A DNA stretch of 64,000 bases from an uncultured SAR86 cluster bacterium. GTDB lineage: Bacteria; Pseudomonadota; Gammaproteobacteria; Magnimaribacterales; D2472. Position 1 is the first letter of the stretch. The number at the start of each line of letters is the position of its first letter. The notes beneath the pieces are model-generated. The model saw nothing but the letters and a program-made list of their open reading frames with translations, was not told the DNA's origin and made no database searches. The position numbers were made by a program, and so were the translations under genes. The stretch spans positions 785,334 to 849,333 of the forward strand of contig CAJIYN010000001.1 of assembly GCA_905181645.1 (NCBI GenBank). The letters are read 5' to 3'. Positions 1 to 64,000 of this stretch are shown piece by piece.

Positions 1-2
1 AT

Positions 3-1444
3 CAAATTAGAGCTGTCGATAATCACATCGATAGGGCTGAGGTCAGCGAAGCATTAAAAAATGGTTCAGGGTGGGTTTCTAGGTATAGCGATACTCTAAA
101 ACAGGACTTATTATATTTTGCCGTAAAAGATGGAAATCTCAGTAACCCAAATATTATTAGAATTTCTGTTCCTCTTAATTATCTGGAAAGTGCTGCAGCT
201 ACTCTTCAAGTTTCTGTTATTTTGCTCTTTGTTGTTGTTTTTATGCCATCCAGATCCGTCTACAGAAAAGTGTATACTAGGAATTCCTAAGATGTTAGCC
301 AAGGCTGCTACCAATATAGCTGAGGGAGATTATAAGAAAAGAGACATAAGAGCTCTTCCAACTCAAAGAGTTGATGAATTTGGCACTGTAGCCAGATCAA
401 TTTCTCAAATATCTGAAGATCTAAAGAGTCAGATTAAAATGATTGCAAAACAGCGTGATCAATTTGGTCAAGTAGGAACTAACATACCTGATAACGGCAC
501 ATACCGACAAGGTGATATTGTCTATAATACAAATGCAGTTGCTTAATACTCAGGATTTAGATAAGCAGAATATAAGTTCATTAAATTTACCTGCAATTAA
601 TTACTTATTTAATAGAGTTACAAATAAGAAGAGAGCAGACATAGAATTTGAAATTGAATTACAAGATAAATCTACTCGATGGGTTCTAGGTTCAATGAAT
701 CAATCAAAAACAACAGGTGAATATATATTAGTAGTTCATGACATAACTCAATTAAGACAATTAAATTCCATGAGAAGAGATTTTATTTCAAATTTATCTC
801 ATGAGTTAAGAACTCCTGTAAGCGTTATCAGGGCAAATTCAGAAACTTTGCTTGATGGTGCGCTTGATAATAAGAAGGAAGCAAAAACATTTGCCAGAGC
901 AATATTGCATAATTCTGAAAGGCTTTCCTCAATGGTCAGTGATTTAATCGATCTGTCTAGAATTGAATATGGAGATCTTAAATTAAATATAAAAGGAATT
1001 GATTTTAATGATTTTATGGAATCCTTTTTAGTATCTATGAAAAGTGTTGCAAAGAAGAGAGACATTGAACTCAAATACAATCCTGATCACCAGGGTTTAT
1101 TAAGTGCAGATACTCAGGCTTTAGAAAGAATTATGAATAATCTACTTGATAATGCATATAAATATTCTGATGAGGGCACCTTGGTAGAAGTTTCTACAAA
1201 AGATCAAGGCAAGATGATTAAAGTTATGGTTGCTGACTCGGGTGTTGGAGTGTCAGATGAAGATCAGGAGCATATCTTTGATAGATTCTATAGAACAGCT
1301 TCTGCAAGAGCCTCTGATAAGCAGGGCAGTGGATTAGGTCTTGCAATTGTTAAAAACCTTACAAATAGCTTAAATGGCGAAGTTGGTGTTGAGTCTAAAC
1401 ACGATTCTGGTTCGATCTTTTGGTTCACTATTCCGATTGGTTAA
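3..1444 (+). CDS. phoR: Phosphate sensor histidine kinase PhoR (5' end outside window, frameshifted)
   Basis: Inner-membrane kinase that phosphorylates PhoB under phosphate limitation. Reading the frames in turn gives the end of a sensor domain, a membrane segment (about 200-245), a HAMP-like linker containing GDYKKRD (about 325-350), a damaged PAS region, the H-box SNLSHELRTPV (about 790-825), the N-box NNLLDNAYKYS (about 1135-1170), and the ATP-lid motifs DSGVGV and GSGLGLAIV. Frame changes lie near 270-290 and 480-545, so only the catalytic half (from about 545) reads cleanly. The start is outside the window and phoB would be expected upstream. A Pho box follows the gene, which fits this assignment. 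The family is certain from the kinase motifs, and PhoR rather than another HisKA kinase is likely. Confidence 0.85.
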
Positions 1445-1482
1445 CTTCTCCTTTCTTTACTTAGTCACCTATTTGTATTAAT

Positions 1483-1500
1483 ATGTCACACATCTGTAAC
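1483..1500 (+). promoter_or_regulatory. Candidate Pho box
   Basis: Two 7-base direct repeats, ATGTCAC (1483-1489) and CTGTAAC (1494-1500), are separated by the 4 bases ACAT. This is the spacing of a PhoB site (CTGTCAT-n4-CTGTCAT). A weak -10-like TATACG lies at 1513-1518, placing the second repeat near the -35 position as in PhoB-activated promoters. It sits 40 bases after phoR and points to the short unit that ends at 1717. Confidence 0.55.
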
Positions 1501-1527
1501 AAAGAAGTTACATATACGTAATAAAAA

Positions 1528-1717
1528 GGTCAGATCATGATAAATCATTTTAAAATTATTTTGGAGTAAATTTCACTTTATAATGAAATCTGGCCGTTTG
1601 CATAAGATAGTCAAAATATCAGGTATTCGTTAATCCTATTTAACTAAATTTATTTGAAATTAAATTGAAATTAAATAAGATTTTTAAAAAATGAGCTACA
1701 CTATGTAGCTCTTTTTT
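1528..1717 (+). ncRNA. Candidate Pho-regulated small RNA or very short mRNA
   Basis: No convincing gene is present between the Pho box and gspC. The stretch has a long-range stem, GGTCAGAT (1528-1535) with ATCTGGCC (1588-1595, one G-U pair), enclosing an ATGAT/ATCAT hairpin (1537-1548), and ends in a strong intrinsic terminator. The only ORFs are of 10 and 16 codons (ATG at 1537 and 1583). Whether the unit makes an sRNA, a leader or a tiny peptide cannot be told from sequence. It could also be a leftover of a lost pst gene. Confidence 0.3.
1690..1717 (+). terminator. Rho-independent terminator
   Basis: Perfect 8-bp stem GAGCTACA (1693-1700) / TGTAGCTC (1704-1711) with a 3-base loop, followed by six T and preceded by an A run. 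It ends the short unit downstream of phoR just before gspC. Confidence 0.85.
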
Positions 1718-1720
1718 ATT

Positions 1721-2114
1721 ATGAATACTAAACAAGTTAAAAAATTAATTAATGCCTTTGTAGCAATCTTGCTGCTTGCATTACTTACAATGCTAACCTT
1801 TAAGTTTTATTAATAAGCCTAATATTCAAGACATAAGATTTACTAATCTCGATAAGATAAAAAGCAATAATGTAAATAACTCAAATCAAGAGTTTAAAGT
1901 TACAGATAATGCTGATTTTAGTTATGTAGTAGTTGGTTATAGATTTGGTGATGTTAATTCTTCAGTAATACTAAAAAAAGGTAATAAGGAATTTGTTTTA
2001 TATGAAGGTGATATTTTGGAAAACACTTATGAGCTTACCAGCATTAGTCCAGATGAAATTATATTTAAAGGATCAGGTAAACTATATAAACTAGAAAACA
2101 AGGTTGGGAAATAA
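1721..2114 (+). CDS. gspC: Type II secretion protein GspC (short form, one frameshift)
   Basis: Inner-membrane link between the assembly platform and the secretin. The ATG at 1721 starts a short cytoplasmic tail (MNTKQVKKL) and one membrane helix to about 1810. A frameshift near 1800-1818 leads into a periplasmic homology region (VGYRFGDVNSSVILKKG, YEGDILEN, about 1920-2060), which binds the GspD N0 domain. At about 130 residues it lacks the C-terminal PDZ domain of longer GspC proteins. The stop is 3 bases before gspD. Identity rests on topology, homology-region pattern and position as first gsp gene. Confidence 0.75.
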
Positions 2115-2117
2115 AAA

Positions 2118-3966
2118 ATGATTAAAATTCTAAAATTATTATTTTGTATATCATTAATTAGCATTTCTACGTCAGCACTTTCTCAGGATGCTTTTGTATT
2201 AAATTATGAAGACGCAGACATTAAAAAAGTTTCACAAGATATTGCTAGATTTGCAAAAAAGACAATTATTCTTGATCCAAGAGTTAAAGGTAAAATAACA
2301 ATTTACTCTAATGCTAGCTTAAATAGCGAACAAGTTTGGGATGTATACCTAAGAACTATTCAAGTAAATGGCTTTAGCTCTATTTCAGATAACGGTGTAG
2401 TTAGGATTGTTCCTGAAAATGAAGCAACTAGAGATGAAAATGATATTAATAATGAAAATGGAAACTTTTTAACAGCTGTTATTCCTCTAGTTAATAGATC
2501 TGCAGGAGAAATCCTAACTCAAATCAAACCTATAACAGGAAGGCAGTCGCATCTTTCTAGCATTCCATCTATCAATTCAATTTTGTTGGTAGATAAAAAA
2601 TCAAATATTAAATAGGATTAAAGCGCTTGTTGATGATTTAGATAAAAACAATTCAGCAAATATTTCAATAATTAAACTCGATAATCTATCATCTACAGAA
2701 GCCGTAAGAATTCTAGATAAACTTAAAGCTCAAAATAATCCAACTATTAATAACTTTGTAGCCATCCCATTTAGTCCATCAAACTCTGTAATATTATCTG
2801 CAAACTCAACTATTACATCTAATATAGAAAAAACACTCGTTTCTCTCGATGCTGATGTTAAAGCAGACAAATCAATTGATGTTGTATATCTAAAATATGC
2901 CAAAGCAGAAGAGCTTTCTACTATTCTTAATAGTGTCTCTGATCGATTTGCTGCAAGCCCCGATGGTATCAAGACAGTTATTACTTATCATGAAAAAACA
3001 AATTCTCTTATTGTTTCATCTGAAGAATCAAATTTACCAGGAATTAGAAATCTTATTTCTAAGCTAGATATAAGAAGGGCACAAGTTTTGGTAGAGGCAA
3101 TAATTGTTGAATTATCTGAAACAGCAGCTCAAAATCTTGGTGTTGAGACTTTATATACAGGTGGTGGCGATGTTCCAATTGGTGCAACTTCATACGATGT
3201 TGGATCTGGGCCTAACCTGCTTGCAATTGCAGGATCAGCAGCTTCAGATGGAACTGATGCTACCTTGGGTCAGCTTGCTACATCATCTCTCTTAGCTTCG
3301 CAGGGTTTAGTTGCAGGTTTTGGAGATTTTACTGGCGCTGGTAACTTTGCGGGTATCTTGAGTGCAGTTGCTAACGATCAAAACTCTAATATTCTATCCA
3401 CCCCTTCAGTAATAGCAATGGATAATACGCTATCGAAGCTTTTGGTTGGTCAAGAAATTCCTATTACTACTGGTGAGAGCCTAGGTTCAAGTAATGTAAA
3501 TGCATTTAGAACAACCTCAAGAGAGGAAGTTGGCATTAAATTGGAAGTAACTCCTCAAATTAATGAAGGTAGCTCGGTAATTCTTACCATTAAACAAGAA
3601 GTTTCAAGTGTTGCAGGAACTTATGCAAGTGGAGTAGATTTAATTACTAACAATAGAACTATCGAAACAACAGTCTTGGCTGATAACGGTCAAATCATAG
3701 TCCTAGGTGGTCTCATTGATGAGGATATTCAAGAAAATATATCCAAGGTGCCTATTCTAGGATCAATCCCGTTGATTGGAAAATTATTTCAATCCTCTTC
3801 AAGTCAGGTTATAAAGAAAAAATTATTTGTTTTTATAAGACCAACAATTCTTATAGATTCAGATTCAATAAATGAATTATCGGCTGAAAAATATAACTTT
3901 ATTAAAGCAGAGCAACTTTCAAGAGAGTCAGAGATAAATTTAATTGATCTAACTAAATCTAATTAA
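2118..3966 (+). CDS. gspD: Type II secretion secretin GspD (one frameshift)
   Basis: Outer-membrane channel of the T2SS, about 615 residues after correction. It has a cleavable signal peptide (MIKILKLLFCISLISISTSA, then LSQ) and an N0 domain starting FVLNYEDADIKKVSQDIA, followed by N1-N3 modules up to KLDIRRAQVLVEAIIVE. The secretin core includes the gate region (SNILSTPSVIAMDN), the C-terminal signature VPILGSIPLIGKLF and KKLFVFIRPTIL. A single-base frameshift at about 2610 splits N0/N1 from the rest. No pilotin-dependent C-terminal extension is obvious. It lies between gspC and gspE in canonical order. Confidence 0.93.
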
Positions 3967-3972
3967 ATATAT

Positions 3973-5454
3973 ATGGAAGATTTAGCTGTAAAAGATATAG
4001 ATACTATCTCTAATATACTTCCTTATGATTATGTTCGAGATAGAATGATTTATTAAATGAAGATAATCAGTGTAATGTTTACTCTCCAAATATTATAAAT
4101 ATTAAAACATATCAAGAATTATCAAGGTTTTTAAATAAGCCATTTGTAGTTAAAAAATGCTCAGCTGAAGACTTTAATGAAATGCTCACTAAATCTTTTG
4201 GCTCCAAAGACTCCTCCGATATGTTATCTGAAGAACTGTCTGATGACTTTGACCTTGAATCTTTTGCAGGAAACATAGCGCCAACTGAAGATTTGTTGAA
4301 TGGAAATAATGATGCACCAATTATTAAATTAATTAATGGAATCATAAGTCAGGCAATAAAACAAAGAGCTTCCGATATTCACTTTGAGCCATACGAAGAT
4401 CAACTAATTATTAGATTTAGAGTTGATGGAATTCTAAAAGAAGTTCTATCTCAGGATAGCAGGATAGCGTCTTTAGTTATTGCCAAGAATAAAGATTATT
4501 TCTAGACTTGATATATCTGAAAGAAGATTACCTCAAGATGGAAGAGTGTCTCTTTCTCTCGGTGATAAGAGTGTTGATGTCAGAGTATCTACATTGCCAT
4601 CTTCATCACAATTCACAACTACAACTTTCATCCCAACCATTTGAGCACTTGGACTTCCAAAACAAATACTTCATAATTATAAAAAGTCTTTAAAAAATCC
4701 TGAGGGTATTATTTTATTTACCGGTCCCACTGGCTCAGGAAAAACAACAACACTTTATGCTGGATTAAGATATCTGAGTGACTCTTCTCAAAATATTTTG
4801 ACTGTAGAAGATCCTATTGAATATACCCTTGGAGGTATAGGCCAGACACAGGTAAACACTAAGACAGGGTATACATTTGCAAAAGGGCTTAGGGCTATAC
4901 TTAGACAGGATCCCGATGTAATGATGGTAGGAGAGATCAGAGATATTGAGACTGCGCAGATTGCTATTCAATCAAGTTTAACTGGTCACTTGGTTCTTTC
5001 AACAGTTCATACAAATAGTGCTGTAGGAGCAATTACCAGGTTAAGAGATATGGGAATTGAGTCATTCTTGCTTTCATCTAGTTTAAGATCAATCATTTCA
5101 CAAAGATTAGTAAGAAGGTTATGTAACTCTTGTAAGAATGAAACTAATCCTTCAGAAGAGGCTGTTAGATTATTTAATTTAAATAATAATTCAAAAGTAT
5201 TTACATCAAATGGTTGTGACGAATGCTCATACTCAGGTTTTCAGGGAAGAATTGCTATTGCAGAATGTATTCAAGTAGATCAGACAACAAGAGATTTGAT
5301 TCATCAAAAGGCTTCTGAAAGTCAAATTATCGATCATGTCTTTAAAGATCATCCTTCAATAGATGATGCTAGCAGAGAGCTTATTATTCAAGGCATTACA
5401 TCCTGTGAAGAGATAATGAGACTCAATAATCTTAAAGAAGATGCCAGCTTATAG
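3973..5454 (+). CDS. gspE: Type II secretion ATPase GspE (frameshifts and foreign patch)
   Basis: Cytoplasmic ATPase that powers pseudopilus assembly. The N-terminal part from the ATG at 3973 binds GspL. The core has a SDIHFEP box (about 4370), Walker [14 protein letters not shown] (about 4725-4763), an Asp-rich [10 protein letters not shown] segment, Walker [13 protein letters not shown] (about 4910-4945), the His box (LVLSTVHTN) and a tetracysteine zinc site (CNSC and CDEC, about 5125-5230). Frames change near 4055 and 4490. The stretch at 4597-4646, where VRVSTLPS should run on through the arginine-rich segment, is replaced by unrelated DNA (see the gcvP fragment) with a stop at 4642. It overlaps gspF by 14 bases. 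Confidence 0.9.
4597..4646 (-). pseudogene. Fragment of glycine dehydrogenase (gcvP) inside gspE
   Basis: On the minus strand these 50 bases read [17 protein letters not shown] without a stop. That matches the conserved GcvP segment normally written SAQMxGMKVVVVxCDExGN. It replaces about 20 codons of gspE rather than simply interrupting it. It has no start and cannot be a gene. Confidence 0.65.
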
Positions 5455-6631
5455 TTATACAGCTTTTAATAATTCCGGAAAAAAGGAAAAAGGATTCTTA
5501 ACTGCTTCCTCTGAGAGAGATGCTAGAAGAGCTATCAAGGAATTAAACTTAACACCTCTCGAAGTTAAAGAATCAAACAAAAATTTAACCAGTAAAATAA
5601 AGATTAAGAACAAAGATTTAGTTTTAATTACTAGGCAAATAGCAACTTTATTAGATGCTGATTCAGCTTTAGATGAAGCCTTAAAAATAACCGCAGATCA
5701 ATATAATGATGAAGTTATTGTTGATATTCTTTATTCTCTTAGAGATGAAATTATTCAAGGGAAACGTCTTGGACAGGCGATGAAAAAATATCCTCAGGTA
5801 TTTTCAAATACTTATATTTCATTAGTTAGTGCTGGTGATAGTTCAGGAAATTTAGATATTATTTTTGATAATCTTGCAGATTATTTAGAGGAAAGCGCCA
5901 CCATAAAACAAAAGATTTTTTCAGCCTTATATAATTCTTTTAACCTTTTCTATCGGGGTAGTTTTTGCCTTGCTTACATTTGTTATGCCTCAGGTAGTTG
6001 ATCAGTTTGTAAGGGCTGGGGCTACTCTTCCTTTGCTAACGAAATTCCAAATTATTTTGAAAGAATAGGGTTTGCTCTTATTTTAATTGGTCTATTTTTA
6101 CTCGTTACAGGATTAACTTTTCTTTATAAAAGCTATATTTCAAATTCTGATAATCATATTAAAGCTCATAGGAAGTTTTTATCTTTTCCTTTGTTTGGAA
6201 AATTTATTTTACATAGTGAGATCGAAAGATTCTCCAGTACCATGTATCTTTTAACACAATCAGGAATGAATTTAGATTTAGCAATGGAAGAGTCCGAAAA
6301 AGTTTTTAATAATAAATTTCTTAAGAGCTCTATTGATAAAGCCCGCAGAGAGGTTGTTGAAGGCAAAGACTTTGTTCAAGCTCTAAACAAAACTCAAATC
6401 TTTCCTGATATTTTTATTCAGCTGATTTCAAGCGGCTATAGGTCTGGTAATTTGGTAAAAATGTTTAAAAAAGTTTCAGATTTCATGAAATCAGAAATAG
6501 AATCAAAAAGGTCTGTTTTGTTATCTCTACTTGAACCGGTAATAACAATCTTCATGGGCGGATTTATTCTATTGATAGTTCTCGCTATACTAATACCAAT
6601 AATGCAAATGAATACTATAGCTTTAGGATGA
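5441..6631 (+). CDS. gspF: Type II secretion platform protein GspF (two frameshifts)
   Basis: Polytopic inner-membrane protein on which GspE acts. The ATG at 5441 ([18 protein letters not shown]) starts the usual N-terminal domain. The first T2SSF domain contains SLVSAGDSSGNLD (about 5820-5865). After a transmembrane stretch (FVMPQVVDQF, about 5980) and frameshifts near 5935 and 6030, the second T2SSF domain has SGYRSGNLVKMF (about 6430-6465) and ends with a C-terminal helix (FILLIVLAILIPI). About 395 residues, as usual. It overlaps both gspE and the stop/start of gspG. Confidence 0.9.
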
Positions 6632-6636
6632 TGGAT

Positions 6637-7059
6637 ATGAAAAATAAACAAAAAGGTTTTACGTTAATAGAGCTAATGGTAGTCCTAGTTATATTAGGAA
6701 TGCTCACAACAATTGTTGCAGTGAATGTATCACCTTTTCTTCAAAGAGCAAATTTAGAGAAGATTAGAGCAGATGTTGCTCAAACAGGCAAAGCTTTGGA
6801 GTTATATAAGTTTAATGAGATGACTTATCCAAGTACATCGCAAGGCTTAGATGCACTAGTCATGCCTCATTCAGAGCTAAAAAGACCATTTATGTACCCT
6901 GAAGATGGCTATATAAATTCTATACCTACAGATCCATGGGGAAGAGAGTACATATTGATAGATAGTGAGCCTAAAGTTTATGATCTTTATACTCTTGGGG
7001 CTGACGGTATCGAAGGCGGAACTGGTGAAAACTCAGATATTGGCAACTGGCTGCAATAA
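6637..7059 (+). CDS. gspG: Major pseudopilin GspG
   Basis: Main subunit of the T2SS pseudopilus, intact. It has a short positive leader, the prepilin peptidase site KGFTLIELMVVLVIL with Glu+5, and a hydrophobic helix. The C-terminal half carries family hallmarks: TYPSTSQGLDAL, DPWGREYILI and the calcium-site loop near YDLYTLGADGIEGGTGEN. I chose the ATG at 6637, 9 bases after an AGGA. An in-frame ATG at 6628 overlapping the gspF stop is also possible. It is one of only three T2SS genes here without damage. Confidence 0.95.
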   Translation: MKNKQKGFTLIELMVVLVILGMLTTIVAVNVSPFLQRANLEKIRADVAQTGKALELYKFNEMTYPSTSQGLDALVMPHSELKRPFMYPEDGYINSIPTDPWGREYILIDSEPKVYDLYTLGADGIEGGTGENSDIGNWLQ

Positions 7060-7550
7060 AAATAACAAAGGCTTTATCTAATAATAGGAACTCCACCAAA
7101 GCTTTTAATAATTGGTATTGCAACTTCTGAGTATTTTTTTAAATTTTCCTTATCTGTTAATAAAATATAAAAGGCCAAACGTCAGTTGAAAAAAACTTCC
7201 AACTTATGTCAGAGGAGAGTATTCTTTCAAGTAAGATTCTGGGATGGTTTCCTGGAAAATCATCACAAAAAATTTATATATTAGATACTACTGGAAATAA
7301 AAGTTCTGAATTCAATTCAGAATCATTAGATTCTTACTGGAATAGCATCTCTGAATATCAAAAAATTATAAAAGGTAGCGATGGTGAGGAAGTCGAATTA
7401 AACTCTGATATAACAGATTACCCAGTTATTATTTTTTATCCATCAGGTGAAAATTCAGGTGCTGAGCTATTTATTTATAGAGATGAATATGTTCAAAAAA
7501 TTATCATCTCCCAAAATGGCAAGATTAACAATGAAACAAAACTTAAATAA
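7060..7550 (+). CDS. gspH: Minor pseudopilin GspH (N-terminus destroyed)
   Basis: The gene between gspG and gspI. Bases 7060-7077 keep a remnant of a prepilin start (KNNKGF then a stop). The hydrophobic helix is missing and is replaced by an unrelated stretch (7078-7172). An open frame resumes at about 7170 with SEESILSSKILGWFPGKSSQ and runs to 7550, giving a soluble domain like the C-terminal part of GspH. Assignment rests on position, remnant and size. It overlaps gspI by 20 bases. Confidence 0.6.
7078..7172 (-). pseudogene. Fragment resembling a DUF1330 protein inside gspH
   Basis: On the minus strand this stretch is open and reads FYILLTDKENLKKYSEVAIP followed by IIKSFGGVPII. The shape (Y-I-L-T-D, KYSE, then a Phe/Tyr-Gly-Gly turn) resembles the start of DUF1330-type small alpha-beta proteins. 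It sits exactly where the GspH helix should be. No start or stop belongs to it. Confidence 0.4.
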
Positions 7551-7898
7551 AGGCTTCAGCCTTTTAGAGGTTGCAATTGCACTATTGATTTTAAGTACAT
7601 CTGTTATGGCTATCTATCAAGTAATCTCCACATCAACAATTTCTACATTTGAATTAGAGGATAGACATATAGCAAGAGAAATTGGAAATAATCGAGTAGC
7701 TTTAATGAATACTATTGATATACCTCAAGGTACTGGAACAAGAGAGGGAAGCATTAATATGGCTGGGTTTGAGTGGGAATGGAGAGAGGAAATTTCAAAG
7801 GGCCCAGCAATAAATGTTTATGAGTATTCAATTATAATTAAAAAATTAGAAGCTTTAAACATATCTATGAAGCAAGAGGTTATCTTGTTAAAAAATAA
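7531..7898 (+). CDS. gspI: Minor pseudopilin GspI
   Basis: The ATG at 7531 begins MKQNLNKGFSLLEVAIALLI, a classic prepilin leader with the peptidase site before Phe and Glu+5. The soluble part contains FEWEWREEI, typical of GspI. As given, the frame runs straight on into gspJ. In a neighbouring frame the end would read GYLVKK followed by TAA at 7896-7898, the usual kind of GspI end, so a one-base error near 7875 is likely. It pairs with GspJ and GspK in the pseudopilus tip. Confidence 0.85.
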
Positions 7899-8487
7899 TA
7901 GAAAAGGCTTTACCCTTATTGAAGTACTTGTATCAATAGTAATACTTAGCATCATTGCTATTGTGTCAACAAATTTTTTACAGTCATCACTTGAGGCCAG
8001 AGAGCAGGGAGCAAGCAAATTACAAAATGTTAAAGAGCTTAATATAGCTTCAAGTATTGTAAGAAGAGATATGCGCCAAATTCTAAATGTTCCAATAAGA
8101 GATTACTTTGGTAATAATTTAAAGGGTAATTTTATTGCTGATGCTTCTTCTAATTCCATTGTATTTACAACTCTAGTGAACTCATCCTTTTCAACATCAA
8201 GGGTCAGAAGAATTGAATATCTATATCAAGATAATGCCTTTATAAGAAGACAATATTTTGCTGATAATCCTTATTCATATGAAGAATATTTTGAGACAAT
8301 TCTTCTGGGCGGAGTTACTGATATTGAATTTAGTTACATGACTAATAGAAAATGGTATGCCGTATGGCCAATCGACATTATTACAAAAGCTAAAATACCA
8401 GAATTAGTAAAGATAACTTTCACTAAAAATAATTTGCAATATGAGTGGATTATTACAGATAATATAGATTATGTATATAAAAGATAA
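7885..8487 (+). CDS. gspJ: Minor pseudopilin GspJ
   Basis: Prepilin-like start LLKNNRKGFTLIEVLVSIVI, probably from TTG at 7885, overlapping the likely gspI end. About 200 residues, with features of the family: VRRDMRQIL near residue 60, a RRIEYLYQD strand and GGVTDIEFSYM. No internal stop separates it from gspI in the sequence given. It overlaps gspK by 17 bases. Confidence 0.85.
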   Translation: MLKNNRKGFTLIEVLVSIVILSIIAIVSTNFLQSSLEAREQGASKLQNVKELNIASSIVRRDMRQILNVPIRDYFGNNLKGNFIADASSNSIVFTTLVNSSFSTSRVRRIEYLYQDNAFIRRQYFADNPYSYEEYFETILLGGVTDIEFSYMTNRKWYAVWPIDIITKAKIPELVKITFTKNNLQYEWIITDNIDYVYKR

Positions 8488-9445
8488 AGAAAAAGGGGTA
8501 ATTTTGATCTCTGTTTTGTTAATTGTCCTTGTGCTATCTGCAATAGCTATGTCAATTGGCAATAATTTTCTATTAGCCTTTAAGAGGTCTATATACCAAG
8601 ATCTGCAAACAAATAGCTTTGAGTTATTTAAGAATATTGAGTCTATCTCCATAAAAAGAATTGAAGAGAAAAATAGATTTGGATCACAAGCGTTGACTAA
8701 AGAAGACCCTTTATTTAAAGATACCTTCTATTTTGAATTACCTAATGGTCAGTTATATGCGCAAATATCAGATGCTTCAAATTGCTTAAATATTAACTCT
8801 GTTGTGTCCTTATCCAATAAAAATTATATTCAAAATCCAAAAGGAATGGCATCTATAAAAAAGCTACTACTACTCAAAGAATTTGATGAAAGAGATATAG
8901 ATTCATTGATAGATCAGATGATTGACTGGATTGATATTGATAATCAACCAAGACAAGGAGGGTTAGAGGATTACTTTTATACAGGCCCTCTTCATACCCC
9001 TCAACAATATACTAGCAAAAGACTTTTTTATGACTTATCTGAACTTAAAAATTTACCAGCTTTCAGAAATTTTAATTGGAATGATGTTAGTAACTATTTA
9101 TGCTCAATCCCTTTATCGGGAAATTCTAAAGTGAATATAAATACCTTGAATATGGAGGATTCTGAGCTTTTATCCTCCTTGTTACCAAATGCAACAGTTA
9201 AAGATGCTGAGGCAATTATTGCTAGTATTCCACAAGAAGGCTTTGTTGATATATCTCAGCTTATGCTTGAATTTCCTGGAGTTGATTTTACTAAGAGCGA
9301 TGCTAGTATTTCATTTACATCAAATCTATTTTCCATAAAATCTGAGATAATAAGCGATGAGTTGAAAATCAGCTCGGAAAGTATTATGTATTTGGAAAAT
9401 AACAGGAATGGATATGTTGTTTCAAGAACATACAATGGACTTTAA
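8471..9445 (+). CDS. gspK: Minor pseudopilin GspK
   Basis: Largest tip pseudopilin, intact at 324 residues. The leader KDKEKGVILISVLLIVLVLS has the GspK-type processing site (KGV rather than KGF). The protein carries the alpha-helical insert domain with LIDQMIDWIDIDNQPR and the helix-hairpin-helix region KVNINTLNMEDSELL. It starts inside the gspJ end. GspK caps the pseudopilus together with GspI and GspJ. Confidence 0.93.
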   Translation: MYIKDKEKGVILISVLLIVLVLSAIAMSIGNNFLLAFKRSIYQDLQTNSFELFKNIESISIKRIEEKNRFGSQALTKEDPLFKDTFYFELPNGQLYAQISDASNCLNINSVVSLSNKNYIQNPKGMASIKKLLLLKEFDERDIDSLIDQMIDWIDIDNQPRQGGLEDYFYTGPLHTPQQYTSKRLFYDLSELKNLPAFRNFNWNDVSNYLCSIPLSGNSKVNINTLNMEDSELLSSLLPNATVKDAEAIIASIPQEGFVDISQLMLEFPGVDFTKSDASISFTSNLFSIKSEIISDELKISSESIMYLENNRNGYVVSRTYNGL

Positions 9446-9453
9446 AATAGAAA

Positions 9454-10573
9454 ATGAATAGATATTTATTACATAACTTAAGCAATAACCATAACGAAGT
9501 TGAGGTTTTTCATTATGTTGATAATATTTTTCAGTCAAAAAAACTACTTCACACCTCAAATGTTTACCGCATTGCAAACCAAGAAAAACTGGCAACACGT
9601 CTATGTCAACTTGCTAATATGGACAAAGCCTTCTTTTCAAACTCTGGAGCTGAAGCGAATGAAGCTGCCATTAAAATTGCTAGGCTGTATGCACGCTCTA
9701 AAAATATTCATAATAGAAATTCTAAACTCAATTTAGCAATTTTAATTGATAAGAGTTACCTCATATCTATCACTGAAAAATTAAGAAGCACAGGTTCAAA
9801 AATTTATATTTATCCTGAGCATATGTTGTCTTTTTTAAAAGATGAATCTTCAATTTTCAAGGTCTCAGATAGAATCATTTTCTCATTTTCTGCTGGAGAG
9901 GGATTTAGGCTACATAGACTCTCTTAATTTTAAAGTAAATGGCAAAAAGGTAAAATGGGTATTTTTAAATAACAAGATAGATATTGCAATTATATATCTA
10001 AATGAAAGTATTGGTTTAAAGGAATCTATTTCCATCTAGTTTTTATAAAAGAACACTCATTTCTTCCCAATCTTTATCGTGGTGGTTTCCATTTAGATTA
10101 TTGGATAAAAAGATATCAAATTAATAAACTTGATCTTGCTTTAGCAATTGCTGCTATGAGTCTTCTAGTCATTTATCCAATTTCTAGTACATTTTTAAAT
10201 AACTCTTATGCTGATGAGTATAAAACTGAAACCGTAAGCCTTTTTAAAAAGATCAATCCTAATATTAAAAAAGTTGTTAATCCTAGAAGGCAAATTGATG
10301 AGATTTTGAATTCCTATAGTTTAGAACAAGCCTCAAATTTAAATATTTCTGGACTAGATAGTATAAAAAGACTTGATATAGCTGAAATTACTAAGCTTTA
10401 TATGGATATTGATAAATCTGAGGCTCAACTAACTCTGTCTGGTCTTGGAAGCACTCAATATCAGTTTTTGAATTAATCTTATGCCTCAAGCAAATCTTAT
10501 CTTAATAAAAGAAGATTTAGAGACTAATGATGGAAAAGTGTCTGGCTCTATCCTCATAGGGATTACAAATTAA
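9454..10573 (+). CDS. gspL: Type II secretion protein GspL (frameshifts and argD patch)
   Basis: Inner-membrane partner of GspE and GspM. The ATG at 9454 gives about 14 residues, then an argD-like patch (9496-9714), then NSKLNLAILIDKSYLISITE and the rest of the cytoplasmic actin-like domain. A membrane helix (ALAIAAMSLLVIYPISSTFL, about 10140-10200) and a ferredoxin-like periplasmic domain follow, ending GSILIGITN at 10571-10573. Frames change near 9915, 10050 and 10475. Assigned by order, topology and close spacing to gspM (2 bases). Confidence 0.75.
9496..9714 (+). pseudogene. Fragment of acetylornithine aminotransferase (argD-like) in gspL
   Basis: Reads in the gspL frame but is clearly a class-III aminotransferase piece: LLHTSNVYRIANQEKLATRL followed by FFSNSGAEANEAAIKIAR. 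That is the conserved pyridoxal-phosphate region of ArgD-type enzymes. It has no start, no lysine-containing half and no stop, and gspL resumes directly after it. Confidence 0.8.
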
Positions 10574-10575
10574 TC

Positions 10576-11034
10576 ATGAAAGAGATATTCAATAACCTTC
10601 AAAGTAGAGAAAAGAGCTTATTAGTTATTTTGTCAGCCATTGTTATATTAGGAATTATTTTATCTTCTGGAACTAATCTTTATAGCAATCTCCAAGAGTC
10701 ATCTCAGAGATTAAACTCTGCTAAATCAGATTATGATTATGTTTATAGTCAGGCTGAAGTCTTATCATTTAATCTTGCCCAACAAAGCTTCTTGTTAAAC
10801 GCAGAAACTGCCTATGCAACGTTAGATATTATGGCTAAAGATTATGAGCTAATTAATTATGTTTTAACCAAGAATAAATCAGAACTTAAGATGGTTTATA
10901 TTTTGAATGATCTAGAAAGGTCTCTCTTATTTATTGAAGATTCAGTCAAGATTATTGGCATAATGCCACTTTCAATAGAAGTATCAAGACTTAATGAAAT
11001 AAAGCGATTCACGGTTATTTTTAATACTAATTAA
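10576..11034 (+). CDS. gspM: Type II secretion protein GspM
   Basis: Last gene of the gsp run, intact at 152 residues. It has a short cytoplasmic N-terminus (MKEIFNNLQSREKSLLVILS), one membrane helix (VILGIILSSG), a coiled stretch and a small ferredoxin-like periplasmic domain. This is the standard GspM layout and position after gspL. It stabilises GspL in the platform. No gspN follows; the next gene is convergent. Confidence 0.8.
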   Translation: MKEIFNNLQSREKSLLVILSAIVILGIILSSGTNLYSNLQESSQRLNSAKSDYDYVYSQAEVLSFNLAQQSFLLNAETAYATLDIMAKDYELINYVLTKNKSELKMVYILNDLERSLLFIEDSVKIIGIMPLSIEVSRLNEIKRFTVIFNTN

Positions 11035-11058
11035 TTTAAATATATTATTTACAAAATA

Positions 11059-11911
11059 TTAGTTATTTTTAATTTTAATCTTCTCTGAATAAAGCTCATG
11101 AAAGAGCTTCACTGCTGTTGAGTCAGATACTCCCCATCTAGTTGATGCAATCTTAGATATGGATAATTTACTAATTATCTGGGAATATATATCAATAGCT
11201 GAATCAATAACATCAACCCTGTCATCATTAAGATTATATTTAGATTTTTTTTCTAACTTATCAATTATAGATAATACAAGTCATATCAAAATCTTCAATG
11301 GTCATAGAAGTGATTTTATAAATATTAAAAAAAGATCTAATATTTGCTACAGTTCTATTATTATTGTCTGTTGCCGTCTCAACTAACCAATCAAGCATTC
11401 TTTCCCATTCATCTTTATGATCCATGCCTAAATAATTTCTTACAGCACCAAGCTGAAAAGACTGTATATAATCTTTTTCTTTTGTATGAATATAGAATTC
11501 AGTAGAACCTCCTCCAATATCTACATATATCTTATCTGTTGAAGCCTGAGCTTTTGGGTGAAACCTAATTAATTTAGCTTCCTCTAACCCAGAGATTATT
11601 CTTATTGGATGCTCAATACTATTTTCTACCATTCGTCTTGCATCCTCAGAGTTTGAGGTGTCTCTAAACGCTGAAGTTGCTACAATTTCGTACATTTCTA
11701 TCTGATTTTCTTCAAAGTATTTCTTATACTTTTCTAAAACATCAATGAGCGCTTTTAACTTTTCCTCTGAAAGAAAGCCGTCTTTAAATACATCTGTACC
11801 TAGCCTCATTGGAGTTCTTTTACTTTCTATAAATTCAATAGAAGTTGGAGTGGTAGAAAATATTTTAGATTTAATAGCATTTGATCCAATATCTATAGCT
11901 GCAATTTTCAT
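11059..11911 (-). CDS. ppx: Exopolyphosphatase / guanosine pentaphosphatase family protein (Ppx/GppA), frameshifted
   Basis: Acts on polyphosphate ends or pppGpp. The N-terminus MKIAAIDIGSNAIKSKIF is the phosphate-binding loop of the actin-like fold. A second nucleotide-binding loop, VDIGGGSTEFYIH, lies about 120 residues in. A frameshift near 11275 separates the last 70 or so residues (RWGVSDSTAVKLFHELYSEK). At about 283 residues it is the short, single-domain type without an HD domain. Its start is 5 bases from the ppk2 stop, so the two form one minus-strand operon. Confidence 0.85.
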
Positions 11912-11916
11912 ATTAG

Positions 11917-12745
11917 TTAACTATCATCAGAATATTTATTATCTTTGTCATAATTTAAATTATTAAATATTACGCCATCAAGACTAGCTGAATAGTTTGC
12001 GATGTCTTTAGACCAAGACACTGGTTTTAAAAGTTTCTTTTTTTCATAATCAGTTTTATTTAATAAAAATCTTAGAGCTGAAAGTCTTGCAATCATTTTA
12101 TTGTTTGCATTTATTGCTATCCATGGGGAAGAGGCTGGAGAAGTTTTCTGAAACATTTGCTCTTTATAGAGCGTAAAGGCATCCCATTTTGTCACTATTC
12201 GCTCATCATTTTCTGACAACTTCCAGTATTTGAGTTGAGAGTTTCTTCGAGCATTTATTCTTTTTTTTTGCTGATCCTTTGATAATGAAAAATAGAATTT
12301 TGTAATCTCTGTACCTGAATTGAGCAAGATCATCTTCCCATTTATTAACTCTATTCATAAAAGATCTATATTGCTTTTCATTACAATAATTCATAACAGG
12401 TTCAGTTATAGCTCTTGTATACCAGGACCTATCTAAAAAGGCTATTTCACCATTTTTTGGCAATACCTTTTGCCATCTTTGAAACCAATGTGATGACTCC
12501 CATTTAGATGGGATACCAAGATGTACATAGCGAAAATTTTTAGGTATGAGATACTCAGAAAAGAACTTAATTGCTGAGCTTTTTCCAGCCGTATCCCTGC
12601 CTTCAAAAACAATACATATCTTCCTATTATTTTTTATAACATCTTCTTGTAGTTTTAATAGCTCTATTTGAAGACGTCTCTTTTCTAATGCATAGGATTT
12701 AACATCTAGTCTTTTGTATTCAGTTTGATCCAATGTTATTAACAT
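11917..12745 (-). CDS. ppk2: Polyphosphate kinase 2 (PPK2), frameshifted
   Basis: Transfers phosphate between polyphosphate and nucleotides. It has Walker A VFEGRDTAGKSSAIKFFSEY (about residues 46-65), GIPSKWESSHWFQRWQKVLP, the Walker B/lid region FLDRSWYTRAITEPVMNYC and a C-terminal SPWIAINANNK. The frame changes near 12330, where both overlapping frames cover the same region; the sum is about 275 residues, normal for single-domain PPK2. First gene of the ppk2-ppx pair, divergent from pit. Confidence 0.9.
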
Positions 12746-12776
12746 AAAGTATAAATATTAAAGTTTATTTTTTGTA

Positions 12777-12819
12777 CACTATAAATTCACTAAAAAGTAT
12801 GAGTTTGTTCACTATAAAT
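12777..12819. repeat. Repeated promoter element between ppk2 and pit
   Basis: CACTATAAAT occurs at 12777-12786 and again at 12810-12819, 33 bases apart. The flanks are also similar: GTACACTATAAATTCAC and GTTCACTATAAATGTCAC. The second copy ends in ATGTCAC, the same half-site as in the Pho box at 1483. About three helical turns separate the copies, suiting a dimeric regulator in the divergent region. Confidence 0.4.
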
Positions 12820-12872
12820 GTCACATGATGAAGCTTTAATATCTCTATATATAATATATATTCAAAACAATT

Positions 12873-14120
12873 ATGGAAACTTTATTTCTTGACCCAACTT
12901 TAATTCTTATTATAGCTGCATTTGCAGGCTTTTTCATGGCATTTGGAATAGGTGCTAATGATGTAGCCAATGCCATGGGGACTTCAGTGGGAAGTAAGGC
13001 AATTACCTTAAAACAAGCAATATTCATTGCAGCGATATTTGAATTTCTTGGAGCATACTTAGCTGGTGGCGAAGTCACCAATACTATTAGGAAGGGGATT
13101 GTCGACCCTAATCTTTATGCAGATAATCAAGATATATTTATTATTGGCATGCTATCAGCGCTTCTTGCAGCTGGTACTTGGCTATTTATAGCTAGTCAAA
13201 AAGGATGGCCTGTATCAACCACACATTCAATTGTAGGAGCTATAGTTGGATTTGTTATTATTTCAATGGGCTTTCAAGCAGTTTCCTGGGGTAAGGTTGG
13301 AATTATTGCAGCTAGCTGGGTTGTTTCTCCAGCTATTGCTGGGACTATGGCTTTCTTTATATTCTTAAGTGCAAAAAAATTAATTCTTGATAGAAGAGAT
13401 CCTGCTCAAGCGGCTGTCTCTTTAATTCCTATGTACAGCTTTTTTGTAGCTATTATCATTGGTTTAGTTACAGCAAGAAAAGGTTTAAAACACGTTGGCT
13501 TGCCTTTGTCTGATGTTGAAATTCTTATTGCTACCGGTGTTTTTGGTATTCTAGTAGCCATCCTTACATCAGTATTATTAAATCTTAATAAAGAAAAAAT
13601 AAAAGAACATGGGGTGGAATCGGCATTTGCGATACTTATGCTTGTTACCGCTTCTGCTATGGCTTTTGCTCACGGTTCAAACGATGTTGCTAATGCTATT
13701 GGGCCTGTATCTGCCATTATTAGTGTAGCTTCGGAGGGTGAGATTGGCTCCAAGGCAACAGTTAGTCCATGGGTACTATTATTAGGTGGAATAGGAATAG
13801 TCTTCGGCTTGGCTATGCTGGGCGGAAGAGTAATTAAAACAGTTGGAAGTAAAATTACTCAACTAACTCCAAGTTTGGGTTTTTCTGCTGAAATGGCTGC
13901 CGCATCTACTGTTGTTGCTGCTACATATATAGGCTTTCCAATTTCAACAACGCACACCCTAGTTGGAGCTGTTATCGGAGTTGGCTTGGCTAAAGGTGTA
14001 GAGCATCTTGATCTAAAATCTATTGGAAGAATCGTGCTGTCATGGGTAGTAACAATTCCGGCCGGAGCAACATTCACTATTTTATTCTACGTCTTACTTA
14101 GATTTATATTCGGAGTTTAA
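12873..14120 (+). CDS. pit: Inorganic phosphate transporter, PiT family
   Basis: Low-affinity phosphate:cation symporter in the inner membrane, intact at 415 residues with about ten membrane helices. The two inverted PHO-4 signature repeats are plain: GANDVANAMGTSVGSKA near the N-terminus and HGSNDVANAIGPVSA in the second half. Each is paired with a PVSTTHSIVGA / PISTTHTLVGA loop. The promoter region is shared with the divergent ppk2-ppx operon, so uptake and storage of phosphate are probably coordinated. Confidence 0.95.
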   Translation: METLFLDPTLILIIAAFAGFFMAFGIGANDVANAMGTSVGSKAITLKQAIFIAAIFEFLGAYLAGGEVTNTIRKGIVDPNLYADNQDIFIIGMLSALLAAGTWLFIASQKGWPVSTTHSIVGAIVGFVIISMGFQAVSWGKVGIIAASWVVSPAIAGTMAFFIFLSAKKLILDRRDPAQAAVSLIPMYSFFVAIIIGLVTARKGLKHVGLPLSDVEILIATGVFGILVAILTSVLLNLNKEKIKEHGVESAFAILMLVTASAMAFAHGSNDVANAIGPVSAIISVASEGEIGSKATVSPWVLLLGGIGIVFGLAMLGGRVIKTVGSKITQLTPSLGFSAEMAAASTVVAATYIGFPISTTHTLVGAVIGVGLAKGVEHLDLKSIGRIVLSWVVTIPAGATFTILFYVLLRFIFGV

Positions 14121-14176
14121 GAAAAATTAAACAATCTAGCCTCTTGTTAGGTTCTTAGTCTTAAGTCTATTGACTA

Positions 14177-14497
14177 CTAACTTACTCCTTGATTACTCTG
14201 ATTAATCCAGTTTAAAAGATATGCATGAGCTGCTCTATGGGCTTCAATTTTTCCAACTTCATTAAGCTCTCCGCTTTCCTTTGTGTTTAGAGAAAGTATC
14301 GATAGAATTATTTGTGTAAATACTCTAAAGACACCATCTTTATTGAACATCTCAGGAAGCTTTATATTTACTTCAATAATTAATTGGATTTCAGATGATA
14401 GCTCATGGAGAGAGGAAGAGGGTACAGGAGTAACCAGGCTGTTAGAAAGTATGAGTATCTGAGCTCCTTTTGAGTTCTTAAAAAAGTTATAGAGCAT
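14177..14497 (-). pseudogene. TetR-family regulator, C-terminal part only
   Basis: Open frame of about 106 residues with no DNA-binding domain. The helix pattern and ending (EAHRAAHAYLLNWINQSNQG) resemble the ligand/dimer domain of TetR regulators. The segment MLYNFFKNSKGAQI resembles IRIFNFFSIN in the TetR N-terminal piece at 15078-15400 on the other strand, so the two are paralogues or one broken gene. The upstream sequence switches into a porin on the opposite strand. Confidence 0.4.
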
Positions 14498-14507
14498 CTC
14501 AACACAT

Positions 14508-15021
14508 CTCAGATATTAAATATATTCTTCTTGGTGAAAACAGAATGAATAGCATGATTGGATATACTAGCCCCTATATCATAAAGGGACTTAAGATTTC
14601 GCTTAATTCAATTAGCCAATCAGCAGGATCTTATGAATCCATTTCAGCGGATTACTCAATAAACAAAATTAAAGCTTCATTTGCAATAGACAAAAATGCA
14701 AAAGGGCATAAAGGGGAAAGGTTTGCCATCATGATTCCTTTTCAAAATATTGATATAGGCTTTCTTTATCAATCCTCTAAAAAAACCTTAATTAATAAAT
14801 CATACTCAGGTCATGTAATAAGTATAAAAAGAAATTTTTTAAATCAAGGTAGTTTATATATTGCTTTAAGAATATGTGAAAATATTTCTTTAAAAAACTT
14901 CTATAGGTTATTCCCATAAAATAAATAATACCACTAAGACTTTTCTTCATTATTCAAAACAGCATCTGCTGAAGCAATTGACATTACTTTTGCCTCAATT
15001 GGTTTTGAATATAAATTTTAA
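14508..15021 (+). pseudogene. Gram-negative porin, C-terminal part, frameshifted
   Basis: The frame opens without a start at about 14508 and reads YILLGENRMNSMIGYTSPYI, the typical segment of 16-stranded porins where a pore loop leads into a strand. Alternating beta strands follow. After a frameshift near 14920 the protein ends IDITFASIGFEYKF, the aromatic C-terminal strand needed for BAM recognition. The N-terminal half and signal peptide are missing. Confidence 0.55.
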
Positions 15022-15077
15022 TTACTTTATTAACATTTCTTAATTTACTTTTCTAAACATTTGTCCATAATTAGGTT

Positions 15078-15400
15078 ATGGGTGTAAATGCTAAACAAGA
15101 TAGAAGCAAATTAAGGGTAGCTAAAATTATTGAAGCTGCTCATCAAATACTATTAACTCAAAACTTAGAAGATATAACTATTTCAAACCTAGCAACCCAC
15201 TCTGACTTAAAAAGAACTTCTACTTATAAATTTTTTGCAAATCCCGATGACGTTAAACTCTTACTTGTTAAAAGATACTTTGAAGAATGCTCTGCTGAAT
15301 TTCGTGAATCTAATAATAATCAAAATTATAAAAATCTATCTAAAGCACTTGAGGAGTCAGTAATTAGAATATTTAATTTCTTTTCTATAAATTTAAGAGG
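15078..15400 (+). pseudogene. TetR-family regulator, N-terminal part
   Basis: The ATG at 15078 starts a helix-turn-helix domain: LRVAKIIEAAHQILLTQNLE, ITISNLATHSDLKRTSTYKF (HTH, about residues 35-55) and FANPDDVKLLLVKRYFEE. From about 15400 the sequence stops being a TetR and instead matches the opposite-strand gene ending there. A valid DNA-binding half with a lost effector half. Confidence 0.6.
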
Positions 15401-15589
15401 TGATTGCTGGTTTGTAGCAAATCTAATCTCTCTTTGCATGTTACTTTCAGGATCAAACCATAATAAAGGCATCCTTGAAGTGTGTTTTGAGTTTATTGTA
15501 TAAGTTAAAGGAGAGTATCCGTGTAACAAATAATAATTTCTATCTTTAATTTCCCAAGACGTATCTTGAGTTTTTGCTTTTACAGCCAT
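15400..15589 (-). pseudogene. N-terminal part of a small phage-like hypothetical protein
   Basis: The ATG at 15589 gives MAVKAKTQDTSWEIKDRNYY followed by LTYTINSKHTSRMPLLWFD and QREIRFATNQQSP. It resembles a small protein of unknown function that I associate with marine phage and bacterial genomes (R/K-HT-R-PLxWFD and R-ATNQ-SP motifs), from memory only. The C-terminal half is missing; the sequence passes into the reverse of the TetR piece. Confidence 0.35.
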
Positions 15590-15626
15590 AATATAATATA
15601 ATTTAATAATTTATAAGAGTAATAAT

Positions 15627-15651
15627 TACCCCCGTTAATACAACGAGGGTA
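15627..15651 (-). terminator. Probable terminator of the epoxide hydrolase gene
   Basis: Imperfect hairpin TACCCCCGTT (15627-15636) / AACGAGGGTA (15642-15651) with one mismatch and a 5-base loop, 4 bases beyond the stop of the minus-strand gene. The following T-tract is weak. Confidence 0.4.
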
Positions 15652-15655
15652 ACAA

Positions 15656-16777
15656 TTACATTAATTTTAACTTTTTTACAAAGTCTATAACATCTTTAGC
15701 TAAAATCTCTGGATTTTCATTCGCGGCAAAGTGTCCACCATCAAATTCATTCCACTGAACAACATTGTAAATTTTCTCAGCCCATGCTCGAGGTGGTTTA
15801 ATAATTTCATTACTAAATAAGGCTCCTGCAAAAGGGGCTTTGATAGGGTTAAAAGAAAAACCAATTTGACCATTTGCTTTGTATATTCTGCATGAGGAGG
15901 TAATAGATTCTGTAAACCAATAAAGTGAAACTATAGCTAGCACCTCATCTAAATCTAGTATTAACTTATCATTCTCATCATCGGTCCATGCATGAAACTT
16001 TTCAATTATCCATGCTGCCAAACCAATGGGAGAGTCATTAAGCCCATATCCAAGTGTTTGTGGTTTTGTGCTTTGAATTGCATAGTAGCCATAACCGCTT
16101 GATTGATACTTTTGTTGATTATTTAAGCCTTTTATTTCACTTTCGTTCAATCCTTCAAGAGGATCACTGTCAGCAGGAGGCCAAGCAATAATTAAATTAA
16201 GATGAATACCAAGACAGGCTTCTGGAAATAATTCGGCGATCCATTTACTGACGGTAGCTCCCCAGTCACCACCTTGAACAACATACTTGTCATAACCTAA
16301 CTCAAGCATTAGTTCATGTTCAAGCTTAGCAATTTCTTCAGAGCTCATTCCTGGTGCAGAGGCTTTGTCTGAGAATCCAAAACCGACAAGAGAAGGGCAT
16401 ACGATATGAAAATCTACTTCAGGATTATCTTTTAAAATAGGAATAATTTTTAAGAATTCCTGAATACTTCCTGGCCAACCGTGTGTCATAAGCAAAGGAA
16501 TAGCATCAGGATTACTAGATGGAGAATGCAAGAAATGAATTTTTAGCCCTGAGCTTGTTTTAAATTTATAGCTACCGATCTTATTTAATAAACCTTCATG
16601 ATGTCGCCAATCAAAATCATTTACCCAATACTCGGCAATGTCTTGCATAAACTTTAAACTAGTTCCATGTGACCACTTTTTGTCATTCACTTCATCAGGC
16701 CAACGTGTTAATTCTATCTTTTTATGCAGTAACTCAATTTCAGAGTTTTCAATATGTATTGGAAAATTTTCGATCAT
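15656..16777 (-). CDS. Epoxide hydrolase, EHN-type alpha/beta hydrolase
   Basis: Hydrolyses epoxides to diols through an ester intermediate. Intact at 373 residues. An EHN N-terminal domain (FPIHIENSEIELLHKKIELT) is followed by an alpha/beta-hydrolase core. The oxyanion motif is HGWPGS (about residue 98), the nucleophile is the Asp in VVQGGDWGA (about residue 170), and the catalytic His lies in DGGHFAANENPE near the C-terminus. Tyr/Trp residues of the cap domain (SSGYGYYAIQ) are present. Juvenile-hormone-type epoxide hydrolases share this layout. It is transcribed alone. Confidence 0.92.
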   Translation of the reverse strand: MIENFPIHIENSEIELLHKKIELTRWPDEVNDKKWSHGTSLKFMQDIAEYWVNDFDWRHHEGLLNKIGSYKFKTSSGLKIHFLHSPSSNPDAIPLLMTHGWPGSIQEFLKIIPILKDNPEVDFHIVCPSLVGFGFSDKASAPGMSSEEIAKLEHELMLELGYDKYVVQGGDWGATVSKWIAELFPEACLGIHLNLIIAWPPADSDPLEGLNESEIKGLNNQQKYQSSGYGYYAIQSTKPQTLGYGLNDSPIGLAAWIIEKFHAWTDDENDKLILDLDEVLAIVSLYWFTESITSSCRIYKANGQIGFSFNPIKAPFAGALFSNEIIKPPRAWAEKIYNVVQWNEFDGGHFAANENPEILAKDVIDFVKKLKLM

Positions 16778-16849
16778 GCTTACCCCTTATTTACAGATAC
16801 AATATTTTATCTATGTTTATTTTACAACTGCTATAATTCACACCCACTT

Positions 16850-17355
16850 ATGAATCTAGAATCAATACAAGAATTTTTAATTAATAATATTGAATACTCC
16901 TGGATGATTATTATGTTTTTTGCATTTGCAGAAAGTATTTAATAACTGGAATTTTTATATCTTCTGCAATTCTATTTTCGATTTGTATCTTTTTATACAA
17001 CATGGAAGCTCTGAGTATTTTTGGCATTGTTCCAATTGCAATATTGGGAGCGCATATTGGTGATATCTCGAGTTTCTTTTTAGGCAAAACACTAGGTCCA
17101 CAAATATTAAGCACTAAAGTTCTTACAAAAAGAGCAAAGACAATTAAAAGAGCTCAAAAGTTTTTAGATAAATTTGGCCCATATACAGTACTTTTTGGAA
17201 GATTTGTCCCTGCTATTAGAGCACTTACTCCTTTTTTACTTGGAATTTCTGATGTAAAAGCTGTAAGATTTTATATAGCAGATGTAATAGCCTGCATTAC
17301 TTGGGGCATTGCTTTAGGTTTTCTGGTAATAGGAATTGGATCAATTTTTGGTTAA
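16850..17355 (+). CDS. DedA-family membrane protein (one frameshift)
   Basis: The ATG at 16850 (MNLESIQEFLINNIEYSWMI) leads into the first hydrophobic hairpin (FFAFAESI), where a base is lost near 16938 and the frame changes. The second part has the family signature: LGAHIGDISSFFLGKTLG and FLDKFGPYTVLFGRFVPAIR, followed by ALTPFLLGISDVKAVRF and a last helix. About 170 residues, at the short end for DedA. These proteins act in membrane homeostasis and lipid-carrier flipping. Confidence 0.85.
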
Positions 17356-17361
17356 AACATT

Positions 17362-17590
17362 ATGATTAATATATTAATTTTATTTTTAAGCGTTATTGCA
17401 GTTATATTTTTATTTCAGCAATTAATAAAAGCCAAGAGATGAAGAAGAAGTTATTCAAACAATAAGAGACTTAAGTAAAGTATTACTTGCCTTAGCAATG
17501 ACCTCGGCTATTTTTTATATAGTATTTAGATTAGTTATTAGCGCTAAAGATAAATTTGTTAATGACTTTATTTCAAAAGATTATAGATAA
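17362..17590 (+). CDS. Small two-helix membrane protein (frameshifted)
   Basis: The ATG at 17362 gives MINILILFLSVIAVIFLFQQ, a membrane helix. After a frameshift near 17430 come a charged stretch (RDEEEVIQTIRDLSKV) and a second helix (LLALAMTSAIFYIVFRLVI), ending at 17590 inside the start of the HIT gene. About 75 residues. I do not recognise the family. The tight spacing after dedA (6 bases) and overlap with the HIT gene suggest one operon. Confidence 0.5.
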
Positions 17591-17897
17591 AGAAATTCCA
17601 GCTAAAATTATTTACGAAGATGATCTGTCTTTAGTATTTGAAGATATTAATCCACAGGCTCCGACTCATCTTCTTATTATCCCCAGGAAACCTATTGTTA
17701 AGATATCTGATGTTTTAGAAGAGGATAAAGAACTGATGGGGCATTTAATTTGGGTTGCTGGCGAGGTAGCTAGAAAGATTGGTGTTGAAGATACTTTTAG
17801 GCTAGTTGTAAACAACGGCGCCAAGGCTGGACAAAGCGTATTTCATGTCCATATTCATCTTTTATCAGGCCGTCCATTTTCATGGCCGCCAGGTTAA
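17562..17897 (+). CDS. HIT-family nucleotide hydrolase (HinT-like)
   Basis: Intact at 111 residues. It starts MTLFQKIIDKEIPAKIIYED at 17562, the usual HinT opening, and contains the histidine triad HVHIHLLSGR close to the C-terminus plus the NNGAKAGQSVFH segment. HinT proteins hydrolyse nucleoside phosphoramidates. An in-frame ATG two codons earlier (17556) is less likely. A hairpin covers its stop codon. Confidence 0.92.
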   Translation: MTLFQKIIDKEIPAKIIYEDDLSLVFEDINPQAPTHLLIIPRKPIVKISDVLEEDKELMGHLIWVAGEVARKIGVEDTFRLVVNNGAKAGQSVFHVHIHLLSGRPFSWPPG

Positions 17898-17910
17898 TTC
17901 ACTAACCTGG
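17889..17910. terminator. Hairpin at the convergent ends of the HIT gene and a small gene
   Basis: Perfect 8-bp inverted repeat CCAGGTTA (17889-17896) / TAACCTGG (17903-17910) with a 6-base loop, containing the stop codons of both convergent genes. There is no T-run on either side, so terminator function is uncertain. Confidence 0.35.
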
Positions 17911-18006
17911 ATAAAACATAGATCCAACGCCCAGTGCAAATACGAGTGCGCCGATACCTAATACAAAGAATGCTCCATGTCTTAAAGTTTCTGAATCAGT
18001 ATTCAT
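17902..18006 (-). CDS. 34-residue membrane protein
   Basis: ATG at 18006 with an AGGGAGA ribosome-binding site 7 bases upstream. The product begins MNTDSETLRHGAFFVLGIGA, continues LVFALGVGSMFYPG, and is a single hydrophobic helix. No family recognised. The clean ribosome-binding site and the undamaged frame in a region full of frameshifts argue that it is real. Confidence 0.5.
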   Translation of the reverse strand: MNTDSETLRHGAFFVLGIGALVFALGVGSMFYPG

Positions 18007-18157
18007 AATAATCTCCCTGTTTTAAATATAAAAAAAAATACACTTATATTCAAGTTTTATCTATTTATTTTGTATATATATTCTTCCCAAACAATAACCT
18101 TATTTCATTAGTCGTTTTTAAGTTATATTGACATATTATAGATACAAAGATAATTTT

Positions 18158-19564
18158 ATGAAAAAATTTAAATTAAATACAGAATCCAAAGCTTGGATAG
18201 CTTATGACGCTGGGAATTCAGCTTTTGCAACAACTATTGTTGCAGCATTCTTCCCTATTTTTTACAAAGAGTTCTGGTCATCAGGAGTTGATAGTCTTAC
18301 AGCAGCATCCTATTACAGCTGGACACTTACTATAAGCAATTTGGCTTTACTATTTACTGCTCCAATTATTGGATCAATAACTGATCTATCCAGAACAACT
18401 AAAAGATTATTTGCATCTTTTACTTTAGTTTCAATCTTTTTTGTTGGACTGTTATACACCTTAGATCTTGGGGCATGGTTTCAAGCATTAATATTTTTTG
18501 GAATTGCTAATTATTGTTTCTCTGCGGGTAATATTTTATATGACAAGATGCTAGTTCAAATTGCACCTCAGTCACAATTAACAAGAATTTCAAGTCTGGG
18601 GTTTGCTTTTGGGTATTTAGGCGGAGGCATGTTATTTTTAGTTAACGCAGTTATGACTTTGTATCCAGAGTCTTTTGGCCTTGACGATGCATCTGAGGCA
18701 ATTCGCTGGTCGTTCATCATGGTATCTATTTGGTGGAGCTTATTTTTAATACCACTTGTTATTCATTTTAAAGATAGGGGTGTTGCCTTGTATTTATTCG
18801 CAATCAGACATCGCCCACAGCGTCTGTTTTTATCACTCTAAAAAATATTTCTCAACATAAAAATGCTTTTCTATTTTTGCTGGCTTTCTTCTTATATATA
18901 GATGGCGTCCATACCGTTATGGCGTTAGCGTCTACTTTTGCTTTAAATCTTGGATTGGAGAGTAGTGCTGTTATTACTGGGTTGATTCTTGTTCAATTTG
19001 TAGCATTTCCAGCTACCTTAATTTGGTCCAAAATTTCTGCAAAATATGGAGATAGATCAGTTATTAATATATGCATCATTGTTTACATAGCAATTGTGGT
19101 TTACTCAACTACGCTCTCTTCAGCAGCAGAATTTTACATATTAGCTGCAGGCGTTGGATCAGTTCAAGGAGGAATTCAGGCTTGTTCAAGAAGTCTGTTT
19201 GGGAAATTAGTACCCGAAGAAAAAGCGGGTGAATTTTTTGGATTTTTTAATACTTTTGGAAAGGCTGGTGCTTTTATAGGACCTGTCTGGAATGTAACTT
19301 CAGCTCTGCATACACCGCTAATGTCTGTGACGAATGCAATTTCTGGCATTGTCATCGTAGGTGCAATATTGCAAGTTGTTGAAATTAACGGAGAAATAAT
19401 AACATTTAGCAGCATTTTAGGAGCTTTTGCTATATTTTTTGCAGCTATTAACATTTTTGGCTCTATTAGACCCATTTTCTGTCATAACATCAGCAATAAT
19501 AATTCCCATGTATTACTTTGCTAAAAAGTTTTTTGTAAATCTTAAGACGAAATATTTTTCTTAG
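18158..19564 (+). CDS. MFS transporter, UMF1 (Atg22-like) family, frameshifted, with pntA patch
   Basis: Inner-membrane permease; substrate unknown. The N-terminal half has the UMF1 hallmark [37 protein letters not shown] and [16 protein letters not shown] frameshift near 18805 leads to the second half ([48 protein letters not shown]). At 19288 the sequence jumps to transhydrogenase, and at about 19465 the MFS tail resumes in another frame ([18 protein letters not shown]) to the stop at 19562-19564. Part of the last helices is missing. The end overlaps the convergent phosphodiesterase gene. Confidence 0.8.
19288..19461 (+). pseudogene. Fragment of NAD(P) transhydrogenase alpha subunit (pntA-like)
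   Basis: Reads in frame with the MFS protein but encodes [20 protein letters not shown] and then VIVGAILQV and [17 protein letters not shown]. This is the strongly conserved membrane-domain segment of PntA/PntAB. No start or stop of its own. Confidence 0.85.
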
Positions 19565-20284
19565 CTAAAAGTTGCTTAAGCTCCAAAGGTTTATCAGTAA
19601 TAATTCCATCAACACCCATTGATATAAGTTTATCCATTGTCTGAATATCGTTAATGGTCCAAACAATAATTTTCAAACCTTTATTTTGAACATAATTTAT
19701 GAATCTTTTAGTGACTATTTTTATACCATATTGATATATAGGCACTTGAAGACATTGTCCATGAATAGATTTTGAGTAAAGACCAAAACTTGCAAGCAAT
19801 GTTTTAATTATTTCCTTGGGGCCCATTGATATACAGATATCAGGATATAAATTTCTAACTACTTCGAGCCGTTTGCTTGAAAAGCTCGCAATGCAGACTC
19901 GACTGAGTGCATTACATTCTTCAATAACTTTTAACGCAGGTAATGCAACATCATCAGTTTTTACATCAATTTGGAAGAGGGTAGTCGGAAGGCTTTCCAG
20001 TACAGATCTGAGAGTAGGAATTTTATGATCAGAAAAAATTACTAAATCATCTTTTTTCAATTAACTCATTAAATAATTTTTTTTTAACAACAATCCTTGA
20101 TAAGTCTTCATCATGAAATATATATGGAATTCCATCAGAGGTAACTTGAACATCGGTTTCAATATATTCACATCCTATGTCATGAGCGTACTGAAAAGAT
20201 TCTAGGGTATTTTCATTGGCCTCTAAATGCACCCCCTCTATGGGCTAGAACCGCCATGCCTTGAAAGTCTAAATAATGTTTCAT
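19542..20284 (-). CDS. Glycerophosphodiester phosphodiesterase (frameshifted)
   Basis: Hydrolyses glycerophosphodiesters to glycerol-3-phosphate. The ATG at 20284 leads to the metal-site motif LAHRGG; frame changes follow near 20232 and 20060. The second piece contains NENTLESFQYAHDIGCEYIE (active-site Glu) and YIFHDEDLSR, then FQIDVKTD and IIVWTIND with GVDGIITDKP at the end. About 245 residues, the usual size for the soluble GDPD domain. No signal peptide, so cytoplasmic. Confidence 0.88.
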
Positions 20285-20325
20285 AAGCTAATATTACTGT
20301 AAAATAAGAGTTAAATTATATCCTA

Positions 20326-21456
20326 ATGGTTGCACGTGAAAAGATTTGATTCTATTAGACCTTACACTGATTCAGAAGTACAAAGTGTACTTCAGCAATT
20401 ATCTACAAATAGTGATGTTGTAAAAGCTTTTATTTCTGCTACTAAGTTTGGCTTTTTAACAAAGATACCTTTTAGCGTATGGATTGCATCTAAGATTCTT
20501 CAAACAAAGATTAAAAATATTCATACTATTAATGACTATCAATCTATTTTTGAGAATTTAGTTAGCAATATGATTGATACAAAAACTTCAGGTTTTACTT
20601 GTAACGGCTTTCAAAATATCAAACCAAATATGTCATATTTGTATATGTCTAATCATAGAGATATTACCGTTGATCCAGCTTTATTAAATTTCCTGCTGCA
20701 TAAGAACAATCTAATAACAACTAATATCGCAGTAGGCAATAACTTAATGAGTGAAGCTTGGGCTTCAGACCTAATGAGACTCAATAAAAGTTTTATTATT
20801 GATAATAAAATCTAAACGTGAAATATATCAGGGACTTAATTTAGCTTCTGAGTATATTGAGGACAGTATTTTAGATAAAAATGAGCCTATCTGGATCGCT
20901 CAAAAACAAGGAAGGGCAAAAGATGGCCTGGATAAAACTGATCCCGCTTTATTAAAAATGATTCATTTAATTAATAGAAAATCTATACCAATTAGTGATT
21001 ACTTTAATTCTCTATGCTTTATACCTGTAGCAGTTTCATATGAATTTGATCCCAATGACTTATTCAAAGCAAACGAACTTCATGCCATTGAAACCCATCA
21101 AGAATACCAAAAAACAGATAAAGAAGATTTAAATAGCATTACTAACGGCATCTCAGGACAGAAGGGTATGGTGAACTTGAGTATCGGGTCACCTATCAAG
21201 TTTACCAAGGAAAGCTATGAAGATTCTGCAAAATTAATTTCGTCCCAATCTAGATTTATATGAATTACAGCCTTCAAATTTTGCTGCATGCCAATTACAA
21301 AATATTAAATACACTCTTGATTGTAATTTTTCTAAGGATCAAATTAATTTTGCTAAAGATTATCTTGAAAACAGAACTAGGGGACTTGAACCAGGAATTA
21401 AAGCATTACTATTGCAGCAATACTCTAATCCTGTAATTCAAAAGGAAGCACTATAA
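20326..21456 (+). CDS. PlsC-like phospholipid acyltransferase (frameshifted)
   Basis: The family-wide start FDSIRPYTDSEVQSVLQQL is reached from TTG at 20330, or from ATG at 20326 with a lost base. The acyltransferase motif is YMSNHRDITVDPALLNF (about residues 105-120), and IWIAQKQGRAKDGLDKTDPA supplies the glycerol-phosphate-binding block. Frames change near 20805 and 21240; the end reads TRGLEPGIKALLLQQYSNP. This large PlsC-like family is often misannotated in proteobacteria. Its position beside the phosphodiesterase fits lipid turnover. Confidence 0.72.
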
Positions 21457-21457
21457 T

Positions 21458-22734
21458 TTAAAAACTATATCCTTGTTCGTTGTGCTCATTAATATCAACA
21501 CCTTCAGACTCTACATCTTCACTTACACGGATATCAGTAAAGACACTTATAGCTCTAATAATTAAAGTTAATAGCTGAAAGCCCATCACCATTATCACTC
21601 AATTGAATTTTTAATTGAACTAGAGCTCCACCTTCAGCAATACCCGCAGCACCAGATCCTAAAAATCCATCTGGACTACCAACAAAACATAGCATTATTA
21701 TTCCAAGCATTCCACCAACACCATGAACTGGAAATACATCCAAGGAATCATCAATTTTAAAGTAACCTTTAATAATTTGAGTGGCATAAAAACAAACTAA
21801 ACCAGCTGAAAACCCAATTAATAAAGCTCCTTGAGGGCCAACAGTTCCAGAGGCAGGCGTGATAGTTGCTAGACCAGCTACCATACCTGTAGCTATACCA
21901 ATCATAGTTGCTTTACCTTGTTTAACCCATTCAATGCCCATCCAGGTTAAAGCTCCTACAGCAGCACTTATATGAGTAACTAACATAGCCATCCCAGCTG
22001 ATCCATCCGCAGCTACGGCACTCCCAGCGTTAAATCCAAACCAACCAACCCAAAGCATAGATGCTCCAATCATGACCATAGTTCTATTGTGAGGTGGCAT
22101 TGGTGTTTGCATGAATCCCTTTCTCTGTCCAAGATATATTGCTGCTACAAGAGCTCCTATTCCACAAGTGGCATGAACCACAAGCCCGCCAGCAAAATCT
22201 ATAACACCTATATTTGCCAGATAGCCTCCACCCCAAACCATATGACAGGCTGGTAGATAAACAAAAGTAAACCAAAGAACGGAAAATACACAAATAGGCC
22301 CCAAACTTCATTCTTTCAGCAAATGCTCCAACAACAAGTGCCGGGGTGATTATTGCAAATGTCATTTGAAACATAACAAAGAGTGACTCAGGAATAGTTC
22401 CAGTCATTGAATCTCTTTCAACGCCATTAAGAAATATTGCACTTAGATCTCCAATAAATTGACCATCACCTTTAAATGCTAAGCTATATCCATATATAAC
22501 CCAACAGACAGAGACTAAACAGGCGATTGCAAAGCATTGCATTAAAACTGAAAGAACATTCTTTGATCGAACAAGGCCTCCATAAAATAAAGCGAGTCCA
22601 GGCAATGTCATAAAGAGCACTAATGCAGTAGATGTTAATATCCAAGAAGTATCCCCAGAACTTAAATCCTGCGCTAAAAGTGTTGGCGCGAAGGTGCTCA
22701 ATGAGCAACCTAATAGTAATTTTTTAATAGCCAT
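21458..22734 (-). CDS. amtB: Ammonium transporter Amt (two frameshifts)
   Basis: Inner-membrane ammonium channel. It has a signal-like start (MAIKKLLLGCSLSTFAPTLLAQ) and GDTSWILTSTALVLFMTLPG with the GLALFYGGLVRSKNVLS block. After a frameshift near 22300 come FAGGLVVHATCGIGAL (first pore His), WVGWFGFNAGSAV and DVFPVHGVGGMLGI (second pore His). Another frame change near 21590 leads to the cytoplasmic tail RVSEDVESEGVDINEHNEQG, which contacts GlnK. It starts at the end of glnK in one operon. Confidence 0.93.
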
Positions 22735-22735
22735 A

Positions 22736-23691
<956 letters not shown>

Positions 23692-23835
23692 TTAATATCT
23701 CCTTAATATAGGTTAAAAAAATCGTTCTATAACTTTAGTAAAGCAATTTTCATGCCAAAAAAATGGTTTCATTTAGTAGCTGTTTATATAGCCGTTAATG
23801 GTTATAATTCCTGTCTAAGTTTTTACGGAGTTAAT

Positions 23836-24585
<750 letters not shown>

Positions 24586-24589
<4 letters not shown>

Positions 24590-25576
24590 AAACTTATAAA
24601 GCCTATCTTAATTGAAGAAAAAGACGGCGTTTATGCAGGATCTATTCAGTTAATAAATACACCTGAAATTGAAGACAATCATTTGATAATTGATGTTGAA
24701 TATTCATCCTTAAACTATAAAGACGCTTTATCAGCCTCAGGTCCTAAAAGTGGTGTAACAAGGAATTATCCATTTGTTCCTGGTATTGATGCGGTAGGAA
24801 AAGTTTCTCAATCATCATCTGATAGATTTAATATTGGCGATGAGGTAATAGTCACTGGTTATAGTATGGGCATGAGTGTCTATGGCGGATTTGGTGCAGT
24901 TATTCATGTTCCTGCAAACTGGGCAGCCAAACTTCCTGCAAACTTATCAGCAAAAGAAGCTATGAATTATGGTACAGCGGGTTTGACAGCTGCAGCATCT
25001 ATTAAAAAGATCATTGATAATGGGGTAGATAAAGATAAACCAATATTGGTCTCAGGCGCTACAGGCGGGGTTGGCTCTGTTGCAGTAAATATACTAAATA
25101 AATTAGGGTATAAGGTCCATGCAATTACAGGAAAAAATACTGAAGATCAGTTTCTTAAATCAATTGGTGCTGACTCTATTTTGCTTAGAAGTGAATTTAT
25201 GGAGAATCCAACTAGACCATTAGATAAAGCTATATATGGTGGCGCTGTTGATACGGTTGGTGGAGATATACTTGCTAAAATTATTTCAATGATAGCTCCA
25301 AAATGCTCAGTATCAGCATGTGGTAATGTTGCTGGAATGGAACTAAATACAACAGTGTTTCCTTTTATTTTAAGAGGAGTTTCTTTGCTAGGTATTGATT
25401 CTGCTGAATCTGCTATTGAATTTAAGGAATCCATTTGGGATCTCTTGTCAGGAAAGTGGAAAGTTGACCTTGAAAACTCTTCAAAGACAATTAGCTTAAG
25501 TGATGTTGGCGAAGAAATTAAAAGAATTTTAAATGGCGAGCAGGTCGGAAGAGTCGTCATTAAACATGGAGAATAA
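24586..25576 (+). CDS. Acrylyl-CoA reductase-like oxidoreductase (AcuI/YhdH family, MDR)
   Basis: NADPH-dependent medium-chain reductase without catalytic zinc. The ATG at 24586 (MKTYKAYL) is followed by a one-base shift near 24612. Then come the family pattern EYSSLNYKDALSASG, PFVPGIDAVGKV, GFGAVIHVPANWAAKLP and the nucleotide-binding turn VSGATGGVGSVAV. The ending IKRILNGEQVGRVVIKHGE is typical. AcuI acts on acrylyl-CoA in DMSP and 3-hydroxypropionate use; the exact substrate is not proven here. It forms an operon with the dehydrogenase. Confidence 0.85.
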
Positions 25577-25580
25577 AAAT

Positions 25581-25712
25581 ATGAAAGACGATATAGATAC
25601 TTTTTATGATGATGTAGAATCAAATGAAGATAGCAAATCTGATGCTAAAGTTTCATTTATTATTATTGTCGTTGCTGTAATAGCTGCGCTTTATTGGGTT
25701 TCAGGGCAATAA
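25581..25712 (+). CDS. 43-residue membrane protein
   Basis: ATG 4 bases after the AcuI-like gene. The product is MKDDIDTFYDDVESNEDSKS, then DAKVSFIIIVVAVIAALYWVS and GQ: an acidic cytoplasmic tail and one membrane helix. The frame is intact. No family recognised. It ends 2 bases before the convergent trxB stop. Confidence 0.5.
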   Translation: MKDDIDTFYDDVESNEDSKSDAKVSFIIIVVAVIAALYWVSGQ

Positions 25713-25714
25713 AT

Positions 25715-26644
<930 letters not shown>

Positions 26645-26724
26645 GTAGCAAAATTATAATTCAAATATACACAAATTGTGATTAATTCCAATATAATTAA
26701 TCATATATTAATAATATTTAAACA

Positions 26725-28977
26725 ATGAATTCTCCATATACTAAAAGCATCTTTAAGAGTTTTCTTGGATTCGCTCTTTTAGGTTTATGTTTATATATTT
26801 TTATAGCACTTATTTCTTACAATTCATCTGATCCAGGCTTTTCTTCCTTTTCTTCCAATCAAGAAATTTAATGAACCTGATTTAACGCTGCTTAAAACCA
26901 CAATAAACAACCACGGAGGTCAAGTATGTATAAATCGGTCTGACTTTAATGGTCTAGAAATGACATTTTTTTCTAGTAAATATTCTTCAAAAGCTAAATC
27001 ATATTTCCGTTTACTTGGAGCAATAGTTACAGTTTTATGTGCATGCTCTTTATTTGAATTTTACTTAGAAGGTAAGACTTACCCTGAATTATCTGCAGGC
27101 GGCTTTGTTGGCAATTCAATATTTACTTTTTTATCAAGCATCTTTGGTCAGATAGGATCTTTGATATTTTTAATACTATTTTTAATACCTTCCTTCGCCT
27201 TAGCATTTAATTTTAGCTGGTCCAAAGTAATAGATTTAGTAGGTTCATTCTTACTTTTAGCAGCTAACAAATTAAAAGAGATAACTTTAAATTTTTATAA
27301 CAAAATTAAAAATTTCATTAAGAAATCAAGAGAAAAACAAAGATTGAGAGTTGAAGCTAATACAAAAAGAAAAGATGAAGAAGTTGCTCTAAAAAAACCT
27401 ATTGAAATTAAAACCCCTGTTCAAGAGATTCAAAAAACTCCTGAGCCAGAAAGAACTAAATCAGACATTAAACCAATTCCCAAAAATACTTCGACTGTAA
27501 AACCTGTATCTGAAGATAAAAAAACTAGAATGCCGAGCACTGAGCTCTTAGATAGGGCTCTTGATGATGGTTCATCTTTATCTCAAGAAGATTTAAGCGC
27601 TCTAGCAAGTTTGCTAGAACTAAAACTTGCTGAATTTGGTGTAACTGCCGATGTTGTTTCTGTTTTACCTGGGCCAGTTGTTACTAGGTTTGAGATAGAA
27701 TTAGCTCCTGGCACAAAAGCTAGTAAAGTTACAAATATTGCTCAAGATATAGCTAGATCTTTGGCGGTAAGCAGTGTCAGGGTGGTAGAGGTTATTGAAG
27801 GAAAATCTGTAGTAGGTATTGAGATACCAAATACAAATCGTAAAATGGTTAGATTAACTGAAATTCTTTCCTCACAAGCCTTTAAGAATTCACCTTCCAG
27901 TTTAACTTTAGCACTGGGTCATGATATTTCTGGAAACCCTGTTGTTGTTGATCTTGCTAAAATGCCGCATTTATTAGTTGCTGGTACCACAGGATCGGGT
28001 AAATCTGTTGGTGTAAATGCTATGTTATTAAGTTTATTATTTAAATCTGATCCAGAGGATGTTCGTTTAATTATGATTGATCCTAAAATGCTTGAGCTAT
28101 CTGTTTATGATGGAATTCCTCATTTATTAACTCCAGTTATTACTGAATTGAGGCTGGCCATGCACTAAACTGGTGTGTTGCAGAGATGGATCGAAGATAT
28201 AAGCTGATGTCCGTGATGGGTGTTAGAAATCTAGCAGGGTTTAATAAAAAGATTGAAGATGCTGCTGCTAATGGAAAACAGATAATAGATCAAACTATTG
28301 TCTTATCTAGAAAAATTACCTTCTGAAGTAGTAGTAGATGAGTTTGCTGACATGATGATGCTTGTTGGTAAAAAAGTAGAACACCTAATTGCTAGAATAG
28401 CCCAAAAAGCTAGAGCAGCAGGAATACATCTTATTGTTGCTACCCAAAGACCTTCAGTTGATGTTATTACGGGGTTAATAAAGGCGAATATCCCAACAAG
28501 AATTGGTTTTCAAGTTTCTCAAAAATTGATTCTAGAACTATCTTAGACAGTGGTGGTGCAGAACAATTATTGGGCTATGGAGATATGCTTTATCTTCCTC
28601 CTGGAGTTGGTGTTCCTGTTAGAGTTCATGGTGCTTTTGTTGGTGATGATGAAGTGCATAGAGTTGTTGATAGTTGGAAAAAAAGAGCTGAACCTAATTA
28701 CCTTGATGAGATCACCTCTGATCTCCAAGAGACAGGTCCGATACCAGGCTGGTCTGGATCAGAAACCTCATCATCTGAAGATGCAGATGAGCTATATGAT
28801 GAAGCTGTTAATTTTGTTATTGACTCGAGAAGGGCATCTATATCTGCTGTGCAGAGAAAATTAAGAATAGGTTACAACAGAGCAGCTAGACTTATAGAAA
28901 CTATGGAAGAGGCCGGCCTTGTATCAGAAATGAGCTCAAATGGTTCAAGAGAAGTAATGGTCCCAAAAAGAACATAA
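26725..28977 (+). CDS. ftsK: DNA translocase FtsK (frameshifts and foreign patch)
   Basis: Septal DNA pump. The ATG at 26725 gives the first membrane helix, then a patch at about 26866-26965 breaks the domain; further helices follow ([36 protein letters not shown]). A short charged linker precedes the motor: alpha domain [14 protein letters not shown], Walker [20 protein letters not shown], Walker [31 protein letters not shown]. The C-terminal gamma winged helix is [20 protein letters not shown]. Frames change near 28160, 28300 and 28530. About 750 residues, compact for FtsK. Confidence 0.93.
26866..26965 (+). pseudogene. Foreign coding segment inside ftsK, histidine-kinase-like
   Basis: Reads [20 protein letters not shown] followed by [15 protein letters not shown]. 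The NHGG-V...G-TF pattern resembles the end of a histidine-kinase ATPase domain. It displaces the second membrane helix of FtsK. Confidence 0.35.
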
Positions 28978-28982
28978 CTTTA

Positions 28983-29497
28983 ATGAGATTAATATATTTA
29001 GCCCATATTTAGCTCTTTTACTTATTCTGATGATTTAATAGATTTATTTAATCAATCCATACAAACCGCAAATCTAGCTTTTGTTCAATCTTCTATCAAT
29101 CCATACACAAATTCAATTGATAAAAGTGAAGGAAGAATTGTAAGAGATAAAGAGAGGAGCAATTTTTTATGTTGATCACCCTTTTAAAGAAAAATATGAA
29201 CTGACTAAGGATGAAATTATCATTACAGACATAGAGCTAAATCAGACATCAAGAATGCAGTTAAGCGATCTTGAAGACAACATGCTAATAGATATCCTTT
29301 TAAATGGTCTTGCTGTTAATAATTCAAGTTACGATTTAGAATTTGACAGAGACACTATCTTTATTAAGTCTTCGCTTGGAGAGGGTTACAATCAAATAGA
29401 GGTTAAATTTAAAGAGAATAAGATTTATTATTTAAAATATAATGACAATCTTAATATTGAGAATTTAATTATGTTTAAAAACTTAGCAGTGAATTGA
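28983..29497 (+). CDS. lolA: Outer-membrane lipoprotein carrier LolA (frameshifted)
   Basis: Periplasmic chaperone for lipoproteins. Position directly after ftsK is the usual place. The ATG at 28983 gives MRLIYLAHI, then frames change near 29010 and 29160. The readable parts include SEGRIVRDKE, GAIFYVDHPFKEKYELTKDE (the LolA strand before the lipid pocket) and LLNGLAVNNSSYDLEF. About 170 residues; the signal peptide is damaged. It overlaps fluC by one base. Confidence 0.72.
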
Positions 29498-29858
29498 TGA
29501 ACATTTTATTTATAGGAATTGGTGGAGCCTTGGGAGCTATTTCTAGATATGGGCTAACAGAAATAATTACAAAATATTTTTCAACTAGCCAGCACATAGG
29601 AACACTTGGGGTTAACTTCTTGGGTGTTTTCTTGTAGGTTTACTTTTTGGGTTATTTGCAGATATGAAATCTGAGATGCAGGTTTTTTTTGTTATAGGTT
29701 TTCTAGGTTCTTTTACTACTATGTCTGCTTTTTCTTTTCAAACATTAGAAATGTTCAATAATCAAAACTTTGGTGAGGCTGCTCTATATATATTAATGAC
29801 AATTGTATTTACAATAATGTTTACATATATAGGTTTGACCTTAGGAGAGCTAAAGTAA
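29497..29858 (+). CDS. crcB: Fluoride channel FluC/CrcB (one frameshift)
   Basis: Four-helix dual-topology fluoride exporter. It has the start FIGIGGALGAISRYGLTE, the conserved GTLGVNFLGVF, and after a lost base near 29635 GLLFGLFAD and GFLGSFTTMSAFSFQTLEM with the pore Phe/Thr cluster. About 120 residues. Placed between lolA and serS in one run. Confidence 0.9.
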
Positions 29859-29859
29859 G

Positions 29860-31059
<1,200 letters not shown>

Positions 31060-31084
31060 ATTTATGGATAAAACCCACATTGAT

Positions 31085-31102
31085 TTAACTTAATCAAGTT
31101 AA
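31085..31102. repeat. Perfect inverted repeat upstream of the Oar-like receptor
   Basis: TTAACTT (31085-31091) AATC AAGTTAA (31096-31102): a 7-bp perfect dyad with 4-base spacer, between serS and the next receptor gene. No T-tract follows, so it is more like an operator than a terminator. Confidence 0.35.
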
Positions 31103-31228
31103 GATCTGAGAAGTTTCAAAAGCTGACAAAGAAATCACCTTAATGGTTCTATTTTCCCTTTCATAGGTTCATGAAAAGGTATATTATTAGTTTATATTAA
31201 TCTTATCTTACAAAAAGAGGGAACTGTT

Positions 31229-34200
31229 ATGAATAAGTGGTATTTATCTTTGTTAACTGTATTTTTTATTAGTGGATCTGTCTATGCAGCCAATGAAACA
31301 ACATCTTCAATTCGTGGTGATGTAAATGTTTCAGGAGCTACTATACAAATCACACATACTCCAACTGGGTCTTCAAAAACTGTAGTTTCTGGTGGCGATG
31401 GAACATTTTCTGTTGCTAACTTGAGGCCAGGCGGACCATATGTAATTAAAGTAAGCAAAACAGGATACAGTCCTGAAATGCTTTCTAATGTTTTTCTAAA
31501 TGTATCTCAAACGTCCAATATTGATGTCAACCTTTCAGGGGGCTCAATGGATGAAGTTGTGGTAACTGGCTCTAAAACATCATTTACTAAATTTGGTTCT
31601 GGTTTAGCAATTTCTGCAGCTGATATTGAAGGTACTCCTAGTATCGAAAGATCTATCTCTGAATATGTTAAAAAAAGATTCAAGAATCTTTGTTGAAGGA
31701 ACATCAAGAAATGCAACGATTTCTGTTTCAGGTACTAATAATAGATATAACAACTTTACTGTTGACGGTGTTGCTCAGAATTATCCATGGAACATTAAAT
31801 GCTAATGGTTTTCCATCAGTTAGAAACCCAATAAGTATCGAAACATTAGAGCAAATTTCAGTTGATATCAGCCCATATGATGTTTCTAAAGGTAACTTTA
31901 CAGGTGCAAGTATCAATGCTGTAACTAAATCAGGAACTAACGAATTTAAAGGCATGGGTTATTACTACTCAACAGATGAAAATAATGTTGGTGACTTAAA
32001 TGGAAGCGCTCCAAGTCAGTTCGAAGATGAGACTACTGGTTTTGTTTTAGGCGGACCTATTATTAAAGACAAACTTTTCTTCTTTACTGCATTTGAAGAA
32101 TTTGAATCTTTAACTCCTTCTGAAGAGGTAGTTTATAGAATAGCAGATCAAGCTCTTATAGATAGAATTACAAATATTACAAAAACTTTGTATAACTATG
32201 ATCCAGGATCACCAAATTTCTCTCCTCCACCAGAAATGGCCGAGAAGCAACTTACAAAGATTGATTACATTGTGAACGACAGAAATAGATTAGAGTATGT
32301 TTACAGTTATTCAGAAGATAACTCTGTAAAACCTTATAACTACGATATTAGATTTAGTTCTCATTATTACAACTATCCAACAACGAATGAGAAATCTACT
32401 TATTCTTGGTATGGTGATTTAACAGATAATTTCTATGTACAAGCTAAATTTTCAGATGTCGAATACACAAATGATCAGGATGCTTTGGGTGGAGAAGATT
32501 TCCCTCATGTTGAAATTAGAATTACTGATTCAATGGGTGGATATACAAGTGGTTCTAGAGAATCAATCTTCCTAGGTGGAGATAAGTACAGAAGTGCTAA
32601 TGAAACATCTGCTACTGATGAAATTTTAAATATTAAAGGTGTATTAACAGTTGGCGATCATGAAATCACTATGGGCTTTGACACTATAGATAAATTTGTA
32701 AGTAATTTATTTATTTCAAGAGAAGATGGTAAATATACTTTTGAAGGTGTAGATAATTTTGAAGCAGGTGTTCCAAGTTTCTTTAGATTTAATCAATCAG
32801 CTACTGGAAACCCTTATGATGCTGCAGCAGCTTTCTCAGGTACTTTTAAAACTATCTATATCCAAGATAAGATGTATGTTTCAGATATATTAACAATATT
32901 AGCTGGTGTTAGATTTGATTCATTTGCAATGGATAATGGACCTATGTATAACGAATTAGCTTCACAAAAACATGGTTTTTCTAATTCTACACCTGCTAAG
33001 TCAAGAATTATTCAGCCTAGAGTTGGATTTAATTTAGATGCAACAGATTTAATGTTCTCAAATTCAAGCAGGGTAGTTTCTGCTGAGTTAAGAGGTGGAA
33101 TTGGTCTATTTGCTGGAAGAGTTCCAAATGTTTGGTTAGCAAGCCCATTCTCTAATACTGGTGTTGCTACTTACGGTGCTAGATATTATGACCCATGTCC
33201 TGTTGCTGGAGATCCAACATGTTTTTATGGAGATGCTGATCTTTATACTTTAATTCCTCCAGGATCTGTTTCTCCAGGTGGAGCTGAGGCTATTGACCCA
33301 AACTACGAAACTCCATCAACTTGGAAGACTTCAGTAGAGTTAGATCTAACAAATCGCAACCAATACAAGATATTTTTGCTCAAATAAATGAGCGTTTAAA
33401 CGGTGTTTTAGAAAAGAACCAAGACAAATTAGATGATGTTGCTTGGCAAGAAGAATAGTTTCTTATAACGGTTATGGACACACAGTAATAACTAATGCTG
33501 AAGGCACAAGCTCTGAGTCAATGACTTTTGGATTTGATAAAGACTTTGATAATGGTAGAAGCATTTTCCTTAGCTACACAGGCATGAAAGCTTCAAGTGG
33601 TTGGTCGGCAACCTCATCACAGGCTTCATCTAACTTACGTTATATGCCAAATGCTGATATTAAGAATGTTCCTACAGCGCCAACAAATTGGTCAAATGAG
33701 CATAGACTTGTTATGGGCTTAGATAAAACAATGAATATCTTTGAAGGAGCTCCTACAAAGGTTTCACTTTTCTACAAAGCATATTCAGGATCACCATATA
33801 GTTATGTGCTTGATGGATTTGATAACGGAATGGATGATGCAAGTACATTAATGTATGTTCCAACAGCGAACGATCCTAATGTTGTCTATGATGGCGTATC
33901 AGAAAATGATGTACTGAATGCTATCAATACAGCAGGTTTAGGTAGTTGGCAGGGAAGAGTTATGCCTAGAAATCATTCTACATTACCTTGGACTAAGCAA
34001 CTTGATATGAGAATTGCGCAAGAAATTCCAACTTTTGTTGATGGACATAAATTATTTGTGTATTTTGATGTTCTTAATTTAATGAACTTCATTGATGATG
34101 AAAAAGGTCATCAGAAGTACTATAGATATGGATCAAGAGGTCTTCTTGAATCAGATGGATTTAATTCATCAGGTCAAATCATCATCACTGGTATAGATGA

Positions 34201-34270
34201 TAGAGGTCCTAGTACAGATTCATATAGCTCACGTTACAGAATGCAGTTAGGATTTGCATATAAATTCTAA
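31229..34270 (+). CDS. Oar-like TonB-dependent receptor with carboxypeptidase-regulatory domain (frameshifted)
   Basis: Outer-membrane receptor, about 1000 residues. Signal peptide MNKWYLSLLTVFFISGSVYA, then a CarboxypepD_reg beta-sandwich (SSIRGDVNVSGATIQIT, GDGTFSVANLRPGGPYVIKV), the TonB box region MDEVVVTGSKT, and a plug (NNRYNNFTVDGV, INAVTKSGTNEFKG). The barrel ends SSRYRMQLGFAYKF with C-terminal Phe. Frames change near 31675 and 31780. A patch of unknown origin at about 33360-33455 (IFAQINERLNGVLEKNQDKL) breaks the barrel. AAAGAGGGA ribosome-binding site and a strong terminator. Confidence 0.9.
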
Positions 34271-34286
34271 TAGTAATTAGTTGATT

Positions 34287-34315
34287 AAAAAGGGCAGTTC
34301 ACTGCCCTTTTTTTT
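34287..34315 (+). terminator. Rho-independent terminator after the Oar-like receptor
   Basis: AGGGCAG (34291-34297) TTCA CTGCCCT (34302-34308) followed by a long T-run and preceded by four A. Confidence 0.9.
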
Positions 34316-34328
34316 GTTAAAATAAAAC

Positions 34329-35030
34329 ATGTCTTTCAATTCAATACCTGAATTTTCTTTTTCCCTAATCAATGATCGGGATCCCGATACTATTAAAGCC
34401 CTTAAAAATGCTTTAACAACTCATGGATTTTTTACAATTACTGACCATGGTATAGACTCGCAACTACTAGCTAATAGTTATAGTTTATCTAAAGAATTTT
34501 TTGATTTATCGGTAGATAGTAAAGTAAGATGAATTATCAGCAATGTGATGGGGCTGGACAAAGAGGGTATACCCCATTTGGCATAGAAAAAGCTATAAAT
34601 GCCGATTCTTCAGATCAAAAAGAATTTTGGCATCATGGGAGATCAAATTGGGACAATAAGCATAAAATTATAATGCCCAAAAATGAAAAAGTTGATTCTA
34701 TCAAGGGATTTAATGATTCATTAAATAAATTATTTTTAGCTATCAATAGCTTAGGCATGAATGTTCTTAAAATTATAGCGCTACTGCTAAATCAAGATTC
34801 TAATTTCTTTGATCCATGGACAAATAAAGGTAATTCACTTTTAAGACTTATTCACTATCCACCTGTTACAAACGATACCAATAATTTACGTGCTAGAGCT
34901 CACGAAGATATAAACCTTATAACTTTATTAGTTGGGGCTGAAGAGTCGGGTCTGGAAGTTAAATCTAAAAAAGGTGATTGGATTCCCATAAAGGCATCTT
35001 CTAATGCAATAGTTGCTGAAAAAGAGTTTC
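34329..35030 (+). CDS. 2-oxoglutarate/Fe(II) oxygenase, isopenicillin-N-synthase-like, C-terminus lost
   Basis: Starts MSFNSIPEFSFSLINDRDPD with a DIOX_N domain (LTTHGFFTITDHGID). After a frameshift near 34528 come QCDGAGQRGYTPFGIEKA, SLLRLIHYPPV and the iron-binding H-x-D of AHEDINLITLLVGAEESGLE. At about 35010-35030 (KASSNAIV) it passes into the reverse strand of a protease gene, so the third iron ligand (distal His) and the 2OG-binding Arg are missing. Substrate unknown. Confidence 0.8.
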
Positions 35031-35424
35031 CATTTGTTAATATATATAGTTGTCCTTTAAAAATATTTTCCTTGGGTGAATAAACATCCATCCCTTCTTT
35101 ATTACGTCTTCTGTAGTGGTTATCACTAATTTTTTTCACTTTAAGCCAACTAAACAAGTTGAGAAGGAATACACCTTGTTTTTTATAGTATTTTCTATCT
35201 TTAATTTTATTAGTTTTAGTGTAGACGTCTTTGTACATAACAAATTTCTCATCTATCAAATATGAAATAAGTTCTTGTGTTGGGATAGGGTCACCCCCTC
35301 CATTGTTTCTTACATCAATAATTAGATGTTCAATATTTTTAGCTTTAATTTCTGCAAAAGACGCTTTCAATAGAGCCTTGTAATTTGACTTTTTCAGTTT
35401 TTTAGCATTAAACAGGCCACCCAA
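35010..35424 (-). pseudogene. S41-family peptidase fragment
   Basis: Open minus-strand frame without a proper start or end. IEHLIIDVRNNGGGDPIPTQ is the signature of C-terminal processing peptidase folds, and YILTNGNSFSATIA is the region of the catalytic Ser. The PDZ/N-terminal part and the catalytic Lys region are missing. It lies wedged between the oxygenase and NupC on the other strand. Confidence 0.65.
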
Positions 35425-36434
35425 GAAGGTGCTAGTTTTCTCTTTGGCTTTGCTCCAGCTGAAGGAGCTCCTGCATATAGATCTCTATTGGAGACTTTTG
35501 CATTTGGTGTACTGCCATATATTATTGTCATGTCATGTATTTCAGCTATTTTATGGCACTGGGGTATCCTTCCTTTTTTAGTAAATATGCTCTCAAAGGC
35601 ATGTCAGAAATTATTTAATATTGGTGGTCCTGTAGGATTAGGTGCTGCAGCAAATGTTTTCATTGGTCAGGTAGAAGCACCTCTGCTAATTAAGCCTTAT
35701 TTAAAAACTTTAACTAACAAGGAATTATTGATCTTAATGACAGCTGGAATGGCTACCGTTGCAGGCTCTGTTATGGTTGCATTGATAAGTATTCTTGAGG
35801 TCTCATTCGCAGATGTAAACTTAATACAGCATTTTATTACAGCATCTGTTCTTTCTGTTCCAGCAGCAATAATGTATGCAAATATCATGATTCCTTCAAA
35901 TGAAATTACTGAGTTTGGCGAGAATAAAACTCCAAAAGTTTACAAAAGTACAATGGACGCTATCACTAGAGGAACTTCTGACGGAGCTAATGTTGCTGTA
36001 AGTGTTGGAACTATATTAATAGCTGTCCTAGCATTGGTTTATATAGTGCTTACCTATTGTTGAGTAAAGCTCAACTTGGTTTTGATCTTTTTTATTAATA
36101 ATTGGCTTATTGCTTTGCATAATTGGACTAATTGGAAGTTTTGTTCCAATAATTCCTTTGATGGCTGTATTCCCGGCTTCATTGGATCTTTAGGAACAAT
36201 AGTTTTAATCTTTGAGCTACCGAATGAGATCTTTTATCTGATAAATCTAAATTAATAACTTTTTATGGGTTATGTGGATTTGCAAACTTATCTTCTGTTG
36301 GAATTTTAATTTCTGGAATGGGGGCTATGGCACCTGAACGAAAACAGGATTTGGTAGATGTTTCTTTTAAAGCACTAATTGCAGCAACCCTTGCTTCATG
36401 TATGACCGGATTAGTAGTTGGTTTATTAATTTAG
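35425..36434 (+). CDS. nupC: Concentrative nucleoside transporter NupC (N-terminus lost, frameshifted)
   Basis: Na+ or H+/nucleoside symporter. The sequence enters mid-protein at QEGASFLFGF with no start. Core motifs present: GPVGLGAAANVFIGQVEAPL, ELLILMTAGMATVAGSVMV, FITASVLSVPAAIMYANIM and RGTSDGANVAVSVGTILIA. After a patch at about 36085-36155 the C-terminal part returns: LITFYGLCGFANLSSVGILI, GMGAMAPERKQDLVDVSFKA, ending at 36434. The N-terminal helices are missing because the protease fragment sits there. Confidence 0.88.
36085..36155 (+). pseudogene. DUF456-like segment inside nupC
   Basis: Reads FLLIIGLLLCIIGLIGSFVP then IIP, the first-helix pattern of DUF456 membrane proteins (LLxxIGLxGxxxPxxPG). 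It interrupts NupC, which resumes by about 36200. Confidence 0.4.
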
Positions 36435-36436
36435 AG

Positions 36437-36580
36437 TTATCTTGATCTGAAGAAGCGAGTAATTGTATTTTTAACACTTTCTACAAAGTGAGACCCTTTC
36501 GGTCTTGCTTCAATAAATATATAGAAACCTACAAAAACTGTACTAATTAAAAAAACGATTAGTCCATCATATTCTTCCAT
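36437..36580 (-). CDS. 47-residue membrane protein
   Basis: ATG at 36580. MEEYDGLIVFLISTVFVGFY, then IFIEARPKGSHFVESVKNTI and TRFFRSR: one N-terminal helix and a basic tail. The frame is intact. No family recognised. It is downstream of the KAS III gene on the same strand. Confidence 0.45.
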   Translation of the reverse strand: MEEYDGLIVFLISTVFVGFYIFIEARPKGSHFVESVKNTITRFFRSR

Positions 36581-36629
36581 GTGGTTATTATAAATATTAT
36601 TTATTATTAATGTTTAAAAGAATGATAAT

Positions 36630-37731
36630 TTATTCTTTTTCTATCAAGAGCGAACATATTGAATAACCAGCTCCAAAGGAACAAATAATTCCTTTATTGC
36701 CTGCTTCGTGCTGGAAGTAAAAATGACCCTGCTGATGCAACATTGCCGAATTCACCCAGAATCATAGGAGCTATATCAGGATCATAGTCACTCGTTCCAA
36801 GTATTCTAGTCATTATTACTCGACACATATTTGCATTAGCTTGATGAAGCCAGAATTGAGAAATATCTGAAACTGGAATATTCAGACGACTCAATTGATC
36901 TGTAATTAAGCTTGCTACCATTGGACAGACCTCTTTAAAAACACTTTTACCATTTTGTTTAAAGAATAAATCTTTTTCTTCTCTAGGATTTTCTTCAACT
37001 CTATTAAGGTAACCAAAATCACTTCTAATATTATTTGAAAATTGTGTAACTAGTTTTCTATCTATAATTTTTGCTCTGTGTTCGGATGTTGAATTTTTTT
37101 GAATAACTGAAGCAACGCATGCATCTCCAAAAATAAAATGACTATCTCTTAAAGTAAAATCATTATGAGGGGAGGTTAACTCTGGATTTATAACTAAAAC
37201 AGCATTGGCTAACCCTGAAGCTATATCACTATAAGCATTACTAATTGCAAATGTTGTAGATGAGCAACCAATGAGCATGTCATAACCATAACCCTCTATG
37301 CCTAGCTCATCCATTACCTCACATGCTATTGCAGGATAGTTTCTAGAAGTATGTGATGTTCCAAGAATCACTGCATCAACATCTTTGGCTTCAATACCAG
37401 CTTGATTAAGAGCTTCTTTAGCAGCATGAACACTCATCTCTGCAAGTATTGAAATATTTTCTGAACTTTCTTGTCTTAGAATAGGCTTCATCACGTTAAT
37501 ATCTAAACAATTCTTCTTATCAATTAGATATCTAGTTTTAATGCCCGATGCCTTTTCAATGAATTCAACAGAAGAGGGTCCCAAAGCTTCTTTGGAGCCC
37601 TTTAATATTTCTTCCTCATGTTCTATGTTAAAACGCTCTACATAACTATTGTATGAAGCCACTATCTCATCATTAGTAACAACTTCATCTGCTTTCCAGT
37701 AGCCAGTTCCTGATATATAAATATTTTCCAT
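36630..37731 (-). CDS. Beta-ketoacyl-ACP synthase III-like enzyme (frameshift near the end)
   Basis: Thiolase-fold condensing enzyme. Start MENIYISGTGYWKADEVVTN; active-site Cys in MLIGCSSTTFAISNAY; His in FWLHQANANM; Asn in GEFGNVASAGSF. Unlike housekeeping FabH there is an early insertion (residues 25-55) and a GIKTRYLIDKKN segment, as in FabH-like enzymes that use ACP-bound longer acyl groups. A frameshift near 36710 puts the last 20 residues (GIICSFGAGYSICSLLIEKE) in another frame, ending at 36630. About 365 residues. Confidence 0.85.
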
Positions 37732-37768
37732 AAAATTAATAAATTAAGTCATAATATTTTAAACGTTT

Positions 37769-38674
37769 ATGAAATTTATTACAGCCCAAACATTAACTAG
37801 CGATTCTATTAAGATATTTATATCAGAATCTACATTACCAAATACTCCCTAAAGGAGTAATTCATATCTATCATGGTTTGGCAGAATATTTTGGAAGATA
37901 TACTCATACCACTAAATATTTAAATTCATTGGGTTATCACGTTGTAGGAATAGATCATAGAGGTCATGGACATTGGATTGAGTCTGGTGCTACTCCCGGA
38001 TTTTTTGCAAAAGAAAATGGATGGGATCTTGTTGTTGATGATATGGAGACCTCTTTTAAAAAAATACAAACTGTTTATGAAGATATACCCCATATTATCC
38101 TGGCACATAGTTATAAATCTAAGTCACCACCAACCGCACGGATTGATCTTCCTTCTAAGGTAATATTATCTACTTGTAAACTTTTGGTGGGGGAAAACTA
38201 ATGCTACAAAAATTAATAATCAAAATTATTAAATTTTTTAAAGGGCCTAAAAGTCAAAGTCACTTTTCTGATTTATTAACAACACAGCAATTTAACTCCC
38301 AATTTAAACCTAATCGAACAACACATGACTGGTTATCTAGCAATCATGAAAGTGTCGATGCTTATATTAATAATCCTTTATGTGGATTCATTCCAACCAA
38401 TCAATTGTATGAGGATTTAGCTGATGGAGTTATTGAATCTTTTTCTCATAAAAAGATGTTATCCATTGATAAAAATTTATCAATTTTATTAATCGCAGGC
38501 ACTCAAGATCCAGTAGGAGAGAGCGGGAGGGGTGTTGAAGCTCTTTATAAGTTTTTAGGTAAATACAATAAATCTGTAAAACTTGTTCTTTTACCAGAAC
38601 TGCGTCATGAAATTTTAAATGAAATTAAAAAAGAACAAGCATTAAGCAAGATCTCTGAATTTTTGAATTCATGA
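37769..38674 (+). CDS. Alpha/beta hydrolase, monoacylglycerol-lipase-like (damaged active site)
   Basis: The ATG at 37769 with a shift near 37850 gives IYHGLAEYFGRYTHTTKYLN, GYHVVGIDHRGHGHWIESG and IILAHS. After the expected nucleophile Ser position the sequence becomes unrelated (YKSKSPPTAR) for about 15 codons before LPSKVILSTC resumes. Thus the GHSMGG-type elbow cannot be read. The second frame (from about 38200) has LLIAGTQDPVGESGRGVEAL and the catalytic His in LPELRHEILNE. About 300 residues. Confidence 0.75.
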
Positions 38675-39700
38675 AGTTACTTATATATATATTTTTAATT
38701 TTTACTCCACTCCTTGATAGCATGGAAAAAATTACCATTATGCATGCGGATGAAGAGCGCTCATATTTACTTTTTACTCCTTCAGTGAAGAAAGATTCTT
38801 ATAAGTTAATTATTGGTTTGCATGGCTATTCTGGAACTGCATCTGGTTTTGAAAAAGAAACAACTGGTGGTTTTAATTTATATGCTGAAGAGCAAGGTTT
38901 AATTGTGGTATATCCTCAGGGCAAGTATTTCTATCCAAGCTATGAAATAACTAATGAGAATGGCAACAAGATTACGCAAACATCATATTCAAGCTCATGG
39001 AATCATTTAGGGCCATTAATTGCTGGCAATAAAGATATAAAAATGTGTGAAGACAATTCTCAAAGTGCGCCTCCATTTCCAAGTTGTAAAAACCAAGATG
39101 CTTGTTATTGGACAAGTTGTGTAAATGATTCAGATTTTATAAAGTTTATAGCTCTAAAAATTTATGAGGAAATTTTCAATTGATAAAAGTTATGTGATGG
39201 GTCTTAGTAACGGCGGGATGATGGCACAGTTAATTGGTTGCGAGTATCCTGATATCTTTGACGGAGTAATTAATGTTGTTGGTATGCAACCACATAAATT
39301 AAGTTGTGTGCCTGAATTGCCTATAAATTTAATTATTTATGGGGGATTGCTTGATAAATCAGTGCCGCCAATATCAATTAAGTCCTCAGGTGGCTACTAT
39401 TACGAGCCTATTAAAAATACTGCATCCTCATGGTCTTCAGAATTTAATTGTAAAGATGTTAAAAGTTCTGAAATAACCTCACCCTTTAAGTCCTCAGAGA
39501 CCCTTTATTATAATTGTGATGACAATGTAACCATTACAGCAATCATAAACTCAGAAGCTGGTCATGCATGGCCAGGGATTACTTCAAATGAAGGTTATTG
39601 CAGAGCAAATATTCAATCAGAAATCATTTTTAACGAATGTAGGCAAATTAATAAGGTTTCAGGCTCAAAATATCTTCTTGACCGAATTTTTAATAAATAG
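38671..39700 (+). CDS. Secreted esterase, PHB-depolymerase/feruloyl-esterase (LpqC-like) family, frameshifted
   Basis: Starts with the ATGA overlap to the previous gene. Signal peptide MKLLIYIFLIFTPLLDS, then LIIGLHGYSGTASGFEKETT (oxyanion loop), GLIVVYPQGKYFYPSYEI, cysteine pairs (CKNQDACYWTSCVND). After a frameshift near 39165 comes the nucleophile elbow YVMGLSNGGMMAQLIGCEYP, IYGGLLDKSVPP and the His in SEAGHAWPGITSNEGYC. A T2SS substrate is possible but not shown. Confidence 0.82.
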
Positions 39701-39766
39701 CTACTCTTTTAAAAAAACTCCTAAATCCTCTTAAATTAGCATTTCCTATGCTAGTATTAGCTATAA

Positions 39767-39794
39767 GTTTACATAGTAAACATATAAATATAAT
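39767..39794 (+). promoter_or_regulatory. Candidate promoter with operator dyad before a TonB-dependent receptor
   Basis: GTTTAC ATA GTAAAC (39767-39781) is a perfect 6-bp dyad. A consensus -10 TATAAT lies at 39789-39794, 16 bases after the first half-site, so the dyad covers the -35 region. This suits a dimeric repressor. The ribosome-binding site TAGGGGGA lies just before the ATG at 39822. Confidence 0.45.
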
Positions 39795-39821
39795 AGAATT
39801 TAGCCTTGCTAGGGGGATAGC

Positions 39822-42209
39822 ATGAACAATATTTTACTTAAACCTCTTTTTGAAAAGAAAGCAGATCCATTAACCTTATTACTAAGCATCTTTAAAGACA
39901 ATAAATATGCAATGTCATATTTAGGTGCTTTATCCATTGGCCTTGGTTTTTCTCAAATTAATACTCTAAATGCTGAAGAAGCTGATTCGAGTGTAGAAGA
40001 AATAATAGTTACAGCTTCAAAAAGAGCAACTAATATTCAAGATTTACCTATGGCAGTTCAAGCTATTGGTGCAGAAGAATTAGAAGCAAAAAATATTACT
40101 GATTTTGCTGATATTGCTGCTTTATCCCCATCAATAACAATGGATTCAAGTGGAACAGGTAATTCATATTTTTATATTAGAGGTGTCTCTGATGGTGGTT
40201 TTGGTAATAGAGCAGGAGCTCAGGCTTCAACTGCTTATTATATTGATGAGCAACCAGTATCAAGTATTCGTAAGCTCGCTAAGACTGCTGAAACTGTAAA
40301 TAGAGTTGAAATTTTAAAAGGACCTCAAGGAACTTTGTATGGATCTTCATCTCAATCTGGAACAGTTAAGATTATTACAAATAAACCAGATCCATCTGGC
40401 TTTGAAGCAGGCTTTGATATTGAACGTGGCGACATTCATGATGGTACCACTGATGAATCTCTAGAGACTTTTGTTAATATACCGCTTGGAACAAGTACAG
40501 CAATTAGAATTAGTGCATATGACATCAGCAATGGCGGTTGGATAGATAACGTTCCTTCAACTGTTAGCTTTTACTATACAGGGGCTACGATTGATAATAG
40601 TAGCTATGTTGAAGATGACTATAACTGGATAGATAAATCTGGTCACAGAATTCGTTTAGGTCATGATATGGAAAGTGGCACGACTGTAGATCTATCGTTC
40701 TTAAGTCATGAGTCTTTTTCAAATGGATCATGGGAAACTGATGTTGCAGAGGGTGCAAGAAAAAATTCAAGGTTTGCTGATGAAACTTTTGATGATGAAT
40801 TTACGCAAACATCCTTAACTATTGCTGGAAATTTATCAGATGATGTTGAATTTACATTCAATACATCAATATTTGATCGTGAAATAGATTATACGTATGA
40901 CTACACCAATTATGTATATACAAACTACTACGATTTTTATACTGCATATGCTTATGATTACGATTACTACGCATCTACAGATGCAAGAATGTTCTATGTT
41001 GAAAATGATCAATACGATAGACAAAGTACTGAATTTAGAATGCAATCCTCTAATGATTCAGGATTTAGATGGATTTTAGGAGTCTTTATTGAAGATCAAG
41101 AATTAGCATATTCAACTACATATAATATGCCTGCTATTTCGAATACTTTAGCATCTGTTGAAGGTAGATGGTGGAAACAAGATAATGTAAGAGAAGATAG
41201 TCAAAAAGCTATTTTTGGTGAAGCAACATGGCCAATTAGCGATAAGACCGACCTAACAGTAGGTCTTCGTGCTTATAAAAATGAAGCTATCTTTGATGCT
41301 AAGGATGGTTACATGGGCTACTATACAGATCACCCTACATTATCATGGGCAGCTGGAAGAACAGAGAAGTATTCAAAAGATGTTTCTGACATAGCGCCTA
41401 AAATTAATTTAGCTCACAAGTTAAATGATGATGTTCTTTTATATGCTACTTATTCAGAAGGATTTAGACCAAGTGGTACCAATAGATTAAATAGACAAGC
41501 TAGAGAATCAGGTATTGTTCCCGCAACATATGATTCAGATACTTTAACGAATTTTGAAGTAGGCTTTAAGTCAACTTTAGCTAATGGCAAAATTGTATTC
41601 AATGGTAATTTACACACCATGAACTGGGATGATTTCCAATCAACTAGTTATATATATGATTTATTAACCGTAGCCTTTGTTCAGAATGTTGGTCAAGCAA
41701 CCATAACGGGACTAGAGCTTGAGAGTTACTTTAATATCTCAGATAGCTTTAGCGCCTCATTAATGATTGCTTTAACTGATCCAGAGTTTAAAGAAGACAT
41801 ATATGATCTCCAAGGTGAGCTATCAACTCCAAAAGGCAATCAATTAGCTTATGTGCCGACTGAACAATTTGTAATGTCAATGAACAAAGACTTTGTCATT
41901 AGAAATAGAGATGCATACATTAGCTATGATCATTCATATACTGGAGAGAGCTATCAATCATCTGCAAATACTGATACTAATGCATCATATTCATTAGCAA
42001 ACTTAAGATTTGGAGTTAACCCTTCAAGCAAGGGAAGCTCTGATGCTGACGATATATTTGGATTCCTGCAGAATTCCTCTGTAGAAGTTTACCTAGAAAA
42101 TGTTCATGATTCCGATCCAACTCTTGGAATATACGATGACTTTGGTGATGTCAGAAGAACAGGAAGTAAGCCAAGAACTATTGGTCTTAGATTAAGATAC
42201 AGATTTTAA
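39822..42209 (+). CDS. TonB-dependent receptor (intact)
   Basis: Outer-membrane active transporter, 795 residues, no frameshift. Long N-terminal extension before the signal-like hydrophobic stretch (AMSYLGALSIGLGFSQINTL), TonB box EEIIVTASKRATNIQDLPMA, plug with VNRVEILKGPQGTLYGSSSQ and GTVKIITNKP, and a 22-strand barrel ending TGSKPRTIGLRLRYRF. It belongs to the Fe-siderophore/marine-glycan type with SGTVKIIT in the plug. An extracellular segment at about residues 355-386 is extremely rich in Tyr (see findings). The paralogue at 60760 shares the N-terminal layout. Confidence 0.95.
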   Translation: MNNILLKPLFEKKADPLTLLLSIFKDNKYAMSYLGALSIGLGFSQINTLNAEEADSSVEEIIVTASKRATNIQDLPMAVQAIGAEELEAKNITDFADIAALSPSITMDSSGTGNSYFYIRGVSDGGFGNRAGAQASTAYYIDEQPVSSIRKLAKTAETVNRVEILKGPQGTLYGSSSQSGTVKIITNKPDPSGFEAGFDIERGDIHDGTTDESLETFVNIPLGTSTAIRISAYDISNGGWIDNVPSTVSFYYTGATIDNSSYVEDDYNWIDKSGHRIRLGHDMESGTTVDLSFLSHESFSNGSWETDVAEGARKNSRFADETFDDEFTQTSLTIAGNLSDDVEFTFNTSIFDREIDYTYDYTNYVYTNYYDFYTAYAYDYDYYASTDARMFYVENDQYDRQSTEFRMQSSNDSGFRWILGVFIEDQELAYSTTYNMPAISNTLASVEGRWWKQDNVREDSQKAIFGEATWPISDKTDLTVGLRAYKNEAIFDAKDGYMGYYTDHPTLSWAAGRTEKYSKDVSDIAPKINLAHKLNDDVLLYATYSEGFRPSGTNRLNRQARESGIVPATYDSDTLTNFEVGFKSTLANGKIVFNGNLHTMNWDDFQSTSYIYDLLTVAFVQNVGQATITGLELESYFNISDSFSASLMIALTDPEFKEDIYDLQGELSTPKGNQLAYVPTEQFVMSMNKDFVIRNRDAYISYDHSYTGESYQSSANTDTNASYSLANLRFGVNPSSKGSSDADDIFGFLQNSSVEVYLENVHDSDPTLGIYDDFGDVRRTGSKPRTIGLRLRYRF

Positions 42210-42212
42210 TAA

Positions 42213-43042
42213 TTATTTAGATAATAACTTACCAAGCTCACTTGAGAGCTTGGTAGGGTCTTCATAGAATGTAAAGTGACTTAAATCTTCTAAGATTAAT
42301 ATCTAAACCACTTATCTATATCCACATCCATATTATTAATTTACCATATTTTTAAGCTTTTTTCGCCTAAAATAAAACTTATCAATTTCTCATAACCAGT
42401 AATGTCTTCATCATTAATTGCAAAATTTTTGCATGCAGTTAGATCATTGTTAAGAATATCTTTTGTTATCTGATTAAAAAGTTTCTTTAGAGCATATAAA
42501 TCTATTTCATCATCAATCTTATCAACAATTTTTTTACTTCCGTATGGTGTATTAATGAGATCGCCGTCCGCGCAGAAGCCAGAACCCATAGTTCCAAACA
42601 TTGGGCCTGAGGACTTTGCCTTAGGAGCTTGATTTACACCATAAGTAGTTAATATATCCATAGCCGAATCTAAATTTTTTCTTGAATCATCCAGAAGCGC
42701 ACCGCCTACAAACATTGGACACGAAGCATTTAGAATATTGACAGATTTAAATTGTAATTTTTGATTAAAAGCTAATCTAAGTGCTATAAGCCCACCCATA
42801 CTATGTCCACAAAGATGAAAGTTACTAACATCAACATCCTGTAAAACCTCTTCAATACCTTCAGCATATTCTTCTATAGATGTAAGCTTAGGGCCCGTTG
42901 AATATCCGTGATGAGGCAAATCAATTGCAAGAGTTTGATTAAACTTAGCTTCATCTAATTTAATATCTTTTACAATCCTATGATCCATTCCAGCGCCTGG
43001 AATCATAAGTACAGAGTCTTTTGGATTCATCAATTGATGCAA
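42213..43042 (-). CDS. Alpha/beta hydrolase (C-terminus frameshifted)
   Basis: Start MHQLMNPKDSVLMIPGAGMD; oxyanion-side PGAG; FNQTLAIDLPHHGYSTG; nucleophile elbow HLCGHSMGGLIALRLAF; acid loop expected near FAINDEDITGYE. The clear frame stops at 42341. The likely end, HFTFYEDPTKLSSELGKLLS (with the catalytic His), is in another frame, closing at 42213. Between them about 40 bases read poorly. About 265 residues. A perfect 9-bp inverted repeat lies within the C-terminal codons. Confidence 0.78.
42231..42254. repeat. Perfect inverted repeat at convergent gene ends
   Basis: ACCAAGCTC (42231-42239) / GAGCTTGGT (42246-42254) with a 6-base loop, 22 bases after the plus-strand receptor stop and inside the end of the minus-strand hydrolase. 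No T-tract on either side. Confidence 0.4.
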
Positions 43043-43087
43043 AATTATGTAAATAGTAATTAGAATTATTAGATTTTTTGTACATTT

Positions 43088-44482
43088 TTAAAGATATAGA
43101 TATTTTAATAAAATATTTATAAATAATAATGGAATGGCTGTTATTACGAGCATCCATTTTACAGTATTAACACCACCAAGATACATAAGAATTGCTGGCT
43201 GAATAACCAATAAGATTGAGAAAACTATTCTTAAAATTTTTGAAGGCTGCATATCAGACCTTCTCATAGCTGTTTTAGATAGAATATATGCACATGAATC
43301 ATATGTTGTGCATAAGAATATTACTGAAATAGCTCCATAAATAAATAACATTAAATAATTTAAGGGCAGAGTTAAAATTACATCAACAATAACTTTTGTA
43401 GGCTTCTCTGAGGCATAAAGCGCAGGGATATCTAAGGCATTTGATTCAAATAAATGTAAAGAATAATTACCTAGTATTAAAAAGTGCAAAATGCTGCCAA
43501 AACCACCAATAAATATTGTTCCCAATATAAGTTGCCTTATTGTTTTTCCATTAGAAATATTTACAAAAAATACTCCTAAGTAAGGAGCAAGAGCTAACCA
43601 CCATGCCCAGTAAAAAACTGTCCAATCTTGAACAAACTGACTACCTACATAGGTGCTCATAGATATGAATTTTTGAGTATATGTTACTAACACCTCTAAA
43701 CTATTTGCAAGAATATATGAGGTGGGCCCAACCACCAAAACAAATAAAAGCAGAAGGCCTAAAAGGCCAATATTAATATTACTAAGTCTTTTTATGCCTT
43801 TAGTTATTCCTAAGTAAGCACTTGTTGTAATAATACAGAGGCAGATTAAAAGAATAAGCATTTCTAACACCAGTGATGATGATATACCTAGAAGTGACGC
43901 TATGATTTCTGCAATTAGTGGAAATGACAGCCCAAGCCCAACACCAGCTCCAGCAAGTATTCCAAATATAAAGAACATATCTAAAATGGATTTAAAAATA
44001 CTACTAAAAGGAAAACTATCTTTAACTAAAATTGATCCAAAAGTCAGAGGAGTAGATGGATTACGAGTTGATGCAATAGCAAATGCTACTGCTGGAAGAG
44101 CATAGATAGCCCAACCACTAAAACCCCAATGAAACGAGGTATATGTATTAATAACTTTTATAGCCTCAGTAGACCCAACTTCAAGGCCAAAAGGCGGAGT
44201 ATTGTAGTAGGCAGCCCACTCTATAGGTGACCAGTACAGAATAGTGGCACCCATTCCAGAGGCAAATAGCATGGATGACCAAGATATAAAAGAGTACTCA
44301 GAAATATTAGCAACTTTAATTTTCTTATTACCAACTTTAGTTAGAGCAAGAATAATTAAAAAGAAAAAAATAAATAGCGCACCATATTGAAATATTCCTT
44401 CAAATCTTAGTGCAACTAGTTTATAAATATTAGATAGCTGAGTTGCTGTAGTGACTGGATCATTGATTGCATACACACACAT
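43088..44482 (-). CDS. BCCT-family betaine/choline/carnitine transporter
   Basis: Sodium- or proton-coupled transporter of quaternary amines, intact with 464 residues and about 11 helices. ASGMGATILYWSPIEWAAYY replaces the GIGLLFYGVAEP motif of osmolyte types. The BCCT signature is DWTVFYWAWWLALAPYLGVF. SFHWGFSGWAIYALPAVAFA is the substrate-helix region. The frame stays open upstream to about 44560 (SELSKDWNKSLVVIPILL reads as BCCT N-terminus), where a yidC piece begins on the other strand, so the first 25 or so codons and the start may have been cut. Confidence 0.9.
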   Translation of the reverse strand: MCVYAINDPVTTATQLSNIYKLVALRFEGIFQYGALFIFFFLIILALTKVGNKKIKVANISEYSFISWSSMLFASGMGATILYWSPIEWAAYYNTPPFGLEVGSTEAIKVINTYTSFHWGFSGWAIYALPAVAFAIASTRNPSTPLTFGSILVKDSFPFSSIFKSILDMFFIFGILAGAGVGLGLSFPLIAEIIASLLGISSSLVLEMLILLICLCIITTSAYLGITKGIKRLSNINIGLLGLLLLFVLVVGPTSYILANSLEVLVTYTQKFISMSTYVGSQFVQDWTVFYWAWWLALAPYLGVFFVNISNGKTIRQLILGTIFIGGFGSILHFLILGNYSLHLFESNALDIPALYASEKPTKVIVDVILTLPLNYLMLFIYGAISVIFLCTTYDSCAYILSKTAMRRSDMQPSKILRIVFSILLVIQPAILMYLGGVNTVKWMLVITAIPLLFINILLKYLYL

Positions 44483-44560
44483 AATAAAAGATAGTAAAAT
44501 GGGTATGACTACTAAAGACTTATTCCAATCTTTTGAAAGTTCTGAAATGTTTTTAAAAAT

Positions 44561-44970
44561 ATGAAAGATTTAGATTCTCCTAAAAAAGCCTTCGAACAAG
44601 CTAAAAATTATATTTCTCATAAAGGCGGAACTATAATTAACGCTTATTTAAATGATTATCCAAATGAGTTAAATTCGGAAGCAAGATTTCAATTACTTAG
44701 CAACTCTGCAGGTAGTATTTTTCATGCTCAGAGTGGTCTAATACCGGCTGATCAAATGCCAACACATCAATCTGAATTTACCTCTAACAGGAAAGAGTAT
44801 TTTCTAGAAGGTGATAGTGAATTGATTGTTCCTCTAAGCTGGACTGGAGATAATGGCATCCAGGTTACAAAAAATTATCACTTTAAACCTAACAGCTACA
44901 TTATTGAAGTTGATTATGATGTCACTAATAATAGTAATGAAGATAAAACAGTAAGTAGTTACAAAGGTAT
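44561..44970 (+). pseudogene. YidC periplasmic-domain fragment fused to the TPR protein
   Basis: Encodes KGGTIINAYLNDYPNELNSE, RFQLLSNSAGSIFHAQSGLI, EGDSELIVPLSWTGDNGIQV and NYHFKPNSYIIEVDYDVTNN. This follows the beta-sandwich periplasmic domain of the YidC insertase (GG-V--A-L--YP-EL, FQLL, QSGL, K-Y-FK-G-Y-I-V-Y-V-N). Only about residues 60-200 of YidC are covered. It runs in frame into TPR repeats at about 44970, producing an artificial-looking fusion. Confidence 0.75.
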
Positions 44971-46500
44971 CCGTCATGCAAAAGCTGGCAGATTAAAATT
45001 AGCTGAAGAAGTTTATAAAACAATTCTTAAAGAGGAGCCTGATAATGTCGACGCAATGCGATTATTGGGAATTCTTGCAACTAAAGGTGGAAAATACAAA
45101 ATAGCTGAACAAATTCTTATAAAAGCTATAAAAATTGTTCCAAGTTATAGTTTGCTATGGAGAAATATATCATTGGTATACAGACTCTCAGGACAACTCG
45201 AGAAGGCACAGAAATCAATGGATAATATCCTTGCCCTAGACCCCAAAAATGCAAGCGTATGGGCTGACTATGGAACTATTCTGATAATGCTCGCTAAGTA
45301 CAAAGAAGCTATTGTTGCTTATTCTAGATGCGTATCATTAAAACCAGATAGTCCTCGAGCTTACCTAAGCTTAGGACATGCATATAACACCATAGGTAAT
45401 AAAGATAAATCTATAGAGTCCTACTTAAATTCAATTAAATATAATTCCAATTCAGGAGAGGCCTACTGGAGTCTAGCTAACTTAAAGACATATTCATTTA
45501 CCCGTCAGCAAATAGACCAAATGGAAGAAACCCTTAAAGGAGATATTGAGGAAATAGAAAAGATTCAATTATTATTTGCTCTAGGAAAGGCCTATGAGGG
45601 GTTGAAAGAATTTAAAACTTCATTTATGAAATACAAAGAAGGTAATTGGTTAAAAAGAAAGTCTATTAGTTATTCATCACAAGATAATACCGATGCCATC
45701 AATAAAACCATTAATTTTTTTAACAAAGAATCAATCCTAAAATAAAAAAATCTAAGTGTTTAAAAAATGATCCAATTTTTATTTTAGGCTTACCTAGATC
45801 AGGCTCAACTTTAATTGATCAGATAGTTTCATCACATTCAATGGTTGATGGGACTCAAGAACTTCCTAACATTATGAATCTAAGCAAGGAAATACAGACT
45901 TTAGGAAAAAGTAAGGACGCTTATCCAAATTTCTTAAAAGATTTGGATGAAGCTAAATTGAAGGAATTAGGAAGAAATTATATTGATGAAACTAAATGGT
46001 CAAGAACTTCTAAACCATTTTTTATTGATAAAATGCCGAATAATTTTCTTCATATAGGGCTTATAAAGACTATTCTCCCCAATGCAAAGATCATAGATAC
46101 CAGAAGAGGTGCTATGGACACATCCTTTAGTTGTTTTAAGCAATTTTTTGCTAAGGGTCAGCTCTTTACATATGATCTTGAAGATTTAGGGTTATTTTAT
46201 AATGATTATATTAAGCTTATGAACCATTGGCACGATATCTATCCTGACGAAATATATACAGTTAAATATTCAAATATGATAACCAATACAGAGGAAGAGA
46301 TTACTAAACTTCTTAATTACTGCGAGCTTCCATTTGAATCTCAATGTTTAGAATTTTATAAATCTAAAAGACCGGTAAAAACTCCTAGTGCTGCGCAAGT
46401 AAGGCAACCTATTTATAAATCTGGATTAGATTATTGGAAGAATTTTGAAGAAGACCTAAATCCATTAGAAAAACTATTTTCAAGCGCAATAGAAAAATGA
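44971..46500 (+). CDS. TPR-repeat sulfotransferase (one frameshift, N-terminus replaced)
   Basis: Tetratricopeptide repeats run from AGRLKLAEEVYKTILKEEPD through five or six units (LDPKNASVWADYGTILIMLA, LKPDSPRAYLSLGHAYNTIG). A frameshift near 45740 follows, then a sulfotransferase domain with the PAPS 5'-phosphosulfate loop FILGLPRSGSTLIDQIVSSH, FIDKMPNNFLHIGLIKTILP, and AKIIDTRRGAMDTSFSCFKQ for the 3'-phosphate. These proteins are typical of marine gammaproteobacteria and sulfonate unknown acceptors. The true start is lost to the YidC piece. A stop/start overlap links it to the nuclease gene. Confidence 0.85.
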
Positions 46501-47176
46501 TTAAAAATAAATACAATTATCCTGACCTAGAGCGAGTTGATCTAGATAGAGGGCGTCATTATATTGATAGCACCGGCACTCCGGTTCCTAGTGTAACTAC
46601 TATCCTTTCTGGAACGGATGACTAAAGATGGTATTGAGCAATGGAAAAGAAGAGTTGGTGAAAAAGAAGCTGAGAGAGTTGTAAAAGAAAGTACTGATAT
46701 TGGATCAGCTGTTCATGAATCAATAGAGGAGTATTTGCACGGTAATAAATGGGACACTTTCTCTGATTCTAGAACAGATCATATTGCAAAAAGTATTACC
46801 AAGAAGTTTATTAGTGATGGTTTAGAGGCTATTGATGAGGCCTGGGGACTTGAGGTTGGCCTGATACTTGATGGATTATATGCTGGTACTGCAGACTGTG
46901 TTGGTCTTGTTAGAGGAGTACCATCCATTATTGACTTTAAAACTGCCAAAAAAATAAAACGCCGCGAATGGATAGAGGATTATTTTTTACAAATATCCGC
47001 ATATGCTTTGGCACATAATAAAACTTATGATACTCAATATTAAACAGGTCGTTATTTTAATGATAGATAGAGACTTAATTTTTAAGGAATTTACAGTTAA
47101 AGGTCATGAGTTTGATTCTTTTACCAATAAGTGGAAACAAAAAATTATCGCATTTAATAAAAACTCTAAATCTTAA
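46497..47176 (+). CDS. PD-(D/E)XK nuclease, marine-phage-type exonuclease (frameshifted)
   Basis: Start MIKNKYNYPDLERVDLDRGR with RHYIDSTGTPVPSVTTILSG, then after a shift near 46612 GIEQWKRRVGEKEAERV and STDIGSAVHESIEEYL. Catalytic D...DxK: YAGTADCVGLVRGVPSIIDF followed by KTAKK, then the helix DYFLQISAYALAH with conserved Gln. The C-terminal end, VVILMIDRDLIFKEFTVKGH, is in a third frame to 47176. The layout resembles the exonuclease of marine myoviruses and of some oligotrophic bacteria. Probably a DNA end-processing nuclease. Confidence 0.72.
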
Positions 47177-47222
47177 TGTTCTATTCCCTTATAATCTCCC
47201 AAATCCATAAACCTATTTATAT

Positions 47223-48111
47223 ATGAAACCATTAATTTTAGACTCAGCTCTTGGCACAGAATTAGAAAATAGAGGTGAGTATCTTTCCAAGTTTTAAAAC
47301 ATCTATATGGTCAGCGTATTGCTTAATCCATAACCCCGAAGTTATTAAACAAATACATATTGATAATATAGAGGCTGGCGCAGATGTAATTACCACATCA
47401 AATTACCAAGCTACTCCAGAATTATTAAAACGAGAGCCAACTGCGCTCCCCTATGAAGATTTAGCAAAGCGATCACTGGAATTGTGCCAAGAAGCAGTAA
47501 TTAAATGTGGAACTCAAACCAAGATTGCGGGATGCTTTCCTCCAATTCATGTTACTTTCAGACCAGATTTAAGTGCAAAAGAAAAACAGCTAAGAAAATT
47601 TTATGAGACATTGGGTGGAGTTTATCAAGATGAAGTCGATGTTATTATTTGCGAAACAATGGCATCAATATACGAGGGTATTACTGCTGCTACTATGGCA
47701 AAAGAATACTCTTCAAGAGTTTGGTTAAGCTGGACAACAAGAGGCAATAAAATCAATAGACTGCCTAGCACAGAGCTTCTGGAGGATGCAATCTTAAAAG
47801 GCGCTGATTTGGATATCGAGTGCCAATTAGTTAATTGTATTCATGCTGACACAGCATCTAAGGCTATTTTAAAGCTACAAGATCAAAATAAATTTGGTAT
47901 ATATGCTAATTCATCTATTTATAAGAAAAACGCACTTGAAGGCTTCGTAAGTGATGCAGATGAATATCATTATCATAATCAACAGCCTATTGACCATCTT
48001 GAATACAAAAAATATGTCCAAGAATGGGTTGATAATGGGGCATTTGTTATAGGTGGTTGCTGCAGAACAACGACCAGCCATATAAAAGAAATAAAAAAAA
48101 TTATTAAATAA
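47223..48111 (+). CDS. Homocysteine S-methyltransferase family protein (one frameshift)
   Basis: Zinc-dependent methyl transfer to homocysteine from a donor such as S-methylmethionine. The ATG at 47223 gives MKPLILDSALGTELENRG, the barrel start. After a shift near 47275 come AGADVITTSNYQATPELLKR, DVIICETMASIYEGITAATM and the zinc ligands: Cys in CQLVNCIH and the pair in VIGGCCRTTTSHIKEI. About 295 residues, normal. A betaine donor would fit the BCCT genes nearby but is not shown. Confidence 0.88.
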
Positions 48112-48113
48112 TT

Positions 48114-48805
48114 ATGAGACAAATAATAGCAATTGGTGGAGGTGGTTTTGGAAGGTCTATAGGCGCTCTAGCTATAGAGAAATATATAGTTGATCAGCAA
48201 AATAAAGAGAATCCAAATGTATGCTTTATTCCAACTGCAACTGGTGATAACGATGCTTATAAAGTAAATTTTTATGATGTTTTTACTAAGCTTAATTGCA
48301 ATCCTACTCATATAGATTTTTTTAAAAGAACTATAAACCTAGAAGGGCATATAAAAAAACAAGATATTATTTTTGTTGGCGGTGGCAATACAAAAAGTAT
48401 GCTGGCTGTATGGAAGGATTGGGGTTTAGATACACTTCTTAAAAAAGCTTATATGACTGAAGGCACAGATAAGTCTGGGTTAGCGCTGGTGCTATATGTT
48501 GGTTTGAAAAAGGTATTACAGACTCATGGGCTGATGATTTAGCTATCATGGACTGTCTTGGTTTTGTTAAAGGCACATGCTGTCCTCATTATGATGAGGA
48601 GCCAGCTAGAAGACCTTATGTTAAGGGCCAGCTAGCAAACAATAATATTGAAGATTGTATTGGCGTTGAAGGTCATGCAGCTTTACATATTATTAACGAA
48701 GAATCATATAAGTCTGTAAATTTTGGAACCAATAAACATTCATATATTGTTAATTATCAAGATAATTTAGTCATAGAAAATCCATACGATTCTATAAGTA
48801 TTTAA
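48114..48805 (+). CDS. Dipeptidase E / peptidase S51 family (frameshifted)
   Basis: MRQIIAIGGGGFGRSIGALA, CFIPTATGDND and DIIFVGGGNTKSMLAVWKDW (the oxyanion GGGN) in the first frame. The catalytic Ser of SAGAICWFEKGITDSWADDL is read in the next frame after damage near 48450-48490. The last part has GFVKGTCCPHYDEEPARR with the conserved His. About 230 residues. These enzymes cleave Asp-X dipeptides, but this cluster of the family may have other substrates. Confidence 0.82.
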
Positions 48806-48882
48806 TATTTTTTTAGAACCCTTATTCAAATAATATATCTATAATTTATAATTCAAGAGATATTTAATCTATTTCAGACAAA

Positions 48883-48909
48883 AAAAAGCCCAGATTAACT
48901 GGGCTTTTT
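48883..48909. terminator. Bidirectional terminator between dipeptidase E and a receptor gene
   Basis: AAAAAGCCCAG / CTGGGCTTTTT stem around a 5-base loop (core 48887-48905), with A-run on one side and T-run on the other. It serves both convergent genes. Confidence 0.9.
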
Positions 48910-48927
48910 AAATTTAGATCTATTGAA

Positions 48928-51724
48928 TTAGAAATTCATTCCAAATGTTAGACCGTAAGTTCTAGGTTGCGAATAAGTAACCTGAGCCATACCACCTTGA
49001 AGTGTACTTGCTTGCTCTGCACCTATTTGAAAACGCTTATCACCTATGTTTTTAACATATGCTCCAGCATACCAATCTTCACTTGTTGGTGAATAGATAG
49101 CTGTCATATCAAAATACTGTTGCTCAGGAACGCTGAACTTATCGTCGTTAAATACAGATGCAAACCTTTGCCCTTTATGAACATAAGTTAATCTCACATC
49201 AGTAGCACCACCATCCATAACAAATCTTTGAGTGAAAGATAAGTTATAGTCCAGTTCAGTAGAACCTGGGAATCTATTGCCTTGAAGCTGAACCGGAGTA
49301 ACAGCTGATAATCCAGGAATAGTTATTAAAGCTCCTTGATAAGAAGCAATAATACCAGTATCTGTAAGAGCCCAATTAGTTAAACCCAGCATTTGGTAAT
49401 AAAGTTCCAATATAAGCAGCAGTCCCGGCAGCAGTAGCTGCATCCATTCCTGTTGCCTGAAGTAAACCAGTTAAACCAGCTGTAGCAAAACCTCTACCTA
49501 AGACTACTGAAGCCTGGTTAGGGTTAAGAGGATTATCTTGTAAAGCTTCTCCCATTTCTGAGTTTAGTGTTAACCAGTTGAAATCTAATTCAGTATTATC
49601 TGAGATAAAGAACTTCATTTGTCCTTCTAGACCAGTATTAACATAGTCAAAAGTTTTGTTAACAGCTCCTGCATTATAAATAAGACCTATTTGACCATTA
49701 GTTACATCCATTTCAAATAAAGTAGCATTCAAAAGCATTCTTCCGTCCATTAGAATATTTCTAGTTCCAATTTCTAATGATGCAGACTCTTCTTCAGCAT
49801 AAGGAATTTGAATAGAGAATTCATTAGGTGATGTTCCACCAGCTTTTAGACCAGTTGTGTAGGAAGCATAAACCATGCTGTTATCATTAATAAAATGCTG
49901 AACTGCTAACTTATAAGTTAAAGCGCTGTTCTCTGTTTGTTCTCTTGATGTGCCTGGGTTACTTCTTGAGTAATCAGGACCTGTATATGCATAACTTGTA
50001 TTTGAGATATCTGAAAGTGAACTAAAGATAGTACTTTCATAAGTATCATCATTATCTCTAAGACCAAAAGTAAATTTAGTAGCATCATCCATCTGATAAT
50101 AATACTCAGCCATTAAAGCAGTAGATTTTGTAATACCATTTTGATCAGTAATTAATCCACCCATTTTATTTGGAAGAGATCTTTCACATAGTCCACCATA
50201 AGCAGCACATGTACCTAAAGTATTTTGAACAATTAATCCTAAAGCAGCTGGAAATCCAATCGTTGGAACAATTCATGCACCAAAAACACCACCAAATACT
50301 GACCAAGCAACAATACCACCAAGGTCATTAAGCGCTCCGCCAAACAATGAACTCATATATGGATGTAGATCAAAGTCTCTAAGCATTTGATAACTAGAAG
50401 TTTGAACATGATAATCATTATCAAAATCTGATTGCCACTGGTATACACCAGCAGTAAAGTTATGCGGACCATCAAAATCAGAAACTACAGATATCTCAGA
50501 CTGTCTAGTTATACCATCAGCTTGAGCACACTCTACAGCTTCAGAACCCATAGTAATAGAAGCAGGGAAACATTCGAACTGAACAGCCCATGGATCTACC
50601 GGACCTACAGCAGTCATAAAACCTTCAGTGGACATAGAGTGATCGTTATCATCAATATGATCATAGTCTCTTGTTGAGTATGAATATTTTGCTTTAACAG
50701 TCATGTTGGTAAGCTCTCTTACATATTCAATTTGAGTATTTTCAACAACCTGAGTTCTTTTAGGATCCCAGTTTTTACGGACTGTATCAATACTAGCTGG
50801 TGCCATTCCAACTGCGCTCGCATATGGATCATAGTTAACACTAGGTGATAAGAATGTCAGAACATCAATTAGACCACCAATTGTTCCAGCAACATGATAA
50901 GGCTCATTTAGATTACCTTTTTCAAAAGGACTACAACCGTAGAAAGCATCTCTTGCACAATATGTACCAGCAACATTTAATCTATTATCATCAGATGAAT
51001 AGTGAGCTGTATTAAACTTAATCATACTGTCATTAGGAAGATCAACATCAACTGAAAGACGCACACCATAAGCATCTCTTCCATCAATATCGTTACCAGT
51101 TCCAGTATTTTTAATCCAACCATCTTTTACAAATGAAGAATAAGCAAGACGTGTTCTTACGTTATCTCCAAAAGGTAAATTAATTGCAGTACTGATTCTT
51201 TCAGAACCATAATTACCTAATTCAAAGTTTGCATAACCACCCGCTTCAGCAGTAGGTCTAGCAGTCACTAAATTAATAAGACCACCAACAGCATTTCTTC
51301 CAAATAAAGTACCCTGAGGTCCTGCAAGTACTTCTACTTGTTGAACATCAAGAAAACCAATTTCACCAAATGCACTTCCGTTTATACCATGACCATTTAT
51401 AGCCATTTGAACAGAAGAGGTAGTTCCAGCTCCGATAGCTGCACCGGCAACGCCACGAACACCAGCTCCGGATCCAGATCCAATACCGTGGGCATAACTA
51501 AAGCCAGGCATATAATCTGATAAATCGGCAAGTTCAGTAAGCTGAGCATCAGCAAGACCTTCAACATCAAAAGCTTGAACTGATAGAGCAAGATTCTGAA
51601 TTGATTCTTCTCTTCTTGTAGCAGTTACCACAACTTCTTCTACTTCTTGAGCAGAAAGGTTAAAAGACCCAAACGCTGTAAAGCTTATTGCAAAGCTTAA
51701 TAATAGTTTAGACAAAATTTTCAT
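48928..51724 (-). CDS. TonB-dependent receptor (two frameshifts)
   Basis: About 930 residues. Signal peptide MKILSKLLLSFAISFTAFGS (then FNLSAQ), TonB box EVVVTATRREESIQNLALSV, plug VQQVEVLAGPQGTLFGRNAV and GGLINLVTARPT, and a long barrel ending SQPRTYGLTFGMNF. Frames change near 50165-50280 and near 49380. The type (GPQGTLFGRNAVGG) is common in oligotrophic marine gammaproteobacteria for unknown organic ligands. It is the distal gene of the minus-strand block and is closed by the shared terminator. Confidence 0.93.
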
Positions 51725-51843
51725 AAGTAATCCCCTAAAAATGAAATATTAGTTGTATATAATATATGGATATATTACTTATTGCTATTTTTTTATAAAT
51801 AATTTGTATTAAAAAATATCAAAAAAACACTATTTACTAAAAT

Positions 51844-51863
51844 TAGAGACAAATAGAGACAAA
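51844..51863. repeat. Tandem 10-base repeat upstream of a receptor gene
   Basis: TAGAGACAAA occurs twice head to tail (51844-51853, 51854-51863), in the 157-base gap between the receptor start and the amidohydrolase stop. One-helical-turn spacing suits a regulator binding on one face. Nothing else is visible in the gap apart from A/T runs. Confidence 0.4.
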
Positions 51864-51881
51864 GAGGTATTAAAAAAAAAA

Positions 51882-53112
51882 CTAATTTTTACCTAATTTC
51901 TTAATATATCTATCTTTTAGGCGAGAAGATCTGGTTGTTAGGTCAATTTGCTTACCATTTATAAAGACATAAGTAGGCACAGAAGAGGGCTCTAAAGGAT
52001 CAGATTCCCATATAACAACATCTGCAAAATTTCCTTTAACAAGCGAGCCTCTGTTCTTAATTCCAAAAACGTCAGCAACAATTTTAGACATGCCACTTAT
52101 AGCATCTTCATACTTCATTCCATAAGCAACAGCATTTCCAGCTCCTTGTCTTATAAGGTGATAATTATGAGATCTTGCTGAATCAAACATTATGGTTATT
52201 CCTGCTTTATTCAAAATAGATGCAAGTTCTAATGAGCTAGATAATTCATCGAATGAATTGGGTATGTTATCCATAGGATTAATAATGACTGGTATTTTAC
52301 TTTTAGCTAACTCATCTAATACCAATGGAGCATCCTCTATTCCTGCAAGGATTAAGTTCAAGTCATATTTATTCTTAATGTCTATTAAATGTTTTATATC
52401 CGTTGCTCTATTAGTTTCTATAATAAGTGGTAATTTTTTATTAGCTAACTTATCTAAAGCAGCAATATCCTGGAGGTGGAGTTCAAAAAATTCTGCCAGA
52501 GGTGATTCCAGAACTTTCTCATAGTTTTTAGTTTTAGCGAGTTTTCCTAATGTAATAAGATTTTCCAACAGATCCAGATCTTCACTTCGTGATCCTGATG
52601 AGGCGCCCATTTTGCCAAGCATTACCATATCTTGTTTGCCTGATATGCTCATATTGCCATCTAAAATAAAATAAGAGCCCATGCCAGCAAGAGGCATTGA
52701 GGTTTGTTGGGGTAGGGTAATTACCGAAGTAAGTGCCATTTGACCTATTCCAAGGAATTAATGTTGAGTTAGGATTAAAGGCATCGTGAATACTAAAGCC
52801 GATACTGTATATACTCGATTGATCATCCCTGGTAACACTTAATGCTCCAATTTCTACTATTCCAATCTCAGTATCTGAAGCTATAAATCCAGGAGTAACT
52901 ATCTTACCCCCAGCATCTATAACCGTATCGCCTTGAATTGAAGATTGAGAGACTTTTTTAATAACCCCCTCTTCAATAAGAATGTTGCCTGAAAATGCAT
53001 CATCATTCATCCCGTCGTAAATCATTGCATTTTTAATAACAATACTTTGTGCTTCAACAATATAAATATTAAAAATTAAAGCTGCTGAAAATAATATCTT
53101 TGTATAGTTCAT
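51882..53112 (-). CDS. Secreted amidohydrolase-family protein without the HxH metal motif (frameshifted)
   Basis: Signal peptide MNYTKILFSAALIFNIYIVE (then AQS), urease-fold strand IVIKNAMIYDGMNDDAFSGN, DTVIDAGGKIVTPGFIASDT. Where active amidohydrolases have HxH, this one has IASD. A frameshift near 52735 leads into TSVITLPQQTSMPLAGMGSY, IIETNRATDIKHLIDIKNKY, GNAVAYGMKYEDAISGMSKI and NRGSLVKGNFADVVIWESDP. It follows its HxH-containing partner with a one-base overlap. The pair may form a heteromer with only one active partner. Confidence 0.85.
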
Positions 53113-54480
53113 TATTCTTGTATCCTATTTTTATTTGGGTTCAATATTCCGATATCGAAATCTGAGCTAGGCTCAATACCAGCCTCTTTATCAAACGCTA
53201 TAGCGCCATCTATGTAAACTTTTTCGGCTAGAGCATAAACACTAAATGGATTTTTTGACCAAAGAACTACATCAGCATTTTTTCCTACTTTTAAAGAGCC
53301 CGTTTGATCAAATATACCAGCTGCTTTTGCTGGATTGCTTGTAATCCATTTCATTGCTCTTGCTTTTGTAATTTTAAACCCTGCTCTTAATCCTGCAGAT
53401 AGTGCCTTAGAAGCCTCTTGATTAAGATGTTGAATCCCTATCGCGTCATCTGAATGAACTATAGCGCAACCAGTTCCATTTCTTGCTTGATCAACTATGG
53501 CTACATTTGCCTGAACCATGTCATAGGCTTCATGTTTAAAGCCCCCCCAATCTGCCCACATAGCTGCACAAATATTATTTTCAGCCAATAAATCGGCAAC
53601 TTTATAGGCCTCAACAGCATGATGAAAGGCTGTAATTTTATAATCAAATTCGTTAGCAATATCTATCATCATTGCCATTTCTTCAGCTCTATAGCAGTGA
53701 TTTTGAATTAGTATTTCGCCACGCAAAACTCCAGCAAGCGTTTCTAGCTCTAGATCTCTTGTTGGCTTATAACTATTTCTTTTGCCTCATCAGATTTTGA
53801 ATCATATTCATCTAGGCGACTTAAATAAGACTCAGCATCTATCCAAGCCTTTCTATAACCTGCGATATTACCCATCCTGGTTGATGGAGCTTGCTTTTAT
53901 TTCCATAAACTCTTTTTGGATTTTCTCCACAAGCCATTTTTAAAGAATGAGGTGCATCAGGAAACTTCATAGAATTAATGGTATTTCTTTGAACATTCTT
54001 TGCCGTTACTCCCCTTCCTCCAATCAAGTTAGCTGATCCAGGTAAAACATGAAAAGAAGTTATGCCACCCTTTAAAGCTAAAGCAAATTGAGGATCCTGC
54101 GTCCACACAGAATGCTCTGCCCAGACTTCTGCAGTTACAGGTGCTGTTGCCTCATTGCCATCAGAGCTAGTTGAAACCCCTGGTGCTGAATAAACTCCCA
54201 TATGCGAATGTATATCAAAGATTCCTGGTGTGATCCATTGACCAGATGCATCGATAACTTTGATATGTCCGAATCAAGGTCGGGCCCTATAGATTTAATT
54301 TTTCCATCTTGAATGAGTAAATCATAATCAATAAATTCATTGCCTTCACCATCATAGATGTTTGCATTTTTTAATAATGATGTTGCTGAGGGCTCAGCTA
54401 TATAAGTTGAATCAAATGGAGCGAGTATCACCGGACTGAATGAGTAAATCTGAAGTAAAAATTTTATTATTTATTTTCAT
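53112..54480 (-). CDS. Secreted amidohydrolase-family protein with HxH motif (several frameshifts)
   Basis: The ATG at 54480 starts a damaged signal-peptide region, followed by LLKNANIYDGEGNEFIDYDL, IKVIDASGQWITPGIFDIHS, and HMGVYSAPG, so the metal-binding HSH is present. Then ALKGGITSFHVLPGSANLIG, PKRVYGNK, NHCYRAEEMAMMIDIANEFD and ITAFHHAVEAYKVADLLAEN (His ligand), IVHSDDAIGIQHLNQEASKA (Asp ligand) and VGKNADVVLWSKNPFSVYA. Frames change near 54420, 54250, 53840 and 53740. Related proteins are annotated as imidazolonepropionase-like; substrate unknown. Confidence 0.86.
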
Positions 54481-54525
54481 GCTGATTAAATTAACATATT
54501 CAACTCATACCTTTCAATATCAATC

Positions 54526-55300
54526 TTATAAATTTAAATGATGACCGCCATCAAGAATCAAAAGCTGGCCTGTTGCATTTTTATTAAGCTCAGTAAAAGC
54601 CATAATAGATTCAGCAATGCTAGTAGGACTAGCTACTGATTTTAGAGGAACTGTGGATTCAAGATGACCTTTGGCAGAGTTGTAAGTCTCTTCACCAAGT
54701 CCATTTTTTAGCCATTCACCTTCTATAAAACCTGGGCATACAGCATTAACTCTTATTGGGCCTAAGTTTCTTGCCATTGAAATGGTCATAGTGTTTAAAG
54801 CCCCCTTTGATACCGCATAAGCCATAGAGCTACCTATACCCTTAATACCAGCTATAGAGGATACATTGGTAATACTGGGATTAGAGCTTTGCATTAAATA
54901 CTTTTTTGCAGCTTTCACCATTTGAAATGGACCTATTAAATTGACTGCATATATTTTTTGGAAGTCATCTGCATTAAGCGTAATAAAGATTTGAATGATC
55001 CCATGCAAATTTAGTTGTCCCTGCGTTATTAATTAAGGCATCGATTCGACCCCATTTTTTAAAAGTTTGATCAATTGTATTTTTACAATCAGCATCATCA
55101 GAAACATCAGCTTGAATTGCTAAAGCTTCAACATCATATGCTTCACATGATTTTGCAACTTCCTTAGCTTCTTTAATAGTACTGGAGCATGTAATAGTAA
55201 TGTTCCATCCTCTTGATGCTAATAATAATGCAGTTGCAGCCCCAACGCCTCGACTAGCTCCAGTGATTACTGCAACCGGTTTTTGTGACACATTATCCAT
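54526..55300 (-). CDS. Short-chain dehydrogenase/reductase (one frameshift)
   Basis: Rossmann motif VITGASRGVGAATALLLASR, ALAIQADVSDDADC and NNAGTTKFAWDHSNL. After a shift near 54990 come IYAVNLIGPFQMVKAAKKYL, the catalytic triad SSIAGIKGIGSSMAYAVSKG, RVNAVCPGFIEGEWLKNGLG and a FabG-like ending LLILDGGHHLNL. About 255 residues. The start is 3 bases from the end of the serine hydrolase gene, so both are cotranscribed. Confidence 0.9.
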
Positions 55301-55303
55301 AGT

Positions 55304-56505
55304 TTATAAATCAGAATTTGTAGCTTTAGCTATAGCTCTAAACATAGCGACATGAGCTGCTTTTGAATATTCTTTTTCAGCTGTAAACCTATGATTTGAA
55401 GAAGTTTTTGCTATAACAACATTACTTAGAGGATCAACATATATATATTGGTTATAGACGCCAGCAGCAGTGAAATCTGTATCAGGAAAACCAGGAACCC
55501 ACCATTGATAACCATAACCCCAAGTATTGGATGAAAGATCACCAGCTTCTGGTTGAAGGTGAGGAGCATCCATAACATGAGAGGCGCTTACCCACTCTTC
55601 AGGAACAACCTGCTGCCCTTCCCAATTACCTTTATTTAAGTAGAGCAAGCCAAATTTTGCATAATCTCTTAAAGTTGCGTTTAGCCCACCTAAAGCCATG
55701 TCTACATCTTCGTTATCAGATAAATAATAGGCTTCTTCTTTGGAGGGGCTTTCTCAAAAATATTTTTTTGGAGATATTCAGAGTCGCTATAAGATAGAGA
55801 GATTGATTAGTCTTGATTCTGAAAATCAACACAGTATTTCTAAACCATTTCTAATTTCTAATTGGTAAGAGTCTTTGCAAAATCTCTGAAAGAGGTGCCA
55901 GCAGCAACAGCTCTACCAAACTTATTTATATCTGAATTAGGATCTGCATAATCTTCATTAAATAAAACTCCAGAAGACATTTGAAGAATATTTTTTATTT
56001 TTATACCGTCATAACCTGTTCCCTTAAAATCAGGGAGATACTTAGTGATTGGATCATTAATATCCTCTATCAATCCGTCGTTTACAGCAATCCCAACCAG
56101 AGCAGACAAGAAAGACTTAGCAACAGACCATGATATATGTTTTGATGTTGAAGTATTACCATTAAAATAATCCTCAAAGACAACCTTATTATCTTTAATT
56201 ATCAAAAGACCATCAGTTCTAAAATGCTTTAAAGCTTCCTCTAAGTTTTGATCTTTTCCCTCAAATGCATAGGTTTCAGGAAGCGCAAATAAGTCATTAG
56301 ATCGCGGTAGGGCTTTTGCCTTACTGGATGCTTTCATTGGTTCAGAGGTCACAAACAATTCACCCATATGAGTGAAATTATATGCAATCTTATCTTCATC
56401 ATATAGATGCGTTATTTTATAAACTCTTAAGGCGCCTGGACCATAAATAAAAGCAATAATGGCGATGATGAGTAACAGAATAATTGAAATAGTTTCAGAT
56501 GGCAT
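55304..56505 (-). CDS. Serine hydrolase, class-C beta-lactamase fold (frameshifted)
   Basis: Membrane-anchored N-terminus (MPSETISIILLLIIAIIAFI), then the family core: HFRTDGLLIIKDNKVVFEDY, HISWSVAKSFLSALVGIAVN with the catalytic SxxK, DPITKYLPDFKGTGYDGIKI and NILQMSSGVLFNEDY. The YxN region falls in a damaged stretch (55700-55860). The second part has AYYLSDNEDVDMALGGLNAT, RDYAKFGLLYLNKGNWEGQQ, YGYQWWVPGF and VIAKTSSNHRF. Such proteins are usually esterases or amidases rather than antibiotic-resistance enzymes. Confidence 0.88.
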
Positions 56506-56559
56506 TCTTTTTTATTAATATTTATTTTATTAAATATAATTTTGTTATATTTTTTAATG

Positions 56560-57102
56560 TTATCCCAAAATCACAACATAATCCTCTAGATCATGAATTG
56601 GAATAGTTTTATTTTTTCCAGTAGTTGTGCCGGTGTATATATATCCAATAACCTGAGCAGAAGACTCAAGCTCTAGACGTTTTGAAATAAGCTCATTAAA
56701 TGCAAAATTTCCTGTTCTCCATATAGCTCCATAGCCCATTGCATTAAGTGATAAAAGTATATTTTGTCCAGCACATCCAGTTGAGATAATTTGCTCAACA
56801 GCTGGCACTTTAGGGTGCTCTTTTGGATTTGAAATTAGAACGATTATCATTGGCGCCCGGAAGGGTGCCTCGGTATATTTTGTAATCTGTATATCAGTTA
56901 ATTCTTTATTCAATTCTCTGGCAGTTTCTATAAATATTTTTGATAATTTCTTCTGATAAAACAGATTTATATACCTTGCACCCCCTTGCACCCCCTCTCA
57001 GGTGCTCTCAAAGCAGCCCCTGTGGAACAACTTGCTCGTGCACTTCAAGGAGGCTGAGTCTCTAGCTGAATTTCTTGTAGTAATATTTTTTATTGCGTCC
57101 AT
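56560..57102 (-). CDS. Nitroreductase family protein, YdjA-like (frameshifted)
   Basis: FMN-dependent reductase. The ATG at 57102 gives MDAIKNITTRNSA, the normal start. A GC-rich damaged stretch (about 56975-57060) carries AALRAPE in another frame, and the readable part continues FIETARELNKELTDIQITKY, EAPFRAPMIIVLISNP, EQIISTGCAGQNILLSLNAM and GYGAIWRTGNFAFNELISKR. About 180 residues. A direct GGGGTGCAA repeat sits at the damaged point. Substrate unknown. Only 3 bases separate it from the symporter gene. Confidence 0.85.
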
Positions 57103-57105
57103 TTA

Positions 57106-58529
57106 TTAAGAATTATATAACTTTTTTTGGTTAAGGTTATCTCTAATATCTGCATGATATTTTCTAGTAATTTTGTAACCTGAATAAAAGAATGCTGCTA
57201 TTAAACCCCAAACCATTGCAAAAGGACCATCTAGTAGACCTAAATTAAAAAGCATTGATTCAGTAATCTCTTCTCCACTACCATAGGTTGGAAAATTAAT
57301 AACATCTAGAGCAATTCCAGCAACCATAGCTCCAAGACCACTAGAAGCCTTAGCGAAGAAAGATCTTGCAGAATAGAATATGCCTTCTTGACGATATCCT
57401 GTTAATAGTTCGTGTTCATCACAAACATCAGCCAAAGCAGACATGACACTAATGTTAAGTATGGAGCCAGCTGTAGCAGAAACTGAGCCTAGAATAATTA
57501 TAAAAATAACTAAATCCCAAGAAGCGGCATCAGGAGCTAATCCAAACAAACTAAGAATGACTGCTAGCGACCAAAAGAAGCTTAAAACTATTGCTGATAT
57601 AACAATAATTACTGGCTTTTCAAACAACATATGAAGTCTGGCAGTAATTAAAAAACCTATAGCATAGCCAAAAACATTAGTAAGAATTAACCAACCAGTT
57701 TGAATGGGGCTTAATTTCCAATAAAAGGTATACATATAAAGTCCAAGACCTTCATGAGTTCCTATAAGTATTGAAAGAAAAAATATACCTAAAAGTAGAT
57801 AAAGATAATTTTTATTTTTTAAAACCTTAGCAATATCCTTTAAAGAATCTTGATAAGTTATTTTTACTTTTTCTTTCTTTGGGTTGCTTAAGATTTGGTA
57901 TTTGATCTTGTGTAAAATATGCAGAACTCGTCAAAGCAATACCAACTAAAATACAGCTAAAAAAAACTATGGGTGGATAAGCCTCTCTTGATAATTGACC
58001 TAATTCATATCCTTCAATATTTGGAAAGATAAAAAACCAAACATAGACATGCATAATAATTACACCTGTATAAGAAAGAACATTGAATCCTTATTTTAGA
58101 TCTTTCAATATAATCATCTGAAAGTTCAGCTCCTAGAGCCAAATGAGGAATAGTAAAAAGAGTAATACTCAGTTTTAGTAAAATTGTAAAACAAGCAAAC
58201 CATGCAAATATTGCATACTGACTCATATCTTCTGGAGGTGTAAATATAAAATATATACATGCCATGACCGGAAGAGGTGCTGCAAACATAAACGGATGCC
58301 TTCTTCCCAGCCTTGAACGAAAATTGTCTGATATTGATCCAACTAATGGATCGGAAATGGCATCAAATATAACTGCTATAAAAATAGCCAATCCAGTCAA
58401 GATGCCTGATAGGCCTATAACTTGGTTGTAAAAAAAGAATGCCAGTGTAGCCAACATCCATAAAACACTAGCCTCACCAATGGCACCAATTCCGTATGAT
58501 AATTTAGTGTTTAATTTAACTGCTGACAT
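57106..58529 (-). CDS. GPH-family (melibiose-type) MFS symporter (frameshifted)
   Basis: MSAVKLNTKLSYGIGAIGEA, then FDAISDPLVGSISDNFRSRL and GRRHPFMFAAPLPVMACIYF, the cation-binding and loop-2/3 signature of glycoside-pentoside-hexuronide symporters. Later GAELSDDYIERSKI and, after frame changes near 58080 and 57890-57740, SALADVCDEHELLTGYRQEG with IFYSARSFFAKASSGLGAMV. About 460 residues, 12 helices. In marine gammaproteobacteria such carriers take up sugars or organic anions. Likely part of the block that includes the hydrolases. Confidence 0.88.
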
Positions 58530-58659
58530 AGTAATAAAATATCATGCTAGATTGTTTGGGTTAAGTCTAACAAGTGACTAATATTTTTTTTTCAACATCT
58601 ATTATTTATTAATCTAAAAATTATGTATTATTAGGTAAGTTAATAAATTTAAAAAAATT

Positions 58660-58837
58660 ATGTTGATACAAATAATTGGAATAGCGGCTTTAGTAATTGT
58701 TTCTTATTTTGTTGTTAAAAGATTATCTAATACAGATGTTTAAAAGTGAATCTGAGGTTGAAGATAATAGTTTAATCTTTGAAGAAGAGATGTCCGAAGA
58801 CGAACTTAATGAAATTGATGAAAGCATCAATGATTAA
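58660..58837 (+). CDS. Small membrane protein with acidic tail (one frameshift)
   Basis: The ATG at 58660 gives MLIQIIGIAALVIVSYFVVK, a single helix, and then RLSN. After a one-base shift near 58738, MFKSESEVEDNSLIFEEEMS and EDELNEIDESIND form a strongly acidic tail. About 59 residues. No family recognised. It lies alone on the plus strand between two minus-strand genes. Confidence 0.4.
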
Positions 58838-58989
58838 ATTATATAATTCGAATACTGCTACTAATTGAGCAGGTTTTGTTTTTCTAAAATATTCTAACGT
58901 AGCATCTCTTTTACCACGAAAAGCTATTCAAAAACTATGATACTAAAATGGTCTGGCTCTGGTTTCTTTTTATAGTTACTTGGATTGAT
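58838..58989 (-). other. Gap with an open minus-strand stretch of unknown origin
   Basis: No complete gene. On the minus strand two adjoining frames read KPEPDHFSIIVFE and RGKRDATLEYFRKTKPAQLV then AVFELYN, which looks coding but matches nothing I recognise. It lies just after the BCCT stop and could be a foreign patch like the others or the remnant of a small gene. Confidence 0.3.
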
Positions 58990-60536
58990 CTAATCGGAGT
59001 TTATATGTCCTGGTGGCGTATTATCTGATTCTTTTAAATCTTTAAATAACTCCATCAACAAAAAACCATAATAAATGCAAAAGGTACTCCTGTAATAACT
59101 ACAGAGGTCTGTAATGCAGTTAAGCCTCCAGCATAAAGAAGCACAGCAGCTACCACCCCCAGTAAAATTGCCCATGTCACTCTAGATATCATTGGAGAAT
59201 CATCATGGATGTCAGATTGGTCTTTGGATGAAAGCATGGATGCTACTAACGCACCTGAATCTGATGAAGTAACAAAAAAGGTAACAATCAGAACCAAGGA
59301 GATAATAGATAATGGTTGAGCAAATGGATATACATCATATAAAGTAAATAAAGCTACAGGAAGATTATTTGCAACCACCTGACTTATATCACCAATTCCA
59401 TTTAATACTAAATAAATCGCAGCGTTACCAAAAACTCCCATCCAAATAAATACTATTAAAGAAGGAACAAATAAAACTCCAACTATAAATTCTTTAATTG
59501 TTCTTCCGTAGGAAATTCTAGCAATAAATAAAGAAACAAAAGGAGCCCATGAAAACCACCATGTATAATAAAACAAAGTCCATCCATTTTGCCAAGAGCT
59601 AGTATTGTAAACCTCAGTCCATGTTGCTGACTGAAGTATGGTATTTAGGTAAGCGCCAAAATTTTGCACTAATGCATTAAGTATAAAAACCGTAGGACCA
59701 AATATAAAAACTAGTAGAAGCAACCCGATAGCAATAATCATATTAACCTGGGATAGCTTTTTAATTCCGGCATTAAGTCCAAGCGATACACTGGTTAATC
59801 CTAAAAGTGTTATAAAAATTATAATATAGACCTTGTTGGTAAAAGTTTCTTCAATTCCAAATATATGAGCCATGCCTGCACTTATTTGCACAGTCCCAAG
59901 ACCAAGGGATGTAGTGACACCAAAAACGGTAGTTAAAATAGCTATAACATCAATTGCAACTGCAAGGGGTTTATTGGACGCCACTTTTTCTCCAAGCAGA
60001 GAACTGACTCTAAACGGTAATTTCTTATTATAAGAGGCATAAGCAAAACATAAGCCTAATGAAGAATAGACAGCCCACCCATGAAGACCCCAATGAAGAT
60101 TAGCAAGGTTGATGGCTTTACTGGCATTAAAAGAATTATCGCCTTCTATCATTCCTGGAAACGAACTCATGTGCATCAAAGGTTCAGCAACACCGTAAAA
60201 GAGCAGGCCTATACCAAGGCCAGCACTAAAGAGCATAGCTATCCAGTTAACATAAGTATAAGAGGGGGTAGCATTAGGTCCACCAAGTCTAATATTTTTA
60301 TATTTTGTAAATAATAGGTAGATAGTAAAAACAAGAAATCCATTAGCAAGAAGTATTATCATCCATCCAAGATAATCCGATAGAAATGACTGAATTTGTA
60401 AAAAGACAGTTTCAGAAACATCTGAATTAGTTGAAACAATTCCGGTGATTAAAAGAATAAGTGAAACGGATAAAAGGAATCTAGATTTACTGATATTTTG
60501 CATTTTTAAATTATTTAATTTTTTGAGTGATACCAC
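58990..60536 (-). CDS. BCCT-family betaine/choline/carnitine transporter (frameshift near the end)
   Basis: Osmolyte-type BCCT, about 510 residues. The start is probably MQNISKSRFLLSVSLILLIT (60503) rather than 11 codons upstream. FSAGLGIGLLFYGVAEPLMH, LANLHWGLHGWAVYSSLGLC, DVIAILTTVFGVTTSLGLGT, signature GWTLFYYTWWFSWAPFVSLF with IARISYGRTIKEFI, and VTFFVTSSDSGALVASMLSS. A lost base near 59066 separates the last 25 residues (MELFKDLKESDNTPPGHINS). It has the GLGIGLLFYGVAEP motif that the BCCT at 43088 lacks, so the two have probably diverged in substrate. Confidence 0.92.
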
Positions 60537-60724
60537 TATAACTAATTTATAGAAAATTAGAAAAACTTTCTATTCTATTTTGCCATGTTTGCACTCTGTT
60601 GAATTATATCTCTCTAATGTTATAGTCCTTTCAAGACTAATTTAATGAAATTGCTGGTCTTTAAACAAGCTAAACTTCCCGGGGGGGTATCTAGGGCAAC
60701 CTAGGTTTAAAAAGTCGATCTTAT

Positions 60725-60737
60725 TTACTATTAGTAA
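60725..60737. promoter_or_regulatory. Small dyad and leader of the last TonB-dependent receptor
   Basis: TTACTA T TAGTAA (60725-60737) is a perfect 6-bp dyad 22 bases before the ATG. A strong AAAGGGGAGC ribosome-binding site follows it. Upstream (60678-60700) is an unusual block with seven G in a row and a TAGGGCAACCTA dyad. The rest of the 220-base gap is A/T-rich with no further signal. Confidence 0.3.
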
Positions 60738-60759
60738 TTTTCTATAAAGGGGAGCTGAT

Positions 60760-63204
60760 ATGAAGAATTTAACCGACTTATATTCGAAAGAGTATATATC
60801 TAATATAAAAACGAATGTAGCTTTAGGAGTACTAGGAACAGTTGCAGCAGTAATGCCGCAAACAGGTATTTCACAAGAGCGTGTTATTGAAGAAATTGTG
60901 GTTTCTGCTCAGAAGAAAGAAGAAAATGCTTCTGATGTACCACTTACTGTAACAGCCTTAACAGGTGAGACACTAGATGAAATGAACGTGTCTAATTTTG
61001 ATGAATATATTGAATATTTACCAAATGTTACTAACGGCGGAAGAGGACCTGGACAATCAACTATATATATAAGAGGCATGGCTGTAGATCCAGTTAATGT
61101 ATTCTTATCTGCAGCTCAGGGATCAACTCCTAACGTTGCTTTATATTTAGATGAGCAGCCAGTAACTGTTCCAGGAAGAAACTTAGATATTTACGTTGCT
61201 GATATGGAACGTATCGAAGTGTTGCCTGGACCTCAAGGAACTCTATATGGTGCAAGTTCACAGGCAGGTACTGTCAGACTTATCACTAATAAACCAAAAT
61301 TTAATACATCTGAAGCTGGTATTAATGCTAGCATTTTCGGAACTTCTGAAGGAGAGGCAAGTAACTCTTTTGATGCTTTCGTTAATATTCCAATGATTGA
61401 TGATGTTTGGGCTGTTAGAGGTGTTTTCTATAGATCAGACCTAGGTGGTTATATTGATAATGTTCCTGGAACACTTGTCTTATCTCCAAATAATCCTAGT
61501 TATCCTCGAGTGGAATAAAATGAAGTCTCAAAATGCTGCATTAGTAGAAGATGAATTGAATCTTTTTAGTGATTTGGTTTGGGATGATGTTCATCTGCTA
61601 TGGCTCTTAATGAAAATTGGGATTTATTAGTTACTCACATTGATCAAGAGATTAATGCTGATGGTGTTTTTGATTATGATCCAGCTGTTGGAAGACCCAA
61701 CAGTCAAAGAGATTCCAACCAGATACATTAGAAGATGCTTTCACTCAAACTTCTATGACTTTAGAAGGAAGAATGGGCACTCTTGATGTTCTATACACAG
61801 GCTCATATCTTGATAGACAAGTTAATCAACTTGTTGATTACAGCGGATATGGAAATGTTGGTGCTTACCTGCCTTATTACATATGTAATTATTTATCAAC
61901 CACTGCACCTTCTTATAGTGCTTGTGGTAATGCAGATGTACTTGTAGAGCTTGATGATCAAAATGAAAGAACAACGCATGAATTTAGAATAGCTTCAAAT
62001 GAAAACAGTGAGCTTCCTTTCTCATACACAGCAGGTGTGTTTATTGATGAAAGTATTCTAATGACAATTAATGAGTACAACTACAACGGTGCTATTTCTC
62101 CTGAAGGTCAGGATTCTTATGCTTTATACCAAGAAAACTGTCCAATCCCAGGAGCATGGGCTAGAGATGAGTCATGTAGACCAGCTCAAACTAGGTTCTA
62201 TAACGATATCATGAGAACAGAGGAGCAAACCTCATTCTTTGGTGAAGTTACTTTCCCTGTTAGTGATAAGCTAGATTTCATGATTGGAATGAGAAAGTAT
62301 GATATGGATATCGACTTTAGAGGACAATCTAAATTTGGTTATAGGATAGCACTGATTTTATTGGTTGGATTTGTGGGCATACAGTTTGTGCCCACAGACC
62401 TCAATCAAAGTGATACTGTTACTAAGTTCACAGCTAGTTATAAGCCAGATGAAGATACCTTTATGGTATTTCACAAGATCTGAAGGCTTTAGACCTGGTG
62501 GATGGAACAGGGGTGGATTACTATCATCTAGAAATCCTGCTTTCCCAGACGTACCATTAACTTATGGTTCTGATGACACTATTAACACAGAGATCGGTAT
62601 TAAGACTTTGTTAATGGATGGGTCTTTAAGACTTAATGCCACATGGTATAACGTAGAGTGGACTGATATTCAAGTATCAAGATTTGATCCAGTCAACGTC
62701 TCTATTCTAACTTTCGTAGAGAATGCAGCTGATGCAGACGTTAGTGGTATAGAAGCAGATATCCTTTGGTATCCTTCTAATGAAAAATGGACTGTAATGG
62801 CAGCTATGTCTTCTAATGACACTGAAATCACAAATATTAAAGCTCAGATTGTAGAGCTAGCTCCTGTAGGAAGTGCGCTACCTTTAGCGCCTGAATTACA
62901 GTGGAATGTTAGAGCAAGACGTGATTCAGAATTCATGGGTAATGCAGCTTATACTCAAATTGCAGTTAAAAATGCAGGTGAGGCATTTAGTTCTCTAGAA
63001 GCCGATAAACGTTATCAACAAGATGCTTACAGAATTGTTGATCTTGCATATGGCTTTGAGATGAATGGAGCAGACTGGGAGTTCTTTATTAGAAACTTAA
63101 CTGATGAAAGAGCACAACTATATTTCAATGATCAGGATGATATTCCAAGAATATCTACTAACCGTCCTAGAAATATGGGTGTTAGAGTCTCACTGAAATT
63201 CTAA
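60760..63204 (+). CDS. TonB-dependent receptor (frameshifts and foreign patch)
   Basis: About 810 residues. N-terminal extension MKNLTDLYSKEYISNIKTNV before the hydrophobic stretch, TonB box IEEIVVSAQKKEENASDVPL, plug MERIEVLPGPQGTLYGASSQ and AGTVRLITNKP, barrel ending RNMGVRVSLKF. Frames change near 61512-61750 and 62340-62480. A segment at about 62347-62427 reads as a haem-binding protein instead of barrel. The N-terminal layout and SSQAGTVRLIT plug match the receptor at 39822, so they are paralogues. Closed by a strong terminator. Confidence 0.92.
62347..62427 (+). pseudogene. Haem-binding-domain-like segment inside the receptor
   Basis: Reads IALILLVGFVGIQFVPTDLN then QSDTV. A membrane helix followed by QFxPT-xNQSDTV is what I recall of cytochrome-like haem-binding domain proteins, in particular those of Bacteroidetes. 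The receptor resumes at TKFTASYKPDEDTF. Confidence 0.5.
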
Positions 63205-63218
63205 TAGACTTGAATTTA

Positions 63219-63246
63219 AAAAGGGTGCATTAGCACCCTTTTTTTT
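63219..63246 (+). terminator. Rho-independent terminator after the last receptor
   Basis: AAGGGTGC (63221-63228) ATTA GCACCCTT (63233-63240), 8-bp perfect stem, followed by a T-run. Confidence 0.9.
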
Positions 63247-63285
63247 ATATTATCAAATAAAAATAGGATTATATTTTGTCAGAAT

Positions 63286-64000
63286 ATGATCGATACTAGT
63301 AAAATAGTCAGAATGGTTCGGCATGACAAAGAATTCCAAGAAGCTCTTAATAAGCTAGAGAAAGATAATTCTCAAGTTAGCAAGCAAGACTATTACTATT
63401 TTAAATCAGTTTGTCATAGATATTTAAAGCAATCAGATAAAGCTTTATTATCACTAGATCAATTAGTTAAATATTTCCCAAATTACGCTAGAGCCTATCA
63501 AGAACTAGGCTATATTTATTCTGTTAAAGGTGATGATAAAAAAGCCTTAAGAGCTTTTCTTCGAGCGGTTAGATTAAATGATTCATTGCACGCATCCTGG
63601 TTATCAATCGTTAAGTTTGCAGAGGGTAACGAGAAACTTCTTGAAATGTGCGATACAAATATCTACTATTTAAAAAACCTACCACCAGAGTTAAAAACTG
63701 TTTTAAGTTATACCAATGAAGGTAAGTTAGCTAAAGCTGATCATATCTGTAGAGATTATCTTCAAAAAAAACCACACGATGTAGAAGCAATGCGTTTACT
63801 TGCTAAAATCGCTTTAGAGTTATACATATACGAAGATGCTGAATTTTTATTAGAGAGCTGCCTGATCTTTGATCCTGATAATATCAAAGTTAAACATGAT
63901 TACATTACAGCCTTATTAAGAAGGCAAAAGTATGGATTAGCACTAGATACCGCAAAAGAGCTTTATACCTCAAATCCAGAACAGCTAGTTGCAATGAAGC
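63286..64000 (+). CDS. TPR-repeat protein, probably a second sulfotransferase (cut by window end)
   Basis: The ATG at 63286 (MIDTSKIVRMVRHDKEFQEA) opens an undamaged frame to the end of the window, 238 codons. Repeats include ARAYQELGYIYSVKGDDKKA, GKLAKADHICRDYLQKKPHD, VEAMRLLAKIALELYIYEDA and LLRRQKYGLALDTAKELYTS. The VEAMRLLAKIA repeat closely parallels VDAMRLLGILA in the TPR-sulfotransferase at 44971, so a C-terminal sulfotransferase domain is expected beyond the window. Confidence 0.75.
   Translation, partial: MIDTSKIVRMVRHDKEFQEALNKLEKDNSQVSKQDYYYFKSVCHRYLKQSDKALLSLDQLVKYFPNYARAYQELGYIYSVKGDDKKALRAFLRAVRLNDSLHASWLSIVKFAEGNEKLLEMCDTNIYYLKNLPPELKTVLSYTNEGKLAKADHICRDYLQKKPHDVEAMRLLAKIALELYIYEDAEFLLESCLIFDPDNIKVKHDYITALLRRQKYGLALDTAKELYTSNPEQLVAMK

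Follow-up and report, generated by a model that had tools for sequence, protein, structure and literature searches.

Small regulators of PhoR and phage-borne Pho genes

Small basic proteins are known to act on the phosphate sensor kinase PhoR: DUF1127 proteins have been shown to bind PhoR and to limit the uptake of phosphate in Agrobacterium and Escherichia coli (PMC12501420). Phosphate control also extends to viruses: some phage genes, such as cyanophage pstS, stand under host PhoB and so react when the host is under phosphate stress (PMC10976474, and works cited there). No phage of SAR86 had been isolated as of 2017; among uncultured viruses carrying an A-type iron-sulphur carrier, one was predicted from an IscU tree to infect SAR86 (PMC5332604).

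The locus considered here lies in a stretch of SAR86 DNA of 64,000 nucleotides, analysed whole (the window), and its product, a microprotein encoded after phoR, resembles each of these systems in part. DUF1127 or YjiS-like proteins (PF06568) are likewise tiny and basic, often below 50 aa; the microprotein differs from them in being itself under a Pho box and in being present in phages. It shows no profile or pairwise match to DUF1127 (hhalign with YjiS, probability 0.1%), and membership is ruled out by Pfam, by the YjiS comparison and by the lack of any DUF1127 protein in 101 genomes of the SAR86 order. In its way of working it may still resemble a DUF1127 protein. Some of its phage copies carry host-type Pho boxes as other phage-borne Pho genes do; cyanophage Pho genes differ in their box (PyTTAAPyPyT/A) and encode longer proteins, and the microprotein is absent from the seven marine Kyanoviridae records tested. 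The proposed role, modulation of PhoR, recalls PhoU, but PhoU exceeds 200 aa (profile of 212 positions) and is undetected in SAR86, and the microprotein is not its homologue. Phage PhoH (PF02562), a phosphate-starvation-associated protein common in marine phages, is unrelated and occurs as a neighbour of the gene.

PhoB-like regulators were found in 60 of 61 genomes of the SAR86 order, PhoB-PhoR being nearly universal there, PstB above the cut-off in four of the 61, and PhoU in none (13 of 14 controls detected). Since PhoU is undetected in these 61 genomes, the PhoR-PhoB pair appears to run without the usual PhoU brake. As in Bacillus subtilis, a PhoR of the sCache type may be able to do without PhoU.

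The locus and its assembly

The source genome measures 1.33 Mb in 3 contigs, with a completeness of 59.8%. The window begins within phoR, whose named relatives are SAR86 records; in the close relative G001 (contig matching CAJJAC010000005.1, SAR86B; L064), phoB lies just 5' of phoR. The encoded PhoR is a kinase of 586 aa. Two genes frame the interval of interest:

1..1444, + strand: 3' part of phoR, for a sensor kinase (sCache-HAMP-PAS-HisKA-HATPase); in the assembly the frame is interrupted at about 245 and at 494-541
1721..2114, + strand: gspC-like gene, frameshifted at about 1799, marking the conserved phoR-gspC interval

The name gspC is based on position before gspD and on size, the gene having no Pfam match. 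Relative to G001 the window is a mosaic, in which long stretches of 100% identity are interrupted by patches of 42-80%, and against G001 the frame is broken in phoR (245, 494-541) and in gspD (2613). Positions 1300-1550 form one divergent patch, in which phoR ends, the Pho box lies and the microprotein gene starts. Throughout positions 1-4000, blocks of 100% identity alternate with divergent or unrelated patches relative to G001, and the patch at about 465-541 resembles a foreign fragment (VGTNIPDNGTYRQGDIVYNTN). Other findings from the window that are based on frameshifts deserve caution.

A Pho box behind phoR

The PhoB-type site originally predicted just after phoR is confirmed, as a triple rather than a single pair of repeats:

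1484..1513, + strand: Pho box, three direct repeats (TGTCACACATC / TGTAACAAAGA / AGTTACAT) with an 11-bp period

A 30-bp matrix built from 18 orthologous sites in relatives, window excluded, gives the site at 1484 a score of 26.4, by far the best in the 64 kb; among unrelated positions of both strands the maximum is -3.1. The box is conserved in 18 of 18 relatives, in every case 22-32 nt 5' of the microprotein ORF, and the locus holds at least two lineage-type 11-bp direct repeats 5' of a start codon, the mark of a Pho-regulon member. Two genomes of SAR86 family f3 (G041 and G059) support the identification of the motif as a Pho box: in them the repeats lie 5' of the porin gene and of aquaporin-arsC-pstSCAB, the pst cluster. 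The half-site TGTNACA is almost palindromic and the boxes are readable on both strands; in the SAR86 pst cluster, a reverse-read Pho box also lies 5' of a forward gene.

A conserved microprotein gene

Directly 3' of phoR, close SAR86 relatives encode a basic microprotein of 28-29 aa. The layout after phoR is a Pho box, 22-32 nt, ATG or GTG, 27-29 codons and a stop, and is seen in the genus of the window (G001, G002, G004) and in genera g6 and g5; an intact ORF with Pho box and Shine-Dalgarno sequence directly after phoR occurs in genera g1, g5 and g6. Representative sequences are MIKLFWSKFHFIMKSGRLHKIVKISGIR (G001), MVKSIWKKFHSFMKSGRLNKVIKISGIN (G028) and MARSIWNKFHSLMKSGRLTKVIRVSGLN (G075). 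They share the motif W-x-x-F-H-x-[FIL]-M-K-[SA]-G-R-[LI]-x-K-[VI], in which W, H, M, K, G and R are strictly conserved among SAR86 copies.

Purifying selection acts on the codons: pS is 0.68 and pN 0.15 over 15 distinct codon sequences, mean dN/dS is about 0.19 for unsaturated pairs, and of 22 codons, 20 show variation at the third position but five at the second. Codon-level selection thus goes together with a conserved ribosome-binding site, as expected of a protein-coding gene. That the slot next to phoR holds a microprotein gene with a Pho box can be stated with high confidence.

The gene occurs in 24 of 203 genomes of the order, all of one family and distributed over three SAR86 genera, patchily within SAR86; a weak match in G179 in this search was taken as chance. 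No convincing cellular copy outside SAR86 was found in 369 genomes drawn from the class, where two weak matches within long ORFs were likewise taken as chance, nor any further cellular copy in a draw of 398 genomes from the phylum whose share of Alphaproteobacteria is not established. Pfam gave no match for 24 members beyond one chance match, and profile searches of Pfam, NCBIfam, PHROGs and PDB found no such family apart from chance matches; no description was found in the open-access literature. The net charge of the peptide is +3 to +10. Amphipathicity is modest, with helical-moment shuffle p values of 0.08-0.42 for SAR86 peptides and 0.01-0.05 for two phage peptides.

A second form of the microprotein (MSILKTQWSRFHEFMKSGRIHKVWNSMAR) stands at another locus in four g5 genomes (L110-L113), after PhoB-like repeats. 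Its gene is divergent from a neighbour that, read by eye, resembles a photolyase gene.

The broken frame in the window

The original prediction found no ORF longer than 16 codons here. This holds for the window itself; relatives, by contrast, have an intact ORF of 28-29 codons. The corresponding features are as follows:

1526..1529, + strand: ribosome-binding site AAGG of the microprotein gene; GGAG here in most relatives
1537..1633, + strand: microprotein gene, ATG at 1537-1539, stop at 1631-1633
1583..1633, + strand: 16-codon ORF MKSGRLHKIVKISGIR, encoding the C-terminal half of the microprotein; G001 has the identical half

After the start codon, the frame is destroyed by about 10 extra bases that lie at roughly 1544-1556. 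The conserved frame resumes at 1547-1630 (..LKLFWSKFHFIMKSGRLHKIVKISGIR), which an HMM matches with an E value of 2e-14. The extra bases lie where the divergent patch rejoins G001-like sequence (ATGATAAATCATTTTAAAATTATTTTGG in the window vs ATGATAAAATTATTTTGG). Given the mosaic make-up of the window in comparison with its closest relative, the simplest reading is that the break is probably an assembly junction, a real frameshift being the less probable alternative. The absence of the gene in the window is an artefact of the window sequence. In G003, the N-terminal half of the microprotein is likewise degenerate and the C-terminal half conserved.

The suggestion that the 16-codon ORF might be a leader peptide thus picked the right codons but not their nature, as these codons specify the C-terminal half of a protein of 28 aa.

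Stem, terminator and missing pst genes

The interval had been proposed to encode a phosphate-starvation sRNA with a long stem. The 8-bp stem exists in the window (1528-1535 with 1588-1595, GGTCAGAT / ATCTGGCC, one G-U pair) but is not conserved: at the same offset, only two to five of the eight bases pair in ten relatives. An sRNA with a conserved stem is thereby ruled out. The 3' arm of the stem is the coding sequence for K-S-G. The fold z-score of 1511-1717 is -2.5 and comes largely from the terminator and the window-specific stem, and no Rfam family matches in the window. Both marks of a non-coding sRNA, a conserved or covarying structure and the lack of a conserved ORF, are missing, and the sRNA proposal does not stand against a conserved, codon-selected ORF without a conserved stem. 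The sequence evidence does uphold a short transcription unit behind a PhoB-type box directly after phoR. The terminator seen earlier is also present, as a terminator-like hairpin with a T-run:

1693..1717, + strand: terminator-like hairpin GAGCTACACTATGTAGCTC and T-run, before gspC; hairpin itself 1693-1711

This hairpin is missing from most other genera. Its left arm AGCTACACT is kept 5' of gspC in other genera, also where the sequence is unable to fold into a hairpin, and because of this conservation the hairpin region (window 1688-1720) may overlap a possible gspC promoter at AGCTACACT.

A further possibility raised at the outset was that a pst gene had been lost here by misassembly. Misassembly is likely, but it struck the microprotein; the absence of pst is evolutionary, since close relatives of the window also lack pst at this place. 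In family f3 (L270, L271), the phoR-gspC interval contains ppk2, a porin gene, an aquaporin-like gene, arsC and pstSCAB, with strong Pho boxes. The interval seems to accommodate Pho genes, with a content that differs from lineage to lineage.

Copies in marine phages

A search of IMG/VR with the SAR86 profile yielded 474 pattern stretches, of which 259 were confirmed, so that about 259 marine viral contigs, mostly T4-like, carry the gene; in the control with reversed sequences, none of 60 pattern stretches was confirmed. Viral copies far outnumber cellular ones, and the closest phage forms are near-identical to SAR86 over the core (SIWKKFHSLMKSGRLNKVVKK vs SIWKKFHSFMKSGRLNKVIKI). H, M, K, G and R are invariant in the viral set, partly as a consequence of the search pattern. 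Each of the 17 larger viral contigs tested carries exactly one copy. In INPHARED, tblastn of the short peptide gave no match, a method insensitive at such length; a profile search was therefore applied to seven marine phage records (Synechococcus and Prochlorococcus phages, Pelagibacter phage HTVC008M, and phage C48C1, for which the record gives no host), and no copy was found.

The gene stands in several phage contexts: after regA and before hsp20/gp43, after phoH, after uvsX, beside regA in divergent orientation and with a membrane anchor, and in a terminase-bearing phage unlike the others. Four contigs share one context in which the preceding gene, where tested, is phoH. With RegA, HSP20, UvsX, PhoH and terminase as neighbours, the homologues lie in genuine phage genomes, as befits a phage auxiliary gene. 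The anchored form consists of a hydrophobic helix followed by SIWKKFHSLMKSGRLNKVVKK; its predicted structure has a helix at 3-23 and helices at 32-41 and 44-52 (pLDDT 72). A late-promoter-like TATAAATAC lies 5' of several phage copies.

A Pho box lies within 220 nt upstream of 20 of the 78 testable phage copies, many of them near-duplicates and thus not 20 independent events. Scores reach 32, compared with 5 for the 99th percentile of 2158 control stretches. Most phage copies, those adjacent to regA, have no Pho box, so phosphate is not the sole context of the gene in phages. Pho boxes that read backward may serve the divergent gene instead.

The shared operon, the shared Pho-box sequence and the absence from the tested cyanophages and HTVC008M lead us to infer that the phage hosts are SAR86-like. 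Phages of the anchored type also carry a gene for an A-type iron-sulphur carrier, a trait they have in common with the uncultured viruses of PMC5332604.

A shared operon with an RNA leader and a secreted protein

SAR86 G003 and several phages share an operon made up of a Pho box, a structured leader, a secreted protein and the microprotein. Of 14 contigs found by the leader pattern, 13 show Pho-box-like repeats followed by the conserved leader of about 65 nt; next comes either the microprotein or a secreted protein of about 94 aa, after which contigs of sufficient length show the microprotein. Between G003 and the phages, leaders are identical at 69-75 of about 81 positions and the secreted proteins are 64% identical.

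The structured leader separates the Pho box from the start codon and is about 65 nt long; it lies at L063:4788-4869 in G003 and is carried by viral contigs L244, L246, L248, L250, L251, L257 and others. It shows three covarying pairs, 98.9% of cells paired and an AGUA/GAA loop-E-like motif; none of 500 shuffles reached as good a covariation score, which is based on six distinct sequences only. Rfam gave no match for it in the scanned loci L063 and L200, and a new RNA family is possible.

The secreted protein family (about 94-110 aa, with a signal peptide and a C-terminal GF.TC.F) is common to SAR86 and phages. Members stand under Pho-box-like repeats (L244:6672-6953, L063:4873-5154, L230, L260-L268), and the two tested have no Pfam match.

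Proposed mechanism and alternatives

The explanation we favour, at somewhat less than even confidence, is a PhoB-activated peptide close to the membrane, which adjusts PhoR or the state of phosphate starvation and which phages use as well. The lineage has PhoB-PhoR and lacks detectable PhoU. Under phosphate limitation, PhoR would phosphorylate PhoB, and PhoB~P would bind the triple 11-bp box. A short mRNA would then be made, with its end at gspC or 5' of it. The conserved S-G probably divides the peptide into two short helices. The peptide would act at the cytoplasmic face of the membrane, as the anchored phage form suggests, and would most likely tune either PhoR, as feedback, or some other membrane-bound component of the response to phosphate starvation; negative feedback as the direction of the effect is a guess. 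Marine phages, probably of SAR86-like hosts, carry the peptide by itself, joined to a membrane anchor or within a Pho-box operon, and would use it to steer that target in the host. The position next to phoR and the PhoR-binding precedent of DUF1127 proteins make PhoR the likeliest partner, yet adjacency is not proof of interaction, and we hold PhoR as the target only tentatively, with the balance leaning against it. The observations beneath this explanation are a conserved coding gene, its Pho box, synteny, phage homologues with Pho boxes and no detectable PhoU.

The main rival is primarily a phage takeover peptide, aimed at some general target in the host, whether at the membrane, the ribosome or RNA polymerase, of which the SAR86 copies would be domesticated genes used against phages or during starvation. 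The excess of viral over cellular copies, the regA, uvsX and phoH contexts together with the dissimilar terminase-bearing phage, the late-promoter-like TATAAATAC and the lack of convincing cellular copies outside SAR86 in the 369 class and 398 phylum genomes all speak for it; the SAR86 copy is, however, fixed after phoR in three genera, with a Pho box and under purifying selection, and Pho boxes accompany a quarter of the tested phage copies as well, which makes this reading rather unlikely. Distinctly less probable is a peptide that acts on membranes and helps the cell surface adapt when phosphate is short, as in lipid remodelling, with no role in PhoR signalling. Its positive charge, the membrane-anchored phage variant and the pairing with a secreted protein in phages and G003 are consistent with such a peptide, but it would leave the phoR adjacency unexplained, and the strictness of W, H, M, K, G and R in SAR86 copies suggests a specific binding surface.

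Two further readings concern the transcript itself, and both are very improbable. A leader peptide or attenuator, whose translation would decide on transcription into gspC or on read-through of the hairpin, would fit the succession of small ORF and terminator-like hairpin seen in the genus of the window. Against it, the amino-acid sequence itself is conserved, the hairpin is missing in most other genera, and the ORF, which stands alone elsewhere, phages included, is the last operon gene in SAR86 G003 and several phages. Slightly less probable still is a phosphate-starvation sRNA, possibly of dual function with the microprotein: a short Pho-box unit with hairpins and a negative fold z-score would suit it, but conservation follows the codons rather than the stem and Rfam has no match.

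Significance for SAR86 and its phages

SAR86 bacteria are among the most abundant uncultured bacteria of the surface ocean. The favoured explanation in its strongest form, a new microprotein family shared by virus and host that directly modulates the Pho two-component system, with a feedback element in PhoU-less SAR86 and phage mimics under the host Pho box, sometimes behind a covarying RNA leader, that govern the phosphate response of the infected host, is speculative and on balance doubtful. Genes so small escape standard annotation, and this family has no entry in Pfam, NCBIfam or PHROGs. The microprotein offers a sequence handle by which SAR86-type phages can be recognised, and a Pho-box microprotein beside phoR is a concrete candidate for the regulation that is missing in bacteria without detectable PhoU and usually without Pst.
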